The position numbers and the translations under genes are program-made. Shown piece after piece: positions 1 to 64,000 of a stretch of DNA of 64,000 bases (position 1 is its first letter; each line of letters begins with the position of its first letter). This stretch comes from Acidobacteriota bacterium. GTDB lineage: Bacteria > Acidobacteriota > Terriglobia > Acidiferrales > UBA7541. Where the stretch lies: NCBI GenBank assembly GCA_013289695.1, contig JABCZK010000005.1, positions 1 through 64,000 on the forward strand. The letters run 5' to 3'. Under the pieces are notes generated by a model. The model saw nothing but the letters and a program-made list of their open reading frames with translations, did not search any database and had not been told where the DNA came from.

Positions 1-144
1 CCTGTTATGCACCCTCGAAAAGCTATGCGAATTACCCTGCCCACCCGGCTCTGGGCCTGAAACGCTGCAACGCTGCTCTAAACCTACTTAATTCCCACCT
101 CAGCCAACACTCGTTGCGGAATCGCTGCTATGCTAGCAAAGACG

Positions 145-173
145 TTGGTGAAAGGGGCGGGGTTCGCTATACT
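145..173 (+). promoter_or_regulatory. Sigma70-like promoter for the rpsP operon: TTGGTG-17 nt-TATACT
   Basis: Read directly; 17-nt spacing, upstream of rpsP. Confidence 0.6.
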
Positions 174-216
174 GGTTGGCTCTGGCGCAGGGATTTGATT
201 CAGGAGGAATGAGGCT

Positions 217-456
217 TTGTTAACGATTCGATTGGCACGGATTGGCAAGAAGAAACGGCCGTTTTATCGCGTGATTGTGACGGAAAAGACGCGTCCGCGG
301 AACGGACGGTTCGTGGAAATCGTGGGCACCTATGACCCACTGAAGAAGCCGGCGGCGATCGAACTGAACCGCGACCGCGTGGATTACTGGATTGGCAAGG
401 GCGCACAGCCCAGCGACACAGTCCGCAGCTTTTTGCGTAACCGCAAGCCTGCCTGA
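217..456 (+). CDS. rpsP: 30S ribosomal protein S16 (TTG start, AGGAGG upstream)
   Basis: MLTIRLARIGKKKRPFYRVIVTEKTRPRNGRFVEIVGTYDP is a canonical S16; operon context. Confidence 0.97.
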   Translation: MLTIRLARIGKKKRPFYRVIVTEKTRPRNGRFVEIVGTYDPLKKPAAIELNRDRVDYWIGKGAQPSDTVRSFLRNRKPA

Positions 457-555
457 CACGTCCCAGTCCTCAGCCCAGCGACTAACTAATGGAACTCGGG
501 GTAAGTCCCGGGTGAATTACTACTACGCTGGTTCATTTTCCTGCTGGGGGGACTC

Positions 556-786
556 ATGAAGGAATTGGTGACGGACATAGCGAAAGCTCTGGTGGACCAT
601 CCGGAACAGGTTCAGGTAAATTCGATCGAAGGCGAACAGGTGACGGTGCTGGAATTGCGCGTGGCGCCGGATGACCTGGGCAAAGTGATCGGGCGGCAAG
701 GGCGCACAGCGAAGTCGATACGGACGCTGCTGGGCGCCGCGGGGATGAAGTTGAAGAAGCGGTTCACGCTGGAAATTCTGGAGTAG
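556..786 (+). CDS. khpA: KH-domain RNA-binding protein KhpA (YlqC family)
   Basis: [20 protein letters not shown] motif; located between S16 and RimM. Confidence 0.93.
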
Positions 787-836
787 CCACCACGCAGGAG
801 ACACCACGGGCGGCGCGCGTCACGGTAGCGCGGATT

Positions 837-1349
837 TTGCGGCCGCACGGGGTGCGCGGCGAAGTGGCTGCGGAAATCCTTACTGATTTTCCTGAACGGC
901 TCACACGATTGTCTAGCGCGGAGTTATGGGATGGGCGAGGTGTGCCGCGGCCGGCGGTGGTGCGCAAGTGTTGGTTATCGCATAGCCGCGGGGGGCAGGC
1001 GATTTTTCATTTTGCTGCGAGCGATTCTGTGGACGACGCGCGGAAATTGGTGGGGTTGGAGGTGCAGGTGCCTCTGGCGGACCGGGTGAAGTTGCCGGCC
1101 GGGAGTTATTACATCAGCGATTTGGTGGGTTGCGCGGTGCAGGAGAAAGGCGGCGCTTCGGTGGGGCTGGTGCGCGACGTGGAAATTCATGGCGACGAGA
1201 TTTCCGGGACGCCGAATCTGGTGGTGGATACGGCGCGGGGGGAGTTGGTGATTCCTTTGGCGCAGGAAATTTGTGTGGATGTGGATTTGGTGGCGCGACG
1301 GATTGAGGTGGTGCTTCCTGAGGGACTCCGCGAATTAAACCTCGAGTAG
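837..1349 (+). CDS. rimM: Ribosome maturation factor RimM (true start unresolved, probably upstream of 837)
   Basis: RPHGVRGEVAAEILTDFPERL and PRC-barrel region; operon context. Conserved VTVARI is encoded upstream of the called start. Confidence 0.9.
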   Translation: MRPHGVRGEVAAEILTDFPERLTRLSSAELWDGRGVPRPAVVRKCWLSHSRGGQAIFHFAASDSVDDARKLVGLEVQVPLADRVKLPAGSYYISDLVGCAVQEKGGASVGLVRDVEIHGDEISGTPNLVVDTARGELVIPLAQEICVDVDLVARRIEVVLPEGLRELNLE

Positions 1350-1411
1350 GGTGCTGTTCCAGCCAAGGCGTGGGGCGCGCGTTTCGAGCGTTTGCGGTAG
1401 GATTAGGCGCG

Positions 1412-2278
1412 ATGCGTTTTGACATTATTACTATCTTTCCGGAGTTTTTTGCGGGGCCGCTGGATTATGGGATTGTGCGGAGGGCGCGCGAGGCGCGGCT
1501 GATTGAAGCTTGCGTGTATGATTTGCGCGCGTTCACGCATGATCGGCACCGGACCGTGGATGATCGGCCGTTTGGCGGCGGTGAGGGGATGGTGATGAAG
1601 CCGGAGCCGCTGTTTGAGGCGGTGGAATCGCTGGTGGGCGGGGATATCGCTGGTGCTTCTGACGCTGAGCCGACCGGCGCGCGCGCCAAGACTGCGATTG
1701 TGCTGCTTTCGGCAGCGGGGAAAATGTTTCGGCAGGAGACGGCGCGACGGTTTGTGGGCTTTTCGCGCGTCGTATTGATTTGCGGACGCTATGAGGGCGT
1801 GGACGAGCGCGTTGCGGAGCATTTGGCGACTGATGAGATTTCGATTGGGGATTTCGTGCTGTCGGGAGGCGAATTGCCGGCGGCGATGATTTTGGACGCG
1901 GTGACACGGTTGATTCCGGGAGCGCTGGGGAATGAAGATTCGATCGTGAATGAATCGTTCAGCGAGCCAGCAGTTGAGACGGCGCGGACCAAGGCTGTCG
2001 TGCCCGCACATGCGCCTGATTGGCCGGCATCCGCGCGTGACGGGGCGCGAGTCGCGAATCACGGCATACTCGATTATCCGCATTACACGCGGCCGCCTTC
2101 ATTTCGTGGCTGGGATGTGCCGGAAGTATTGCTGGGTGGAAACCACGAAGAGATACGGAAGTGGCGGCGGCGGTGTGCGTTGCGGAAGACTTGGCGCAAT
2201 CGTCCTGAGCTGCTGGATGGCGCGGGGCTTGGCGCGGAGGATCGCCGATTGCTGGATGAGATTGTGCGCGGTTCGTGA
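1412..2278 (+). CDS. trmD: tRNA (guanine-N1)-methyltransferase TrmD
   Basis: MRFDIITIFPEFF...LICGRYEGVDERV...SIGDFVLSGGELPAM-type motifs; ATG at 1412. Confidence 0.97.
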   Translation: MRFDIITIFPEFFAGPLDYGIVRRAREARLIEACVYDLRAFTHDRHRTVDDRPFGGGEGMVMKPEPLFEAVESLVGGDIAGASDAEPTGARAKTAIVLLSAAGKMFRQETARRFVGFSRVVLICGRYEGVDERVAEHLATDEISIGDFVLSGGELPAAMILDAVTRLIPGALGNEDSIVNESFSEPAVETARTKAVVPAHAPDWPASARDGARVANHGILDYPHYTRPPSFRGWDVPEVLLGGNHEEIRKWRRRCALRKTWRNRPELLDGAGLGAEDRRLLDEIVRGS

Positions 2279-2462
2279 GGCGTCCGTCATCCGGAATGAA
2301 CCGAAGGCTGCCCGCTACCTAGCCCCTTGCAATTCACAACTGAGGCGAAGCGGCGCAAGGGCGACAATTTGATGTGGCGAAAACCGAGGTAATTAGGCTA
2401 GAATTGGAGATTGTGCGTTGTGTGCTGGCCCCACCTGAGCGGGTCTGCCTGGAAATAATGTC

Positions 2463-2855
2463 ATGAATCCGATTGTGCATAAGGCGCAGCAGTCCCAAAT
2501 TCGCAAGGATCATCCGAATTTCCGTCCGGGCGATACGGTGAAGATTAATGTGCGGCTGAAGGAAGGCGAGGGCGACAAAGAGCGCATCCAGCCGTTTGAG
2601 GGCGTGGTGATGAGCCGGCGGGGCGAGTTGCTGGGCGAATCGTTCACGGTGCGGCGCGTGAGTTTTGGAATTGGAGTGGAGCGGATTTTTCCGGTGCATT
2701 CGCCGATGATCAGTTCGATTGAGATCGTGCAGGCGGGGCGCGTGCGGCGCGCGAAGCTGAATTATCTGCGCAAGCGCAAGGGCAAGGCGGCGAGGATCAA
2801 GCGCGCGGCCCGGATTGAAGCGCCGACGGAAGCAGCAGCGGCCGCCGCGAAGTAA
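2463..2855 (+). CDS. rplS: 50S ribosomal protein L19
   Basis: [35 protein letters not shown]. Confidence 0.97.
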
Positions 2856-2876
2856 AACACATTACGAATTTACAAT

Positions 2877-2914
2877 GGCCCGTTCCGAGAAATCGGGGCG
2901 GGCCTTTTTATTTT
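2877..2914 (+). terminator. Intrinsic terminator after rplS
   Basis: GGCCCGttCCGAgaaaTCGGggCGGGCC followed by TTTTTATTTT. Confidence 0.85.
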
Positions 2915-2977
2915 GCTGCACGGGATTGTCGCGTAGCCGATTATGAAGACGGGATCACATCTGGAAGAGGTGCGGAG

Positions 2978-3184
2978 ATGCCGACGGGAGTGGCGATTGA
3001 CGGCCGCTTGATCCTGGAAGCGCAAAAGCTGGGACATCGCCGAACCGCGAAAGATGCGCTGACCGCCGCGCTCGAGCAATATGTTCGCCGGCGCAAACAG
3101 GTGGACATACTGCGATCATTTGGAACGATCGAATACGATCCCTCTTACAACTACATGCGCGAGCGGAGCAGAAAAAGAGATTGA
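2978..3184 (+). CDS. VapB-family antitoxin-like protein (no adjacent toxin)
   Basis: MPTGVAIDGRLILEAQKLGHRRTAKDALTAALEQYVRRRKQVDILRSFG resembles type II VapB antitoxins. Confidence 0.75.
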   Translation: MPTGVAIDGRLILEAQKLGHRRTAKDALTAALEQYVRRRKQVDILRSFGTIEYDPSYNYMRERSRKRD

Positions 3185-3236
3185 ACGCGATCTGAACGAG
3201 GGATGTGCTGCGGGCTTGTGCTAAAATCGCGGGCCG

Positions 3237-3911
3237 ATGGGGAGACTTTGTTGTTCGCGATATGAGCGCGAGGCGCGGCAGTGTGGGTGGCTGCGCGTCG
3301 CGGGGATTGATGAAGCGGGGCGCGGGTCGCTGTTTGGGCCGGTGGTAGCTGCGGCCGTCATTTTGAATCCGCGACGGCGGATTGTTGGTCTGGACGATTC
3401 CAAGAAATTGACGGCGCAGCGGCGGGCGGAACTGGCGCCGCGCATACACGAACACGCCTTGGCTTGGGCCGTGGCGGAAATTGATGCTAGCCGGATTGAT
3501 GCTTGGAATATTTTTCAGGCTAGCCGGCAGGCGATGATGGCGGCGGTTTCGCAGCTTAGTCCCCTGCCGGATTATCTGTTGCTGGATGCAATGGAGATTG
3601 ATCTGCCGATCGAGCAGAAGGCACTGATTCATGGGGACGCGCGGTCGGTTTCGATTGCGGCGGCTTCGATTCTGGCGAAGACGGAGCGCGACCGGCGCAT
3701 GGAAGAATTCGACCGTTTGTTTCCTCAGTATGGACTGGCGCAGCATAAGGGTTACGGGACGCCTGAGCATCTGGAAGCGTTGCGTAGGCTTGGGCCCACG
3801 CCTCTGCACCGGTTTTCGTATGCGCCGGTGCGGCAGTCGGCGTGCTGGGCTTCCGGTGCCACGCAGGACGCCTTGCCGCTGAGCCCCGCCACCGACATTC
3901 TGACTCGCTAG
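3237..3911 (+). CDS. rnhB: Ribonuclease HII
   Basis: VAGIDEAGRGSLFGPVVAAAV...DDSKKL motifs. Confidence 0.95.
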   Translation: MGRLCCSRYEREARQCGWLRVAGIDEAGRGSLFGPVVAAAVILNPRRRIVGLDDSKKLTAQRRAELAPRIHEHALAWAVAEIDASRIDAWNIFQASRQAMMAAVSQLSPLPDYLLLDAMEIDLPIEQKALIHGDARSVSIAAASILAKTERDRRMEEFDRLFPQYGLAQHKGYGTPEHLEALRRLGPTPLHRFSYAPVRQSACWASGATQDALPLSPATDILTR

Positions 3912-4201
3912 AGTTTATCCCGCTCTGTTAACGACGTAGGGGCTTGGCGGCGGGGAAATCGCCACGAGCGACTGCGTGGCAGCTGCAACTGCTGTGTCGC
4001 GCCTACGGCGCTTCCGATTCTCTTCGCGATTTTTCCCAGGCCTTCCGGCCTGGGCTAACTTGTGCCGCGCCCACGGCGCTGGACCGTGTGCCGGCGGTGC
4101 CAGTGCAGAGCGGATCGGATCGGACGCGGCAAGTAAGGCAAAGGCGCACGGGTGAAAAGCAGGTGGCCGCTACAAAATCAACTGCACACAGCAAGCAGCG
4201 T

Positions 4202-4500
4202 TGACATTGTGGCGAGCTGGGGCGCGGCCCTTCGACCCTGTACCGCGGGATCTCGGGATGAATCGCGCTGCAGCGCGATTCACAAGCAGCGCCCCTGCCG
4301 GATTGGGGAGACGCTGCGAAAAACGGCATTCGGGAGAATGGCGTTCCCAGGGGCGGCGGGCGCGGCATGCCGTGCCCCTACGCACCTCTTTTTGCGCGAC
4401 CGCGACACGGCGCGTCGTTACGCACCGCACGCGGCATGCGCGCGCGACCTAGGCGAACGCTAGGTACGCTTGAGGCGGGCGGTTCGCGAACCGCCCCTAC
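4202..4500. repeat. Mosaic intergenic palindromic repeat block (several palindrome modules)
   Basis: GAATCGCGCTGCAGCGCGATTC (4260..4281), GGGCGGTTCGCGAACCGCCC (4477..4496) and modules shared with about 10110-10222, 11270-11300 and 18932-19015. Confidence 0.8.
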
Positions 4501-4718
4501 GAAACCCGCACCGCCCATTCCGGAACGGCTGCCAGCTTCTCGCGGCCTTCCCGGGGCCCTCCCTGACGCCCAAGAGGCACTGTTGTCGCCTTTGGCACCT
4601 GCCCTGTTGTGGCGCGTTGCTCCTTGTTTTTGGCGCGTGCTAACCTTCCTATCTGAGCCGTCCGTGCGGCTGCAAAGCGTTGCCGGAGTGTGCGGCGTCC
4701 GGCAGGCAAAAATCATCC

Positions 4719-7709
4719 ATGGCCTTCAACAAAAGCAAAGCGCTGGAAAATGCGCTGAAGTTCCTCAACCAGGGCAAGGTCGCCCAGGCCATCGGCGAAT
4801 ACCAACTAATTCTGCGCGCAGACCCGAAGGATCAAGCCACATTAATGACGGTGGGCGATTTGTTTGCCCGCCAGGGAGACATGACGCAGGCCATCGAGTA
4901 TTTCGAGCGGCTTGCGCAGGTCTATCTGAACGACGGATTCAACAGCAAAGCCATCGCCATATACAAGAAGATCGCCAAGCTGGCGCCGAATGTGCTGGCG
5001 CCGCTGGAGCGCCTCGCGGATTTGTACGTGCAGCAAGGAGTGCTGAGTGAAGCGCGTCCGCTGTTCCTGCAGATTGCCGAAGCTCACCTGAAGGCGAATC
5101 ACTCGCAGAAGGCCGTGGAGGTGCTGCACCGTTTGCTGGAGGTAGAGCCGGAAAATCAGCGCGTGCAAATGCGGCTGGCCGAACTCTACGGCATGATGGG
5201 GCAGAAAAAGGAAGCAGCGCTGACGTATCAGGCGTACGCGCACCGTCTGTTTGACCGCGGAGAAACGGAAGAAGCGGAAAAGCTGGTGGAGCGCGCGCTG
5301 GAAGTGGACCCAGGCAATGCGGCTGCGATTCTGCTGAAAGCGAGAACGTTAAACGCCGGCGAGAAGATCGATCAAGCGATCGCGATTTTGGAGAAACATC
5401 CGGACGCGGAAACGGATGGCGACGTAACCAAGTTGCTGGTGGAGTACGAACTGCGCGCGGGGCACGCGGACAAGGTCGCGGAGCGCGCGCGACGGCAACT
5501 GGCGCGTGGGCACGCCCATTACGGACTGCTTTACAAGGTTGCCGAGGGAATGGTCGAAGGGGCGCAACCGGATCGCGCGCTGCCGATTCTAGCGGAATTG
5601 CGCGCGCCGATGATTGAAGCGGGCGCCCAGGATCAGTTTTTGAAATTGCTTACAACCACGTGCGAACGGCTGCCGGGGCGCACCGAACCGCTGGAAACGC
5701 TCGCCGATTTCTGCAGAACCACCAGCGATCCTTTCCGGTTGAATGCAGCGCTGGGCCAGCTTTCCGATGCTTATGCCGCGCAGGGAGATTTTCCACGCGC
5801 GGAAGAATTGTTGGTGGAGCTCGTAGACCGCAATAAGAACGACGAACGGCTGGTGGACCGGCTGAATCAACTGCGCGCGCGGACGGGCGGAGCGCCAGTC
5901 GCTGGGGGCAGTAGCGCGGAAAGCGCCACGGCAGATGCGGCGAGCCCAGGTGTGCGGGAAAGCGCGGCCGAGGGGCAAAACAATCTGGTTCCTCCTGCGC
6001 CGCCGACGATCTCGGAGGAAGCGCTCGACGAGGAGACACAACGGTATATCGCGCAGGCGCTGACGGACGTGGACCTGTTTTCAAGTTACGGGCTGACGCA
6101 GAAGGCCACGCACCTGCTGGAAAACGTGCTGCAGCGCGCGCCGCGGCATACGCCAACACTCGAACGCTTGCTCGATTTGCATTTGGGCGCCGGGAACGAT
6201 CGCCGGACGGCGGAACTCGCAGCACAGCTGGAACAGATCCATCGCGAGCGGAACGACACCGTCAATGCCGACCGCTTTGCCGAGCTGCGGACGAGATTTT
6301 CGAAAGTGGCGGGACTGTCGGAGAAAGATATGCCGGCGGCGCCGACCGTTGCTGCGCCGGAGCCGGTGACTTCTTCTTCGGGAGCAGCCGGGACGATCTC
6401 CACGCAGGCACCGGCGGCGCCGGTGGAAACTCCACCATTTGAGATCGCGCCGGAATCTTCGCCAGTTGCCAAGACTCCTGCGTCGGCTTCTGCGCCGGTC
6501 GAGTTTGACATTCCATTGGCTGGGCTGGAACCAGAGGCACCCCCACCGCAAGCGCCGATCGCAATTGGGCCGGAGGAAGTAGTCGTACCCGCGACGCAGG
6601 AAGAAGCCCCTGTCCAGCTCGCCGGGGTTGGGGAGGAACTGGATCTTTCAGACGAATGGGAAGCGATAGCGGCGGAGACCGCCGATGCGCCGGTCGCAGA
6701 CAAAATCGCAGCGGCCAGCGTGGAACTGGATCCTATAGTGGAGCCGGAACCGGTTGCGGCGGAGTTCGATGTGAGCGCGCACGCGGATGAAGAGCCCGAG
6801 CCGGCGAAGGCAGAAGCGTTCCACATCGAAGCAAACACACCGCAATCCGAAATGACAGCGCATGCGCCAGAGGCTGAAGCCCCGGTGGAAGCGGCGGCAG
6901 AGGCGGTTCTCGAGATTGTGGAGGAGCCTGCCGCAGCAGAGCCAGCTGCTGCGAGCGGAGCCGAATTCGAACTGGAGCTGACGCCCGAGACAGCTTCTCC
7001 GCGCGAGCACGCCGGGGCCGCAACGACCGAGGATTTCATCAGCGAATTGGTGGCAGAGCTCGACGACTTGGAGGGTCCTGCAGCTGAACCGGTGCGCGAG
7101 CCTGCGGCCGCAGCTAAAGACACCCATGCAAATCTGGAGCAAGTGTTCGCAGAAGCGAATGCCACGCCGATGGCCGCCATCACGCCGCCGCCTACGAATG
7201 GGGCTACGCACAAGAACATTGCGGCCGCGCCTGCGGCGACGCCGGGCACGATGGAAAATCTGAACCAACTCGCGGAGGTATTTCAGGAATTCCGCAGCGA
7301 GCTGGGAGAAATGGGCGAAGAGGATGAAGACCTAGAGACGCACTACAATCTGGGCATCGCCTACCGGGAAATGGGATTGCTGGATGAAGCCATCGGAGAA
7401 TTCCAGAGAGTGGCGAAGGCCGTGCAGAAGGGTAAGCCCTTCCGTTACGAGATGAATTGCTCGGTAATGCTGGGGCTTTCGTTCATGGACAAGGGCGAGC
7501 CAAAGGTGGCTTCGCTGTGGTACAAGCGCGCGTTACAGGTGCCGGGACTCGAAGAGGAATCGGCGCTCGCGCTGCGCTACGATCTGGGGCTGGCGCTGGA
7601 ATCCGCGGGTGAAGCGGACGCGGCGCTCGATAGCTTCCGGCAAGTTTACGCGGCTAACATTGATTATCGCGATGTGGCCGACCGCATTGCCACGCTGCAG
7701 AAGCACTAA
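4719..7709 (+). CDS. TPR-repeat protein with long Ala/Pro/Glu-rich linker
   Basis: MAFNKSKALENALKFLNQGKVAQAIGEYQLILRADPKD...; N- and C-terminal TPRs. Confidence 0.9.
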   Translation: MAFNKSKALENALKFLNQGKVAQAIGEYQLILRADPKDQATLMTVGDLFARQGDMTQAIEYFERLAQVYLNDGFNSKAIAIYKKIAKLAPNVLAPLERLADLYVQQGVLSEARPLFLQIAEAHLKANHSQKAVEVLHRLLEVEPENQRVQMRLAELYGMMGQKKEAALTYQAYAHRLFDRGETEEAEKLVERALEVDPGNAAAILLKARTLNAGEKIDQAIAILEKHPDAETDGDVTKLLVEYELRAGHADKVAERARRQLARGHAHYGLLYKVAEGMVEGAQPDRALPILAELRAPMIEAGAQDQFLKLLTTTCERLPGRTEPLETLADFCRTTSDPFRLNAALGQLSDAYAAQGDFPRAEELLVELVDRNKNDERLVDRLNQLRARTGGAPVAGGSSAESATADAASPGVRESAAEGQNNLVPPAPPTISEEALDEETQRYIAQALTDVDLFSSYGLTQKATHLLENVLQRAPRHTPTLERLLDLHLGAGNDRRTAELAAQLEQIHRERNDTVNADRFAELRTRFSKVAGLSEKDMPAAPTVAAPEPVTSSSGAAGTISTQAPAAPVETPPFEIAPESSPVAKTPASASAPVEFDIPLAGLEPEAPPPQAPIAIGPEEVVVPATQEEAPVQLAGVGEELDLSDEWEAIAAETADAPVADKIAAASVELDPIVEPEPVAAEFDVSAHADEEPEPAKAEAFHIEANTPQSEMTAHAPEAEAPVEAAAEAVLEIVEEPAAAEPAAASGAEFELELTPETASPREHAGAATTEDFISELVAELDDLEGPAAEPVREPAAAAKDTHANLEQVFAEANATPMAAITPPPTNGATHKNIAAAPAATPGTMENLNQLAEVFQEFRSELGEMGEEDEDLETHYNLGIAYREMGLLDEAIGEFQRVAKAVQKGKPFRYEMNCSVMLGLSFMDKGEPKVASLWYKRALQVPGLEEESALALRYDLGLALESAGEADAALDSFRQVYAANIDYRDVADRIATLQKH

Positions 7710-7772
7710 CCCTCTCCGGCAACACCTGCAAGCCATCTGTAGAAATGTGAGTAATGAGCCGCTTTCCGTTAG

Positions 7773-8711
7773 TCATGCTCCTTTCGCAATGAAACCTGGA
7801 ATGCCGGTTTTCACCACTTGATTCAGCCTCTGTCTGGTCTGAATGCGATTGATTTCATCGAGCGCGTCTTCTGGAAGAGCAGAAATGTCGAAATTCTCTC
7901 TGGCGCGGGCCGCGGTTCTGGGCGTGGTAAGCACAGCCGTGCCGCGCTGCACCGCCCAAGCCAGCAGGACCTGCGCCGGCGTCTTTCCAGCTCGGGCGGC
8001 GATCGCTGAAATGACTGGATCCTCGAGCAGTCCCGGCTTGATCCCATGGCCTAACGGCGCAAAAGCCAAAAACACAATTCCCTTCTCGTTGCAAAATTCC
8101 AATAGCTCGGCTTCCGGCAGATACGGATGTGATTCTACTTGGACCACGGCTGGCTGGATTCTCGCTGATTCATAGATGGGCTTCAGATCGTCTAGACCGA
8201 TGTCCGAAAGTCCGATGGCCCGGCACTTGCCGTGATCCACGAGAGTTTCCATCGCTTTCCAGGTGTCCAATAAGGTCACGTCGTGGTCGTAAAGGACATT
8301 GCCGTTTTGATCCCGCGGATCCTGGTCGTCCCCGGGTTGAAATGCAAATGGAGTGTGAACGAGGTAGAGATCCAGATAGTTGAGCCCGAGCCTTTCGAGG
8401 CTCGCCCGGAAAGCCAGTTCGACGCGCTCGGGCCGGTGATTGGAATTCCACACCTTGGTGGTGACGAAAATGTCTTCGCGTGCGATTTCTCCCGCGGCAA
8501 GTGCTGCCTGCAACGCGCTGCCTACCTCGCGCTCGTTCCCGTATCGTTCCGCGCAATCGAAGTGTCGAAATCCGGCTTGCAGTGCGTCCCTGGTCGCAGT
8601 TATCGTCACGGCTGGGTCGGGAATTAAGGTGCCAAAGCCGAGCGCGGGCATCTGGCCGGCTCCGTGGTTGAGTGGAATTCTCCTCACCCGTAGGTCAGAA
8701 GATTCGATCAT
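7773..8711 (-). CDS. Aldo/keto reductase
   Basis: MPALGFGTLIPD..FRHFDCAERYGNEREVG..LDLYLVHTPF. Confidence 0.95.
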   Translation of the reverse strand: MIESSDLRVRRIPLNHGAGQMPALGFGTLIPDPAVTITATRDALQAGFRHFDCAERYGNEREVGSALQAALAAGEIAREDIFVTTKVWNSNHRPERVELAFRASLERLGLNYLDLYLVHTPFAFQPGDDQDPRDQNGNVLYDHDVTLLDTWKAMETLVDHGKCRAIGLSDIGLDDLKPIYESARIQPAVVQVESHPYLPEAELLEFCNEKGIVFLAFAPLGHGIKPGLLEDPVISAIAARAGKTPAQVLLAWAVQRGTAVLTTPRTAARARENFDISALPEDALDEINRIQTRQRLNQVVKTGIPGFIAKGA

Positions 8712-9088
8712 GGTTGCACCTCCAAATCCGCGAGACGAAACATCGGCGGACTGTGCAGCGAGTGCCGATCAGAAAGCGAATGAAGCCGGGTAGTTTACAA
8801 CGAAATCAGCGGGAAAGGTCTTGATTAACCTGCGCAAACGGGGCGGGCGGGACGGGCGCGAAAAACGGAGGAAATTTTGTTGCGAGCTGAAGCGTCATTC
8901 TAGTTATCCCACCCTGTGCCGAAGCTACCCCGAGGAACTGCGGCTGCACCGTTGTTACTGCTGAGCGGGCCGGCTTGGCGTCTCGCTCTCGCTCGCCGAA
9001 TTTCGTCCGCGTGCCTGGTAGGCCGCGTCGCGTAACTGGGATTTGATGATGGACGCACGTTCAACGGATGGCTCGTGAAAACTGCTGG

Positions 9089-10012
9089 CTACTTCGTGCT
9101 TGGCTTAGCCTTTGCGGAGCCACAGGATTTCAGCGCGACCCATTGCTGCGGATTTACCGGGACGCCGTTCACATCTACTACCCAGTGGAGGTGTGGGCCG
9201 TTGGCGCGGCCTGTGGAGCCGACATAGCCGATCACTTCGCCCTTTTTTACTTGCGCGCCGGGGGCGACGAGCAATTTTGACATGTGTAGATACATCGTTT
9301 CGAGGCCCTGGCCGTGGTCGATGGCCACGGTGCCGCCGAGCACGTTGAAGGGCTGCGCGATTTTCACGATGCCGCCGGCTACGGCGTGAACGGGACGTCC
9401 GGCGGGAGAGCGCTGGTCAATGCCTGAGTGAATTTCGCCGGTGGGCTTGCCGTTGTGGAGGCGTTTCACGCCGAAGGGGGAAAGGACGCAGCCGGGAACG
9501 GGAGCGGCGAGAGGATCTTCCCAATATTTTACGTCCGAGACCGCGTTGCGGAATTCTGTCAGCGTTTGGATGTCTTCGGGCGTTGAATGCAGGGCTTCGA
9601 TTTGCGGCGCGAGGACGACGTTTTGCGTTGGAAATTTGGTCGGGCGGATGGTGAGTTTTGCGGAGGCGAGCGTGGTGCCATCTTCGGCCAGAAATTGTAT
9701 CTCGTAGGCGCCGGGAACGTCTGCGACGGCGATCGGCAGCAGGCCTTGCGAGCCGCCATTTGATTGCGGGAAGAGCCGGACCGTGCGGTCGTTCAGTTTC
9801 GCAGTGCTTGCCGGGATTTGGCAGGAGAGGCGGACGGTTTGGCCTAGGGAGATTGCCGCCGGCTTTACGGTGCAGTTTTGCGCGGCGGCTGACGAAACAA
9901 TCGTCGCGCAGAGCAGCGCCGCTATTAACGTGACGAGTGCGCGCAGCGATCGATGGTTGCGTTGCTGGTTCGCCCGGTGTGTGGAACTGCTCTCGCACAG
10001 GTAATTTTTCAT
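9089..10012 (-). CDS. M23-family metallopeptidase, secreted
   Basis: HSGIDQRSPAGRPVHAVAGGIV...GPHLHWVVDVNGVPVNP. Confidence 0.93.
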   Translation of the reverse strand: MKNYLCESSSTHRANQQRNHRSLRALVTLIAALLCATIVSSAAAQNCTVKPAAISLGQTVRLSCQIPASTAKLNDRTVRLFPQSNGGSQGLLPIAVADVPGAYEIQFLAEDGTTLASAKLTIRPTKFPTQNVVLAPQIEALHSTPEDIQTLTEFRNAVSDVKYWEDPLAAPVPGCVLSPFGVKRLHNGKPTGEIHSGIDQRSPAGRPVHAVAGGIVKIAQPFNVLGGTVAIDHGQGLETMYLHMSKLLVAPGAQVKKGEVIGYVGSTGRANGPHLHWVVDVNGVPVNPQQWVALKSCGSAKAKPSTK

Positions 10013-10109
10013 TTCGCGATAATCTTATCTGGTTTCGGCGCCGTTGGCGGGATGCGGTCGAGGGTTTGTGCGGAGCTCGGCACGAAAACGACAACAAGAA
10101 AAGGAAGAT

Positions 10110-10222
10110 GCCCGCTACAAAATTCAAAGGCAACGTCAACTGCGCCCAGTGAACGGCTTTGCGACCCTTCGCTTCGGCGCCGCCGCATTTCAGGATGAAT
10201 CGCCCGCCGCGGCGGGCGATTC
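10110..10222. repeat. Mosaic palindromic repeat ending in a 26-bp perfect palindrome
   Basis: GAATCGCCCGCCGCGGCGGGCGATTC at 10197..10222; upstream CCGCTACAAAATTCAAAGGC and CGACCCTTCG modules shared with the 4.2-kb block. Confidence 0.8.
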
Positions 10223-10265
10223 AGTTGCGACTCTGGCGATAATCTCCCATAATCGTAAACCAATC

Positions 10266-10511
10266 ATGTTGATTCGTATTCTGCGCGTGGTGCTGCTGCT
10301 GCTCTGGCTGGAACTGGGACTGATGTTGATCCTGGTGCCGTGGTCCGAGGTTTGGGACGTGAACTATTTCTTGTATCAGTATCCGGCCCTGGCGATTTTT
10401 GTGAAGAATCCGTATTTGCGCGGAATGATTTCAGGGCTGGGAGTGATGAACGTGTTGTTTGCGCTCGAAGCTTTTCGCCGCCGGACTGCCGCCGTTGTCA
10501 CCCGCACCTAA
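10266..10511 (+). CDS. Small hydrophobic membrane protein, unknown function
   Basis: MLIRILRVVLLLLWLELGLMLILVPWSEVWDVNYFL. Confidence 0.7.
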   Translation: MLIRILRVVLLLLWLELGLMLILVPWSEVWDVNYFLYQYPALAIFVKNPYLRGMISGLGVMNVLFALEAFRRRTAAVVTRT

Positions 10512-11202
10512 GCTACCGATTGTTTGCTATGTGACCGACCGGAAATCGCTCGGCGAGAGCGAGGGCGGCGAAGGCGTGCTCGGGAAAATTCGCGCGGCGA
10601 CGGCAGCGGGCGTGGATTGGGTGCAGATACGCGAGAAGGAATTATCCGGGCGGGAGTTGCTGGGGCTCGCGCGAGATGCCGTCGCTGGGCGCGGCAGCAC
10701 GCCTGTGATCGTGAACGACCGGTTGGACGTGGCGCTTGCGGCGGGCGCGGCGGGCGTGCACCTAGGGCGTGAGTCGTTGAGCGCGCGGGATGTGGTGGGT
10801 TGGTGCAGGAGCGGGAAAGCGCCGGCGGAATTTCTGCTTGGCGTTTCGTGCCACAGTTTGGAGGATGCGCGCGAAGCGGAGAGCGCTGGCGCGAGCTACA
10901 TTTTTTTTGGGCCGGTGTTCGCTACGCCGTCGAAGCGAGGGATGGGTGAACCGCAGGGCGTCGCGCGGTTGGGAGGGATTTGCCGCAGCGTGAGGATTCC
11001 GGTGGTGGCGATCGGCGGGATCACGGAGGAAAACGCGGGCGAATGTATTCGCGCGGGGGCCGCCGGGATTGCGGCGATTCGGATGTTTCAAGATGCACGG
11101 GTTGAGGCCGCGATGAAGGATTTGATCGATCGGTTGCGCGCACCAAGTTCATGGCGAGACCAAGATTCAAGGCGACCGCAAAGGCGGAACTTCAGCGGCT
11201 AA
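10459..11202 (+). CDS. thiE: Thiamine-phosphate synthase (start uncertain)
   Basis: YVTDRKSLG...WVQIREKELSGRELL...VNDRLDVALAAGAAGVHLG...VAIGGITEENAGE. Confidence 0.95.
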   Translation: MRSKLFAAGLPPLSPAPKLPIVCYVTDRKSLGESEGGEGVLGKIRAATAAGVDWVQIREKELSGRELLGLARDAVAGRGSTPVIVNDRLDVALAAGAAGVHLGRESLSARDVVGWCRSGKAPAEFLLGVSCHSLEDAREAESAGASYIFFGPVFATPSKRGMGEPQGVARLGGICRSVRIPVVAIGGITEENAGECIRAGAAGIAAIRMFQDARVEAAMKDLIDRLRAPSSWRDQDSRRPQRRNFSG

Positions 11203-11510
11203 GGCCGCCGTTCTTTGCGCGGCTTATGTCGCGGCTAAGGCCACGACCCACAAAGCAGATTCAACTGCGCCCGCCTGAAAAGCAGGCGGCCGCTACAAAT
11301 TCCAGAGCTCCGATCTTCTAAGGGAGCAGACGCTTCCGCAAAAAGCAGATCTCTCGCTGCGTCCCGCGCCTGCCAAAGTGCGGCGCGAGAGATCCTTCGG
11401 CCGGCTTGACGCAAATGCGCCGACCTCAGGATGACGATGCTCGTCGCATCGTCGGAAAAAGCGCGGGACTCCGCTCGGGATGACATGGAAAACAGGCGAG
11501 CGGGAAACTG

Positions 11511-12569
11511 TTAGCCGCTGAGCCAGCGGCCGACGGGTTGCAGTTCTTCGATGTGGTCGCAGATGACTTTGATCACGGCAGTTACAGGAATGGCTAGTAG
11601 CAGGCCCATCGCGCCCCACAGAAATCCGAAGAAGAGCAGCGACACAGTTAATGCCAGTGCATTCAGACGCACGCGCCAGCCCACCAGCGCGGGGACCAGC
11701 AGATTATTGGCGATGAAGTGGAACAGCGTGAGTATCGTGAAGATGCCGATAAACGGGCCGGGCGTGTGAAACTGTTTGATGCCGATGAGAATCGGCGGCA
11801 CCCAGGAAAGCACCACGCCGAGATAAGGAATCAGATTCAGCAGGCCGGAAAGCAAGCCAAGCAGGAACGGAAAGTCCAGGCCCATGCCCCAGAAAAAAAG
11901 CCAACTGAAGACGACCAGAATCAGGCCGACCAGCGCGGTGCCGACGACGTAACTGCGCAGCACCAAGGTGACGTCCGCGAGAGTTTCCTTTACTTCGGTG
12001 CGCCGCGTGGCGGGAAATAATTGCATGGTGGCGTGCCAGACCTGGCGTTTGGCGGCGAGCATGAAGAAAAGCAGAAAGGGCACGAACGTCGCGGCGACGA
12101 CAACTTCATATAGGGAACTTAACCGCGAGAGCAGCGCGGCGCGCACGGGGTGCGAGTCGGCGACGGAGACGATGTGTTCGCCGGGACTGGTGCCAGGCTC
12201 AATTTCCGAAACGTGCTCTTCAAAGTTCGCCATCTTTTGTTCAATGACGGTCGCGACTTGATGCAACGGCTTGCGGTAGAGAGGCCAGTCGCGGCCGAAC
12301 TGGTCCACGCGCTCGACCATGTTCCAGGCCACCACCAACACGGCGGCGATGGTGAACAAGACGACCAGTAGCGAGCCGAGCGCCCGCGGAACGTGCCAAT
12401 CCTCCAGCCAGTTGACGACCGGATCGAGGAAATATGCGAGCAGCACCGCGACCAAAAGCGTGACGAGAATCGATGACGCCCAATAACAGAAGGCGATTAC
12501 GATTCCGGCGGCAATGATCTTTCCGCTGGCGGAGCTCGCCGAGACGATTTTCTCTTCCTCAAGAGGCAT
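11511..12569 (-). CDS. AI-2E family transporter (PerM/YdiK-like permease)
   Basis: MPLEEEKIVSASS..; multiple TM helices; NLIPYLGVVLSWVPPILIG. Confidence 0.9.
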   Translation of the reverse strand: MPLEEEKIVSASSASGKIIAAGIVIAFCYWASSILVTLLVAVLLAYFLDPVVNWLEDWHVPRALGSLLVVLFTIAAVLVVAWNMVERVDQFGRDWPLYRKPLHQVATVIEQKMANFEEHVSEIEPGTSPGEHIVSVADSHPVRAALLSRLSSLYEVVVAATFVPFLLFFMLAAKRQVWHATMQLFPATRRTEVKETLADVTLVLRSYVVGTALVGLILVVFSWLFFWGMGLDFPFLLGLLSGLLNLIPYLGVVLSWVPPILIGIKQFHTPGPFIGIFTILTLFHFIANNLLVPALVGWRVRLNALALTVSLLFFGFLWGAMGLLLAIPVTAVIKVICDHIEELQPVGRWLSG

Positions 12570-12750
12570 GGCGGTACGATAACACAGCCTGCGCCGCGCA
12601 AAATAACACTGTGCCTGCGCGTACACTGGCCCAGCGGACGGGCGCGGAGCGGGTGCTGCTTTCGCTGTCGAGCGCGGCTGCGGCGGGACTCGGCGAGTGG
12701 CGCAATGATAGAATCGCGTGCCTGATTTTTTGGCGCGAAATAACAATTCC

Positions 12751-14106
12751 ATGACCAAACAACTTTTCGGAACCGACGGCATTCGCGGCATACCCGGCGA
12801 AGTCCCGCTGGACGATGCCACGCTCGATCGCGTGGGCCTGGCGCTGGGCGAATACGTCAGCTCGCACGGGCGTTCGCCGGATGCGCGGGCGCGCGTGCTG
12901 ATCGGGCGGGATACGCGGGAATCGGGTCCGCACATCGCCGATCGCATCGCGCGCGGATTGGCGGCGGCAGGCGTGGAAGCTATTTCCGCCGGGGTGTTGA
13001 CGACGCCGGGAGTGGCCTGGCTGGTGCATCACGAAGGATTCGCGGCGGGCGTGGTGATTTCCGCTTCGCATAATCCCTATCACGACAACGGAGTGAAATT
13101 GATTTCCTCGACCGGGATGAAATTTCCGGACGCAGTGGAAGCGGAGCTGGAGCGATTTATTCTTGCGTCCAGCGAATCGCCGGACTCGCGCGGCGAGATG
13201 CAACTGCACGACAACGAGAAAATTGACGACGATTATCTCGATGGGCTGCGCGGCGCAGTGCTGCCGGGCGCGCAGTTCGCGGGGATGAAAATCGTGATGG
13301 ACTGCGCGAACGGCGCGGCCAGCAAGCTGGGCCCGCGATTATTTCGTTCGTTGGGCGCGCAAGTAATCGCCATCAACGACAGTCCCAACGGACGGAATAT
13401 TAATGCGGACTGCGGATCGCTGCATCCGGAGGCGATGCAGGAGCGCGTGGTGAAATCCAGTGCGGCGCTGGGCGTGGCGTTCGATGGTGACGCGGACCGC
13501 GCAATTTTCGCGAGCGGTTCGGGACGGCTGGTGGATGGCGATGGCGTGCTGCTGGTTGTGGGGCGTTATCTGAAATCCGCGGGGAAGCTGAAGGGCGACG
13601 TGATCGTCGGTACCACGATGGCGAATTTGGGATTGGAACGCGCGCTGGAAAAATCCGGATTGAAGCTGGCGCGGACCGCCGTGGGCGACCGTTATGTGCT
13701 GGAAGAAATGCTGCGCACGGGGGCGAACCTGGGCGGCGAACAGTCGGGGCATATTTTGTTTTTGGATGATGCGACGACTGGAGATGGGATGCTGACGGCT
13801 GTGAAGCTGGCGTCCATCATCGCGCTGAAGGGGCCGTTGGATGAATTGATTGGCGATCTGAAAATTTTTCCGCAGAAGATTGTGAACGTGCGCGTGCGGT
13901 CGAAACCACCGCTGGAATCTCTGCCGGCAGTGGCACGCGGTTTGGCGGAGGCGGAAAGGGCGTTGGGTAAATCGGGGCGCGTGGTGCTGCGTTATTCGGG
14001 GACCGAGCCGCTGGCCCGGGTGATGGTGGAGGCGGAGAACCAGGAGGATGTGACGCGCTGGACGGAGAAGTTGGCGGGGGCGCTGCGCGAGGCGATTGGT
14101 GTCTAG
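12751..14106 (+). CDS. glmM: Phosphoglucosamine mutase
   Basis: MTKQLFGTDGIRGIPGE..VVISASHNPYHDNGVK..FDGDADR. Confidence 0.97.
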   Translation: MTKQLFGTDGIRGIPGEVPLDDATLDRVGLALGEYVSSHGRSPDARARVLIGRDTRESGPHIADRIARGLAAAGVEAISAGVLTTPGVAWLVHHEGFAAGVVISASHNPYHDNGVKLISSTGMKFPDAVEAELERFILASSESPDSRGEMQLHDNEKIDDDYLDGLRGAVLPGAQFAGMKIVMDCANGAASKLGPRLFRSLGAQVIAINDSPNGRNINADCGSLHPEAMQERVVKSSAALGVAFDGDADRAIFASGSGRLVDGDGVLLVVGRYLKSAGKLKGDVIVGTTMANLGLERALEKSGLKLARTAVGDRYVLEEMLRTGANLGGEQSGHILFLDDATTGDGMLTAVKLASIIALKGPLDELIGDLKIFPQKIVNVRVRSKPPLESLPAVARGLAEAERALGKSGRVVLRYSGTEPLARVMVEAENQEDVTRWTEKLAGALREAIGV

Positions 14107-14160
14107 CGGTATTTTGGTTTCTGATTCCGACGAACGAAACGTTTGAGCGAGGTTCCAGCG

Positions 14161-15037
14161 ATGAGATGTCTTCTGCCGGCGGTGCTTGCGCGCTCTTCCC
14201 TGGTTGCAACTCTGCTGTTTACACCTGAAACGCTCCGGCCTCCTGTCGCGGATGCGCAAGGTACAGGCCGGGCCTGCGGTTGCTGATTCGCCTGCTGGAC
14301 TGCGGGCGCAGCTGGAGGAGATGGTAAGAATCAAGGGCGGTAAGGAATTGAAACGAAGAGAGCAATTGATCAGTCAGCTGCGGATTCCAGATCCCGACGC
14401 TTGGTTCGCGGGCGCTTTCGGAAATGATGATGGAGGAAAGCTGGCGGCGACGTACAAGAGTACTTGGGAGAAGTTCGAAGACTCTGTGACCGATAGCCTG
14501 GCGAAACTCGAGGAAGAGGAACGGACCGATGTTTCCGTTAAAGAGTTTAGGTTCCCTGCGAAGCCGGCGGTGTCGGGCCAGAACGAATCCAAGGCTACGG
14601 ATGTGAAACCAGTCAACGTTTTTTATACCGCGACTGCAACCAAAGGTTCGCTGCCCGGTTCACAGCTGCCGGGAATCTACACCTACGCCCAGGGGGCGTT
14701 TCGCGTTGTGGACTGGCAGACGCTTTACATCTTGCCCTGCATGAGGCCGACGCGCATTCGCATCGGGGGGAATGTCGCGGCAGCGAAACTCGTTACGCAG
14801 GTGACGCCGGAATATCCGGTCGAGGCTCGCGACTAGCAGGTGTCAGGAGCGGTGGTGCTTCATGTAGTGCTCAGCCGAGAGGGCTACGTATCGCAAATCA
14901 CGTTTGTCAGCGGACCTCCGGAGCTAATGGCTGCGTCCATGAACGCGGTCCGGCAATGGAGATACCAGCCTACTTTGCTGAACGGCGACCCCGTTGAAGT
15001 GGACACAATGATCTCCGTCGTGTTCAGTCTGAGATAA
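14161..15037 (+). pseudogene. Decayed secreted protein with C-terminal TonB domain (one frameshift plus one in-frame amber codon)
   Basis: Signal-peptide frame from ATG 14161 (MRCLLPAVLARSSLVATLLF), body in the 14186 frame, TAG at 14834..14836, TonB_C continues in the same frame from 14837 (QVSGAVVLHVVLSREGYVSQITFVSGPPELMAASMNAVRQWRYQP). Confidence 0.7.
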
Positions 15038-15163
15038 ACGCTCCGCAACAGTGAGCATTGGCAATGCTCACGGGTGGCGACATTCTAAGTAGTGAGCGGC
15101 GCTGAGTCACGCGCCGGAACCCATCCACGAGAACACTCGGACCGACTGAAAACCACGGCTTCA

Positions 15164-15179
15164 GGGGGCTGGAGCCCCC
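15164..15179. repeat. GGGGGCTGGAGCCCCC palindromic repeat unit
   Basis: Perfect 7-bp arms; same family as the copy in the 28.9-30.0 kb ORF. Confidence 0.6.
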
Positions 15180-15280
15180 GCCCTTTCGGGTCAACCACGT
15201 ACCAGGGGCGGGTGGTTTCTTCCAAAGAACATAGAAAAATGGTGGCGCGCTTTCATAAAGTGGAGGTTCATACCGCAATA

Positions 15281-15482
15281 CCATAGGCGATTTCCGTTCT
15301 ATGGGAGCTAAACCCTGTGGGCACAGCGCGCATTGTAACCTGGGGAATAGACAATCAGCTGGCAACCGGCGTGCAACCTGTAGTGTGGCTGTCTCTTATC
15401 CCGGGGTGGGCCGGTTTCGCCGCGCTGGAACCGGAACTAGGGGTAGAGCATAAAGGGGGCCCGACGGGGCCCCCTATTTTTT
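15281..15482 (+). ncRNA. Candidate structured ncRNA (about 170 nt) ending in an intrinsic terminator
   Basis: Nested stems CAGCGCG(15324-15330)/CGCGCTG(15421-15427), CCTGGGGA(15339-15346)/TCCCGGGG(15399-15406), GACA/TGTC, GCTGG/CCGGC; terminator follows; no convincing ORF. Confidence 0.35.
15455..15482 (+). terminator. Intrinsic terminator GGGGGCCC-gacg-GGGCCCCC + TATTTTTT
   Basis: Read directly. Confidence 0.85.
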
Positions 15483-15577
15483 GTGTTGGCGGGTTGGATG
15501 CTGATCGCGACCAACTAGATTGCCCCTCCATATTGGCTGTGATGTAATGCCCTCAGTTTTCGCGCACCCTCTCAAAT

Positions 15578-17563
15578 ATGGAATCAGGCGCCGCGCTGTT
15601 CATCCTGATCGCCGCCCTTCTCGTGATTGGTGTGCCCGTGCTGGCTATTGCTGCGTATGTGCGGGTGAACACACTGAAGCGTGGCGTGGAAACGGAAGCC
15701 GCGCAGCTGATTCGGCGGATGTATGCGCTGGAGCAGCGTCTGACGCAGATCGAGAAGGGGTTAGCGGCGCTGCCTGCTCCGGCGGCCACGATGCCGCCGC
15801 GGGAAACCGGTGAGTCGCCTGCGGCTGTTGCGCATCCGCCCATGCCGGCCGCGCCTCCCGCGTCTGTGCCTTTACCTTCGCGGCCCGCACAGCCATCCGT
15901 AGTTTCCGCGCCCGCATCACCTCGACATACGCCTGCGCCGGTCCCACAGCACGCGCCGGCACTTTCGTCGCCGATTTCCAGTGCCGCTGCGGCTCGTCAC
16001 GTTGATGAGGGAAATTTCGAAGCGATCGTGGCGGGGCGCTGGCTGAATTATGTGGGAATACTGGCGCTGCTGTTTGCGGTGACGTTCTTCCTGAAATACG
16101 CGTTTGACAATAATTGGGTGGGACCGCGCGGCAGAGTTGGGATTGGACTGCTTGCGGGCAGCGTGCTGTACCCGTGGAGTCAACACCTGCTCGCGCGCGG
16201 CTACAAATATTTTTCGGAGGGGATCGCGGGGCTGGGCGCAGCGGTTTTGTATTTATCGCTGTGGGCGGGCTGGCACTACTACCACATTTTTCCACAAAAC
16301 ATTGCGTTCGTGGCGATGATCGTGGTGACCGCGGTGACGCTGGCGTTCGCGGTGGGGCGCAACTCCGAGCGGATCGCGTTTTTGGCGCTGGTCGGCGGGC
16401 TGATTACACCGATTCTGGTGAGCACGGGCGAGAACCACGAAGTGGCGCTGTTTACGTATTTGACGATTCTGGGCGCGGGAGTGCTGGGGATTGCTTGGGT
16501 ACGCGATTGGAAGTCGCTGCCGCCGGTGCAATTTTTGGCGACGCTGGTTTATTTCTGGGGCTGGTACAGCGAATTTTACAGAACGGATGAGCTGGGAATC
16601 ACCGTGGTGTTCGCGACCGTGTTTTTCGTTTTGTTCGCGGCGTTGCCGGTGGTGCGCAGCTGGCGCGATGGCGAGCTTTCCGGACTCGAAGTCGGAATCG
16701 TGCTGGTGAATTCGCTGGCTTACCTGGCGGCGCTGCGCCAGATGTTGTGGCCGGATAATCGCTGGGCTTTGACGGTGGCGGCGCTGACGTTGGCCGCGGC
16801 GCATCTGGCTGCGGAGCGCATGCTGCCGGAAAAACGCGGCACGGACGTGCGCGTGGCGCGGATTTTGTACGCGGGGCTGGCGTTGACGTTTGTGACGCTG
16901 GCGATTCCGATCCGACTGGACGGGAAATGGATAACGATTGCCTGGGCCGCGCAGGGCGCGGTGCTGATCTGGAGCGGATTGCGGGTGCGGTTCGCGGCGA
17001 TGCGCTGGGCCGGCTTGGCTCTGTTCGCGATTGTGGCGGGGCGCTTGGCGCTGATTTCGATTCCCGCCGATACTTTTTTGCTGAATGCGCGGTTCGCGAC
17101 GTTCGCGATTTGCGTGGCTTGCATGGCGTTGAGCTGCTATTTCGCTGCGAGCAGCGAAGAGGAGTTGGGCGAGCAGGAAAGCATGAACTTCGTGATCACG
17201 GCAGTGGTGGCGAATATTTTGGCGATTGCGGCGTTGTCGCTGGAAGTGTGGGACGTGTTCGGGCGCATGCCTTCGCTGGGAATTGACCGCGGGCATGCGC
17301 AGGAGCTGGCGCTTTCGATGCTGTGGCTGGTGTGGGCGCTGGGATTGCTGGGCGCGGGACTGTGGAAGAAATCGCAGGCGATCCGCTGGCAAGCGCTGGT
17401 GCTGCTGGGCGTGGTCATCGTGAAGGTTTTTCTTTTTGATCTTTCGTTCCTGGAGAAATTTTACCGGATCGTTTCGTTCCTGCTGCTCGGCCTCGCGCTG
17501 ATGCTGATTTCGTTCTACTACCAACGGCAATTGCTGGGGCGGAAGGGCGAGAGGAAAACGTGA
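15578..17563 (+). CDS. DUF2339 multi-pass membrane protein
   Basis: RWLNYVGILALLFAVTFFLKYAFDNNWVGPRGRVGIGLLAGS; many TM helices. Confidence 0.88.
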   Translation: MESGAALFILIAALLVIGVPVLAIAAYVRVNTLKRGVETEAAQLIRRMYALEQRLTQIEKGLAALPAPAATMPPRETGESPAAVAHPPMPAAPPASVPLPSRPAQPSVVSAPASPRHTPAPVPQHAPALSSPISSAAAARHVDEGNFEAIVAGRWLNYVGILALLFAVTFFLKYAFDNNWVGPRGRVGIGLLAGSVLYPWSQHLLARGYKYFSEGIAGLGAAVLYLSLWAGWHYYHIFPQNIAFVAMIVVTAVTLAFAVGRNSERIAFLALVGGLITPILVSTGENHEVALFTYLTILGAGVLGIAWVRDWKSLPPVQFLATLVYFWGWYSEFYRTDELGITVVFATVFFVLFAALPVVRSWRDGELSGLEVGIVLVNSLAYLAALRQMLWPDNRWALTVAALTLAAAHLAAERMLPEKRGTDVRVARILYAGLALTFVTLAIPIRLDGKWITIAWAAQGAVLIWSGLRVRFAAMRWAGLALFAIVAGRLALISIPADTFLLNARFATFAICVACMALSCYFAASSEEELGEQESMNFVITAVVANILAIAALSLEVWDVFGRMPSLGIDRGHAQELALSMLWLVWALGLLGAGLWKKSQAIRWQALVLLGVVIVKVFLFDLSFLEKFYRIVSFLLLGLALMLISFYYQRQLLGRKGERKT

Positions 17564-18879
17564 GGGCGCGATTGCGTCTGCTTTTGCGCATGCGGCGCGG
17601 CGTGTTTATGGTAGGCGCGATTGGCGCGGCGCTGCTGGCGGCTTTTGCGGCGCTGGCGGATACGTCGCTGCCTGCGGCCTGGAAGCATTGGCACTATTCG
17701 CGGGCGATTGCGCTGGCGACGACGGCCACGGCGACCGGTGCGGCGCAGTTCGCCGACGTGGTCGCGCCGCCGGACCTGTATGCACATGCGCAAGCGGGGC
17801 TGACTGACCTCCGCGTGATTGACGACCAAGGCACGGAAATTCCCTATGTGATTTTCCAGCGGCTGGGAAGCTCGAAATCCTCCCCATTGCCGACGACTTT
17901 GCGCGAAAACAGCTTTAGCGCCGCAGCGTTTACACAGTTGGTGCTGGATGCGGGAGCGCACGCGCCATTTCACAACACGGTGCGGATCGAGACCGGCGAG
18001 CCGGACTTCATCGAATGGGTGCAGGTGGAGGCGAGCGACGACGGACACGTCTGGAGGATGGTGCAGGAACGCGCGCCGATATTCCGGTTCCGCAAAAATG
18101 CGCACGAGGGTACGCAGGTGGTGCGCTACTCCGAAAATAATGCGCAATATTTGCGCGTGCGAATTTTGGATGGCGGCAACAAATTTCCAGTAAGCGGAGC
18201 GCAAATTCTGCTGGAAACCACGGAGCCAGCCGAGCGCGTTCCGTTGGAAATGGCGCTGATCGCAGATGCGAAAGAGCCTGCAGGGCGCAGCGCGTGGAGC
18301 GCCGAGCTGGGCGCGGCTATGCCGCTGGTGACCGAAGTGGGGTTCGACGTCAGCGCGCCGCCGGAGTTCATTCGCTCGGTGGACATATCTTCGAGTGTTG
18401 ATGGCAAGGATTGGTGGTCTCTCCGGAACGCGGAAATTTATCGCTACCGGCAGGGTGAGGCCCAGCAAGAACAGCTTGCGGTGACGGTTTTCAATGGTGC
18501 GGCGCAGTCGCGTTATCTGCGCGTGCAGATTGTGAATGGGAACGACGCGCCTCTGGCTGTGGCGGCGCCGAAATTGTACAGGACACCGCAGCATATCGTG
18601 TTCGAGCAGCAGCCGGGGCGAAGTTACCGGCTGGTTTACGGGCAGGAACGAGCGGAAGGTGCGCAGTACGATTTGGGGCGGCGCGTGAATGCGGCGAAGT
18701 TGGCCGCGGTGGCGGGGAGGTTGGGACCGGAGGAAACGAATGCGGGTTGGGTGGACCCTCGGCCGTGGACCGAGACGCACGATATTTTTCTGTGGCTGGT
18801 GCTGGTGGCGGCGGTGATGATGATTGGATATGCGGCGGTGCGGTCTTTGCGGAAGTCGGCGGGGGAGCCTGGAGCGTGA
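17560..18879 (+). CDS. DUF3999-like protein, partner of the DUF2339 protein
   Basis: Overlaps upstream gene by 4 nt; LTDLRVIDDQGTEIPYVIF; C-terminal TM. Confidence 0.75.
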   Translation: MRARLRLLLRMRRGVFMVGAIGAALLAAFAALADTSLPAAWKHWHYSRAIALATTATATGAAQFADVVAPPDLYAHAQAGLTDLRVIDDQGTEIPYVIFQRLGSSKSSPLPTTLRENSFSAAAFTQLVLDAGAHAPFHNTVRIETGEPDFIEWVQVEASDDGHVWRMVQERAPIFRFRKNAHEGTQVVRYSENNAQYLRVRILDGGNKFPVSGAQILLETTEPAERVPLEMALIADAKEPAGRSAWSAELGAAMPLVTEVGFDVSAPPEFIRSVDISSSVDGKDWWSLRNAEIYRYRQGEAQQEQLAVTVFNGAAQSRYLRVQIVNGNDAPLAVAAPKLYRTPQHIVFEQQPGRSYRLVYGQERAEGAQYDLGRRVNAAKLAAVAGRLGPEETNAGWVDPRPWTETHDIFLWLVLVAAVMMIGYAAVRSLRKSAGEPGA

Positions 18880-18931
18880 GCTCGCCGGTTCGGCGCGGAC
18901 GGCGTACGGTGGCGTCAATAACAGCAAAGGC

Positions 18932-19015
18932 GGGCGGTTCGCGAACCGCCCGCTGCCAGTGTTCGCGCGGGGCTGACGTTGTGGCAAGCTGGGGCGCAGC
19001 AAGCAGCGCCCCTAC
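18932..19015. repeat. Mosaic palindromic repeat (second GGGCGGTTCGCGAACCGCCC copy and TGACGTTGTGGCAAGCTGGGGCGC module)
   Basis: Exact 20-bp palindrome also at 4477..4496; 24-nt module also at 4202..4225. Confidence 0.8.
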
Positions 19016-19141
19016 CGCAATCAGATCGTGCCAGCCTGTGTAACGTTGGCGGCGCGAAAAAAAGGGGCGGCTCTGAGACCCGCCCCGCCAAAGCTTCCTT
19101 CGTTTTAACTTCCCGAAAAATCTAATGCCAGGCTTTCCGCT

Positions 19142-21958
19142 TTAGCTGCAGCCGGAGGTGCCCCCGCAGTTGGAGCACTTGTAGCAGCTGCCGTTGGGGG
19201 TCATTAACATGCCGCATTCCGAGCAGGAGGGCGCGTCGTCAATCGTGGCGCGTACGCGCGTGGAAGCGTCCGGGTCGGCATGCTTGGTGGCCGCTGCTGG
19301 AGCGACTGCGTGTGCCATCGCCGCAGCCGTGCTGGCCGGAGCTTCGGCGTCGCTGGTCGCGTCTATGTCGAGGTAGTCGGGCGAGATGAATTTCGCGCCG
19401 AGCCAGCGCCCGATGTAATCCACCACCGATTTTGCGTAACGGATGTTGGGGTTGCCGGTGTAGCCCGAAGGTTCGAAGCGCGAGTTGACGAATTTATCCA
19501 CCAGCGCGCGGAGCGGCACGCCGTATTGCAGCGCGATCGAGACCGAGAGAGCGAAGGCGTCCATGATGCCGGAAAGCGTGGAGCCTTCCTTGGCCATCTT
19601 GATGAAGATTTCGCCGGGGGCGCCGTCTTCATATTTGCCGACGGTGAGGTAGCCTTCGTGGCCACCGATGGAAAATTTGTGGGTGATGGAACTGCGCTCG
19701 TTGGGAAGCTTGCGGCGGCTTGCGCCACGCGCGAAAAGCTCTTCCTGCTGAGGCGCGGACGCGACGGCCGCGACGGCAGCTTCTGCCACCGGTGCGGCTG
19801 CAGCAGCCGGCTTCTCTTCCTCTTTTTTGCTGGCGGCGGATAGAGGTTGTGAGCGTTTGGAATTGTCGCGATAGATGGCCACGGCTTTCAGGCCGTATTT
19901 CCAGGATTCGATGTAGGCCTGCATGATGTCTTCGACGGTGGATTCTTCCGGCATGTTGATCGTCTTGCTGATCGCGCCGGAAAGGAAGGGCTGGGCCGCC
20001 GCCATCATGCGCAGGTGACCGCGCCAGGCGATGGAACGTCCGCCTCCCATGGGCGAAAGCGAGCAATCGAAAACGGGGAGATGCTCGTCTTTCAGGCCGG
20101 GAGCGCCTTCGATTTTCGCGTTGGCGTCAATGTAGTCCACGATTTGCGCGACCTGTTCCGTGGGATAGCCGAGATTCATCAGCGCCTGCGGAACCGTGTT
20201 GTTGACGATCTTGATGACGCCGCCGCCCACCAGCCGCTTCTGCTTCACCAGCGCCAGATCGGGTTCGATGCCGGTGGTGTCGCAATCCATCATGAAGCCG
20301 ATGGTGCCGGTAGGAGCGAGCACGGAAACCTGCGAATTCTTGTAGCCGAATTTTTCGCCCAGCTCGAGCGCATCGTCCCAAGCTTTGCGGGCGGCGCGCA
20401 GGAGCGAAGGCTGCACGTGTTCTTCCTTGATGGGACGCAAAGCATCGCGGTGCATGCGGATGACGTCAATCATGGCTTCGCGATTGCGCGGGTAGCCGCC
20501 GAAAGGACCCATGCGTTCGGCGATGCGCGCGGATTGTGCGTAGGATTCGCCGGTCATCAGCGCGGTGATGGCGCCGCAGAAATCGCGGCCGCCGTCGGAA
20601 TCGTAAGGTAGCGCGAGGGACATGAGCAGCGCGCCCAGGTTGGCGTAGCCGATGCCCAGCGGACGGTAGTCGTGCGAATTACGCGCGATTTTTTCCGTGG
20701 GGTAGCTGGCATTGTCCACCAGAATTTCCTGCGCGGTGATGGTGACGTCCACCGAGTGGCTGAAGGAGTCAGAGTCGAACTGGCCGTTGGGGCCGAGATA
20801 CTTCATCAGGTTGAGCGAAGCCAGGTTGCAAGCCGTGTCGTCCAGGAACATGTACTCCGAGCACGGATTGGAGGCGTAGATGCGGTCGGTGGCTTTGCAG
20901 GTGTGCCAGCGATTCACCGTGGTGTCGTACTGCATGCCGGGATCGCCGCAGCGCCAGGCGGAGTCCGCCATTTCGCGGAGCAAATCGCGCGCGCGGAATT
21001 GTTCGCAGGGCTTGCCGTCGTTCACGTTGCGGGTCCACCAGTCGCGGTCTTCTTCCACCGCCCGCATGAAATCGTCAGTGACGCGAATGGAGTGGTTGGC
21101 GTTCTGGAAGAAGACGGAAGTATAAGCCTCGCCGTCAATCGCGGGGTCGTAACCCTGCTCGATCAGCACATGGGCTTTGCGCTCTTCCTTGGTCTTGGAC
21201 TGGATGAACTCCATGATGTCCGGGTGTTCCACGTTGAGGATCACCATCTTGGCGGCGCGACGCGTCTTGCCGCCGCTCTTGATGACGCCGGCGAAGGCGT
21301 CAAAACCCTTCATGAAGCTGACCGGGCCGGAAGCGATGCCGCCGCCGGAAAGCGATTCCTTGCTGCCGCGCAACGTGGAGAAGTTCGTGCCAGTGCCGGA
21401 ACCCCACTTGAAGAGCATGCCCTCGGTCTTGGCCAGGTTCATGATGGAGTCCATGTTGTCCTGGACCGAATTGATAAAGCACGCGGAGCATTGCGGCTTG
21501 GCCTGCACGCCGACGTTGAACCAGACAGGGGAATTAAAGGCGACTTTCTGCTCGACGAGCAGGTGGGTGAGCTCGTCGCGGAAAATATTTTTGGATTCCG
21601 GGGTGGCGAAGTAGCCGCCCTCTTCGCCCCAGCGGACGATGGTGTCCACTACGCGGCCGATCAGCTGGCGCACGGAGGTTTCGCGCTCGGGGGTGTTGGG
21701 CTTGCCGTGGAAGTACTTGGAGGCCACGATGTTGGTGGCCGTCATGGACCAGGACTTGGGCACTTCCACGTTTTCCTGGCGGAAGATCACCTGGCCCTTG
21801 TCATTGCCGATCAGAGCCGTGCGGCGTTCCCACTCAACTTTGTCGAAAGGAGAGACTTTTCCGTCGGTGAACCGCCGCTGGAATTCCAGTCCAGTGGCGC
21901 GCCGCGTAATTTGATTCGTTTCGGCCATGCTGTTCCATACCGTCCTTGTTTCAGCCAT
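19142..21958 (-). CDS. nrdJ: Vitamin B12-dependent ribonucleoside-diphosphate reductase (class II)
   Basis: VERRTALIGNDKG-type N-terminus, VAFNSPVWFNVG, NPCSEYMFLDDTACNLASLNLMKY, C-terminal CSECGMLMTPNGSCYKCSNCGGTSGCS. Confidence 0.96.
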   Translation of the reverse strand: MAETRTVWNSMAETNQITRRATGLEFQRRFTDGKVSPFDKVEWERRTALIGNDKGQVIFRQENVEVPKSWSMTATNIVASKYFHGKPNTPERETSVRQLIGRVVDTIVRWGEEGGYFATPESKNIFRDELTHLLVEQKVAFNSPVWFNVGVQAKPQCSACFINSVQDNMDSIMNLAKTEGMLFKWGSGTGTNFSTLRGSKESLSGGGIASGPVSFMKGFDAFAGVIKSGGKTRRAAKMVILNVEHPDIMEFIQSKTKEERKAHVLIEQGYDPAIDGEAYTSVFFQNANHSIRVTDDFMRAVEEDRDWWTRNVNDGKPCEQFRARDLLREMADSAWRCGDPGMQYDTTVNRWHTCKATDRIYASNPCSEYMFLDDTACNLASLNLMKYLGPNGQFDSDSFSHSVDVTITAQEILVDNASYPTEKIARNSHDYRPLGIGYANLGALLMSLALPYDSDGGRDFCGAITALMTGESYAQSARIAERMGPFGGYPRNREAMIDVIRMHRDALRPIKEEHVQPSLLRAARKAWDDALELGEKFGYKNSQVSVLAPTGTIGFMMDCDTTGIEPDLALVKQKRLVGGGVIKIVNNTVPQALMNLGYPTEQVAQIVDYIDANAKIEGAPGLKDEHLPVFDCSLSPMGGGRSIAWRGHLRMMAAAQPFLSGAISKTINMPEESTVEDIMQAYIESWKYGLKAVAIYRDNSKRSQPLSAASKKEEEKPAAAAAPVAEAAVAAVASAPQQEELFARGASRRKLPNERSSITHKFSIGGHEGYLTVGKYEDGAPGEIFIKMAKEGSTLSGIMDAFALSVSIALQYGVPLRALVDKFVNSRFEPSGYTGNPNIRYAKSVVDYIGRWLGAKFISPDYLDIDATSDAEAPASTAAAMAHAVAPAAATKHADPDASTRVRATIDDAPSCSECGMLMTPNGSCYKCSNCGGTSGCS

Positions 21959-22056
21959 TTTGCCTCCGCGCAGGCAGTGGTGCCATGTAGATGTGAGCCG
22001 GGGAGCCGTGCGGGAGCAGAACCTTCATTCTACTCCTAAGTGACGCCCCGAGGGTG

Positions 22057-22200
22057 ATGTGGTGTGTACCGTGCCGGTACACGAAAGTACTGTCTGTGGG
22101 GAGCGGCCAGACCTTAGAGCGGCAGGAAGCGCCGTTCGCGCCGAAAAAAAGCGACAAAAGCCCAGCTAAGCCGCGCAAGAAAACCAAGGCGCGGAGCTAA
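22057..22200 (+). CDS. Candidate small protein with CxxC motif and Lys-rich tail (47 aa; below ORF-track cutoff)
   Basis: MWCVPCRYTKVLSVGSGQTLERQEAPFAPKKSDKSPAKPRKKTKARS read from sequence; no strong SD. Confidence 0.4.
   Translation: MWCVPCRYTKVLSVGSGQTLERQEAPFAPKKSDKSPAKPRKKTKARS
22064..22082. promoter_or_regulatory. Inverted repeat GTGTACCG-TGC-CGGTACAC
   Basis: Perfect 8-bp arms, about 105 bp upstream of nrdJ; overlaps the small ORF above. Confidence 0.3.
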
Positions 22201-22464
22201 GTGGGGTGTTGCCCCTGTGAATTTTCGGTTAAACTCGGTCCGGCTCTACGACTGGTTGGGGGCAGCGAAAAAACGCTGCGGCCAACTAATGCTCCCCCGA
22301 GCTTGGAAGCGCAGTATCGGGGGTTGTGGAAAAGTTGTCAAGAAAAATTCATAAGGAAACCACAAAATCTTATGCTTATGGTGTCGAAAGCGTCTACCTA
22401 TAGTGGTGGGTATGCTAGCGGACGCACCCTGCGGTAGGAGCAGTAGAAGCATCTAAATGAGAGT

Positions 22465-23190
22465 ATGAGAATCGCCTGCGACAAGATATCGCGAGTGCTG
22501 CTGCCAATTCTGGCATTCGCGCTGGCGTGGGGCGCCGCGCACGGCTTTCAGGCTGCGGCCAGCAACGCGCCACAATCCGGCACGGACAGCAGCGCGGCCA
22601 GCGCTGGGGCGCACGGCGCGGTGAGCGACGCAAAACCGGCGCCCGCGAACGCCGAGCACGCGATCGCGAAAATGATTCCAGTGAAGGGAATTCCGAAATT
22701 CGGCGAGGTTTCAGCGCAGCTTTATCGCGGAGGCCAGCCATCCAGCGAGGGTCTGGCGTTCCTGGCCGACTTGGGAGTCGGAATTATCGTGAACTTACGG
22801 CCGGGCGATCATCCGGCGGAAGAAGAGGAAGCGAGCAGACTCGGGATGCGTTACGTTTCCATTCCGTGGCAGTGCTACCATCCGAACGACGCGGCGATAG
22901 CGGGCTTTCTTACCGTGCTGCGCGAAAATCCCGGCAAGAAAATTTTCGTGCACTGCGAACTGGGCTCGGACCGCACCGGGATGTCCATCGCAGCGTACCG
23001 GATGAGCGCGCAGGGATGGTCAGCTGAAGAAGCGATGACCGAAATGCGAGTCTATGGATTCTCAAGCTCACACCATCTCACTTGCCGGGGACTGGCAGGC
23101 TACGAGCAGGCTTTCCCCAGCGCGTTCAAAAGCCACCTGGAATTCCTGAGTTTGCGTCCGGTGGAACCGGCGCCTGCCAGCGCGCGCTAG
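22465..23190 (+). CDS. Secreted dual-specificity/tyrosine phosphatase-like protein
   Basis: Signal peptide; YRGGQPSSEGLAFLADLGVGIIVNLR; catalytic HCELGSDRTG (HCx5R). Confidence 0.88.
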   Translation: MRIACDKISRVLLPILAFALAWGAAHGFQAAASNAPQSGTDSSAASAGAHGAVSDAKPAPANAEHAIAKMIPVKGIPKFGEVSAQLYRGGQPSSEGLAFLADLGVGIIVNLRPGDHPAEEEEASRLGMRYVSIPWQCYHPNDAAIAGFLTVLRENPGKKIFVHCELGSDRTGMSIAAYRMSAQGWSAEEAMTEMRVYGFSSSHHLTCRGLAGYEQAFPSAFKSHLEFLSLRPVEPAPASAR

Positions 23191-23451
23191 CGGCGAACCT
23201 TGCCGTCGCGCCGGCCGTTCGCGCAGCAGCGCGAGTGCGATTTGCTTTCGCCGATACGGTTTTTTCCACGCATCCTTCGTGAACCTCCTCACAGGGGCCC
23301 GGAATCGCAGTTGTGATTTCAGGACTTCTTTCACAATCAAAGTAGCCACGCGGAAATTCCCCTGAGCAGGGAGCGGGGATGTGTTGATGAAAGCAACACC
23401 GGGGAATTGACATGAACCGTTTTGCGCTGGAAAAATTCATAATGAGGGGCC

Positions 23452-24411
23452 ATGGCGAACCCAGCAATCGAAATCGAGCGGTTGACGAAGGACTACCCGG
23501 TGGGGTTCTGGCGGAAAAAAATGCGCCGGTCCCTGGATCATCTGACGCTGCAGGTGGAAGAGGGGGAATCGTTCGGATTCTTGGGGCCGAACGGCGCGGG
23601 CAAGACCACCACAATGAAGCTGCTGATGGGCCTGATCTTCGCGACGTCGGGAACGGCGCGCGTGCGCGGGCGCTCGATTAATGACGTGCGCATGCATCGC
23701 GAGATCGGGTACATGCCGGAGCAGCCATATTTTTACGATTACCTGACGGCGCGGGAGCTGCTGGGATATTTCGCGCGTTTTTTCGGTTACAACGCGGCGG
23801 AGCGGAGCGAGCGCGTGACGCGATTTCTGGGACTGGTGGGCCTGGCGGCAGCGGCGGACGTGCAGCTGCGGAAATTTTCGAAAGGCATGCTGCAGCGCGT
23901 GGGCATCGCGCAGGCGATTCTGCACGATCCGCTGGTGGTGTTTCTGGACGAGCCGATGTCCGGGCTGGACCCGGTGGGGCGGCGCGAAGTGCGCGACATC
24001 ATTCTGGATTTGAAGCGGCAGGGCCGCACAATTTTCTTTTCGACGCACATTCTTTCCGATGCGGAAATGCTGTGCGACCGCGTGGCGGTGCTGGTCGAAG
24101 GGAAATTGCGCGGGATTGGTTCGCCGGGGGAAATTGTGTCCATGGAAGTACAAGGCATGGAAATTCTGTTCGAGGTGGGCAAGGAACAGACGCTACCTGC
24201 GAACCTCGCCGCGCGCGCGAAAAATATCGGCAACCGCTATCGGATGGAAGTGGCGGAAGAGGAGCTTTACGCGGTGCTGGAGCAATTGCGCGGATGCGAG
24301 GGGCGCATTCTGTCGGTGGCGCCGCTGCGGCCGTCGCTGGAGGATTATTTCTTCAATCTGGTAGGGCGGCAAAAATCGCAGGTGCCGCCGACGGAAGTGG
24401 GTGTGCGATGA
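23452..24411 (+). CDS. ABC transporter ATP-binding protein
   Basis: GPNGAGKTT Walker A, LVVFLDEPMSGLDP Walker B. Confidence 0.96.
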   Translation: MANPAIEIERLTKDYPVGFWRKKMRRSLDHLTLQVEEGESFGFLGPNGAGKTTTMKLLMGLIFATSGTARVRGRSINDVRMHREIGYMPEQPYFYDYLTARELLGYFARFFGYNAAERSERVTRFLGLVGLAAAADVQLRKFSKGMLQRVGIAQAILHDPLVVFLDEPMSGLDPVGRREVRDIILDLKRQGRTIFFSTHILSDAEMLCDRVAVLVEGKLRGIGSPGEIVSMEVQGMEILFEVGKEQTLPANLAARAKNIGNRYRMEVAEEELYAVLEQLRGCEGRILSVAPLRPSLEDYFFNLVGRQKSQVPPTEVGVR

Positions 24412-25187
24412 GCGTGCTACCGGGCGTGGTGGCCATCAATACGTTTCGCGAAGCGGTGCGGGACCGCGTGCTGTACAACCTGATTTTTTTCGCGCTGATG
24501 ATGATCGGCGCGGCGATCCTGGTGGGGCAGATTTCGATCGGGATCGAGCGGATGGTGATCGTCAACCTGGGGCTTTCGGCGATTTCGGCTATTGGGATCA
24601 TCATGGCGATTTTTATCGGCGTGGGGCTGGTGTACAAGGAGATGGAAAAGCGCACGTTGTACAGCCTGCTATCCAAGCCGATTCGCCGCTGGGAATTCCT
24701 GGTGGGGAAATTCGGCGGCCTGCTGCTGACGCTGGTGGTGAACACGTCGCTGATGACGCTGGGCCTGGGACTGGCGTTGTACTGCGTAGGCGGGAAATTC
24801 GAGCGGACAGACGCGACGATTCTGGTGGCGGTTTATTTTATTTTGCTGGAGCTGGCGCTAGTGACCGCGCTGGCGCTGTTCTTTTCCTGTTTTACCAGCC
24901 CCATGCTTTCGACTTTGTACACATTGGGAATTTACGTCGCGGGGGTTTTCGCGCCGGGCATACAGGGCGTCAGCCAATTCACACAGAACTGGGCGCTCCG
25001 GGCCGTCACGCGCTTCATATACTACCTGCTGCCCAATTTTCATGATTTCGGTGTGATCGCCGCGGCGGCGCACGGCGACAGGGTGCCACTAGCGCTGATC
25101 TGGCACAACACGTTGTACGCGGCGCTGTATGTGGCGCTGATTCTGCTGGCGGCGTCGGCGGTGTTTTCCGGGCGCAATCTGAAATGA
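24408..25187 (+). CDS. ABC transporter permease
   Basis: ATGA overlap with the ATPase gene; MSVLPGVVAINTFREAVRDRVLYNLIFFALMM; TM helices. Confidence 0.9.
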   Translation: MSVLPGVVAINTFREAVRDRVLYNLIFFALMMIGAAILVGQISIGIERMVIVNLGLSAISAIGIIMAIFIGVGLVYKEMEKRTLYSLLSKPIRRWEFLVGKFGGLLLTLVVNTSLMTLGLGLALYCVGGKFERTDATILVAVYFILLELALVTALALFFSCFTSPMLSTLYTLGIYVAGVFAPGIQGVSQFTQNWALRAVTRFIYYLLPNFHDFGVIAAAAHGDRVPLALIWHNTLYAALYVALILLAASAVFSGRNLK

Positions 25188-26101
25188 GCAGGCGCAGCCA
25201 GAATAAAAGCCACACACGAGCGGTGTGGCTGGCGCTGCTGGCCGTGCCGGTGCTGTTCGTCATGTGCGCGGCGCTGCAGGTGCGGATTGACGCGGAAACG
25301 CGCTCGATGAACCAGGGCAACGAAGAATTGCTCCTGCGTTCCGGCCGGCTGCTGAAGAACCTGAGCTTGGGATACGAGCCGCTCCTTGCGGACATTTATT
25401 GGACGCGGGTGGTGCAATATTACGGTACCAGGGCCCGCAAACCCGGCGCGACGTACGAATCACTGTGGCCATTGCTAGACATCACTACCGCGCTTGATCC
25501 GAAGTTGATGATCGCCTACCGCTTCGGAGCGGTTTTTCTCTCGGAGCGGCCACCTGTCGGTCCCGGACGAGCGGATCTGGCGGTGGACCTGGTGAAGCGC
25601 GGCATCGCCGAAAATCCCGATGAATGGCGGCTCTATCAGGATCTGGGATTCCTCTATTCGATCCATCTGAAGGATTACCAAAAAGCGTCTGAAGCCTATC
25701 TGGAAGGCAGCAAGAATCCCAATGCGCAAGTGTGGATGAAAGTGATGGCTGCGCGCGTGGCCGAAACCGGCAACCAGCTGGAGACGTCACGCCTGATCTG
25801 GATCGCAGTGTACTCCAGCACCAAAGACGACCTCATCCGCCGCCGGGCCACGCAGCATATCCATTCGCTGGACGCGGCGCTGGGTCTGAAAAAATTGAAT
25901 GAAAGCTCCGAAGACTACTGGAGAAAATTCGGCCGCTTCCCTAGCTCGATGCAAGAACTGCGGGATGCGGGATTGGTGGGCGGCGCTCTCGAGGACCCGG
26001 AGGGTTATCCCTACGTGATGGGTCCGAACGGAGTGCCGCAACTCAATCCGAAAAGCCCCATCGTGCTGGACCCCGACCAGGGACCGGACAAACTCCGCTA
26101 G
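25184..26101 (+). CDS. TPR-like membrane-anchored protein in the ABC operon
   Basis: ATGA overlap; N-terminal TM; LYQDLGFLYSIHLKDYQKASEAYLEGSK. Confidence 0.75.
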   Translation: MSRRSQNKSHTRAVWLALLAVPVLFVMCAALQVRIDAETRSMNQGNEELLLRSGRLLKNLSLGYEPLLADIYWTRVVQYYGTRARKPGATYESLWPLLDITTALDPKLMIAYRFGAVFLSERPPVGPGRADLAVDLVKRGIAENPDEWRLYQDLGFLYSIHLKDYQKASEAYLEGSKNPNAQVWMKVMAARVAETGNQLETSRLIWIAVYSSTKDDLIRRRATQHIHSLDAALGLKKLNESSEDYWRKFGRFPSSMQELRDAGLVGGALEDPEGYPYVMGPNGVPQLNPKSPIVLDPDQGPDKLR

Positions 26102-26158
26102 CGATGCTTCCGAGGCTGAAGCCCCGCCCTTCCCACGCGCTTACTTACCGGACAGCGA

Positions 26159-27400
26159 CTATTCGTAGCGCAGGGCTTCGACGGGGTTGAGGCGCGCGGC
26201 TTTGGTGGCGGGCCAGACTCCGAAGATGAGGCCGATGCTGACGGAGACCGTGAAGCCGATAATGACGGCCCATGCGGGCACGACGGCTTTCAGCGAGCTG
26301 ACCATGGGAATCAGGAAGACGATCGCGCTACCGACGATAATGCCGATGATGCCGCCGGTTCCGGTGAGGGTCATGGCTTCGAAGAGGAATTGCCAGGTAA
26401 TGTCGCGGCTGCGCGCGCCGATGGCTTTGCGCACGCCGATTTCGCGCGTGCGCTCGGTGACGGACACCAGCATGATGTTCATCACGCCCATGCCGCCGAT
26501 GAGCAGGCCAATGGAACTGAGGACTACGACGACGAGCACGACGCCGCCAATAATGTCGTTGAATTTCTGGACGACTTCCACCTGGGTCTGAATCGAAAAG
26601 TTGTCCGGCTTGTCGTAAGGAACTTCCCGGCGGCGGCGCAGAACTTCACGGATCTGGTCCACGGCCGCATCGAGCTTGCCGGAATATGCGAGGAAGCGAT
26701 AGCCGATCTCGTAGCTGCTGGGATACAACTTCATGAAGGTGTAATAGGGGATGACGGTGCGGCGATCTTCATCATCCGTTCCGAAGCCGTTGGCAGGCTT
26801 TTCGAAAACTCCCACGACCAGGTAAGTCGAGCCGTCCACGAGAATTTCCTTGCCCATGGCATCGTCGATCGAGGGAAAGAAAGCGGTAGCGACGTTTTCG
26901 CCAATCACCACTACATTTTCGCGATGCTCGTTTTCAGCTTCGGTGAAGAAGCGCCCCGCTTTCATGGTGGCGTTGGAATAGACGGCGAGGTAGGCAGGGA
27001 AAGTGCCGCGAAAATCTGTGCCCTCGATTTCGTTGCTCTGATAACGCGCGGTGTGGGCCAGCTGCCACTGAAAAGCGGATACGGCGATCTCTTTGATCGC
27101 CGGACAAAGCTGGCGGACGGCCATGGCGTCTGCCAAGGTGAGCGGCTTGCGCAGCTTTTCGTCCTTCGGCCGACGGCCGTTTTGCGGGCCTTGGTCAAAG
27201 CGCGAAACGAACGCGGTATCAATTCCTTCCGAAACGATTTCGTCCTGGATGGTCTGGCGGAACCCTTGCACCAGGCCGACGACGAGAATGATGAGTGCGA
27301 CGCCGATCATCACGCCGAGAATCGCAAGGAAGCTGCGGAGCTTGTGCGCGCGAACCGTGTCCAGCGCGAGATGGAGATTTTCGCGAAAATCACTTTGCAT
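26159..27400 (-). CDS. MacB/FtsX-type ABC transporter permease
   Basis: LGVMIGVALIILVVGLVQGF..LLIGGMGVMNIMLVSVTERTREIGVRKAIGA. Confidence 0.92.
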   Translation of the reverse strand: MQSDFRENLHLALDTVRAHKLRSFLAILGVMIGVALIILVVGLVQGFRQTIQDEIVSEGIDTAFVSRFDQGPQNGRRPKDEKLRKPLTLADAMAVRQLCPAIKEIAVSAFQWQLAHTARYQSNEIEGTDFRGTFPAYLAVYSNATMKAGRFFTEAENEHRENVVVIGENVATAFFPSIDDAMGKEILVDGSTYLVVGVFEKPANGFGTDDEDRRTVIPYYTFMKLYPSSYEIGYRFLAYSGKLDAAVDQIREVLRRRREVPYDKPDNFSIQTQVEVVQKFNDIIGGVVLVVVVLSSIGLLIGGMGVMNIMLVSVTERTREIGVRKAIGARSRDITWQFLFEAMTLTGTGGIIGIIVGSAIVFLIPMVSSLKAVVPAWAVIIGFTVSVSIGLIFGVWPATKAARLNPVEALRYE

Positions 27401-27451
27401 TGAGTTGTCCTAATAAGTTCGCGTAAACAATGAACTAAACCATTTCCTCAG

Positions 27452-27505
27452 GGGCTAAAGCCCGTTCCGAGCCGCGTAGTTGTTGTCGGAGCTAAAGCTC
27501 CGACC
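27452..27505. repeat. Twin palindromes GGGCTAAAGCCC and GTCGGAGCTAAAGCTCCGAC
   Basis: Read directly; share the CTAAAG core; between two paralogous permease genes. Confidence 0.75.
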
Positions 27506-27534
27506 CCCTAAAAGCGGAGCGTTTGGGCAAGCCG

Positions 27535-28809
27535 CTACGTTTCCGCCCGCAGCGCTTCGATCGGGTCCAGTTTCGCCGCGCGCATCGCCGGGTAAATGCC
27601 GAAAAACAGGCCGACGGCGGTGGAAAGAATCAGCGCAACGAGTATCGAAAAAAATGGCGTGGAAATCGGTATCGGCGAAAGCACGCGCACCAACTGGCTG
27701 ATAGCTACTGCGGCGACCACGCCGAGAAATCCGCCCAGTCCGGCCAGCACTGAGGATTCGACCAGGAATTGCAGGATGATGTGACGGCGGCGCGCGCCGA
27801 GCGATTTGCGCAGTCCGATTTCGCGGGTGCGCTCGGTGACGCTGGCGAGCATGATGTTCATGATTACCACGCCGCCGACCACCAGAAATACGGAAGTAAT
27901 CCAAATGGCGATGCCGAAGGCGCTGCCGGTGATGCGATTCCACAAACCCATAATGGAAGTCGGAGCGATGATGGCGAAATTATCCTCGGACAGATATGGC
28001 ACATGGCGCCGCGAGCGCAGAATCACGCGAGCCTCGTCTTGCGCGGCATCCATCCATTCCGGGCCGCGCGCCTGGACAAAAAATCCGATGGAATCCTGCG
28101 CCGTGAGCCATTCCTTGCGATAGGTGCCCAGCGGAATCATCACGAAATTGTCCTGCGGTTGGCCCAGGACATTACCTTTGGGCGTGGCTACGCCGACGAT
28201 CACGTACTGGCCCTGCCCTGCGCGAATTTCCTTTCCCACCGGATCCACGCCAGGAAATATTTTATTGGCGACGTCCGCGCCAATGACGCAAACGCCGGCA
28301 CGATGATCTTCGTCAATCTCGGTGAGCAGCCGGCCATTGGAGACGTCAATGTCGCGAATGGAAGCGAAAGTTGGAGTGGCGCCAATGATGGTTACGTCTT
28401 CGCTCAAGTCGTTGCCGTGGCGCACGTCGGCGAAGGTGTTCTGCTCTCCGGCGATGGTGTCGGCCAGCTTCATTCCGTTGCGCAGGGCTTCCAGATCTTC
28501 CATTCCGAGCGGCGGGCGTTTGCGGGCTTTGTACCACTCCTGCGCATTGGTGACGATGCCGATGCGGTCGATCACGAAAGCGTTGGCGCCGAGGTTCGCG
28601 ACCTTGTCGGCGACGTAAACGTTGAGGCCATTGAGAACCGAGATGACGGCCACCAGGGTAGTGACGGCCAGGATCACGCCCAGCAGAGTCAAGAAAGTGC
28701 GCAGTTTATGCGCGCGCAGGGTGTCCAGCGCGATCCAGATGGTTTCGCGCAGGGCGCCGAGCGTCTGTCGGGCTTCGGATAGGGATTTGGAGGACTTCAT
28801 GGCTGTCAC
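27535..28809 (-). CDS. MacB/FtsX-type ABC transporter permease (paralog)
   Basis: LGVILAVTTLVAVISVLNGLN..GGVVIMNIMLASVTERTREIGLRKSLGA. Confidence 0.92.
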   Translation of the reverse strand: MTAMKSSKSLSEARQTLGALRETIWIALDTLRAHKLRTFLTLLGVILAVTTLVAVISVLNGLNVYVADKVANLGANAFVIDRIGIVTNAQEWYKARKRPPLGMEDLEALRNGMKLADTIAGEQNTFADVRHGNDLSEDVTIIGATPTFASIRDIDVSNGRLLTEIDEDHRAGVCVIGADVANKIFPGVDPVGKEIRAGQGQYVIVGVATPKGNVLGQPQDNFVMIPLGTYRKEWLTAQDSIGFFVQARGPEWMDAAQDEARVILRSRRHVPYLSEDNFAIIAPTSIMGLWNRITGSAFGIAIWITSVFLVVGGVVIMNIMLASVTERTREIGLRKSLGARRRHIILQFLVESSVLAGLGGFLGVVAAVAISQLVRVLSPIPISTPFFSILVALILSTAVGLFFGIYPAMRAAKLDPIEALRAET

Positions 28810-28956
28810 TATATTAGACGGATATGGGCCTGGAAAAACTTCAGATTACGGATAATTATTTGGCTGCCGGGATGCGCAGGAGGGGGCAGGGGTCGCGCTC
28901 CCGGTCGACGGTTTTGGCTGCGGATTCGGGTAGAATCGAAGCTGCGGACTATCTAA

Positions 28957-30056
28957 TGGCGCAGGGCATCTCCGTCACGGGCACTTCCAACATCGCGAAA
29001 GGACTTACCGCATCGAGTCTGGCTGCGGCGCTCGCGCTGACCGGTCTGGCCGGAGCGTCCGGGCAATCGATTCCTGCTTCCCTAGCGAGCCCAACCAAGA
29101 GCGCGGCTTCGGGGGCTGAAACCCCTCATTTGAGGGCTTGGACGGCAGGGCTGAAGGCTAGGCCTTCGCCGTCATTCGCCGACGGCGCGAGTTCTGATAT
29201 GCACGGAGGCCAGCAGGAGGGCCAAATCGGGACAGCGCGACCTCCTACGGATGCCGAGATTGCGGCTCGCGCGAAAATCCTGCTGGAGCATCAATTCAGC
29301 AACGACGAGGCGCTGGAGCAGTACGAGCGGGTGGAGCATCACGTTGATCGCACAGGAGGCGCCGCGCCGCGTGTGCTCGACGATAAAACCTATCGCGTGG
29401 TACCTACCGGCTCCGGCACTATGAAACTGTTGCTGAAAGACGGCGACCGGCCGGTGGATCCGGCGGAGTACCGCAAGCAGCTCGTGGCATGGAAAGAGCT
29501 GCTGGAGCTGATGCTGAAGCCCGAAGATTCCAGGACCAAATCGGCATCCGCGAAATGGCAAAAGAGAAAAGCAGATCGCAAGGAACTGGTGTCTGCGGCG
29601 GCGGATGCTTTCCTGACGAAGTGGGCTGGGCAGGAGATGCGCAATGGCCGCGTGTGCGATATCTATGATCTCCAGCCGAATCCAAATTTTCACCCGCGGT
29701 CGCTTGTGCAGGATATTCTGACGCGCGTCACGGCGAAAATTTGGGTGGACCGCGACGCCAATCAGTTATCGCGCGGGGAAGCGCACGTGATGCGCGACAT
29801 TTCGTTTGGCGGCGGGATTCTGGGAAAACTCTATCGCGGCGGCGTGTTTTATATGGAGCAGGACGAGGTCGCTCCGGGAATCTGGGAGGCCACGCGCTAT
29901 CAATACGATTTCACAGCACGTAAATTCCTCTTCACGTTCGAACAGCACCAGTACATCGAAGCGCGCCAGTATCGCCGCATCGGGCCGCCCAAGCAGGCTC
30001 TGGCGATTGCGCAGCACGAACTGGCCAGCGGCAAAGCGCTGTACGGTGACCCGTAA
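28957..30056 (+). CDS. Hypothetical exported protein with a repeat element inserted near the N-terminus
   Basis: MAQGISVTGTSNIAKGLTASSLAAALALTGLAGASGQ; conserved-looking body from about residue 90. Confidence 0.7.
29107..29185 (+). repeat. Palindromic repeat unit inside the ORF
   Basis: cttcGGGGGCTGAAACCCCtcatttgaggg...GGCAGGGCTGAAGGCTAGGCCTTCGCC. Confidence 0.6.
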
Positions 30057-30208
30057 CTCTTCGGTCCATCCGGGATTCAGCCCAATAGAAACAGGCGCAC
30101 AATAGTCTCAGTGCGGCGCTGCACCCTTCCGTCCAATTGATATTCGGCGTCCGAGGATTTTGCTGCTTGGAGCTTGCTGGTCATTTACAGGTAATTCGAG
30201 GAGGCGTC

Positions 30209-30805
30209 ATGGATCGGCGAACGCAGCTGTTTGTCACGGCCCTGGCTATTGCAACCGCTGTTTTTGTGCCGGGCATGGCGCGTGCGCAAGGAAGTTCTGC
30301 CGGCCAAACGGCCCCGGTGGGGGACGCAGCGACACAGGCGACGCCCGCTCAGGGCAACTCGATGCCCGCCACCAGTGCGAACGCCACAACTTCGACAACT
30401 CCTACGACGACCGCGACAGCAAAAAAAGTCTGGACCAACGAAGACATGGGCGACGTCCACAACCATACGGTCCTGCCTACGTTTTCAGCATCGAGCAGCA
30501 AGCCGGGAAACGGCAAGCCCGCGGGAAACGCGAAGGGCGGCAAGGACGCGAAGCAGTATCAGGACCAAATCTTGAAACTGCAGGCCAAACTGCCGCCGCT
30601 CGACGAGCAGATCTCGGAATTGCAGGCGACGCTGAATGGCAACACCGTGAATTCCACGCGGCACTACAGCGGCGCAAAAATTGACGATTGGCACGAGGAA
30701 TTGGTGCACCTGCAAAAACAGCGCGACGACATTGCGACGAAGATCAGTGCGCTGCAGGACGAAGCTCGGCGCAACGGCGTGCCGCCGAATCAAATCCCGG
30801 ATTGA
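30209..30805 (+). CDS. Hypothetical exported protein
   Basis: GAGGAG SD; MDRRTQLFVTALAIATAVFVPGMARAQG signal peptide; coiled-coil-like C-terminal half. Confidence 0.75.
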   Translation: MDRRTQLFVTALAIATAVFVPGMARAQGSSAGQTAPVGDAATQATPAQGNSMPATSANATTSTTPTTTATAKKVWTNEDMGDVHNHTVLPTFSASSSKPGNGKPAGNAKGGKDAKQYQDQILKLQAKLPPLDEQISELQATLNGNTVNSTRHYSGAKIDDWHEELVHLQKQRDDIATKISALQDEARRNGVPPNQIPD

Positions 30806-30860
30806 CGAGGAGGCAGGCCCCGGTCTTGCGACCAGGACCCGCCCTTACAAACTGCGTGTT

Positions 30861-31724
30861 CTAGTGCGCGGCGACGGCGACTTCCTTTTCGATGGGTGCG
30901 CCGACGAGATTGCCCCACTCGGTCCAGGAGCCGTCGTAATTCTTCACGTTGCCGAAGCCCAGCAAATACTTCAGCACGAACCAGGTGTGCGAGCTGCGTT
31001 CGCCGATGCGGCAGTAGGCGATCACTTCTTCCGCGCCGTCAATTCCCTTCTTGCCGTATAGCTCCTTCAGCGCATCCGCGGATTTGAAAGTGCCGTCTTC
31101 GTTGGCGGCCTGCGCCCAGGGAATACTGGCCGCGCCCGGAATGTGGCCCGCACGCTGCGCGGTTTCGGAAAGTCCCGGAGGCGCGAGAATCTTTCCGGTG
31201 AATTCGTCCACGGAGCGAACGTCCACCAGTTGCGCGGCCTTCTTCTTATCGAGGAAGGCGTAAACATCTTCCTTGCGGGCGCGGATGGATTCGTCGGGGC
31301 CGGTGGCGTGATAGGTGGCGGCGGTTATTTTCGGCGCGTCGGTGGTGAGCGGGCGCTTTTCCTCTACCCACTTCTTGCGGCCGCCGTTGATCAGGCGCAC
31401 ATCCTTGTGGCCGTAGTACTTCACTTGCCAGAAGGCGTAGGCGGCGAACCAGTTGTTGTTGTCGCCGTAGAACAGGATGATGGTGTCGTTGGAAATTCCG
31501 GACGCGCCAAGCAGTTTTTCCAGCGCGGGCTTGTCAATCAGGTCGCGGCGAATATTGTCTTGCAGCTGCGATTGCCAGTTCCAGCCCACGGCGCCGGGAA
31601 TGTGACCCTGGTCGTAGGCGGTGGTGTCCACGTCCACCTCGACCAGGCGGACTTTCGGATCGTTCAGATGGTCGGCGGCCCACTGGGTGGTCACCAGAAC
31701 TTCAGGGTGCTTGTAGTCAGTCAT
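30861..31724 (-). CDS. CysA2-like thiosulfate sulfurtransferase (rhodanese)
   Basis: NNNWFAAYAFWQVKYYGHKDVRLINGGRKKW; YCRIGERSSHTWFVL active-site loop; VKNYDGSWTEWGNLVGAPIE; GAGGAG SD. Confidence 0.96.
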   Translation of the reverse strand: MTDYKHPEVLVTTQWAADHLNDPKVRLVEVDVDTTAYDQGHIPGAVGWNWQSQLQDNIRRDLIDKPALEKLLGASGISNDTIILFYGDNNNWFAAYAFWQVKYYGHKDVRLINGGRKKWVEEKRPLTTDAPKITAATYHATGPDESIRARKEDVYAFLDKKKAAQLVDVRSVDEFTGKILAPPGLSETAQRAGHIPGAASIPWAQAANEDGTFKSADALKELYGKKGIDGAEEVIAYCRIGERSSHTWFVLKYLLGFGNVKNYDGSWTEWGNLVGAPIEKEVAVAAH

Positions 31725-31800
31725 TGGCTGTCTCCTCGTTGTTAGTCATTCTTCGTAATTAGACGCTCGCTATCGGAACCGTTGCAAAAATCCGGGCATA

Positions 31801-31842
31801 AAACAAAAAACCCACCTGCCTTGGGTACTTCCGGCGGTGGGT
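31801..31842 (-). terminator. Intrinsic terminator between the Cys-rich leader ORF and the rhodanese CDS
   Basis: Minus strand ACCCACCGCC-GGAAGTACCCAA-GGCAGGTGGGT then TTTTTTGTTTT; about 77 nt upstream of the rhodanese start. Confidence 0.8.
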
Positions 31843-31870
31843 CGGGAATTTCTGGGCTAGTTTGCGGTAC

Positions 31871-31957
31871 TTAGCTGCCTAGCCTCCCTGCGCCAGAAGA
31901 CACGTCTGCGCAAAACATACAACAACAGCAAGCGCAGCACTGGCAGCAGATTTGCAT
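31871..31957 (-). CDS. Poly-cysteine leader peptide MQICCQCCACCCCMFCADVSSGAGRLGS
   Basis: ATG at 31957..31955, TAA at 31873..31871; 9 Cys in 28 residues; upstream of rhodanese, same strand; too short for the ORF track. Confidence 0.65.
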   Translation of the reverse strand: MQICCQCCACCCCMFCADVSSGAGRLGS

Positions 31958-31963
31958 GAACTG

Positions 31964-31992
31964 AGGTTACACCTGAACCGCGGGCATGGCAA
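31964..31992 (-). promoter_or_regulatory. Candidate promoter for the leader ORF: TTGCCA-17 nt-TAACCT
   Basis: -10 ends 6 nt before the leader ATG, implying a leaderless transcript. Confidence 0.45.
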
Positions 31993-32001
31993 TTGTTTCT
32001 G

Positions 32002-32524
32002 ATGGAGGACGGGCGGCGAAGCACTCGATATTCAGGCTGAGGTTCATGTGACGGGGCGCCTCGCTGATATCAGCCGGAACGGTTGCTACATGGCCACGAT
32101 CAGCCCGTTTGCGGTAAATGCCGCGATTGCTTTGACGGTCACGAAGGAGGGCCGAACCTTCCAAACCAAGGCGAAAGTGGTCTATTCGCTGAATGGGATG
32201 GGCATGGGCATGATGTTCACGACGACGGAGCCCGATCAAGTTCGCGTGCTGGAAGCGTGGCTGAACGAACCGAGCGGCGGAACGCCCCTCAAACCGGAAC
32301 CTGATCCGCTTCCGCTCGATGTGCCGATGCCGGCGGCGCCTGCCGAAACCGCGGCCAGCACCGATCAGGAGTTGCGGGATATCGTCCGCGAACGGATTGT
32401 TCTGCTAAACCGAAAGACCATCGTGGGCGATGCCGAAGCGATGGCCATGATGCGAAAACTCTCGAAGAAATTGGATTTGGCTCGTGCTGCGAACGATCAG
32501 ATTCCCGCGGTTTATTCCTTTTAG
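32002..32524 (+). pseudogene. PilZ-domain protein with an apparent +1 frameshift near the N-terminus
   Basis: MEDGRRSTRYS (frame of 32002) then AEVHVTGRLADISRNGCYMATISPF (frame of 32048); ORF track shows only 32048..32524. Confidence 0.6.
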
Positions 32525-32784
32525 GTGATCGATTTCAAAACGCCGTCGCTGCTTTCGAATTCGATGCGCAAGAGCCAGTCGAAATGGAATTTTTCCGCGG
32601 CGAGCCACTTCTCCAACTGTTCGCGGCCCGGGGCGTCGAATTCCACGAGCATTTTTCCTTCCTGCATGTTGACGAGCACGCGGCGCGCGGTGACTTCCTT
32701 GGCGGCATGCACGCGGCGCGCAAGTTCTTCGGCGCCCTGGCGCGTGAGGCAGGCGAGCGTGTGCTGCGAGAGGTAACGAGGCAT
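32521..32784 (-). CDS. Small conserved-looking hypothetical protein (about 87 aa)
   Basis: MPRYLSQHTLACLTRQGAEELARRVHAAKEVTARRVLVNMQEGKMLVEFDAPGREQLEKWLAAEKFHFDWLLRIE; ends convergently with the PilZ ORF. Confidence 0.65.
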   Translation of the reverse strand: MPRYLSQHTLACLTRQGAEELARRVHAAKEVTARRVLVNMQEGKMLVEFDAPGREQLEKWLAAEKFHFDWLLRIEFESSDGVLKSIT

Positions 32785-32859
32785 TCCGGCTCCTGTTCCG
32801 CTAGAATGAGCGACCACGAATAGAACGGAACCAATATAACGCGAGCGGAGAAAAATCAA

Positions 32860-33972
32860 ATGCCAGAGATGCGCACGGCACATCCCTACTACGTCTATGA
32901 AGCGATTCACGAGCAGCCTGAATTGATCGAGCGCTTGCTCGGGCAGCGCGCGGAGATTGAGCGCGCGGCGGATGCCGTGGCGCGGAAGGAGCGCATCACT
33001 TTCGTGGGCATCGGAACTTCGCTGCATGCGGCGCGTGTGGCGGAAAGCTGGATGCGCGAATTCAGCGGCGGGCGCCTCTTGGCGCACTGTGAACAATCTT
33101 TCGAGCTGGTGCATCACCCAATTGCGTTTGGCGCGGGCGACGCGGTGATCGTGATTACCCATACCGGCACCACCACCGCGTCGATCGAAGAATTGCGCAT
33201 GGCTCGCGCGGCCGGAGCGCTGACGGTCGTGATCACTGGCCAGATGAGCGGGTCAACCAGCGGACTGGCGAGCGGCGATAGGGTGCGCGGCGCCGATTTT
33301 CACATCCAGACATGCGAGCAGGAGGTGGCGTTTGCCTACACGAAAAGCTACACCACTGCGCTTGCGGTGCTTGGGCTGCTGATCGCGCGCGTGGTCGAGA
33401 GTAAGAAATTGCTTGCGGGCACGCCGCCGCTCGCGGCTTTGGAACGCGTGCCTGAATTGCTGCGTCAGGCACTGCAGCTGGAACCTGCCGCGCGCGAGCT
33501 GGCTAAACGCGTGGCGGCATTGGCGCGCATTGAGATTTTCGGCTCGGGCGCGGCGTGGGCTACGGCCAGCGAAGCGGCGTTGAAGATCAAAGAGGCTTGC
33601 TACATCGCGGCGGAGGGATTCGAAACGGAGGAAATCCTGCACGGCCCTTTTTCAGAGACGGATGCGCGCGGGTCGCTGGTCGGACTATTCACGGGCGGCG
33701 CGACGGACGAGCGCGGGCGGCAGATTCTGCGCGCGGCGGGCGAGCTGAAAATGCCGCGCGCGGCGATAACGGTGCCATCGGCGAATCACGATTTGTCCGC
33801 GGAGCAAATTCTACAGGTTCCGGAGGCGCCGGAATGGCTGGCGGCATTCGTGCACCTGATTCCGCTGCAACTGCTTACATATTTTCTGGCGCTGGAGCGC
33901 GGCGTCAGCCCCGATAGCGGCCGCATGGAGCAGCCCGCGCACGCGGCAGCAAGCAAACACTACAAATATTGA
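32860..33972 (+). CDS. SIS-domain sugar isomerase (GlmS isomerase-like)
   Basis: FVGIGTSLHAARVAESW; VITHTGTTTASIEELRMA; ALKIKEACYIAAEGFETEEILHGP. Confidence 0.9.
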   Translation: MPEMRTAHPYYVYEAIHEQPELIERLLGQRAEIERAADAVARKERITFVGIGTSLHAARVAESWMREFSGGRLLAHCEQSFELVHHPIAFGAGDAVIVITHTGTTTASIEELRMARAAGALTVVITGQMSGSTSGLASGDRVRGADFHIQTCEQEVAFAYTKSYTTALAVLGLLIARVVESKKLLAGTPPLAALERVPELLRQALQLEPAARELAKRVAALARIEIFGSGAAWATASEAALKIKEACYIAAEGFETEEILHGPFSETDARGSLVGLFTGGATDERGRQILRAAGELKMPRAAITVPSANHDLSAEQILQVPEAPEWLAAFVHLIPLQLLTYFLALERGVSPDSGRMEQPAHAAASKHYKY

Positions 33973-33990
33973 GCTCCGGTTGCGCGCGCT

Positions 33991-34020
33991 TTCGCCTGTC
34001 CTTGCGAACAGGAGTTCCTC
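33991..34020. repeat. TTCGCCTGTCCttGCGAACAGGAGTTCCT upstream element, copy 1
   Basis: Near-identical to copy 2 at 34464..34492. Confidence 0.75.
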
Positions 34021-34103
34021 TTCGACTACACCTGTGCCGCGCGCGCCTGTGCAACCCGTGCGGACGCCGTAAAATCGCATCGAGAGCTATTCAGGAGTGC
34101 TCC

Positions 34104-34454
34104 ATGAGACGCTATTTCCTTATTCTGCTCTGCATCGCGATGCTGGCGTTTGCCACCGCCGCACACGACGACGGAGGAATGGGAACGCTGGCCGGAACGG
34201 TGATCGCAACGAACGGCAAACCAGTCGTGGGCGCGCGGGTCACGTCGCAGAACGCGGGCGGCGACCATCCCCAGGTGACCACCACCAATCAGCAGGGGCG
34301 ATTTTTCTTCCCGGATCTGCTGCACGGCTATTACGACGCGCGCGCCTACCACAATGGCGCGTGGAGTGAGTGGAAGCACAACATTGGAGTGAGCACCGGC
34401 AAGCAGACCGAACTCGTGCTGCGCTTGTCCGTGAAGTCTTCATCGCCGAAATAA
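34104..34454 (+). CDS. Small secreted carboxypeptidase-regulatory-like (Ig-fold) protein
   Basis: MRRYFLILLCIAMLAFATAAHDDGGMGTLAGTVIATNGKPVVGARVT. Confidence 0.85.
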   Translation: MRRYFLILLCIAMLAFATAAHDDGGMGTLAGTVIATNGKPVVGARVTSQNAGGDHPQVTTTNQQGRFFFPDLLHGYYDARAYHNGAWSEWKHNIGVSTGKQTELVLRLSVKSSSPK

Positions 34455-34463
34455 TCCCAGGCG

Positions 34464-34492
34464 TTCGCCTGTCCGCGCGAACAGGAGTTCCT
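34464..34492. repeat. TTCGCCTGTCCgcGCGAACAGGAGTTCCT upstream element, copy 2
   Basis: See copy 1. Confidence 0.75.
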
Positions 34493-34576
34493 AGTCGAGA
34501 ACATTGAGCCGTGTGACGGTGACGCCGCACGGAAGGCCCGCGTAAGATTGCATTCAGAAACATCGTGGGGTGCACT

Positions 34577-34972
34577 ATGAAACGAAATGTGCTGGTCCTG
34601 CCCGTACTTGCATCGCTGGCATTGCTGGCGTCCTTGACATTTGGCGCGGTGACGGCTCGGGCGCAATTCGCCAGGGGCTTGGGCACGTTGGCTGGAACGG
34701 TGCTGGACGCGCACGGCAAGCCGGTGGCCGAAGCGAGCGTGACGATTCAGACCTCCGATGGACTGAAACCCCACGCCACGCACACCGATTCCAGCGGGCA
34801 TTACGAATTCGCGCGCTATGATGCGGGACAATACGATCTGCGGGCGTACTCGAAAGGCCAATTTTCCGATTGGAGCAAGCACATCGTCATCCGCCCGAAG
34901 AAAACCACGGAAGTGACGCTGCGCATGCCGCCGGAAAGCACCGAGAAGGTGGACGTAACCAGCAATCCGTAA
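34577..34972 (+). CDS. Small secreted carboxypeptidase-regulatory-like protein (paralog)
   Basis: MKRNVLVLPVLASLALLASLTFG..GTLAGTVLDAHGKPVAEASVTIQ. Confidence 0.85.
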   Translation: MKRNVLVLPVLASLALLASLTFGAVTARAQFARGLGTLAGTVLDAHGKPVAEASVTIQTSDGLKPHATHTDSSGHYEFARYDAGQYDLRAYSKGQFSDWSKHIVIRPKKTTEVTLRMPPESTEKVDVTSNP

Positions 34973-35043
34973 GACGCGGCCGGTGATTTGCGGCCGCTTG
35001 GCTGTGGGATTCGGCCGCGCATTTCCAAATCCTCGCAACTGCT

Positions 35044-37692
35044 TCACTCGTGCCGCAGCGCCACCATGGGATCCACGCGCATGGCGCGGCGCGCGGGGAT
35101 GTAGCACGCAAGGATGGCCACACCAGTCAAGATGACCGATACAGCGAGGAACGTTGCCGGGTCATTCGCACCAACTCCAAAAAGCAGGTGCGAGAAGCTT
35201 GACAGCAGCCGCGCGAGGATGAGCGCGCTCGCGGCCCCAATCGCGACGCCAGCCATAGCCAGCCGAAGACCTTGTCCGATCACCACGCGAAAAACCTCGC
35301 GCCTCTCCGCACCCAGCGCCATGCGAATGCCAATCTCGTGCACACGCTGGACCACCGAATAAGAAATCACGCCGTAGATTCCGATGGATGCCAGCAGCAA
35401 CGCCAGGCCCGCAAACACGCCCAACAGGATCATGGGAAATCGCTGCGACGACATCGATTCCGAGACAATTTGGTTTATCGTGTGAACGTTGTAGATCGGT
35501 TGGTCGCTGCCTGCTCCGTAGACCGCTCTTCTAATCTCGGGCAGCACAGTCGAGGCCGCAAGTGGGGTGCGCACCACGACCCAGGTCCAGGTATCGATGG
35601 TCGTCATCCATCGATTCGTGATCTGATAAATAGAAACATAGGACTGCGCGTCCGTGAATGGGCTGGAGAATCCCAGCTCCCAGTGTTGCACGTGGCCCAC
35701 AACTCCGATAATCCGGTAACCGCCGACCTGCGCAAAAGAGATGGTGTGGCCTATCGGATCCGTGTCCGGAAAATAAGTTCGCGCCAGTTCGGCATCAATC
35801 ACGGCAACCAACGGCGCGTTGATGGTGTCCTGCTCGCTGATGAACCTTCCCCGTATTAGCGGTATTCCCATAACTCGCTGGAAATCGGGGCCAGTGATAA
35901 AACCCAATGTTCTTGGCGCTGCTGCGACAGAGGCGGGCCTGCGGGAGTCAACCCAGAAGGGGAGCGAGTTGACCTGATGGCTCATCGGCACCAGTGTGCT
36001 TAGATCCGCCGATTGAACTCCAGGAATCTGGCGAATGCGCTCAATCAATTGTTGGAAGGCGGTTCGCACGCCCACGCCGTTCCCGGTCGCCGAAGGGGAA
36101 AGACCTACTTGAAAGGTGATGAGGTTGTGAGCGTCAAAACCGAGATTAGCCCGCCACAATTGCTGGATGGTGCGGAACAGCAATCCGGCGCCGGCCAACA
36201 AGACCACCGTCAGCGCCATTTGCATGACCACGAGGACGCTTTGCGCGCGTTGATGCCCTGTTGTGGATCCGCGCGCTCCTTCCTTAAGCGAGGTTTGAAG
36301 ATCAACTCTCGAACTATTGAGCGCGGGCGCAAGACCAAACAGAATCCCCACAACGATCGAAATGCCGAGCGCGAAAAGCAGTACAGAAACATTCACGCGC
36401 ACGTTCTCGCTGCGCGGCAGACTTGAGGCCACGGCCGCCAGCGCCGCGTTGAGCCCCCATTTTGCCGCCGCCAGCCCCAACCCTCCGCCCAAGACAGAGA
36501 GAAGCACGCTTTCGGTCACAAGCTGCCGCACAATGCGCGCACGGCCTGCGCCAAGAGCCGAGCGAATCGAGAATTCGCGCGTTCGAGCCGCCGCGCGGAC
36601 AAGCAAAAGATTGGCAACGTTCGCGCACGCGATCAGCAATACCACAGCGACCGCTCCCAGTAACAACAAGAGCGTTCCGCGCACATCGCCGACAAGTTGT
36701 TCCTTAACAGGCGTAAGCTTCGCTCCTAGCCCCTCCTCCGTGTCTGGATGAAGACGATCGATAGTTTCTTGGACCGTGTTCATCTCCGCTTCTGCCTGGC
36801 CAATGCTCACTCCAGCCTTTAATCGGGCAACGCACACGACGTTGTGAACTGTGCGGTCGTTCTGTTCCACGAGCTTCCTCTGTCCAATGGGTGTGTAAAT
36901 GTCCGCGTCATCGGTGCCAAAACGAAAGCCCGGCGGAAGAACGCCGACGATGGTAGCCTCGACGCCATCCAGGACGATGGACTTGCCCACCGCCGCCGCG
37001 CTGCGTCCGAACCGATCTAGCCACAGGCTGTCGCTGATGATGACCGCGGGCGTTCCGCTGTTGCGGTCTTGCTCGGTCGAGAATTCTCGCCCCTGTGCTA
37101 GCTCGACCCCGAGCATGGCGAAGAAGTTCGCGGAGATTTCCCTGCCCTGGAGGTGCTCAGGAGTCCCGGGACTCGACAAATCGAAGCCTCGCCACGCGTA
37201 CGCCGCCATTTTCTCGAACGAGCGAGCGTTGCGCTGCCAATCCACAAAATCGGCGTAGGACAGATCCGTGATGCTCTGCAAATTGTGATTATTCAGCCAG
37301 ACCATCACCAAGCGATCCGGTTCGCGGTAAGGCAGTGGCGCCAACACGACGCCTTGCACCACGCTGAAGATCGCAGTGTTCGCGCCGATGCCGAGGGCGA
37401 GAGTGAGGATGGCGATAGTGGTGAAGCCGGGCGTTTTGCGGAGAATGCGCAGAGCGTAGCGGACGTCGGCGTAGAGCGATTCCATCCAGAAACCGTGGCG
37501 TTGTTCGCGGCAGTCGTCTTTCACGCCCTCGAGCGCGCCGAGCTGCAGCACGGCTTGGCGGCGCGCTTCTTCAGGCGGCAGGCCGGCGGCAATGTTCGCC
37601 ACAGTTTGCCGTTCGATGTGGAAACGCAGCTCGTCATTCATATCCTGCTCCCACTTTTTGTCGCGCGAAAACCAGCGCCGCAGGTCGTTCAT
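35044..37692 (-). CDS. ADOP-type ABC transporter permease (acidobacterial duplicated orphan permease)
   Basis: N-terminal MNDLRRWFSRDKKWEQDMNDELRFHIERQT; two MacB/FtsX modules. Confidence 0.93.
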   Translation of the reverse strand: MNDLRRWFSRDKKWEQDMNDELRFHIERQTVANIAAGLPPEEARRQAVLQLGALEGVKDDCREQRHGFWMESLYADVRYALRILRKTPGFTTIAILTLALGIGANTAIFSVVQGVVLAPLPYREPDRLVMVWLNNHNLQSITDLSYADFVDWQRNARSFEKMAAYAWRGFDLSSPGTPEHLQGREISANFFAMLGVELAQGREFSTEQDRNSGTPAVIISDSLWLDRFGRSAAAVGKSIVLDGVEATIVGVLPPGFRFGTDDADIYTPIGQRKLVEQNDRTVHNVVCVARLKAGVSIGQAEAEMNTVQETIDRLHPDTEEGLGAKLTPVKEQLVGDVRGTLLLLLGAVAVVLLIACANVANLLLVRAAARTREFSIRSALGAGRARIVRQLVTESVLLSVLGGGLGLAAAKWGLNAALAAVASSLPRSENVRVNVSVLLFALGISIVVGILFGLAPALNSSRVDLQTSLKEGARGSTTGHQRAQSVLVVMQMALTVVLLAGAGLLFRTIQQLWRANLGFDAHNLITFQVGLSPSATGNGVGVRTAFQQLIERIRQIPGVQSADLSTLVPMSHQVNSLPFWVDSRRPASVAAAPRTLGFITGPDFQRVMGIPLIRGRFISEQDTINAPLVAVIDAELARTYFPDTDPIGHTISFAQVGGYRIIGVVGHVQHWELGFSSPFTDAQSYVSIYQITNRWMTTIDTWTWVVVRTPLAASTVLPEIRRAVYGAGSDQPIYNVHTINQIVSESMSSQRFPMILLGVFAGLALLLASIGIYGVISYSVVQRVHEIGIRMALGAERREVFRVVIGQGLRLAMAGVAIGAASALILARLLSSFSHLLFGVGANDPATFLAVSVILTGVAILACYIPARRAMRVDPMVALRHE

Positions 37693-37704
37693 CGCCCGAG
37701 CCTC

Positions 37705-38034
37705 CTACACGCGCTGCAAAATCAGTGCAACGGCCGCGGACATTTGCTTCCATTCCGCCATTTCCTTTTCGAGTTGTTGGCGGCCGGTTTTTGTGAGGGT
37801 GTAGAACTTGGCGCGGCGATTATTTTCCGAAGCGCCCCACTCCGCGCGAATCCATTTCTTGCGTTCCAGGCGATACAGCGCCGGGTACAGCGAGCCTTGC
37901 TGGATTTGCAGGATGTCGCGCGAGACTTGCTGGATGCGCTGCGCGATGCCCCAACCGTGCATGGGTTCGAGCGCGAGAGTTTTCAGGATCAGCAGATCGA
38001 GCGTGCCTTGCAGAACTTCGACCGCGGGTGCCAT
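37705..38034 (-). CDS. PadR-family transcriptional regulator
   Basis: VLQGTLDLLILKTLALEPMHGWGIAQRIQQVS; upstream of the ADOP gene. Confidence 0.95.
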   Translation of the reverse strand: MAPAVEVLQGTLDLLILKTLALEPMHGWGIAQRIQQVSRDILQIQQGSLYPALYRLERKKWIRAEWGASENNRRAKFYTLTKTGRQQLEKEMAEWKQMSAAVALILQRV

Positions 38035-38147
38035 GCGTCCTCCCCTAGACGAACTACAAGTAAAATATTGACCAACTCCTGCAGATTGTCAAGGGGAAGC
38101 CGCTGCGCGCCGCCCCTCAAGTATTTCGCGCTGGGTCTTGCGGGGTC

Positions 38148-40985
38148 ATGGCGGTGCCTTCATCATGTGCCATGGCACCCTCAGACAATGCGCCGCTGTG
38201 GAGCGCGGACGATCAATACGACCGGCTGGAAGAACTCGCCGCGGGCTCCGGCGATGACGCCAAGGAAATTCCGCTGCGGCGCGACGTGCGCTCGCTGGGA
38301 ATGTTGCTGGGAAAAGTGCTGGTGGAGCAGGCCGGGGAATCATTGCTGGATGTGGTGGAACAGCTGCGCCACCTCTTGATTCATCAGCGCGAGCAATTGC
38401 CAGCCGCCGCAGCCACGCAATCGTCCCCATCCGAAAATTCACTCATGGCGCAAGCCCGCGAGACAATCGCGCGGCTGGAAGTGGAGGACGCCTACCGCGT
38501 GACCAAGGCGTTCGCGATTTATTTCGAGCTGACTAATCTCGCGGAAACCAATCATCGCAAACGGCGGCGGCGAGCGGCCAAACTGCACAGCGAACGGCCG
38601 GCGCTGGCGGGATCGTTTCGCGGAACCTTGCTGCGCATGCGCGCGGCGGGAATTTCCGCCAGCGATGCACTGGCTGCCTTGCGCAAGGTACGCATCGTGC
38701 CGGTATTCACGGCCCATCCGACGGAAGTGGCGCGCCGCACCGTGCTGTTGAAAAGGCGGCGCATTGCGGAATACCTCGAGCATCTGGACCGGCTGCCGCT
38801 GACGGCTGCCGATGCCGCGGAATGCGAATCGTTGATTCTCGCGGAGATCACTTCCCTGTGGCAGACGGACGAAGTGCGCATGAAAAAGCCGGGCGTGATT
38901 GACGAAGTCCGCATGGGTCTGGATTTTTATCCAATGACGCTTTTTGAAACGCTGCCGCGGCTGTACGCAGAGCTGGCCGAATCTTTTGCGGAGATTTACG
39001 GCCGTGCGCTTAATCACGAAGAACTTCCCGAGTTGCTGCATTTCGGTTCGTGGATTGGCGGGGATCGCGACGGCAATCCGCTGATCAAGCCGGACTGCAC
39101 GGCGAACGCGCTGGCGCTCGCGCGTAACGTCATCCTGGAACATTACAGCCTGGAGATCCAGCGGCTGATTGACGAACTCAGCTCTTCGCTGCGCCAGACG
39201 GGCTGTTCGGCGGAGCTGAGATCCGCGGTGGAAGCGTATGAAGCTAAGATGGGCGCGGAGCCTTCGCGCGGAAAATGGATTTCAGAGTCGGAACTCAACC
39301 GGCACTTCTTGGATTTCGTGCGGATTCGCATGCAGTTCACGCGCGAGGAGCCGCGCAACGCTCATGCCTACCCGGCTGCTCAGGAACTGGAGCGCGATCT
39401 TTTGCTGCTGCGCGCGAGCCTGATCGAAAACCGCGGGCAACGGCTCGCCGAACTGCTGATTGATCCGTTTCTGCGCAAGGTGCGGACTTTCGGTTTTCAT
39501 CTGCACACGCTCGATATTCGCCAGCACGCGCAAGTACACGCGAGGGCTTTGGCTGAATTGCAGGCGGCCGGGATTTCGGACGCCGCGCGTATGGCGGGCG
39601 CGCGGAAGGAAGTCCTGACGGGGATATCCGCGGAAACCACGGAATTGCTGGAAACGCTAGGCATGATCGCGCAATTGAAAAAGACTTACCCGCCGGAAGC
39701 GATTCGCGCTTACGTCATCAGCGGGACTGAATCCGAGCACGACGTCTTCAATCTGCTGCGTCTGGCGGAAATCAGCGGCGTGAACGTGGCAGGCTCGGCG
39801 AATGATCCCGGGCTGCGACCTGTTCCTTTGTTTGAATCAATTGTGTCGCTGCGCGCCGCGGCGGAAACGATGCGGCGGGTGTGGACGGCTCGACAGTATC
39901 AACGTCTGCTCGATTCCTGGGGGCGGCGCCAGGAAGTAATGATCGGCTATTCGGATTCGAACAAAGACGGCGGGATGCTCACCAGCACGTGGGAATTGCA
40001 CAAAGCGCATCGCGCGCTGCACGCGGTCGCGCGCGAATGCGGCGTGCAGCTGCGGCTCTTTCACGGACGCGGCGGCACGGTAGGACGCGGCGGCGGCCCC
40101 ACGCACCGGGCGATTCTGGCGCAGCCCGTGGGAGATTTTTCCGGCGAAATGCGCCTCACCGAACAGGGCGAAGTGCTGAACTGGAAATATTCCGATCCGG
40201 TGCTGGCCGAATGGAATCTGGAATTGATGATTGCAGCGTCACTGGAAGCGCTGACGCGGCCGGACGGTCCCGCGGTGGGCGCGGACCGCCAGTGGGACGA
40301 TGCGATGGAGGAAATTTCGCAGGATGCATTCACGTACTACCGGCACCACATCGCGGAAAACGCCGACGTGCTGGAGTATTTCGAGCAAGCTACGCCGGTG
40401 AATGAACTCGAGCATGCGCGCATGGGTTCGCGTCCGGCGCGCCGCACGGAAAGCCGCCGCCTGGAGGATTTGCGCGCGATTCCCTGGGTGTTCGGGTGGA
40501 TGCAGAGCCGCCACGCGGTGCCGGCGTGGTTTGGGGTGGGCTACGCGCTGCAACGATTCGCGGCAAAAGGACCGGAGCAGGAAAAACGCTTGCAAGAAAT
40601 GATGCGCGACTTCACGCTATTTTCGGATCTTGTGCGTAACGTGGAAGTCGCCATGGCCAAGGCGGACTTGAACATTGCGCGCCTTTATGCCAGCACGTTG
40701 GTGCAGGACGCTGGCCTGCGCGACGGAGTTTTCGGAATATTGGCCGAGGAATTCGCGCGCACGCGGCGGATGTTGCTGGCGGTTACCGGCCAGAGCGGCC
40801 TGCTGGAAGGAAACTCGGTCCTATCGCAATCGATTCGACTGCGCAATCCCTATGTGGACCCAATGAGCTTGATCCAGGTGGAATTGCTGCGCCGCAAGCG
40901 GGCCGAAGCGCCGAGCGAGGGGCTGAACTACGCGCTAGGCGCGACGATAAATGGCATTGCGGCAGGCTTGCATAATACGGGGTAA
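38148..40985 (+). CDS. ppc: Phosphoenolpyruvate carboxylase
   Basis: FTAHPTEVARRT; GGDRDGNPLI; GYSDSNKDGGMLTS; FHGRGGTVGRGGGP. Confidence 0.97.
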   Translation: MAVPSSCAMAPSDNAPLWSADDQYDRLEELAAGSGDDAKEIPLRRDVRSLGMLLGKVLVEQAGESLLDVVEQLRHLLIHQREQLPAAAATQSSPSENSLMAQARETIARLEVEDAYRVTKAFAIYFELTNLAETNHRKRRRRAAKLHSERPALAGSFRGTLLRMRAAGISASDALAALRKVRIVPVFTAHPTEVARRTVLLKRRRIAEYLEHLDRLPLTAADAAECESLILAEITSLWQTDEVRMKKPGVIDEVRMGLDFYPMTLFETLPRLYAELAESFAEIYGRALNHEELPELLHFGSWIGGDRDGNPLIKPDCTANALALARNVILEHYSLEIQRLIDELSSSLRQTGCSAELRSAVEAYEAKMGAEPSRGKWISESELNRHFLDFVRIRMQFTREEPRNAHAYPAAQELERDLLLLRASLIENRGQRLAELLIDPFLRKVRTFGFHLHTLDIRQHAQVHARALAELQAAGISDAARMAGARKEVLTGISAETTELLETLGMIAQLKKTYPPEAIRAYVISGTESEHDVFNLLRLAEISGVNVAGSANDPGLRPVPLFESIVSLRAAAETMRRVWTARQYQRLLDSWGRRQEVMIGYSDSNKDGGMLTSTWELHKAHRALHAVARECGVQLRLFHGRGGTVGRGGGPTHRAILAQPVGDFSGEMRLTEQGEVLNWKYSDPVLAEWNLELMIAASLEALTRPDGPAVGADRQWDDAMEEISQDAFTYYRHHIAENADVLEYFEQATPVNELEHARMGSRPARRTESRRLEDLRAIPWVFGWMQSRHAVPAWFGVGYALQRFAAKGPEQEKRLQEMMRDFTLFSDLVRNVEVAMAKADLNIARLYASTLVQDAGLRDGVFGILAEEFARTRRMLLAVTGQSGLLEGNSVLSQSIRLRNPYVDPMSLIQVELLRRKRAEAPSEGLNYALGATINGIAAGLHNTG

Positions 40986-41445
40986 CGCCAGATTCTGCGC
41001 TAACGCGAGTTGATTGCAATGCGCCAATTCGGCTTCTACCCTCGGGCAGGCCGCAGGATTCGGCGCACGCGTCACAGTTAAGTCATTCTGTGTCAGCAGT
41101 TTACTGGTGGCATGGGGTAATGTAGTTTACCTAGTACCAAAACCCGCGTACTGAAATCTTTGAACCGCGCGCCCCATTGGTTCTGATCGGCAAACTGAGC
41201 AAAATGGCTGTGCGGGTTGGAAGCTGCGATTGCGGGGACGACGGTTCCACAAAAAAAGGAGCCGGGGCATCTATCCAACCCGTCCAAACCTTCCTATTCG
41301 CATCGCTTCTGCAAGACTCCGTCGGCCAGCGATAATCCCTGGATAAAGCTGCGGCATCTTTTGGCAGCTTGCGTGCCTCTCATCAATTTGGACATCGCGT
41401 ATCTCCAGAGGTGTCCGGACGGCAGACGCCAGAGTTACAGGACAG

Positions 41446-42309
41446 GTGATGGTTAAAAAAGGCAGGCAGGCAAAGCGGGCGCTGGCAATTTTTTTCGCGG
41501 CATTTCTCGCGCTTCCGGCGCCGACAAACGCAGCTGACCTGCAGCCGCAAACCGCGCAAGCCTACGACCGCTACATCCAGCTGACGGCTGCGCAAGTGAC
41601 TGCCGAACTGGCGCAGAGCGGACCGTATCTGTGGGTCGAGCGCTTGTCGCCAGAGCAACGTGCCGCGGATGAGGAGCAACTACGCAACGGGCAACTAGTA
41701 ATCGAGCGGCTGGACACGCTCGATTCCGGCAAGCCGATTCCCGTGCCAGGGGGAATCATCCACCACTGGATCGGCACGGTGTTCGTGCCGGGAGCGACGC
41801 TCGGGCAGACGCTTTCGTTCATGCAGGACTACGAACACAAAACGGAATACTTCAAGCCGGATATCGTGCGCTCGAAAATTCTGCGGCATGATGGCGACGA
41901 TTATTTTGTGCTGCTGCGCTTCTCCAAGAAAAAAATCATCACCACCGTGATCGATACCGACCAGGAGATTCATTACCACGTGATGGACAGTACGCATGCA
42001 TACAGCCGTTCGCGAACCACACGCGTGCAGGAAGTCGAGAACGCCGGACAATCCGATGAGAAACTGGAAGCGGAAGGGCACGACCGGGGTTTTATGTGGC
42101 GCATGAATACCTACTGGCGATTCGAAGAGAAAGACGGTGGAACCTATGTCGAGTGCCAGGCCATTTCGCTGACCCGCGACATTCCCACCGGGCTAGGCTG
42201 GGTGGTGGGATCTTTTGTGACCAGCGTGCCGCGGGAATCGCTGACGTTTACGCTGACCACAGCCCGCACTGCTTTGCTGCAACGGACTGCAACGCATCCC
42301 GCAAAATAA
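41446..42309 (+). CDS. Secreted hypothetical protein
   Basis: Signal-like N-terminus ending PAPTNAADLQ; single long ORF. Confidence 0.75.
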   Translation: MMVKKGRQAKRALAIFFAAFLALPAPTNAADLQPQTAQAYDRYIQLTAAQVTAELAQSGPYLWVERLSPEQRAADEEQLRNGQLVIERLDTLDSGKPIPVPGGIIHHWIGTVFVPGATLGQTLSFMQDYEHKTEYFKPDIVRSKILRHDGDDYFVLLRFSKKKIITTVIDTDQEIHYHVMDSTHAYSRSRTTRVQEVENAGQSDEKLEAEGHDRGFMWRMNTYWRFEEKDGGTYVECQAISLTRDIPTGLGWVVGSFVTSVPRESLTFTLTTARTALLQRTATHPAK

Positions 42310-42343
42310 ATCGTCGCCTCGCTGCAAAACGCGCAACCAATCG

Positions 42344-44932
42344 CTAGAAGGTCGTGGTGCCGAGGAAAATATCCTCAAGAGCATTCGTGTCGCGCGCGAC
42401 CAGATTGCTTGCGGTCGAAAGGAAACTGACCGTATGACCATCCGCGCTGAGCGAAGGAACCAGGCTCCCTCCATTCGCCGGAGATGCGCCTGTGCCGCTG
42501 GAAATGCTGGCAAGCACCACGCCCGTGGTGCAGGTAGGGATCACACCGAGGCAGGTGTTGCGCACAAAGACGTTCTCCACGCCGTTCACGGTGCCACCCA
42601 GGTTCGAGGCGAGCGACGAGAACGCGATGAACTGGCCGGAAGCGTTCGCGCTAGGGTGTTCGCTCAAACCGTTGGCCGGCGTGATACCGTCGGGCGTTGA
42701 GACCAGTGTGGTAGAAGGCGTGCATTGAGCGACGGTGATGGTCACGCCCAGGCAGGTATCGCGCACATAGATTTGCTGCGGCAGCGGACCGACGCCTGCC
42801 ACTAGGTTCGATGCCGTCGATGCGAAGGCCACAAAACGGCCGTTGGCGACGGTGGTGGAGGTGCATGCGGTGCTGACGGTAACGGTTACGCTGCCGCAAG
42901 CGGAGAGCGTTGATTGCACGCTCGGGCCGTCGGCGGCAGTAGTGCCGTCCGGGGTGGAAATCAGCGTCGTAACCGATACGCAGGTGTTGGTAGTGCTGGT
43001 GATCGTGGTAATGCAAGTTCCGCGCTCGAATATCTCGGATTCGGCGCTAGGGTTCGGCGCCGTGGCGCCTAGATTCGTCGCGGTGGAAGTGAAGGAAACG
43101 AAAAGCCCATCCTCGGAAATGGAAGGATTCGAGCTGGCTCCGTTGGCAAAAGTGGCGCCGTCAGGCGTAGAAACGAGGAAGGTGGTGGGGACGCAGCTGT
43201 TCGTCGGAGGGGTGGTGATAATCGTCGCGATGTCGCAGGTGTTGCGGATGTACACCTGCGGGTGGATGCCGTCCGCAGTAATGTCCGAGACCAGATTGGT
43301 CGCGAGCGAAACGAACGCGACGTATTGGCCGTCCGGGCTGATGACCGGATTGTAGCTCGAGCCGTTCCCAGCGGTCTGGCCGTCGGCGGAAATGGAGACG
43401 AGCTGCGTGTCGAAATTGGAGCTCGGCGTAATCGTGCACGGAGTGGTGGGTGTCGGCATGCAAACCGGGCGCCAGTAGACTTGAGTTACGCCGGTCTGCA
43501 CCGGGACCGTGGTGACCAGATTCGTTGCCAGAGACGTGAAGGCCGCGTGCGTTCCAGTAGAGTCAACCGTGGGCTCGGAGCTTGCTCCGTTGGCTGCTTG
43601 ACCATTCGGATCTGAGCTGACCACGGCGGTCACGGGAACGCAGCTGGCAAGCGCCAAACAGGTGTTTCGGACATAAACATCGGCAGCCGTGTTCACATCG
43701 GTCAGCACCAGATTATGCGACACCGAGGCGAACGCCACGAATTGGCCGGAGCTGCTGGTAGATGGTCCGGAGGTGGCAGTGGTCAGGCCGAGATTACCAT
43801 TCGCGCAATTCGCCGCACCGCCGCAAATGCCATTGATCGACTGAGAACCGTCCGCCGCGAGATCCACAAGCACCGGCAATCCGAGCAAGTGCGTGGGATT
43901 GATGGAATAAGTGAGGATATTGGAGATACCGCCACCGGGCGGCTTGTTCATCACCGTAATTTGATTGACGCCCGCGTTCACCAGATCGCCAGCAGTGAGC
44001 GTCCCGATCGCTGTTGTGCTTCCACCGATCGTCGTCATAACCGGCTGAGCGCTTCCGTTCAGTTGCACGAAAGAAAATTGATTCAAGAAGCCGGTGCCGG
44101 TGATGGAAAGGCTCGCGCTGGTCGCTCCGGCCAGGGCGCTGGTGGGAGTGATCGCAGAAATCGTCGGAACAGCCGTGAGAACACTCAGCGAGACCGGCGT
44201 AGAACCACCGCCTCCCGGCGGAGGGTTCACAACCTGAATTGACACAGGGCCGGGAGTGACGAGGTCCGTGGACTGCAGGTCCACTTGCAACGCCGTGGAA
44301 CTGAGGAAGGAGGTGGTGCGGCTGGCGTTGTTCACAAAGACAGTGGACTGCGACACAAAGTTCTTCCCGGTCAAATTCAGCACAAGGCCTGCGGCACCCG
44401 CGATTGCGGTGCTGGGATTCATTGAAGTGACGACGGGCACAGGGCTGGCAACCGGCGTGATCGTGAATATCGTGCCGGCCGGAGGCGCCTGGTTTTGCGG
44501 AGGAAAGGTTCCGCCGCCCGGCTGTGGCGTGGTGACACTGATGAAGAGCGTTTTGGGGTTCTGCAACAGGCTGGCGGGCAGGGTGACAATCATTTCATTC
44601 GTGCTGATGAATTGGTTGGTCGCCAGCGCTGAGGGAGCGGAGCTTGCGAAAAGCGCAAATCCCGCTTGCGTTTGCTGAGTCAGGTTAGTGCCTAGAATGG
44701 TGAGGAAAGCCTGCGAACTGCCCGCGGGAATCGAGTTTGCACAGTTCGCAGTGCTCGTCTGCAAAGGGCAAATACCGACCAAAGTAATCGTCGGCGCGGG
44801 AAAATTGATCTGCTCCGTGCACGCCGACATCGCGATCATCGCCAATAGCAGTAGCCAAAAGGCTGGACAAAATCGTTGCCGCAAATTGCTCACTCCTGTG
44901 CCAGTAGGTCGGGCCCCATACGGTAAGCGCAA
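42344..44932 (-). CDS. Lipoprotein with IPT/TIG domains and repeated TolB/PD40-like propeller blades
   Basis: LLLAMIAMSAC lipobox; IPT-like repeats; repeated SxDGxFVAFxSxAxNLV. Confidence 0.85.
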   Translation of the reverse strand: MRLPYGARPTGTGVSNLRQRFCPAFWLLLLAMIAMSACTEQINFPAPTITLVGICPLQTSTANCANSIPAGSSQAFLTILGTNLTQQTQAGFALFASSAPSALATNQFISTNEMIVTLPASLLQNPKTLFISVTTPQPGGGTFPPQNQAPPAGTIFTITPVASPVPVVTSMNPSTAIAGAAGLVLNLTGKNFVSQSTVFVNNASRTTSFLSSTALQVDLQSTDLVTPGPVSIQVVNPPPGGGGSTPVSLSVLTAVPTISAITPTSALAGATSASLSITGTGFLNQFSFVQLNGSAQPVMTTIGGSTTAIGTLTAGDLVNAGVNQITVMNKPPGGGISNILTYSINPTHLLGLPVLVDLAADGSQSINGICGGAANCANGNLGLTTATSGPSTSSSGQFVAFASVSHNLVLTDVNTAADVYVRNTCLALASCVPVTAVVSSDPNGQAANGASSEPTVDSTGTHAAFTSLATNLVTTVPVQTGVTQVYWRPVCMPTPTTPCTITPSSNFDTQLVSISADGQTAGNGSSYNPVISPDGQYVAFVSLATNLVSDITADGIHPQVYIRNTCDIATIITTPPTNSCVPTTFLVSTPDGATFANGASSNPSISEDGLFVSFTSTATNLGATAPNPSAESEIFERGTCITTITSTTNTCVSVTTLISTPDGTTAADGPSVQSTLSACGSVTVTVSTACTSTTVANGRFVAFASTASNLVAGVGPLPQQIYVRDTCLGVTITVAQCTPSTTLVSTPDGITPANGLSEHPSANASGQFIAFSSLASNLGGTVNGVENVFVRNTCLGVIPTCTTGVVLASISSGTGASPANGGSLVPSLSADGHTVSFLSTASNLVARDTNALEDIFLGTTTF

Positions 44933-45103
44933 TCCTAGAGACTACTAAAGATGGCCCTGGGGGGCAATCAGGATGCCTGCCCCACGCACGATTGTCCAGT
45001 GCGGGCAGGCGCGCAGGCCACCTGCTCGGCGAGTGGGCAATGGCGGGCGGTAAGCTGAAACCTATTTGGTCATGGCACTTGTAACCTTGTATTAACGACG
45101 ACC

Positions 45104-46672
45104 GTGAGCGGTTCTATGTTCTACTGTGCGTCCTGGGGAAGCAGGCTTCTTGAACGGCTGTTTTCCGGGCTAATGCGGCGATTCACCTTCCAAACTGGAT
45201 CCGTGATTCTGGCTGTGCTATCGGTGTCTTTCGTCGCTCCTTCCCGCGCGGTAGCCCAGAATTCGCGGCCGGACGATGTAGCGGCGCAAGCAGTCCCTGC
45301 GGCGGCGCATGATGCGGACACGTCAGCGCAGCAAGACAGCCCGAACGCTCCGCCCGGGCCTGCAGCAGCCGAACCCGAATCCAGCGACGTGCTTACGCTC
45401 TTCCCGCATTCGGAAACCAGCCGCTACTGGATTTCCGGGCAAGCAAACGTCGTCATGCAGTGGCATTCACGCTTCCCAGCCGCATACACCGGACCCAATA
45501 GCCTGACTCCCTGGCCGCAGAGCGCCACCACGCACATTCTGACGCTTTATACCGGTTACGAACTCACGCATACAACGGAGGTGTTCGCCGACGTGGAATA
45601 CGCGTCGGGCGGTGGCATTGGAAGCGCGCTCGGCCTCGCTGGTTACAGCAACCTGGATTCTGTGCGCACGGTGTCAGGCGTGACGCTCTCGAGGGCACCC
45701 TATCTTGCACGGCTCATGTTGCGGCAGATTATTCCGCTTACCCGGGAGCGCGTCGAAGCGGACCGCGACCAGTTCCATCTCGTCACGTCCCTGCCGGCGC
45801 GGCGCATCGAGTTTCGCATCGGAAAATTCGACCTCGTCGATTTCTTCGATCTGAACACCTGGGGCACGGACAGCCACCTGCAATTCCTGAACTGGACGGT
45901 GGACAACGACGGGGCGTACGACTATGCCGCGAACACTCGCGGATACACCGACGGCGCGATTCTGGAATACGACGATCACTGGTTCAGCGCGCGCTTCGGC
46001 GTAGTAATGATGCCCAAAGTAGCCAACGGGATTAATCTCGACGCGGACATTGCGCGGGCGCGCGGCGAGAATCTGGAGTTTGATGCCGCGGGCAAGCGGC
46101 TGCTGCATCGCGCCGGCGTCGTGCGTCTTCTCAGCTACCTGAATACCGCCAATATGGGGAGCTACGAAGAAGCTAACAAGATTTTTCTCGACGGGCAGGG
46201 AACGGCCCCGACCATTATCGCCACCCGGAGACAAGGCCGTCACAAGTACGGATTCGACTTGAATGCAGAACAGGAGCTGCCCGCAAACCTGGGCGTCTTC
46301 GCCCGAGCGGGCTGGAGCGACGGCCGCAACGAGTCCTTTGCCTACACGGAAGTGGACCGCACAGCCGAGCTGGGGATTTTTACGAAAGGCGATAAGTGGA
46401 AGCGCAAGAACGATCGCGCGGGCGCGGCCTTCGTTGCCAACCAGATTGTCGGCGCTCACCAGCAGTACCTTGGGTATGGCGGCGTGGGGTTCATACTGGG
46501 CGACGGCGCGCTCACGCCTGGCTCGGAAAAAATCGTCGAAGGATTTTACACCGCTCATCTGTGGCGCGGCTTCTTCGCGTCCTGCGATATTCAGCACGTC
46601 AATAATCCTGGATATAACAAGGCGCGCGGGCCCGTTCTTGTCCCTGGCCTGCGCTTGCACGTTGAGTTTTAA
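45104..46672 (+). CDS. OprB-like carbohydrate porin
   Basis: HKYGFDLNAEQELPANLGVFARAGWSDGRNESF; C-terminal HVEF. Confidence 0.8.
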   Translation: MSGSMFYCASWGSRLLERLFSGLMRRFTFQTGSVILAVLSVSFVAPSRAVAQNSRPDDVAAQAVPAAAHDADTSAQQDSPNAPPGPAAAEPESSDVLTLFPHSETSRYWISGQANVVMQWHSRFPAAYTGPNSLTPWPQSATTHILTLYTGYELTHTTEVFADVEYASGGGIGSALGLAGYSNLDSVRTVSGVTLSRAPYLARLMLRQIIPLTRERVEADRDQFHLVTSLPARRIEFRIGKFDLVDFFDLNTWGTDSHLQFLNWTVDNDGAYDYAANTRGYTDGAILEYDDHWFSARFGVVMMPKVANGINLDADIARARGENLEFDAAGKRLLHRAGVVRLLSYLNTANMGSYEEANKIFLDGQGTAPTIIATRRQGRHKYGFDLNAEQELPANLGVFARAGWSDGRNESFAYTEVDRTAELGIFTKGDKWKRKNDRAGAAFVANQIVGAHQQYLGYGGVGFILGDGALTPGSEKIVEGFYTAHLWRGFFASCDIQHVNNPGYNKARGPVLVPGLRLHVEF

Positions 46673-46785
46673 TCTCTCTGCCGTGCGGCACGGTACGGCG
46701 GAACGGTTTGTGAAAATCATCGGAACGGTTTAAGCTGCGCGGCGCGGCGTGGGGTGAAGATCGTAAACGGGCGAGCCGCGAGGAG

Positions 46786-47391
46786 ATGCACATGTCACTT
46801 TGGAGATTTTCCGTTCTCGCTGTATTTCTCGTGAGCAGCGCCGCATTTCCACTTCGCGCGCAAGAGGACTCCAAAAAGCCGAGCGCAGCAGCGCCGGCGG
46901 AAGCGCAGGCCGCAACGCCACAACCAGCCGCGAAACCCGCCGATGTGGCGTCGCCGGACGCAATTCTGGCCGCAACCTACGATGTGATCTCCGGCCCCGC
47001 CGGGCAACTGCGCGATTGGGATCGTTTCCGTTCTCTTTTTGTGCCCGGCGCGCGATTAATACCGGTCGTCCCCAGAAAAACCGGCGGCGGCTTCGACACT
47101 CGCATCATCACTCCGGATGAGTACGCGAAGTTCGCGGATGCCTACTTCCAGAAGAACGGATTTGCTGAGCGGGAAATTTCGCGCAGTGCGGAACGCTACG
47201 GCAACATCATGCAGATTTTCAGCACCTACGAATCGCGGCACGACGCCAAGGACGCGCAGCCCTTCGCGCGCGGCATCAACAGTTTTCAGCTCTTTTACGA
47301 CGGCGCGCGCTGGTGGGTGGTAACGATTTACTGGCTGGAAGAAACGCCCGATAATCCGCTGCCCAAGGAATTTCTGCCGCCTACGAAATAG
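46786..47391 (+). CDS. Secreted hypothetical protein (NTF2-like fold suspected)
   Basis: Signal peptide MHMSLWRFSVLAVFLVSSAAFPLRAQ; single ORF. Confidence 0.65.
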   Translation: MHMSLWRFSVLAVFLVSSAAFPLRAQEDSKKPSAAAPAEAQAATPQPAAKPADVASPDAILAATYDVISGPAGQLRDWDRFRSLFVPGARLIPVVPRKTGGGFDTRIITPDEYAKFADAYFQKNGFAEREISRSAERYGNIMQIFSTYESRHDAKDAQPFARGINSFQLFYDGARWWVVTIYWLEETPDNPLPKEFLPPTK

Positions 47392-47412
47392 CTCGCGGCA
47401 TCCGCTAGCGCG

Positions 47413-48021
47413 CTATTTCGGCTGCGACGGGCTGGCCGGCGGCGGCGTTACTGGAGCAGGCGTCGGAGCGGGCGTCGCGCCCGGTGCGACCGAGCTCGCG
47501 TCCGCCGGCGCCGCGGCAGGCAGCAGGCTCCTGAGAACATCCGGTGGGAGCTTATCGGCGCTGGCCATCAACGCAGCGACTTGCCACATTTGCTGATCGT
47601 TCAGCGCCTTCTGAAAGCCGGGCATGCCGGTGAGGCGTATGCCGTTTTTCACTTTCCAGTAGGTGACTCCCACCGGATCGTCCGTAACCGTTTCTTTCGC
47701 GGTAAAAAGCTGCGGGGCGTGTGGAAACATTCCTTGCGACGCGGCGGACGGCGCCTGCAGCGGCAAGCCGTGGCAGAAAGCGCAATTCGTCCGGTACACT
47801 TCGGCGCCGGCGGCCAGATCACCCGCGTTGAATGTGGAAAGCTCGCGGTCCTGCGTCTCCCTCTTGATTCGCGCCTTCAATGCGCCCTTGGCTATGAATT
47901 TTTCAAAGGGCATCGGAGCATCAGTCGCAGCCGCGGGCGCTTGCCCGGTCTCTATATAGAAAAAAAGCACAACCGGCAGAATCAGCAATCCCAGAATCAG
48001 TCCCACCAGAAAACCTTTCAT
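47413..48021 (-). CDS. Membrane-anchored c-type cytochrome
   Basis: MKGFLVGLILGLLILPVVLFFYIETG; CAFCH heme motif. Confidence 0.9.
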   Translation of the reverse strand: MKGFLVGLILGLLILPVVLFFYIETGQAPAAATDAPMPFEKFIAKGALKARIKRETQDRELSTFNAGDLAAGAEVYRTNCAFCHGLPLQAPSAASQGMFPHAPQLFTAKETVTDDPVGVTYWKVKNGIRLTGMPGFQKALNDQQMWQVAALMASADKLPPDVLRSLLPAAAPADASSVAPGATPAPTPAPVTPPPASPSQPK

Positions 48022-48194
48022 CGTGGATCCTTTCTTTCGCTCCAAGCAAAGCCGACAATGAATTCGGCAGAAACGCAGCAGACTGAATAGCACAGCAACG
48101 CTTCAGTTGCCACGAGTTTTGCCGGACGGAAAAATCGCGCTTGCGGCAGGTTCCACGATGCGAGATGAATACTGGCATTGCCGGGAGGCTTTCC

Positions 48195-49043
48195 ATGTTT
48201 CAAAGCGATCTGCTAAAGGGCCGCACCATTTTGATTACAGGCGGCGGCACGGGGCTGGGACGTTCGATGGCGCTGCGCTTCGGCGAGCTGGGCGCGAATA
48301 TTTTTCTGGTGGCGCGGCGGGAAGAACCGCTGAAAGAGACCGCCGAAGCGATTCGCGCTAAAGGCGCGCGCGCGGCTTTCGCTGCCGCGGACATACGCGA
48401 TTTCAGCGCCGTGGAAAAAGCAGTGGAGGCGGCGGAAAAAGAATTCGGGCGCGTGGACACGCTGGTGAATAACGCCGCTGGAAATTTTATCGCGCGCACG
48501 GAAAAGCTTTCGCCGAACGCGTTCAACGCCGTGGTGGGAATTGTGCTGCAAGGCACATTTTTCTGCACGCTGGCGCTGGGAAAGAAATGGATTGCCGCGA
48601 AGCAGCCCGGCCACGTGTTGAATATCGTCACCACATACGCCGCAGCGAACTGCGGCTCGGGATTTGTGGTGCCGTCGGCTTGCGCCAAGGCTGGGGTGCT
48701 GGCGCTGACGCGCTCGCTGGCCGTCGAATGGGCGCGCCACCATATCCGGCTGAACGCCATCGCGCCCGGACCATTTCCCACCGAGGGCGCGTGGTCGCGT
48801 TTGCTGCCGTCGAAGGATCTGGAGGACCGCGCCAAGAAACATCACCCCATGGGCCGCTTCGGACGCCACGACGAACTCGCCAATCTTGCCGTGTATTTGC
48901 TGAGCGAACAGGCGGACTACGTGAATGGCGAATGCGTGGTGATTGATGGCGGCCTGTGGCTGCGCGGCGCCGGGGAATTCAACGACTTCCTCGATCTGCC
49001 CGATGCCGCATGGGACATGCTCGAATCAGCGCGCAAGAAATAG
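48195..49043 (+). CDS. SDR-family oxidoreductase
   Basis: MFQSDLLKGRTILITGGGTGLGRSMA; NNAAGNF. Confidence 0.93.
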   Translation: MFQSDLLKGRTILITGGGTGLGRSMALRFGELGANIFLVARREEPLKETAEAIRAKGARAAFAAADIRDFSAVEKAVEAAEKEFGRVDTLVNNAAGNFIARTEKLSPNAFNAVVGIVLQGTFFCTLALGKKWIAAKQPGHVLNIVTTYAAANCGSGFVVPSACAKAGVLALTRSLAVEWARHHIRLNAIAPGPFPTEGAWSRLLPSKDLEDRAKKHHPMGRFGRHDELANLAVYLLSEQADYVNGECVVIDGGLWLRGAGEFNDFLDLPDAAWDMLESARKK

Positions 49044-49068
49044 CGTGTTGTTGCTCGTGCGCGTGATG

Positions 49069-50577
49069 TTATGGAGCCGTTTGCGCGGGATAGACGTTGC
49101 TGGTCTTGGGATCGATCTCGAACCGCAGCACCCATTCGCTGGGCACGCTGCGGCCATCCATTTTTGCCGGCGCAAATGACCAACGTTTTGCGGCTTCTAG
49201 TGCGCGCTGGGCGAAATATTGGCTGGGCCCCGGAGCATCGAACGCTGCTTCGGTCACGCGGCCCGATTCGTCCACGTGGACTTTGACGTTGATCCGCACT
49301 TTCCCGTGAATTGTGTCGCGCGCTCTTTGCGAAGCGTCCGGCAGGAATTGCTTAACGACTTTTCCGTCGACCACCCCGCGGCTCGCCGCTGTCACCGTCG
49401 GCTGCGCCGGTGCTTCAATCTTGGTTCGCGCTGGAGCGGACGGTAAAACCGCAGCACTCGCGGCAGCGCTCTTCGGACTTGGCTGTTCGGCGGAACGCTT
49501 GACGGGCTGCGACGCGGGGGGTTGCGCAATGGGTGGCGTCGGCTTCGCGACCGGCGCTGCCGCTTCGGCAAGCACAGGCTTCTGCTCCGGCTTTGGCTGG
49601 GCGATTGCCTGCACAACTGTTGGCGCGCTAGTTACCGCACGCGCGGGGCCGGTTTGCGAAGGGTGATGGAAAATCCGCACTGCTGCTAGAATCGCCAGCA
49701 ACGCCAGTCCAATGGGCGCGGCCGTGCCAACCAAGCGTCGCTGCGCCAAGGAATATCGCACGCCGCGCGTCGGCTGTTTCGGCGGCGTGGGCGCATTCGG
49801 CAGCAGCCGGGCGGCGATGTCCGCGACGCTCCAACGCAATTGCGGATCGCGGCGCAGGCAATGGCGCGCCAAATCCAGAAACTCCGCCGGCAAGTTCGAT
49901 GGCAGTGCCGGCTCAGCCTGGTTGGTTCTCTCCCATACGGGCAAGCGCTGCGTCAACGCTTCGACCAGCGTCATGCCGAGCGACCAGACGTCGCCCGCCG
50001 GTGAAATTCTTCCGCCGGCCGCTTCGGGCGGATCATAGGCTCCCGGTTTCCCCACGCTTCCGCTGAATTCGCCGATGCGGCAGAGTCCGTCGCTGGAAAT
50101 TTTCAGCAGGTCATTTTCCGCCATGATGTTCGCGGGCTTGATGCGGCAATGAACGAAACCTTTGGCGTGAACGTAGGCGAGCGCGTCAACCACCGGACCA
50201 AGAATTGCGCGAGCTTCGTCTGGCGCGAGCGGTCTGCGCGCGATCACCGAAGAGAGATTTTCTTCAGCGTACTCCATCGCCACATAGAGCACAGCCGCAC
50301 CGTCCAGTTCGCCGCGCCCCATACCCAGAAGCCGGATCATGTGCGGATGCGAAAGTTTCGCGGCGTGCCGCCAACGCGCCAGCAATCCTTCTGCTTCCGC
50401 TGCATCTGCCGGAACCAGTTTGATGGCGGCCTTGCGAACGTCCGGGGAATCGTAGTCCGTCAGAAATACAGAGCTGCCTTCGTCTCCACCCACGAACTCG
50501 CCGAGGCGGAATTTTCCGTCAATGACTTGGCCCACCCGTTTTGTCGCGGCCTCTGTCATCTGAACCCCCTTGCGCAT
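49069..50577 (-). CDS. Protein kinase-like (predicted pseudokinase) protein fused to a TonB C-terminal domain
   Basis: FVHCRIKPANIM and LKISSDGLCRIG at kinase catalytic and DFG positions; TM segment; TonB_C-like RARDTIHGKVRINVKVHVDESGRVTEAAF. Confidence 0.85.
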   Translation of the reverse strand: MRKGVQMTEAATKRVGQVIDGKFRLGEFVGGDEGSSVFLTDYDSPDVRKAAIKLVPADAAEAEGLLARWRHAAKLSHPHMIRLLGMGRGELDGAAVLYVAMEYAEENLSSVIARRPLAPDEARAILGPVVDALAYVHAKGFVHCRIKPANIMAENDLLKISSDGLCRIGEFSGSVGKPGAYDPPEAAGGRISPAGDVWSLGMTLVEALTQRLPVWERTNQAEPALPSNLPAEFLDLARHCLRRDPQLRWSVADIAARLLPNAPTPPKQPTRGVRYSLAQRRLVGTAAPIGLALLAILAAVRIFHHPSQTGPARAVTSAPTVVQAIAQPKPEQKPVLAEAAAPVAKPTPPIAQPPASQPVKRSAEQPSPKSAAASAAVLPSAPARTKIEAPAQPTVTAASRGVVDGKVVKQFLPDASQRARDTIHGKVRINVKVHVDESGRVTEAAFDAPGPSQYFAQRALEAAKRWSFAPAKMDGRSVPSEWVLRFEIDPKTSNVYPAQTAP

Positions 50578-50914
50578 TCAAGAGCGCTAGCCTGTGGCGT
50601 GCGGCCCGGGCGCTCGTATCCATGTGAATTCGAAAAGTATCGTGCCTGATCTCGGAGTCGGGCGTTTCGTCCTCTGGCGAGCTATCGCCTCGAGACAGGG
50701 CGCTCGTCCGCAGGGCTGCGGTGTACCAGGCTGGGTAGGTCCCGGTCGCAAAGGGTGGATTTACCAGGTTCGCCACCCTCGTTGTGACCCATTCTGCACC
50801 ATTCCGGTACATGCGGAACCAGAAAGTGGTGCAATGTTGTTCAATCGCACCCCTGTCGGCTGGTTGGTGGGTTTCCCGCGTCTTCGCCTACCCGGTATTT
50901 CTATCGATCAGATA

Positions 50915-50943
50915 TTGACATACGATGTCTGTATCGATACTAT
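50915..50943 (+). promoter_or_regulatory. vapBC promoter TTGACA-17 nt-TACTAT with embedded inverted repeat GACAT-ACG-ATGTC
   Basis: Read directly; -10 ends 6 nt before the vapB ATG. Confidence 0.7.
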
Positions 50944-50949
50944 TGTCGC

Positions 50950-51186
50950 ATGTTTACACTTCCTAAGATTCTCAAAACAAGGGTCAAGGTCTCTCCAAAA
51001 TTTCAAATCGTGATTCCCAAGGCCATCCGGGAACAAATGAAGCTCGAGCCGGGGCAGGAGCTCTTCATGTACTTATATGAGGGCAAGCTCCATGTGGATA
51101 TCATTCGTCCAATCACGGAGCTTCAAGGAATCGCGAAGGGCATAGACTGGAAAAAAGATTACCGTGACCGGAACGACCGTTTCTGA
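50950..51186 (+). CDS. AbrB/MazE-type antitoxin of VapBC module
   Basis: VKVSPKFQIVIPKAIREQMKLEPGQELFMYLYEGKLHV. Confidence 0.93.
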   Translation: MFTLPKILKTRVKVSPKFQIVIPKAIREQMKLEPGQELFMYLYEGKLHVDIIRPITELQGIAKGIDWKKDYRDRNDRF

Positions 51187-51553
51187 GCTCTGGCTGATCG
51201 ATTCCTCGGCCTGGCTGGAGTATTTGACCCAGGATCATGACGCCGCGAAATTCGCTCCGTTCATCGAAAGCGGAAGCCCCACGCTGGTCCCTACGATTGT
51301 TCTCTACGAAGTCGTTAAAGTATTGATGCGGCAGCGCGGCAAAATCGTAGCCGACCGCTTCCTCTCCGAGGCGCTGCGGCGCGTCGTCGTGCCACTGGAC
51401 GAAGACGTGGCGCTCGCTGCCGCTCACATCAGCAACGAGACGAAGCTAGCGATGGCGGACGCAATCATTTATGCAACTGCGCAAGCCCATCAGGCTCAAC
51501 TGGTGACAGGTGACGCGGCGTTTCGCGGTCTGCCCGGCGTAATTATTCCCTGA
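51164..51553 (+). CDS. PIN-domain toxin (VapC)
   Basis: LWLIDSSAWLEYLT; MADAIIYATAQAHQAQLVTGDAAF; overlaps the antitoxin. Confidence 0.93.
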   Translation: MTGTTVSELWLIDSSAWLEYLTQDHDAAKFAPFIESGSPTLVPTIVLYEVVKVLMRQRGKIVADRFLSEALRRVVVPLDEDVALAAAHISNETKLAMADAIIYATAQAHQAQLVTGDAAFRGLPGVIIP

Positions 51554-51683
51554 GTCGAAATAATCCTGGATTCGTTTCCGTTGAATCTTGGACGGGATGA
51601 ACCGCCATGCGACGACCGGCCGCCTTGACCGCATCTGCGCTGGCCGGTAAGCTGGTTGTTTCCAGAAGGGAAAAAGACAACGC

Positions 51684-53627
51684 ATGAGCACTGAAACCAT
51701 TCAGATCACTTTGCCGGACGGCGCCACTCGCGAGGTGCAGCGCGGCACCACCGCTGCGCAAATTGCGCAGCAAATTTCGCCGCGGCTGGCGAAAGAAGCT
51801 CTGGTGGCGCGCGCCGACGGCGAGCTGGTGGATCTTTCGCGCCCGCTCGAGCACGATTCTAAAATTTCCATCCTCACTGCGAAAGATCCGGACTCGCTGC
51901 AAGTGTTTCGGCATTCCGCTGCGCATCTGCTCGCAGCCGCTGTGCTGGAACTTTATCCCGACGTGAAGCTCGGCATCGGGCCGCCGATCGACACCGGATT
52001 CTTCTACGAATTCGTGCGCAAAGAACCGTTCACTCAAGACGACCTGGAAAAAATCGAAGCCCAGATGCACGAACTGGCCGCGAAAGATTTTCCCAACGAG
52101 CGCAAGCTAATTCCCAAGCCCGAAGCCCTCGAGCTCTATCGCAAAAGTAATCAGGAATTCAAATGCGAGTTGGTGGAAGAAAAAGCCACCGAGGCGATGG
52201 TTTCCTTCTACACCACCGGGAAATTCATCGATTTCTGCCGCGGCCCGCACATTCCCTCGACCGGACGCATTAAGGCTTTCAAGTTGATGAACGTCGCAGG
52301 CGCTTACTGGAAGGGCAAGGAAAGCAATCCGCAGATGCAGCGGATTTACGGCGCGTGCTTCATTGACCAAAAAGAGCTGGACGAATATCTGCACAAGCTC
52401 GAAGAAGCCAAGCGCCGCGACCATCGCCGCATCGGAAAAGAACTCGGCCTTTTCAGTGTGAGCGATCAAGTCGGATCCGGTTTGCCGCTCTGGTTGCCGA
52501 AAGGCGCCACGATTCGGCGTCTTCTAGAGGACTACATCCTGGAAAAGGAACGCCGCGCCGGCTACCAGCATGTTTACACTCCGGACCTGGCGAAGGTTGA
52601 CCTCTACGTTCGTTCCGGACATTGGGCTCACTACCACGAAGACATGTTTCCGACGTTGGACATGGAAACCGAGCAGCTCGTGCTGCGGCCGATGAATTGC
52701 CCGCACCACATTCTCGTCTACGAATCCAAAAAGCACAGCTACCGGGATCTGCCCGTCCGAATTGCGGAGCTCGGTACCATGTACCGCTACGAGCGTTCCG
52801 GCGTGCTCAGTGGGCTTAGTCGCGTCCGCGTCATGACCCTGAACGACGCGCACATCTTTTGCACTCCGGAACAAATAAAGGAAGAATTTGCAGGAGTGAT
52901 GCGGCTCGTCGAGCAGGCCTATCGCGACCTCGGCATCACCCAATACACCTACCGCCTCTCGCTGCGCGACAAATTGCACACCGAAAAGTACGTGGACAAC
53001 GACGCGATGTGGGATCTGGCCGAACGCATGCTGCACGAAGCCATGGATTCGCTCCATCTTCCCTATACCGAAGCTCCGGGCGAGGCAGCCTTCTACGGAC
53101 CGAAGCTCGATATTCAGCTTGCGGACGTGATGGGCCATCAGGAAACGTACTCGACGATTCAAATCGATTTCCATCTCCCGAATCAATTCGAACTGGGTTA
53201 CATCGGCGCGGACGGCCAAGTGCATCGCCCGGTGATGATTCACCGCGGCGTCATCAGCACCATGGAGCGTATGACTTCCTATCTCATCGAGCTGTACGCT
53301 GGCGCGTTCCCGCTGTGGCTCGCGCCCGTGCAGGCGGTCGTGCTGCCCATCACCGAACGGCAGAACGATTACGCGAAACAGGTCCGCGAGAAACTCCTCG
53401 ATGCCGGGGCGCGCGTGGAACTCGACGATCGCAACGAAAAACTGCAAGCGAAAATTCGCGATGCGCAGCTCCAGAAAGTCCCTTACATGCTGGTCATCGG
53501 CGGCAAGGAAGCCGAAGCTGGCACCGTCGCCGTGCGCCATCGCTCGAAAGGCGATCTGGGCCCGCGCCCCCTCGAGCAATTCAGCGCGGACCTGCGCGCG
53601 GAAGTAGATTCAAAAGTAATTTCCTAG
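51684..53627 (+). CDS. thrS: Threonine--tRNA ligase
   Basis: TGS domain; RPMNCPHHILVYESK; TMYRYERSGVLSGLSRVR. Confidence 0.97.
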   Translation: MSTETIQITLPDGATREVQRGTTAAQIAQQISPRLAKEALVARADGELVDLSRPLEHDSKISILTAKDPDSLQVFRHSAAHLLAAAVLELYPDVKLGIGPPIDTGFFYEFVRKEPFTQDDLEKIEAQMHELAAKDFPNERKLIPKPEALELYRKSNQEFKCELVEEKATEAMVSFYTTGKFIDFCRGPHIPSTGRIKAFKLMNVAGAYWKGKESNPQMQRIYGACFIDQKELDEYLHKLEEAKRRDHRRIGKELGLFSVSDQVGSGLPLWLPKGATIRRLLEDYILEKERRAGYQHVYTPDLAKVDLYVRSGHWAHYHEDMFPTLDMETEQLVLRPMNCPHHILVYESKKHSYRDLPVRIAELGTMYRYERSGVLSGLSRVRVMTLNDAHIFCTPEQIKEEFAGVMRLVEQAYRDLGITQYTYRLSLRDKLHTEKYVDNDAMWDLAERMLHEAMDSLHLPYTEAPGEAAFYGPKLDIQLADVMGHQETYSTIQIDFHLPNQFELGYIGADGQVHRPVMIHRGVISTMERMTSYLIELYAGAFPLWLAPVQAVVLPITERQNDYAKQVREKLLDAGARVELDDRNEKLQAKIRDAQLQKVPYMLVIGGKEAEAGTVAVRHRSKGDLGPRPLEQFSADLRAEVDSKVIS

Positions 53628-53798
53628 TTCGCGCGCCGCTGAATTTACGAATGTCGTTCGAGGGATTTCTGCAATTCGGCGCCCCTGCGTTGCAGAATCG
53701 GTTCGCCGGGATCATCGCCCAGGTATCGCTGCACCACGTTGTCGTTCTCCCCATCCTGCGCCGTCGCGGACTCGCATATCCCTATTGAAGAATATGTC

Positions 53799-53828
53799 TT
53801 GACAAGAATATACTCATTGAGGCATATT
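53799..53828 (+). promoter_or_regulatory. Promoter TTGACA-18 nt-CATATT overlapping inverted repeat TCTTG-A-CAAGA
   Basis: Read directly upstream of arsR-like gene. Confidence 0.45.
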
Positions 53829-53838
53829 GCGATTCGTC

Positions 53839-54255
53839 ATGATGGAAACCCTGCAAGCCCTGGCCGAGCCCAACCGCTTTCAAATCGTCGAACTGCTGCG
53901 CGACAGGCCGCGGCCCGTCGGCGACATGGTTCATCGCCTCGGCCTGCGCCAGCCGCAAGTCTCGAAGCACTTGCGCGTGCTCAGCGACGCAGGACTGGTG
54001 GACGTTCGCGTGGACGCGCAGCGCCGGATTTATGCATTGCGCCCCGCTCCACTGAAGGAGCTAGAAGTCTGGATCGAAAGATACCGGCGCATCTGGGAAG
54101 GCAATTTCCAGCGCCTCGATGGCGTGTTGGCAGAGCTGAAAGCGAAGGAGAAAAAACGTGGACGCACAAAGCGGAAGAGCACTGCTGAAAAACAGCGGAA
54201 CATTGAAAGTAACCACGCCGAGCGACCGGGAGGTCGCCATGATCCGCGTCTTTGA
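53839..54255 (+). CDS. ArsR-family transcriptional regulator
   Basis: LAEPNRFQIVELLRDRPRPVGDMVHRLGLRQPQVSKHLRVLSDAGLV. Confidence 0.95.
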   Translation: MMETLQALAEPNRFQIVELLRDRPRPVGDMVHRLGLRQPQVSKHLRVLSDAGLVDVRVDAQRRIYALRPAPLKELEVWIERYRRIWEGNFQRLDGVLAELKAKEKKRGRTKRKSTAEKQRNIESNHAERPGGRHDPRL

Positions 54256-54664
54256 CGCGCCCCGGCGCCTGGTTTACGAGGCCTGGACCAAGCCCGACAT
54301 CGTCAAGCGCTGGTTGTGGGGGCCGGACGATTGGCGACTGGCGGTGTGCAAGATGAATCTGAAACCCGGCGGCGGTCTGCGCTTTGTCTGGAGGCACGAC
54401 GACGGACAAGACATGGGGATGAGCGGCGTTTTTCGCGAGATTGCGCCACCCGAGCGGCTGGTTTTCAGCGAAATTTGGGACGAAGACTGGACCGACGGCG
54501 AGACGCTGGTGACGATTGTTTTTTCCGAGCATGCCGGCATCACCACGCTTACGCAGACGGTGCGGTATTCTTCGCGCGAAGCCCGCGACGCCGCGCTAAA
54601 AGCCGGGATGGAACATGGCGCTGCGGTGAGTTACGATAGGCTGGCGGAGCTGCTCCAATCATGA
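54158..54664 (+). CDS. SRPBCC/AHSA1-type protein
   Basis: MIRVFDAPRRLVYEAWTKPDIVKRWLWGPD; GGAG then GTG start. Confidence 0.93.
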   Translation: MDAQSGRALLKNSGTLKVTTPSDREVAMIRVFDAPRRLVYEAWTKPDIVKRWLWGPDDWRLAVCKMNLKPGGGLRFVWRHDDGQDMGMSGVFREIAPPERLVFSEIWDEDWTDGETLVTIVFSEHAGITTLTQTVRYSSREARDAALKAGMEHGAAVSYDRLAELLQS

Positions 54665-55044
54665 AAATTCTAGTGCTGATCTCGCGCATCCTTCTGGGAT
54701 TAGTCTTCTTTACATTCGGAGTAATCGCCTTTCTGCCGTTCGTTCCCAAGGGGCAGATGCCGAGCGGGCTGGCAGGCCAGTTCGTCACGGCATTGATTCA
54801 GTCGCACTACGGCCTAGTCGTCTCGGCGCTGCAAATCGCGGGCGGCGTGTTGCTGCTGGCGAATCGCTACGTTCCTCTCGGGCTCACGATTCTTGGCCCG
54901 ATCATCGTGAACATTCTGCTGTATCACCTGCTCCTGTACCACATGGGTGTGGGCATCGCGATGATTGTCGCGATTCTGTGGGGCATCGTCGCGTTTTATC
55001 ACCGCCAGGCTTTCGCGGGCCTTTTTGTGCAGAAGTCTCCGTAG
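54661..55044 (+). CDS. DoxX-like small membrane protein
   Basis: MKILVLISRILLGLVFFTFGVIAF; four TM segments; ATGA overlap. Confidence 0.8.
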   Translation: MKILVLISRILLGLVFFTFGVIAFLPFVPKGQMPSGLAGQFVTALIQSHYGLVVSALQIAGGVLLLANRYVPLGLTILGPIIVNILLYHLLLYHMGVGIAMIVAILWGIVAFYHRQAFAGLFVQKSP

Positions 55045-55170
55045 CACCCAGGGCGAAAGCCAGCGCTGCGATCGCCGCGATTCGTCATTCCCGCTTTTCG
55101 ACGCGCCCACTTACCGCTATACTCCGCCGTCAAGAGCCGCGCAGCGGCGCGGTTCTGCGAGTACAGCAAT

Positions 55171-55650
55171 ATGCCTGAAGCGAAAATGCGCACGCAGTTT
55201 GGCGGGTTCCTGGCAACGGGCGAAGTGGTGATTTACGCCGCGCTGGCCGTTTTGCTTTTTGCCACGGCGCTGGCGACGATCGGCAATGCGGGCAAAATGC
55301 TCTGGGAGTCGCTGAGACACTGGAGCATCGCCACGGACACCCTCGCGGTGTTGGACCAACTCCTGCTGGTGCTCATGTTGGTCGAAATTCTGCACACCGT
55401 GCGCATCTCCATTCACTCTCACGTTCTGGTCACCGAACCTTTCCTCGTAGTGGGTCTGATTGCCTCGATTCGGCGCATGCTGGTGATTACTCTGGAAGCG
55501 GCCAGCCTCACAAAGGGCGGAATTTGGTCTAGCGACGGGTCGAGCATATTTAGAGCCAGCATGTACGAACTCGGCTTGTTAGGGGTACTCATTCTCATCC
55601 TGGTGTTCTCCATTACGCTTTTACGGCGGTACGCTCCGACGGAAGAATGA
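55171..55650 (+). CDS. PsiE-like phosphate-starvation-inducible membrane protein
   Basis: LLLVLMLVEILHTVRISIHSHVLVTEPFLVVGLIASIRRMLVIT. Confidence 0.85.
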   Translation: MPEAKMRTQFGGFLATGEVVIYAALAVLLFATALATIGNAGKMLWESLRHWSIATDTLAVLDQLLLVLMLVEILHTVRISIHSHVLVTEPFLVVGLIASIRRMLVITLEAASLTKGGIWSSDGSSIFRASMYELGLLGVLILILVFSITLLRRYAPTEE

Positions 55651-55734
55651 GCCATCAGCGTACCTCCGTCTGAATCCCTCAAGTTTGCGGATCATTTCTC
55701 CCTTAGAACCCAAGCTCGCTGCTTAAATCCCTAC

Positions 55735-55765
55735 TTGCCGGAGAGCGCCAAACCCGTGCTATACT
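55735..55765 (+). promoter_or_regulatory. Candidate infC promoter: TTGCCG-19 nt-TATACT
   Basis: Read directly; places the TSS downstream of the ORF-track TTG start. Confidence 0.45.
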
Positions 55766-55857
55766 TTTTGGCCCGACCCTCCCGCGCGGCTTTTCGACCA
55801 TGGGAGGCACGGCTAGCGGGCCGAAATTACACTTTCCAGGGCCCGGGAGGTGGGTTT

Positions 55858-56439
55858 ATCGCAGAACGTGGTGGGACGCCTGGCCTGCGGGTCAACGAAA
55901 GAATTCGCGCTCGTGAAGTGCGCGTGGTGGACGAAGCTGGAAATCAGCTTGGCGTGATGACGCTGTTTGACGCCATGAAGGCCGCGCGCGATGCCGGCTT
56001 GGACGTCGTGGAAATCTCGCCCAATGCCGTGCCGCCGGTTTGCAAGCTGGTGGATTACGGCAAATTTCAGTACGAGGCGAGCAAGAAAGCGCACGAAGCC
56101 AAAAAACACCAGAAGAGTTCACACATCAAGGAAGTGAAGTTCCGGCCTTCCACTGCCGAGCACGATTTTCAGGTTCGCAAGAATCAGATCATCCGCTTCC
56201 TCAGCGAAGGTTACAAAGTAAAGGCCATGATTTTCCATCGCGGCCGCGAAATGGCGCACCAGGACGTGGGCCGCAAGAAGATGGACCGTTTGCTGAAGGA
56301 AATCATGGATCACGTGCAGGTGGAGTTCGGTCCGCGCATGGAAGCGAACATCCTGCTCGCATTGCTGGCGCCGAAGAAAGGCGCAGGCTCAACGCCGGCC
56401 GCGCAACCCGCGCAGAAAAACGCGGAAGGTCAAGCGTAG
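55858..56439 (+). CDS. infC: Translation initiation factor IF-3, probable AUC start
   Basis: LRVNERIRAREVRVVDEAGNQLGVM; GGAGGT-6 nt-ATC at 55846..55860; track calls TTG at 55735. Confidence 0.9.
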   Translation: MAERGGTPGLRVNERIRAREVRVVDEAGNQLGVMTLFDAMKAARDAGLDVVEISPNAVPPVCKLVDYGKFQYEASKKAHEAKKHQKSSHIKEVKFRPSTAEHDFQVRKNQIIRFLSEGYKVKAMIFHRGREMAHQDVGRKKMDRLLKEIMDHVQVEFGPRMEANILLALLAPKKGAGSTPAAQPAQKNAEGQA

Positions 56440-56463
56440 AGAAATTCAGTCCAAGAGGAAATC

Positions 56464-56679
56464 GTGAAGAAGAACAAAAAGTTGAAAGCCAAGACGCACC
56501 GCGGCGCCGCCAAGCGCTTCAAGATTACTTCCACCGGCAAAGTGATGCGCTGGCGGTCGGGCAAGCGCCACCTGCTCGGCACCAAGAAGCCGCGCCGCAT
56601 GCGCCGGCTTCTGAACAAAGTTCAGGTCAGCCCCGCGGACGTGAAGAACGTCCGCCTGGCATTGCCGTACGGCCTGTAA
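56464..56679 (+). CDS. rpmI: 50S ribosomal protein L35 (GTG start)
   Basis: KLKAKTHRGAAKRFKITSTGKVMRWRSGKRHLL. Confidence 0.97.
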   Translation: MKKNKKLKAKTHRGAAKRFKITSTGKVMRWRSGKRHLLGTKKPRRMRRLLNKVQVSPADVKNVRLALPYGL

Positions 56680-56710
56680 GGAGTGTGGGGCAAGTCGGGA
56701 AGCCTTGTGG

Positions 56711-56730
56711 GTCGCGGCTTTAGCCGCGAC
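56711..56730. repeat. Palindrome GTCGCGGCT-TT-AGCCGCGAC
   Basis: Perfect 9-bp arms. Confidence 0.75.
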
Positions 56731-57025
56731 ATCAACGCCGCAGGTTCAGTCCGGCTTTAGCCGCTGCAGTTCCGATTTTGCAGTTGCCACACCGGGGTTT
56801 TGGCCCGAAGTTTTTTCCGAGTCGCGCAGAGCGTAACGGGTGCCTGCCGGCCGGATGTTCCGCCCGCCCTCAGAAATGACGGCTCGTGGTGGAACGAAAT
56901 GCAGTCCCACGAGACAAACCCGTCCCGCTGCTCGTGCATTCCCGCGAGCGGCTGGGCCGCGTTTGTCTCTTCACTGGAATTGAAATTGCCAGCGCTTTCG
57001 AAATGCGCCACAGGAGAACAGAGCC

Positions 57026-57439
57026 ATGCCTCGAGTTAAACGTGGAACCAAACGCCGCGCCCGGCGCAAAAAGCTGCTGAAGCACGCCAAGGGCTTTTTC
57101 CTTACCAAGGGCAAGCTGTACCGCTCGGCGAAAGAAGCGGTGAACCGCTCGCTGCGCTATACCTATCGCGACCGCCGCGTGCGCAAACGCGATTACCGCG
57201 CACTGTGGATTCAGCGCATCGGCGCCGCCGCGCGCAATAACGGCACCACCTACAGCCAGTTGATTCACGCGCTGAAGGCCGGCGGAATTGATCTGGACCG
57301 CAAGATTCTGGCGGACATGGCCGTGCACGACGCCGACGGATTTGCGTCGCTGGTCGGCTCCGTGCAGCAGCATTTCCCGAAGCCGGGAGTAGTGCAAACC
57401 GCGCGGCCCGCGGTTGTCCGCCACCACGAAGAAGGATGA
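57026..57439 (+). CDS. rplT: 50S ribosomal protein L20
   Basis: [25 protein letters not shown]. Confidence 0.97.
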
Positions 57440-57519
57440 TCTCAGGCTGGAATTCGGGGCATCGATTGCGGTGCGTGGACGCCACGCACCCGCAGCCCAT
57501 GCGCACGCTCGGCGCGTCT

Positions 57520-57548
57520 GTAGGGGCGGGTCTAAGACCCGCCCCTAC
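57520..57548. repeat. Palindrome GTAGGGGCGGGTCT-A-AGACCCGCCCCTAC
   Basis: Perfect 14-bp arms. Confidence 0.85.
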
Positions 57549-57604
57549 GGCCCAACTCACGTTCTGGCCCGACTTTATTGGCTGGACCGGCGACCTTTCG
57601 TAGC

Positions 57605-57621
57605 GCCGGCGTCCCGCCGGC
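57605..57621. repeat. Palindrome GCCGGCG-TCC-CGCCGGC
   Basis: Perfect 7-bp arms. Confidence 0.65.
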
Positions 57622-57636
57622 AGATTCGCGTTCACT

Positions 57637-58737
57637 ATGACGACGAACGATCCCACAAGACAAACGCTCGCTCAACTTGGCGCTGACTCACCCGACAAGG
57701 TCGCGACTCTGTTCAGCGAACTGCGCGCCGCATTCGATCGCGACGCGGCTCAAGATATTGCTTCGATCGATCTGGGCATCACGCGGGTAAAGTGGCAGGG
57801 CCGCAAGTCGGGAATTCTCTCCGAGATTACTGAGCACTGGCTGAAGCCGGCATCGAAAGAGGTCAAGCCCGCTGTAGGCCAAAACCTCAACGCTCTGAAG
57901 TCTCACATCGAGGAACGAATCGCTAGGTTGACGGCCGAGAAGGACGCGGCTGGGGAACAGAGCGCCGCGGCCCGCGACAAAATCGATCTTTCACTGCCCG
58001 GGATCGAGCGCGCCATCGGCACGCGACACCTGATCCGCCAAACCTACGACGAACTTCTGCGCATTTTCACCGCGATCGGCTTCAGCGTGGTCGCCGGGCC
58101 CGAAATCGAAACGCCTTACTACAATTTCGAGGCGCTTAATATTCCCGAGCATCATCCAGCGCGCGACAACATGGACACTTTCTACATCGCAGGCGCGCGC
58201 GGCGGGCATTTGCTGCGCACGCACACCTCGCCCATGCAGATTCGCACCATGGAGAAACAAAAGCCGCCGGTGCGCATCGTCGTCCCCGGCAAAGTCTATC
58301 GCCGCGATAATCCGGACGCGACGCACGGCTACATGTTCCACCAGATCGAAGGCCTGGCTGTGGATACGGACATCACCTTCTGCGACTTCAAGGGCACCGT
58401 GGATTATTTCGCGCGCGAATTCCTCGGCCCCAAGACAAAAACGCGCCTCCGGCCCAGCTATTTTCCGTTCACCGAGCCTTCCGCCGAAGTGGACGCAACC
58501 TGCCACGTCTGCGGCGGCACCGGCTGCCGCGTGTGCAAACAATCCGGCTGGATCGAACTTTTCGGCGCGGGCATGGTAAATCCGGCGGTGTACGGATTCG
58601 TGGGCTACGATCCAGAAAAATATTCCGGCTTCGCATTCGGCATGGGCGTGGATCGCCTGGCGATGATGAAGTACGGCGTGACGGAAGTGCCGCTGCTGTT
58701 CCAGAACGATGTGCGCTTCCTGAAACAGTTTCCGTGA
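57637..58737 (+). CDS. pheS: Phenylalanine--tRNA ligase alpha subunit
   Basis: GPEIETPYYNFEALNIPEHHPARDNMDTFYI; LRTHTSPMQIRTM. Confidence 0.97.
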   Translation: MTTNDPTRQTLAQLGADSPDKVATLFSELRAAFDRDAAQDIASIDLGITRVKWQGRKSGILSEITEHWLKPASKEVKPAVGQNLNALKSHIEERIARLTAEKDAAGEQSAAARDKIDLSLPGIERAIGTRHLIRQTYDELLRIFTAIGFSVVAGPEIETPYYNFEALNIPEHHPARDNMDTFYIAGARGGHLLRTHTSPMQIRTMEKQKPPVRIVVPGKVYRRDNPDATHGYMFHQIEGLAVDTDITFCDFKGTVDYFAREFLGPKTKTRLRPSYFPFTEPSAEVDATCHVCGGTGCRVCKQSGWIELFGAGMVNPAVYGFVGYDPEKYSGFAFGMGVDRLAMMKYGVTEVPLLFQNDVRFLKQFP

Positions 58738-58801
58738 AGAATTTGTGGCGGCACAGCGTGGCGCTGTGCCCCTGCTTTGAACGTTTGCACCCGGCGAACT
58801 A

Positions 58802-60895
58802 ATGAAGGTTGTCTACAACTGGCTGAAAGAATTCGTGGACGCCACCGCGTCGCCCGCCGATCTGCGCGCACGGCTTTCGCTCGCGGGCGTGGCTGTGGAT
58901 TCCATCGAAGAGACCTCCGCGGGTCCCGTGCTGGATGCGGAAGTGACGGCGAATCGTCCCGATTGCCTGGGCCACCTGGGCATCGCGCGCGAGGTGGCAG
59001 CGATTTACCGCTTGCCGCTCAAGCCGCTGCATCCCAAGCTGAAAGAATCAGCGGAAAAAGTGGCCGATGCGACGCGCGTGGAAATCGCGGCGCCGGATCT
59101 TTGCGGGCGCTTCACGGCGCGCGTGCTGCGCGGAGTAAAAGTGCAGCCTTCGCCGGACTGGCTGCGGCAAGGCCTGGAAGCGATCGGCGAAAAATCCATC
59201 AACAACGTGGTGGACGTCACCAACTACGTGATGTTCGAGCTGGGTCACCCGCTGCACGCTTTCGATTTCGATAAATTGCAGGAACACCGCATCGTGGTGC
59301 GCCGCGCGAAACCCGGAGAAAAAATCCGCACGCTCGATGGCGCCGAACGCACGCTGACGAAAGACGTGTGCGTGGTGGCGGACGCTGGGCGCGCCGTGGG
59401 CATCGGCGGAGTGATGGGCGGCGCGGAGACCGAAATCAGTTTCAGCACGCGCAACGTACTGATCGAGTGCGCCTGGTTCGATCCCATTTCAGTGCGCCGC
59501 GCTTCCAAGGCTCTCGGCTTGCGCAGCGAGGCTTCCTATCGCTTCGAACGCGGCGCCGATCCCGAAATGGCGGAGCTGGCTTCGCGGCGCGCCGCGGAAC
59601 TGATTCAGCAAGTCGCCGGCGGCGAACTTCTCGCGGGAGTTGTGGACGTGTACCCGCATCGCCCGCCGGACGAGAAAATCGAGCTTTCGCGCAAGGAACT
59701 GCTGCGCGTGATGGGCGCGGACCTTCCGGACCGTGACATCGAAGCGATCCTCAGCGCGCTGGGTTTTCATCCCGTGCGTGTGGACGTGAATCGCGGCAGT
59801 GACGGTTCGATTGCCGCCGTGTGGGAATGCCGGCAAGCTTCCTGGCGGCAGGATGTAACGCGCGGGATTGACCTGATCGAAGAGGTGGCGCGGCATTACG
59901 GCTACGACAAATTTCCGCCGCGCCTTCCGCCCGCAAAACTTCCCGCGCACCGTTTGCCACACGCCGAGGCACAGGACCGCTTGCGCGAACGCATCGTCGC
60001 GCTGGGCTACCAGGAAATCGTGGAAATCCCGATTGTGGATACGCAGCGTAACGAGCTTTTCCGGCCGGAGAATCTGACGCCCGCGGTGATCGGCAATCCG
60101 CTCGCGGAAGACGCATCGGTGATGCGTTCGACGGGGACCGTCAGCATGTTGCGCGCGATGGAGTGGAATCTGAATCACGGCCAGCGCAATTTGCGCCTGT
60201 TTGAAATCGGCAAGACTTATCAGCTGCGCGACGGCGAGCCGGTGGAAGCGCAAGTGCTCACGCTCGGCGCCACCGGCCTGGCACAGGAAAAAACCATTTA
60301 CGAACCGGCACGTGAATTCGGCTTCGCGGATTTGAAGGGCGACCTCGACCGCATCGGTGAGCTTGCCGGCGGTTTTCGGTGGCAGTCGGGCGGTCCGCCA
60401 TGGCTCACCAGCTCGCGTGCGGCTCGGATCTCGCTTCCGAGTAAATCATCGGCTTCGGCAGACATCGGAGTGGCCGGCCAACTCGCCAGACGCATCGCCG
60501 AGGGGTACAAATTCCGTCAGGACGTCTTCGTCGCTGAACTGAAGCTCGAACCACTCGTCACCGGCGTCGAAGCGGCAAACGCCGCGCGGCGTTTCAAAGC
60601 GTTGCCGCGGTTCCCAGCGGTCGCGCGCGATTTTTCGCTCGTGCTCGCCGACGGCGTAATCTTCGCGCAAGTCGTCGAGACGATCCGCTCGCTCCCGATC
60701 GCCGAACTCGAAAGCATCGAAGCCGCCGACCTCTTCCGCGGCGGACAAGTGCCGCCCGGAAAATTTTCACTCATGATCCGCGTAAAATTCCAAAGCGCCG
60801 AGGCCACGTTCACCGACGCGCAGCTCAACGATTTCTCCGCGCGCATTGTCGCCGCGCTGCAAGAAAAACTCGGCGCCACGCTCCGCGCGATATAA
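58802..60895 (+). CDS. pheT: Phenylalanine--tRNA ligase beta subunit lacking the N-terminal tRNA-binding (EMAP/OB) domain
   Basis: MKVVYNWLKEFVD; ANRPDCLGHLGIAREVAAIY; B3/B4, B5 and FDX-ACB regions. Confidence 0.95.
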   Translation: MKVVYNWLKEFVDATASPADLRARLSLAGVAVDSIEETSAGPVLDAEVTANRPDCLGHLGIAREVAAIYRLPLKPLHPKLKESAEKVADATRVEIAAPDLCGRFTARVLRGVKVQPSPDWLRQGLEAIGEKSINNVVDVTNYVMFELGHPLHAFDFDKLQEHRIVVRRAKPGEKIRTLDGAERTLTKDVCVVADAGRAVGIGGVMGGAETEISFSTRNVLIECAWFDPISVRRASKALGLRSEASYRFERGADPEMAELASRRAAELIQQVAGGELLAGVVDVYPHRPPDEKIELSRKELLRVMGADLPDRDIEAILSALGFHPVRVDVNRGSDGSIAAVWECRQASWRQDVTRGIDLIEEVARHYGYDKFPPRLPPAKLPAHRLPHAEAQDRLRERIVALGYQEIVEIPIVDTQRNELFRPENLTPAVIGNPLAEDASVMRSTGTVSMLRAMEWNLNHGQRNLRLFEIGKTYQLRDGEPVEAQVLTLGATGLAQEKTIYEPAREFGFADLKGDLDRIGELAGGFRWQSGGPPWLTSSRAARISLPSKSSASADIGVAGQLARRIAEGYKFRQDVFVAELKLEPLVTGVEAANAARRFKALPRFPAVARDFSLVLADGVIFAQVVETIRSLPIAELESIEAADLFRGGQVPPGKFSLMIRVKFQSAEATFTDAQLNDFSARIVAALQEKLGATLRAI

Positions 60896-60968
60896 TCCGA
60901 ATGAACGTTGCGCGGCCAGCCAGCAACGGCCGGCGCAGCTTCACCAATCGCCAGCGCGAGTAAGTCGT

Positions 60969-62033
60969 ATGACCCAAAGCGATTTCCTACGCGACCTCGG
61001 AATCACGCACCCGATCATCCAGGCTCCGATGGCTGGTGGCCCGTCCACTCGCGAACTCGTCGCGGCGGTATGCAATGCCGGAGCTCTGGGCTCGCTCGGG
61101 TCCGCCTATAGCACGCCCGAGCAAATCACTGCGGACATTGAGAAGGTTCGTTCCCTCACGGAAAAACCCTTCAACGTGAATCTTTTCGCAGCTGGATACG
61201 CGCCCGAATCACAAGTTGACCCTGGCCCGATGTTGGCGCTGCTCGCGGAAATTCACGAATTGCTACATTTGCCTCCGCCCACGGTTCCCGCATGGCCCGT
61301 CAATCCGTTTGAAAAACAACTGCAGGCCGTCCTGGAAGCGCGGCCGGCGTTTTTCAGTTTCACTTTCGGAATCCCCGAGCCTCACGCAATGGCGCGCCTC
61401 AAGGCAGCGGGAATCGCTACCTTTGGCACCGCTACGACTGTCGAAGAGGGACAAATGTTGGAAGCAAGCGGCGTGACGGCCATCGTGGCGCAGGGCGCCG
61501 AGGCCGGCTCGCACCGCGGAACCTTCGTCGGCTCCTTCGAGAGTGCGATGGTTCCGACTCTTGAATTAGTGCGCTCGCTCAGTGCGGCGGTATCCAGGCC
61601 AATAATCGCTTCCGGTGGACTGATGGACGGCCGAGACATCGCGCAAGCACTCGCGCGCGGCGCCCGGGCCGCTCAACTCGGCAGCGCATTCCTCACCTGC
61701 CCCGAAGCCGGCACCCCTGAAGCTTACAGGCGCGCCATACTCGCTGCGCGCGAGGACACCACCGTCATCACGCGAGCGTTTTCGGGCCGCCCCGCGCGCT
61801 CTCTCCTGAATACGTTCATCTCCAAAGTCGAGGGCAAAGAAAAAATAATCCTGCCGTTCCCGCTGCAAAATGCCCTCACCCGCCCGATGCGCACAGCCGC
61901 CGCGAAGCTGGGAAAATCCGGCTATCTCTCACTCTTCGTCGGCCAAGGTGTGACGCGGGCGCGCGCCCTGCCCGCCGCGGAACTCATATCTCGCTTAGTC
62001 GCGGAAATGCTGCAAGCACAGGCGGCCTCCTGA
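60969..62033 (+). CDS. Nitronate monooxygenase-like FMN enzyme
   Basis: GITHPIIQAPMAGGPSTRELVAAVCNAGALGSLGSAY; AQGAEAGSHRGTF. Confidence 0.93.
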   Translation: MTQSDFLRDLGITHPIIQAPMAGGPSTRELVAAVCNAGALGSLGSAYSTPEQITADIEKVRSLTEKPFNVNLFAAGYAPESQVDPGPMLALLAEIHELLHLPPPTVPAWPVNPFEKQLQAVLEARPAFFSFTFGIPEPHAMARLKAAGIATFGTATTVEEGQMLEASGVTAIVAQGAEAGSHRGTFVGSFESAMVPTLELVRSLSAAVSRPIIASGGLMDGRDIAQALARGARAAQLGSAFLTCPEAGTPEAYRRAILAAREDTTVITRAFSGRPARSLLNTFISKVEGKEKIILPFPLQNALTRPMRTAAAKLGKSGYLSLFVGQGVTRARALPAAELISRLVAEMLQAQAAS

Positions 62034-62090
62034 TAAATCGAAGCAAAAGAATCGGCCCGCGCGCATAAGCCCGTTGCGCGCGCGCACGCA

Positions 62091-62408
62091 ATGGCCGACA
62101 ATAACCCTGGCTCAGCAAGGGAGTGCACCGTGAAAATCGAGATTTACGATCAGAGCTACAACGTGAACGCGGATGACAACGAGGAATATTTGAAGGAACT
62201 GGCGGCCTACGTGGACGGCAAGATGCGTTCCATCGCCGAAGCCACGCACATGGTGGATTCACTGAAGGTCGCGGTGCTCGCCGCGTTGAATATTGCCGAT
62301 GAATCGTTCGCGCTGCGCAAACGCCAGCAGGAAATCGAAGGTCCGCTGCGCAAGCGCGTGGAAAAATGCGTGTCCATGGTGGAAAAGGCGCTCGAACAGA
62401 CAAATTAG
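62091..62408 (+). CDS. zapA: Cell division protein ZapA
   Basis: VKIEIYDQSYNVNADDNEEYLKELAAYVDGKMRSIAEATHMVDSLKVAVLAALNIADE. Confidence 0.92.
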   Translation: MADNNPGSARECTVKIEIYDQSYNVNADDNEEYLKELAAYVDGKMRSIAEATHMVDSLKVAVLAALNIADESFALRKRQQEIEGPLRKRVEKCVSMVEKALEQTN

Positions 62409-62515
62409 CCGGTGAAAAATCCCTTCGAGCTGATTGCTGAACGTAATTGCGCGCGACCCTTAGGTTTCTAGTGCTCCCCGCGCAACCCGTTAGCACCTTA
62501 CCGCCATCTCCGTAT

Positions 62516-62833
62516 ATGATTGGTCCTAGGTGTTTTGCCGACCTTTGCCACGTGCATAAACGCAGAGCAGTTCTGTATCTGGTCGTTCCAGTAGCGCTGC
62601 TCGCGCTGCTGATGCTCCTGATGGTGTTGGGCAGCGTCTCGCATTGTCATGCCGGCCCCGATGCAAATTGCTCGATTTGCCATCTGAGCCATCAACCGAT
62701 TGACCATCCACAACCGAACCATCGTGAACCGTCGCTGGCCCAGGTCGGCGTGCGAATCGAGTTCCAGCAACCCGGATTTGCACCCTCGCCCGTCGCGCCA
62801 CGACTTCCCACCCGCGCTCCGCCCGCCGTCTAA
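62516..62833 (+). CDS. Small hydrophobic protein with CSICHLSHQP motif
   Basis: TM segment VLYLVVPVALLALLMLLMVLG then CHAGPDANCSICHLSH; precedes an efflux gene. Confidence 0.6.
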   Translation: MIGPRCFADLCHVHKRRAVLYLVVPVALLALLMLLMVLGSVSHCHAGPDANCSICHLSHQPIDHPQPNHREPSLAQVGVRIEFQQPGFAPSPVAPRLPTRAPPAV

Positions 62834-62903
62834 CCTCGATTTGAATCCGTGCTGCTACCAGCAAGCCGATCCCACTACTTTTTTTCTTTAGAGGTTGAAG
62901 ACT

Positions 62904-64000
62904 ATGCCCGCTAAAACCCTGCTATTCGCCATCCCTGCACTGGTGGTGTGTTTTGCATCCGCGGCTCTTGCGCAGACGTCACCGCCCCCGCCGCCATCCG
63001 CGCCGCAGAACGCCACGCCCGGAGCCGCGCCGCAAAATACTCCGTCGGGGCAGGTGCATGGCGCCGTGCGCATCACCTTGGACCAGGCCATCCAGATGGC
63101 GCTCGAACACAACCATAATTTGAAGGCTGCGCGTACCACCATTCAGCAGGACGAAGCTCTGGAAATCACCGCGAACCTGCGGCCCAATCCCGTGCTCACC
63201 GCGGACGCGCAGTTCCTTCCGATTTTTCAGCCGAATCAGTTCACCGCAGACTACATCAATGAGACCGCGCAGTTTGATTTGGGCATCGCCTACCTGTTCG
63301 AACGCGGCAGGAAGCGCCAGCATCGCCTGCAAGCCGCGCAAGACGTAACCGCGCAAACCAAATCGCTGGTTACGGACAACGAGCGTACCCTGACCTTCAA
63401 CGTTGCCTCGCAATTCGTCGGCGTCCAGCTCGCCGAATCCACGCTCGATCTCGCCCTGCAGGACATGAAGAGTTTTCAGAACACGCTGGACATCAGCCAG
63501 GCCCGCTACAACGCCGGCGACATCAGCGAAGGCGATTTTCTGAAGATCAAACTCCAGATGCTGCAATTTCAGCAGGACGTGGCCCAAGCGCAACTGACCA
63601 AAGTGCAGGCGCTGGTGGGCTTGCGGCAGTTCCTGGGATACGAAACCGTTCCCGAGGACTTCGACGTTTCCAGCGACTTCGACTACATACCCGTGCAAAT
63701 AAAACTCGAAGAGCTGCAAGCGAAAGCTCTGCAGTCCCGCCCGGATTTCCGCGCGGCGCAGCAAGGCGTGACCGCGGCCAAGAGCCAGTATGAATTGGCC
63801 AAGGCCAACGGCAAAGTGGACGTAACCGGCACCGCCAATTACGATCACGTCAGCGATACCAATACAGCCTCCTTCTTCGGCAGCTTTCAGATCCCCATCT
63901 TTAACCGCAATCAAGGCGAAATCGCGCGCACCAATTACGTAATCAATCAGGCGCAGGAACTGGAGCGGGCCGCGAGCGATCAGGTGATGAGTGACGTGCT
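62904..64000 (+). CDS. TolC/CusC-type outer membrane efflux protein (runs off window end)
   Basis: Signal peptide; ITLDQAIQMALEHNHNLKAARTTIQQ; FGSFQIPIFNRNQGEIAR. Confidence 0.92.
   Translation, partial: MPAKTLLFAIPALVVCFASAALAQTSPPPPPSAPQNATPGAAPQNTPSGQVHGAVRITLDQAIQMALEHNHNLKAARTTIQQDEALEITANLRPNPVLTADAQFLPIFQPNQFTADYINETAQFDLGIAYLFERGRKRQHRLQAAQDVTAQTKSLVTDNERTLTFNVASQFVGVQLAESTLDLALQDMKSFQNTLDISQARYNAGDISEGDFLKIKLQMLQFQQDVAQAQLTKVQALVGLRQFLGYETVPEDFDVSSDFDYIPVQIKLEELQAKALQSRPDFRAAQQGVTAAKSQYELAKANGKVDVTGTANYDHVSDTNTASFFGSFQIPIFNRNQGEIARTNYVINQAQELERAASDQVMSDV

Follow-up and report, generated by a model that had tools for sequence, protein, structure and literature searches.

On the minus strand of the window (the whole stretch of 64,000 nt analysed here), a gene encoding a CysA2-type thiosulfate sulfurtransferase of the tandem rhodanese type (30861..31724) lies downstream of a short cysteine-rich ORF and an intrinsic terminator, and is the gene that this arrangement would control. 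An earlier note on this DNA had named a CysA2-like rhodanese starting at 31724, and the identification holds: the product carries two Pfam rhodanese domains and, among solved structures, comes nearest in sequence to the Thermus rhodanese 1uar (358 bits) and to thiosulfate sulfurtransferase chains of the M. tuberculosis type (3hwi/3aax, 346 bits). A Shine-Dalgarno-like GAGGAG (31732..31737, minus strand) stands apart from the terminator, and since the end of the gene adjoins an ORF on the other strand, the rhodanese is probably alone in its transcript. Upstream, an ATG at 31957 opens the leader ORF MQICCQCCACCCCMFCADVSSGAGRLGS* on the same strand, which closes with a TAA ending at 31871 (31871..31957) and has Cys at 9 of its 28 codons, just as the same note had read it. 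The leader peptide belongs to no family in NCBIfam or Pfam. Two ORFs in other frames (55 aa from 32024 and 37 aa from 31992) were also considered, and conservation and promoter spacing favoured the frame of the ATG at 31957.

The promoter elements sit directly before this start codon on the minus strand. A -35 hexamer TTGCCA (31987..31992) is followed, after a spacer of 17 nt, by a -10 hexamer TAACCT (31964..31969), which ends 6 nt 5' of the ATG, so that the transcript is probably leaderless, with its predicted start at the ATG or a few nt before it. Downstream of the ORF, a hairpin formed by segments 3 and 4 and a T tract (GGTGGGTTTTTT; 31805..31843, minus strand) make up the intrinsic terminator, which the earlier note had placed at 31801..31842 and which is borne out by folding of 31843..31809 plus the T tract at -19.7 kcal/mol (z = -2.8). 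The terminator has a competitor: CUUCUGGCG near the end of the Cys ORF (segment 2, 31891..31899) is complementary to CGCCGGAAG in the 5' arm of the terminator (segment 3, 31828..31836), and the resulting antiterminator is extended by an inner helix between GGCUAG (31879..31884) and CUAGCC (31855..31860), all on the minus strand. When the RNA was compared with the Rfam covariance models, positions 28000-36000 of the window gave no match at E≤1, and in seven further loci a tRNA was the only match apart from a sub-threshold one that overlapped it; T-box, SAM riboswitch and other curated RNA families were thus not matched in these regions.

Conservation of the leader among relatives

The CysA2-type rhodanese is encoded in 61 of the 90 genomes of the same family, and the stretches upstream of these genes were fetched and aligned. 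In genera g1, g2, g10 and g11 most of the rhodanese genes carry the same leader arrangement, in which the promoter-to-ATG spacing, the Cys codons in frame and the terminator are conserved and the antiterminator covaries. In the other genera of the family and in part of g2 this arrangement is missing and other DNA lies upstream; the rhodaneses of several of these genera have no terminator pattern upstream. A covariance model (R1) built from 37 rhodanese leaders matched 74 of the 90 family genomes, with up to seven copies in one genome, 146 of 401 genomes of the class and, at a stricter cut-off, 19 of 401 genomes of a sample of the phylum. The rhodanese loci of other phyla were without the element (best E 0.017, which is not credible).

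Where the leader is missing, the neighbourhood of the rhodanese gene appears to differ as well. The window contains a further minus-strand ORF (32521-33162), the product of which includes PRYLSQHTLACLTRQGAEEL and reaches no Pfam family above cut-off. In genera without the leader a homologue of this ORF appears to stand immediately before the rhodanese, and gain or loss of the attenuator therefore goes with a change of operon context.

The position of the start codon relative to the promoter is a general feature of the leaders. Among 112 leaders, 75% have an ATG 4-11 nt past the best -35/-10 pair, compared with 14% of shuffles; the start codon lies mostly 6-9 nt past the -10 hexamer, the -35 element keeps the form TTG(C/A).., and the spacer measured 17 nt in 84 of the 101 cases counted. 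Within the ORF frame, codons -2 to -12 (numbered back from the antiterminator) of 99 leaders comprised TGT 338 times and TGC 99 times, as opposed to five TGG and a single TGA, and Cys occupied position -6 in 85%, -8 in 80%, -5 in 70% and -9 in 68% of them; part of this enrichment is built in for the distant copies, which were gathered with a model made from Cys-codon leaders, whereas the rhodanese leaders were gathered by their downstream gene only. On these in-frame counts the poly-Cys ORF is far beyond chance. The variation among the Cys codons is mainly between TGT and TGC, and this in-frame codon conservation led us to reject a mere TGY repeat as the source of the run. The number and spacing of the cysteines differ between leaders, and the peptides are variable beyond the run, which is itself kept (for example MSIFPQKNAQLCICCMCCMRVSSGAGRLTF and MKLRVQTCTHCCCLCCTEVCSGAGG).

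The two RNA structures are conserved in parallel. Across 101 leaders, 97.5% of the alignment cells in the terminator are paired, four pairs are changed on both sides and the sequence is nearly invariant. For the outer antiterminator helix, 91.4% of cells are paired in the 37 rhodanese leaders, where three pairs have changed on both sides, and 90.4% in the 101 leaders, where four pairs have done so; the alignment of the 101 leaders was fitted to the terminator only and so does not lean towards the antiterminator. Compensatory changes include one pair that is UA in 39 and CG in 21 leaders, and in genus g11 TTCTGGCG/CGCCAGAA is replaced by (A)TTTGGCGG/CCGCCAAA(T). The antiterminator covariation score of the 101 leaders was reached by none of 500 shuffles, which ignore the relatedness of the sequences; controls in which the 3' arms were slid along the alignment account for relatedness, and they scored far lower, with no more than 53% of the cells in the whole structure paired. 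The inner helix is less well conserved (67.5-72% paired). The order of Cys-run ORF, terminator and sulfur gene, which the earlier note had taken for an attenuator layout, is thus present and conserved, as are the Cys codons varying between TGT and TGC and the terminator that it had expected in relatives; the promoter, from which transcription should begin at the ATG or close to it, the antiterminator with its compensatory changes and the copies before other sulfur genes go beyond it.

Genes downstream of the other copies

We read 80 stretches at other loci, a sample chosen mostly among the highest scores and not at random, and classified the genes downstream. CysD (24) and the sulfite/nitrite reductase family (Sir/NirA-like, 18) were the most frequent, followed by TauE (4), encapsulin 2A or its small rhodanese (4), siroheme synthase (CysG, 3) and sulfonate-binding proteins (3), with single cases of CysH, Sat, a sulfate-binding protein, CobA, DsrE2 and CysA2. 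The remainder comprised Oar-like receptors (5), porin-like proteins (3), a few others and aspartokinases, which were found downstream of five copies, at least four of them with leaders that lack a Cys run. cysS was not among the classified downstream genes. The operon contexts, in which the second genes were assigned by eye from translations, include cysD ahead of a gene for a CysN-like GTPase, sat ahead of a CysH-like gene, the sulfate-binding protein ahead of permeases, and the small rhodanese with encapsulin 2A and one more gene behind it. The genome of the window itself holds two convincing copies, the one before the rhodanese and one before genes for a sulfite reductase, a siroheme synthase and a methyltransferase. 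Most sampled copies therefore precede operons for sulfur assimilation, sulfur uptake, siroheme or rhodanese and encapsulin 2A.

Several individual loci deserve mention. At four of them (L222, L223, L226 and L229) the Cys leader lies 5' of an operon that encodes a small rhodanese, the shell protein of a family 2A encapsulin and a third product, and in a distant Acidobacteriota family two Cys leaders (L262 and L267; ..RSCCCCCMCSSAVSGGGGPRF) precede a cysteine synthase-like gene. Seven Cys leaders (L186, L187, L191, L204, L195, L205 and L208) stand before genes for porin-like outer-membrane proteins and Oar/TonB-like receptors, through which sulfur compounds may be taken up, and one (L210, in G056) stands before a MurE-like Mur ligase gene that has no obvious link to cysteine. 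That some copies precede genes without an obvious sulfur role, namely those for porins, Oar-like receptors and the MurE-like ligase, is a point against reading the element as an attenuator.

Leaders rich in other amino acids were also found. In other genomes of the family, Thr-rich leaders (L246, L248 and L252; for example MSTTSTTTTSTILASGAWRNS) lie upstream of aspartokinase genes, with a terminator and antiterminator core that was recognised by the Cys model, and these are apparently threonine attenuators on the same scaffold. Four further leaders (L268, L273, L272 and L271), each with a terminator, comprise a Met-rich one before an O-acetylhomoserine sulfhydrylase-like (MetY-like) gene, one with YYWWW before a TrpE-like gene and one rich in Leu, Val and Ile.

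Proposed mechanism and its alternatives

Considering the ORF with its conserved codons, the promoter spacing, the covarying antiterminator, the terminator and the target genes, all of which are read from the sequence and its comparison with relatives, we propose with a probability of about 90% that the element brings about transcription attenuation by the ribosome in response to cysteine, and that it serves a sulfur regulon. The start of transcription at the ATG, the stalling of the ribosome, the cysteine signal and the sign of regulation are suggested by this design and by analogy with established attenuators. RNA polymerase would start at or next to the ATG, a ribosome would load on the leaderless 5' end and it would translate the Cys run close behind the polymerase. 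With charged tRNA-Cys plentiful, the ribosome would cover segment 2 (which encodes ..SSG..) and reach the stop codon, whereupon the 3:4 terminator would form and transcription would end before the rhodanese gene. With charged tRNA-Cys scarce, the ribosome would stall in the Cys run and leave segment 2 free to pair with segment 3 as it emerges, so that the terminator would be pre-empted and the gene transcribed. The other copies would act alike on operons for sulfate assimilation, siroheme, sulfur uptake and sulfur storage, together amounting to a cis-controlled cysteine regulon.

Modelled folding of the window leader fits these two outcomes. With the ribosome at the stop codon the terminator had a probability of 0.97, and with the ribosome stalled in the Cys run the antiterminator reached 0.99 before the 3' arm of the terminator exists; in the whole RNA the two structures were near balance (0.54 vs 0.45). 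Over 95 leaders, the median probability of the antiterminator before the 3' arm appears was 0.87. Once the full hairpin is present, the terminator wins at equilibrium in most leaders even with a stalled ribosome (median antiterminator probability 0.00), and antitermination would hence have to be kinetic, decided by timing during transcription. The mutually exclusive antiterminator is conserved and covarying as a structure, and the model predicts that a stalled ribosome would expose it. A protecting 1:2 hairpin as in trp was also considered; it reached 0.83 in the fold of the window leader but overall did not exceed codon-shuffled leaders.

The enterobacterial trp, his, thr, ilv and leu attenuators have a leader ORF with a run of regulatory codons and a mutually exclusive antiterminator and intrinsic terminator, and their targets belong to the pathway of the regulatory amino acid. 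The element described here shares the codon run, the competition between antiterminator and terminator and the target in the pathway of the amino acid. It differs from them in its predicted leaderless start in place of Shine-Dalgarno initiation, in Cys as the regulatory amino acid, in a segment 2 that falls within the ORF, before its stop codon, in having no supported 1:2 hairpin, and in the use of one scaffold at up to seven loci per genome.

Two predicted or described cysteine systems come closer. The uORFC-8-2 motif, predicted before cysS in Rhodobacterales, has Cys codons in a short uORF followed by an intrinsic terminator, and ribosome-mediated attenuation by charged tRNA-Cys has been proposed for it (PMC8632094); given this motif, we do not regard the pairing of a Cys attenuator with an intrinsic terminator as without precedent. 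Our element shares this layout, but whereas uORFC-8-2 usually has two tandem Cys codons at positions 14-15 and is found only upstream of cysS and only in Rhodobacterales (PMC8632094), the leaders here typically have 3-9 Cys, are predicted to be leaderless and precede a broad set of sulfur operons, with no cysS in the sample. In mycobacteria, a Cys uORF lies upstream of cysA2 (PMC4633059), leaderless poly-Cys short ORFs act by translational attenuation according to passages of PMC13236596 and PMC9031893 that cite Canestrari et al. 2020, and predicted actinobacterial cys leaders, including those of Mycobacterium, were reported to be without obvious terminator hairpins (PMC1262725). The precedent that the earlier note had named from mycobacteria therefore stands for the poly-Cys leader before cysA2, with an output that is described as translational. 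Common to both phyla are a Cys-run ORF that is leaderless (here by prediction) before sulfur and cysteine genes including the CysA2-type rhodanese, and its occurrence at more than one locus per genome; unlike the mycobacterial leaders, those of Acidobacteriota have a strong intrinsic terminator and a covarying antiterminator. The idea is the same and the output step is different, which supports the earlier note in expecting a new instance or variant in Acidobacteriota, although what was found is a multi-operon system in the class and not a single instance. Judged by sequence, the element would combine a leaderless poly-Cys input of the mycobacterial type with a terminator output of the uORFC-8-2 type, and have wider targets than both.

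The shared leaderless poly-Cys design and target family, and the translational output ascribed to the mycobacterial system, raise the question of whether the leader here might likewise control access of ribosomes to the rhodanese start, with the hairpin being secondary. We regard this as very unlikely, as a near-invariant GC hairpin and T tract lie ~80-115 nt before the gene, the DNA between them and the gene is poorly conserved and the alternative pairing is directed at the hairpin, not at the Shine-Dalgarno site. Even less probable, in our view, is that the nascent Cys-rich peptide itself senses redox state, thiols or a metal and arrests the ribosome, so that the signal would not be the supply of cysteine. 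Long Cys runs such as MCRCTCCCCCCCC.. in L217 could bind a metal or be oxidised, and sulfur storage and rhodaneses are among the targets; against this, the peptide is variable outside the Cys codons, the cysteines vary in number and spacing, RNA pairing accounts for the C-terminal SSG motif, and the Thr-rich leaders before aspartokinase genes with the same terminator core, like the Met- and Trp-rich ones before MetY- and TrpE-like genes, fit sensing of amino-acid supply. Least probable of all is that the ORF stands alone as a small gene, ending at its own terminator and encoding a Cys-rich peptide with a function, and that the rhodanese has a promoter of its own. The good promoter of the ORF and the terminator that immediately follows it speak for this view; against it, copies precede sulfur genes of many unrelated families, the peptide is not conserved outside the Cys run, and the last codons of the ORF are complementary to the terminator and covary with it.

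Beyond the attenuator itself, we are evenly divided over a wider proposal, namely that much of the sulfur assimilation, uptake and storage of Acidobacteriota is organised as a cysteine regulon that dispenses with a transcription factor, built on one leaderless attenuator scaffold the specificity of which is set by swapping the codon run (Cys; Thr before aspartokinase; possibly Met and Trp). If true, a ribosome that initiates right at the 5' end could trail RNA polymerase from codon one onwards, a case in which leaderless translation meets transcription attenuation. Acidobacteriota are among the most abundant soil bacteria, and the control of their cysteine sensing and sulfur assimilation is undescribed in the literature that we searched; that search, which covered few subscription papers, returned no description of the Cys element in this phylum. 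The proposal offers a concrete, testable regulon with named targets and a covariance model for annotation, and it would link the family 2A encapsulins, and with them sulfur storage, to control by the cysteine level. The occurrence of a leaderless poly-Cys ORF before a CysA2-type rhodanese in mycobacteria as well poses the question of convergence or transfer.

One rhodanese leader (L114, in G034) has an in-frame TGA directly before the Cys run when read from the predicted ATG (MQANPQKTTRTS*CCLCCMCASSGAGRLGI); this too counts against an attenuator, and the TGA could be a sequencing error, a sign of decay or a codon that is read as an amino acid.

Follow-up and report, generated by a model that had tools for sequence, protein, structure and literature searches.

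Transcription attenuators of the trp type, known from the trp, his and thr leaders of Proteobacteria, share with the element described here a leader rich in the amino acid that is the end product, mutually exclusive 1:2, 2:3 and 3:4 helices, and an intrinsic terminator before the first gene. A second group, in mycobacteria, is formed by leaderless polycysteine short open reading frames (sORFs; Canestrari et al. 2020, as related in PMC9031893, PMC9094748 and PMC13236596). These mycobacterial sORFs have a leaderless start, as is predicted for our element, and resemble it in their contiguous Cys codons before sulfur or cysteine genes, and the same proposal is made, that the elongating ribosome senses the cysteine supply. 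Cysteine leaders lacking a terminator have also been predicted in Actinobacteria; no terminator hairpin is conserved upstream of the mycobacterial genes concerned (PMC1262725). In the Rhodobacterales, the uORFC-8-2 motif, consisting of a Cys uORF and a terminator, has been predicted before cysS (PMC8632094); in common with the present element it has a uORF with Cys codons, followed by an intrinsic terminator, and transcription attenuation is the predicted outcome. The element analysed here, located before a sulfurtransferase gene, is very probably a transcription attenuator of the ribosome-mediated kind, with charged tRNA-Cys as its signal. A search of the open-licence literature found no report of it in Acidobacteriota.

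The leader, its predicted promoter and the sulfurtransferase gene

The window, a stretch of 64,000 nucleotides, is part of a 4.5-Mb MAG of an uncultured Acidobacteriota; the closest relatives that bear a name are also Acidobacteriota, Candidatus Acidiferrales among them. On the minus strand of the window, a Cys-rich leader ORF of 28 codons, nine of them for cysteine (MQICCQCCACCCCMFCADVSSGAGRLGS and a stop codon, 31871..31957), comes first, then an intrinsic terminator (31841..31805) and, after another 80 nt, the gene for a two-domain rhodanese of the thiosulfate sulfurtransferase type (30861..31724, active-site loop CRIGERS). The product of 287 amino acids matches the Pfam Rhodanese family, and among solved structures it is closest to a rhodanese, 1uar, and to two thiosulfate sulfurtransferases, 3aax and 3hwi; its score with the NCBIfam model for 3-mercaptopyruvate sulfurtransferase is under the cut-off. 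The Shine-Dalgarno sequence of the gene, GAGGAG, can be read directly at 31732..31737, 67 nt past the terminator U-tract. Elsewhere in the window, an Acido-Lenti-1 RNA, a known RNA family (Rfam RF01687, 49.2 bits), is located at 4035..4080 on the plus strand.

The leader is preceded by a predicted promoter, with a -35 box TTGCCA (31987..31992, minus strand) placed by the conserved promoter pattern and a -10 box TAACCT (31964..31969) placed by the conserved spacing, the latter separated from the leader AUG by 6 nt. The pattern TTGNNN-N17/18-TANNNT precedes the leader AUG in 35 of 36 related loci, at a distance of 6-10 nt; this gap is 6 nt in 19 of the 35 and 7 nt in 9. In one of them only does the interval from the -10 box to the AUG include a stretch that is rich in purines and resembles a Shine-Dalgarno sequence. 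From this ordinary promoter geometry we infer that the leader AUG is at, or adjoins, the start of the transcript and that the leader ORF is leaderless or nearly so.

When 95 genomes of the order were searched for the sulfurtransferase, the gene was present in 63. The 36 loci in which a Cys-rich leader and CCCACCGCCAGAA...GGUGGGUUUUUU come ahead of it belong to four genera within one family, and across these loci the Cys-rich leader, segment 2 (of the CUUCUGGCG type, described below), the terminator and the promoter are all kept. Many orthologues in the family's other genera have neither the Cys leader nor CCCACCGCCAGAA...GGUGGGUUUUUU. Among 80 sulfurtransferase relatives scanned in GTDB genomes, Cys-rich leaders are confined to close acidobacterial relatives, with the exception of one locus (L066) in the Chloroflexi MAG CFX5, where a Cys-rich ORF of different sequence (MVNLSPTTSQMMACMCCMCGYFCVDRRLGQ) lies before a sulfurtransferase, at -277 to -184 from the match start. 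In three loci of family f3 (L022, L023 and L026), the sulfurtransferase is preceded by Cys-rich uORFs whose end forms a strong GC hairpin, located about 70 nt ahead of the start codon and lacking a U-tract; uORF and hairpin together are possibly a translational version.

Pairing segments and their covariation

Four segments can be distinguished in the minus-strand RNA. Segment 1 (CUGCUGCCAG, 31940..31949) comes immediately ahead of the main series of Cys codons. Segment 2 (31886..31899) is made up of the 5' arm of the antiterminator, CUUCUGGCG (31899..31891, leader codons 20-23), and a GGG clamp (31888..31886). Segment 3 (CCCACCGCCGGAAG, 31828..31841) forms the 5' arm and loop of the terminator and, alternatively, the 3' arm of the antiterminator, while segment 4 (GGCAGGUGGG, 31811..31820) forms the 3' arm of the terminator; segments 2 and 3 are placed by sequence and covariation, segment 4 by its sequence. 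The terminator stem consists of CCCACC/GGUGGG plus GCC/GGC and is followed by six U (31805..31810). The sequence-only reading had claimed a 9-bp pairing with one U-G between segments 2 and 3, and inside it a perfect 6-bp stem. Both are exact: CUUCUGGCG pairs with CGCCGGAAG (31836..31828), and GGCUAG (31879..31884) with CUAGCC (31855..31860).

The 2:3 pairing covaries among relatives. Over the 36 loci, the 2:3 helix scores 19.9 on average, compared to 13.2±0.5 for shuffled sequences, segments 2 and 3 are paired in 86% of cells and 14 cells are compensated, compared to 6.3±1.9 shuffled (0/500), in tests of a kind that kinship among the sequences can inflate. In 80 loci that match a covariance model (R1, see below), in an alignment that was fitted to the 2:3 structure and leans towards it, two-sided change is found in 8 of 12 pairs, with 44 compensated cells where shuffles give 16.2±3.1 (0/500) and a covariation score of 0.146 against 0.077±0.006, every slid register being far lower. 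In a model-free comparison, the best 2:3 helix averages 19.6 among 43 held-out loci, and 16.5±0.4 when the partners are swapped. Individual loci illustrate the change: in L118 and L153, segments 2 and 3 have changed together (UUUGGC/GCCAAA), with segment 3 in the terminator loop, and the pair is GUCGUC/GACGAC in L191, UUCGCUUUCGGCG/CGCCGGAAGCGAA in L209 and GUCCGGCUG/CAGCCGGAU in L228. The terminator stem itself offers no covariation, because its positions are almost invariant. The check for which homologous leaders had been suggested thus finds the 2:3 pairing conserved and covarying, and the proposal of an antiterminator exclusive with the terminator is backed by this conservation and two-sided change, by the spacing and by the sulfur-gene targets (see below).

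These results also bear on the least unlikely of the rival readings, translational attenuation of the mycobacterial kind, in which the ribosome on the leader would gate the downstream Shine-Dalgarno sequence. Mycobacterial leaderless Cys-rich ORFs are indeed described as acting on downstream translation (PMC9031893, PMC13236596). At our loci, however, an intrinsic terminator with a U-tract is conserved between leader and gene in 36 of 36 cases, and the covarying alternative helix overlaps this terminator and not the Shine-Dalgarno sequence 67 nt past the U-tract, so we consider a translational mechanism very improbable.

Segment 1 did not figure in the sequence-only reading. In the window it can pair with segment 2 over 9 bp with one bulged C, in the register CUG-C-UGCCAG with CUGGCGCAG, as read by eye; the minimum-energy duplex may sit in another register, and an ungapped scan chose a different short helix. 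With several registers possible, the 1:2 pairing of the window's own copy is less certain than that of the family. In relatives the pairing covaries, with 16 compensated cells compared to 7.7±3.1 shuffled (0/500), and the duplex energy is -16.7 against -14.1±0.4 with partners swapped in the 36 loci, and -16.1 against -13.5±0.4 in the other loci. The pair is CCAGAAGA/UCUUCUGG in one genus and CCAGAGG/CCUCUGG in another, UGCCAGAGC/GCUCUGGCG in L014, GCCGGAAC/GUUCUGGC in L132 and CCAGAUG/CGUCUGG in L122. A covarying 1:2 pairing before the Cys codons makes the element a full 1:2/2:3/3:4 attenuator in its predicted layout, with segment 1 as the putative protector arm that supplies the off state.

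The nested stem, although exact in the window, has modest support elsewhere. Its helix score is 14.6, compared to 13.0±0.4 for shuffled sequences (none of 200 shuffles reaches 14.6), and it was assessed in this way because the folding energy of the linker shows no clear separation from shuffles (-11.1 against -10.5±0.4). GGCUAG/CUAGCC is common to some close relatives and GAGGCUG/CAGCCUC is found in the sister genus, while several loci do not have the stem.

The proposed switch, ribosome position and folding energies

From the pairings, their conservation and covariation, and the spacing, all of which are read from the sequences, we infer translation of the leader, the start of transcription, the switch and its response to cysteine as follows. 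The transcript would start at or adjoining the leader AUG, with segments 1 and 2 closely flanking the main Cys run on its upstream and downstream sides, respectively, and segments 3 and 4 as the intrinsic terminator. When Cys-tRNA is scarce, the ribosome would stall on the Cys codons between segments 1 and 2 and block the 1:2 helix; segment 2, left free, would capture segment 3 during transcription, the terminator would not form and the sulfurtransferase gene would be transcribed. When Cys-tRNA is ample, the ribosome would reach the stop codon, and segment 2 would be taken by segment 1 behind it, crowded by the ribosome sitting at the stop codon over the GGG clamp and the nested stem, or both. 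With segment 2 occupied, the 3:4 helix would form and transcription would end.

The distance from the last Cys codon to the start of segment 2 is most commonly 10 nt (31 of 79 loci), the next most common values being 4 and 13 nt, and the distance from the end of segment 2 to the stop codon is 17 nt in 45 of the 79. Counted from the first base of the P site, a ribosome covers about 16 nt in the downstream and about 14 nt in the upstream direction. Taken with the spacing, this means that a ribosome whose A site is occupied by the last Cys codon would just clear segment 2, and that a ribosome at the stop codon would just have released it. The modal 10-nt spacing is therefore consistent with the earlier proposal that a ribosome stalled on the Cys codons leaves segment 2 free. 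Its counterpart, that the ribosome at the stop codon covers the nested stem, holds for that stem and for the GGG clamp, but by standard footprints the core of segment 2 is uncovered. Termination at high cysteine would thus probably come about by the 1:2 helix re-forming or by steric hindrance, and the spacing between segment 2 and the stop codon suggests that the off state is 1:2 re-pairing behind the finishing ribosome.

In the window, the terminator form has an energy of -37.7 kcal/mol and the antiterminator form one of -34.0 kcal/mol. Dominance of the terminator had been named beforehand as a point that could count against the switch; the terminator is favoured, by these 3.7 kcal/mol, but when its 3' arm is taken away the RNA adopts the antiterminator fold. 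As full-length RNA, 30 of the 36 loci favour the terminator, with a mean margin of about 6 kcal/mol, from which it follows that the switch would have to be kinetic. A calculation of folding at equilibrium alone, with ribosomes entered as masks, reproduces the switch for the family mean: nascent RNA has a 2:3 helix probability of 0.85 when a ribosome is at the last Cys codon, 0.57 when there is none and 0.18 when one is at the stop codon. For the window's own copy it fails to do so. There, by the same equilibrium calculation, whichever ribosome state is imposed, the 2:3 helix prevails in nascent RNA (0.96-1.0) and the terminator prevails in full-length RNA; this lack of response to the masks is a real weakness, which concerns the simple calculation for this copy.

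Related elements across the class and comparison with known systems

A covariance model (R1) that extends from segment 2 to the U-tract only, with the Cys codons excluded, has matches in 73 of the order's 95 genomes and, at the level of the class, in 101 of the 300 genomes that were sampled. In a sample of the phylum, with E up to 1e-6, matches are found in 4 of 199 genomes, all of the same class. Of the 22 codons that precede segment 2, at least 3 are for cysteine in 36 of the 43 held-out loci; the background is 8.3%. The genes behind the held-out sites include cysD, nitrite/sulfite reductases and the siroheme synthase CysG, as well as a sulfate-binding protein, TauE and single-domain rhodaneses. 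The window's own genome contains a second site (G000:C38:19291..19388, minus strand; L189, L233), with the leader MLNCCQMRCCPCACCACCMARQSGDRRFGT, which precedes a sulfite/nitrite reductase and then siroheme-synthesis genes. A weak R1 match in the same genome (G000:C3:103531, E 0.32) was rejected, as no leader was seen on inspection. Sensing through Cys codons, as first proposed from the window, thus draws on conservation, covariation, ribosome-compatible spacing and this set of sulfur-gene targets, from which a response to cysteine would follow, and the class appears to use a leaderless cysteine attenuation regulon before many sulfur-assimilation genes. Attenuators with Cys leaders are also found before six genes without an evident sulfur role (L197, L202, L208, L215, L221 and L222), which encode a PQQ-type dehydrogenase, OMPP1/FadL, a large outer-membrane barrel, a porin and HbpS-like haem-binding proteins; these genes perhaps serve the uptake or use of sulfur compounds.

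Six sites before aspartokinase genes (L198, L199, L200, L209, L224 and L225) have the same terminator/antiterminator core, with Thr/Ile-rich leaders that contain 7-9 Thr codons (the background for at least 7 is 0.16%). An example of such a leader is ATTTIITTTITTTGASGEG, and the site lies at 389-480 in L199 and at 410-504 in L200. The aspartokinase leaders are reminiscent of the thr leader of E. coli, and they suggest that the cassette can exchange its amino-acid specificity, with a Thr version before aspartokinase. It is conceivable, although we hold this tentatively and lean somewhat the other way, that one inherited cassette serves the class as a main cysteine-sensing regulon, its core kept and copied before new genes, its leader codons exchangeable between Cys, ahead of sulfur genes, and Thr, ahead of aspartokinase, and its off state given by 1:2 re-pairing behind the ribosome at the stop codon.

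An antiterminator and terminator before sulfur genes would also be the appearance of a riboswitch binding a metabolite or tRNA, be it an unknown cysteine riboswitch or a T-box, to which the ORF would be incidental. We regard this as very unlikely: the Rfam covariance models, including those for T-boxes and riboswitches, give no match within the element, the Cys run is kept while the sequences of the segments drift, its codons become Thr codons before aspartokinase, and the spacing to the Cys codons and to the stop codon suits a ribosome. Just as unlikely is a Cys-rich peptide that acts in trans, by metal or thiol chemistry, next to a hairpin that is a plain terminator. Small Cys-rich peptides can bind metals and the Cys run is conserved, but outside this run the peptide tracks the RNA pairing segments and otherwise drifts, and compensatory nucleotide changes preserve the helices. 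Chance pairing close to an ordinary terminator is the least probable of all, given the conservation, the class-wide R1 matches and a covariation that exceeds shuffled and swapped controls, even if the whole-leader fold energy, uninformative as a total, is no better than that of shuffles (z-score 0.08).

Judged by the defining features that can be tested in a sequence, the element would work like a trp-type attenuator: a run of regulatory codons lies in a short leader, there is a terminator with an exclusive antiterminator, the codons are placed in a way compatible with stalling, and the family has the protector 1:2 helix, of which the window contains a weaker version with a bulge. The element differs from the trp type in that it is cysteine-specific, has an ORF predicted to be leaderless and belongs to a sulfur-gene set within one class. 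The stop codon is located about 17 nt after segment 2, which is coding and would be just behind a ribosome at the stop; trpL is not known to have its stop placed in this way relative to segment 2. The uORFC-8-2 motif, compared by its description only, has two tandem Cys codons inside the first stem and a single gene, cysS, in alphaproteobacteria, whereas the present element has 3-10 Cys codons before many sulfur genes in Acidobacteriota, with nine and a rhodanese gene in the window. The mycobacterial sORFs are described as acting through translation attenuation (PMC9031893, PMC13236596), while here a terminator is accompanied by a covarying antiterminator; translational control with no conserved terminator does not describe our loci, in which the intrinsic terminator is conserved. 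What emerges is a probable cysteine regulon, open to direct testing because its helices, spacing and targets are defined, whose element would unite a leaderless polycysteine leader of the mycobacterial type with a textbook terminator switch.
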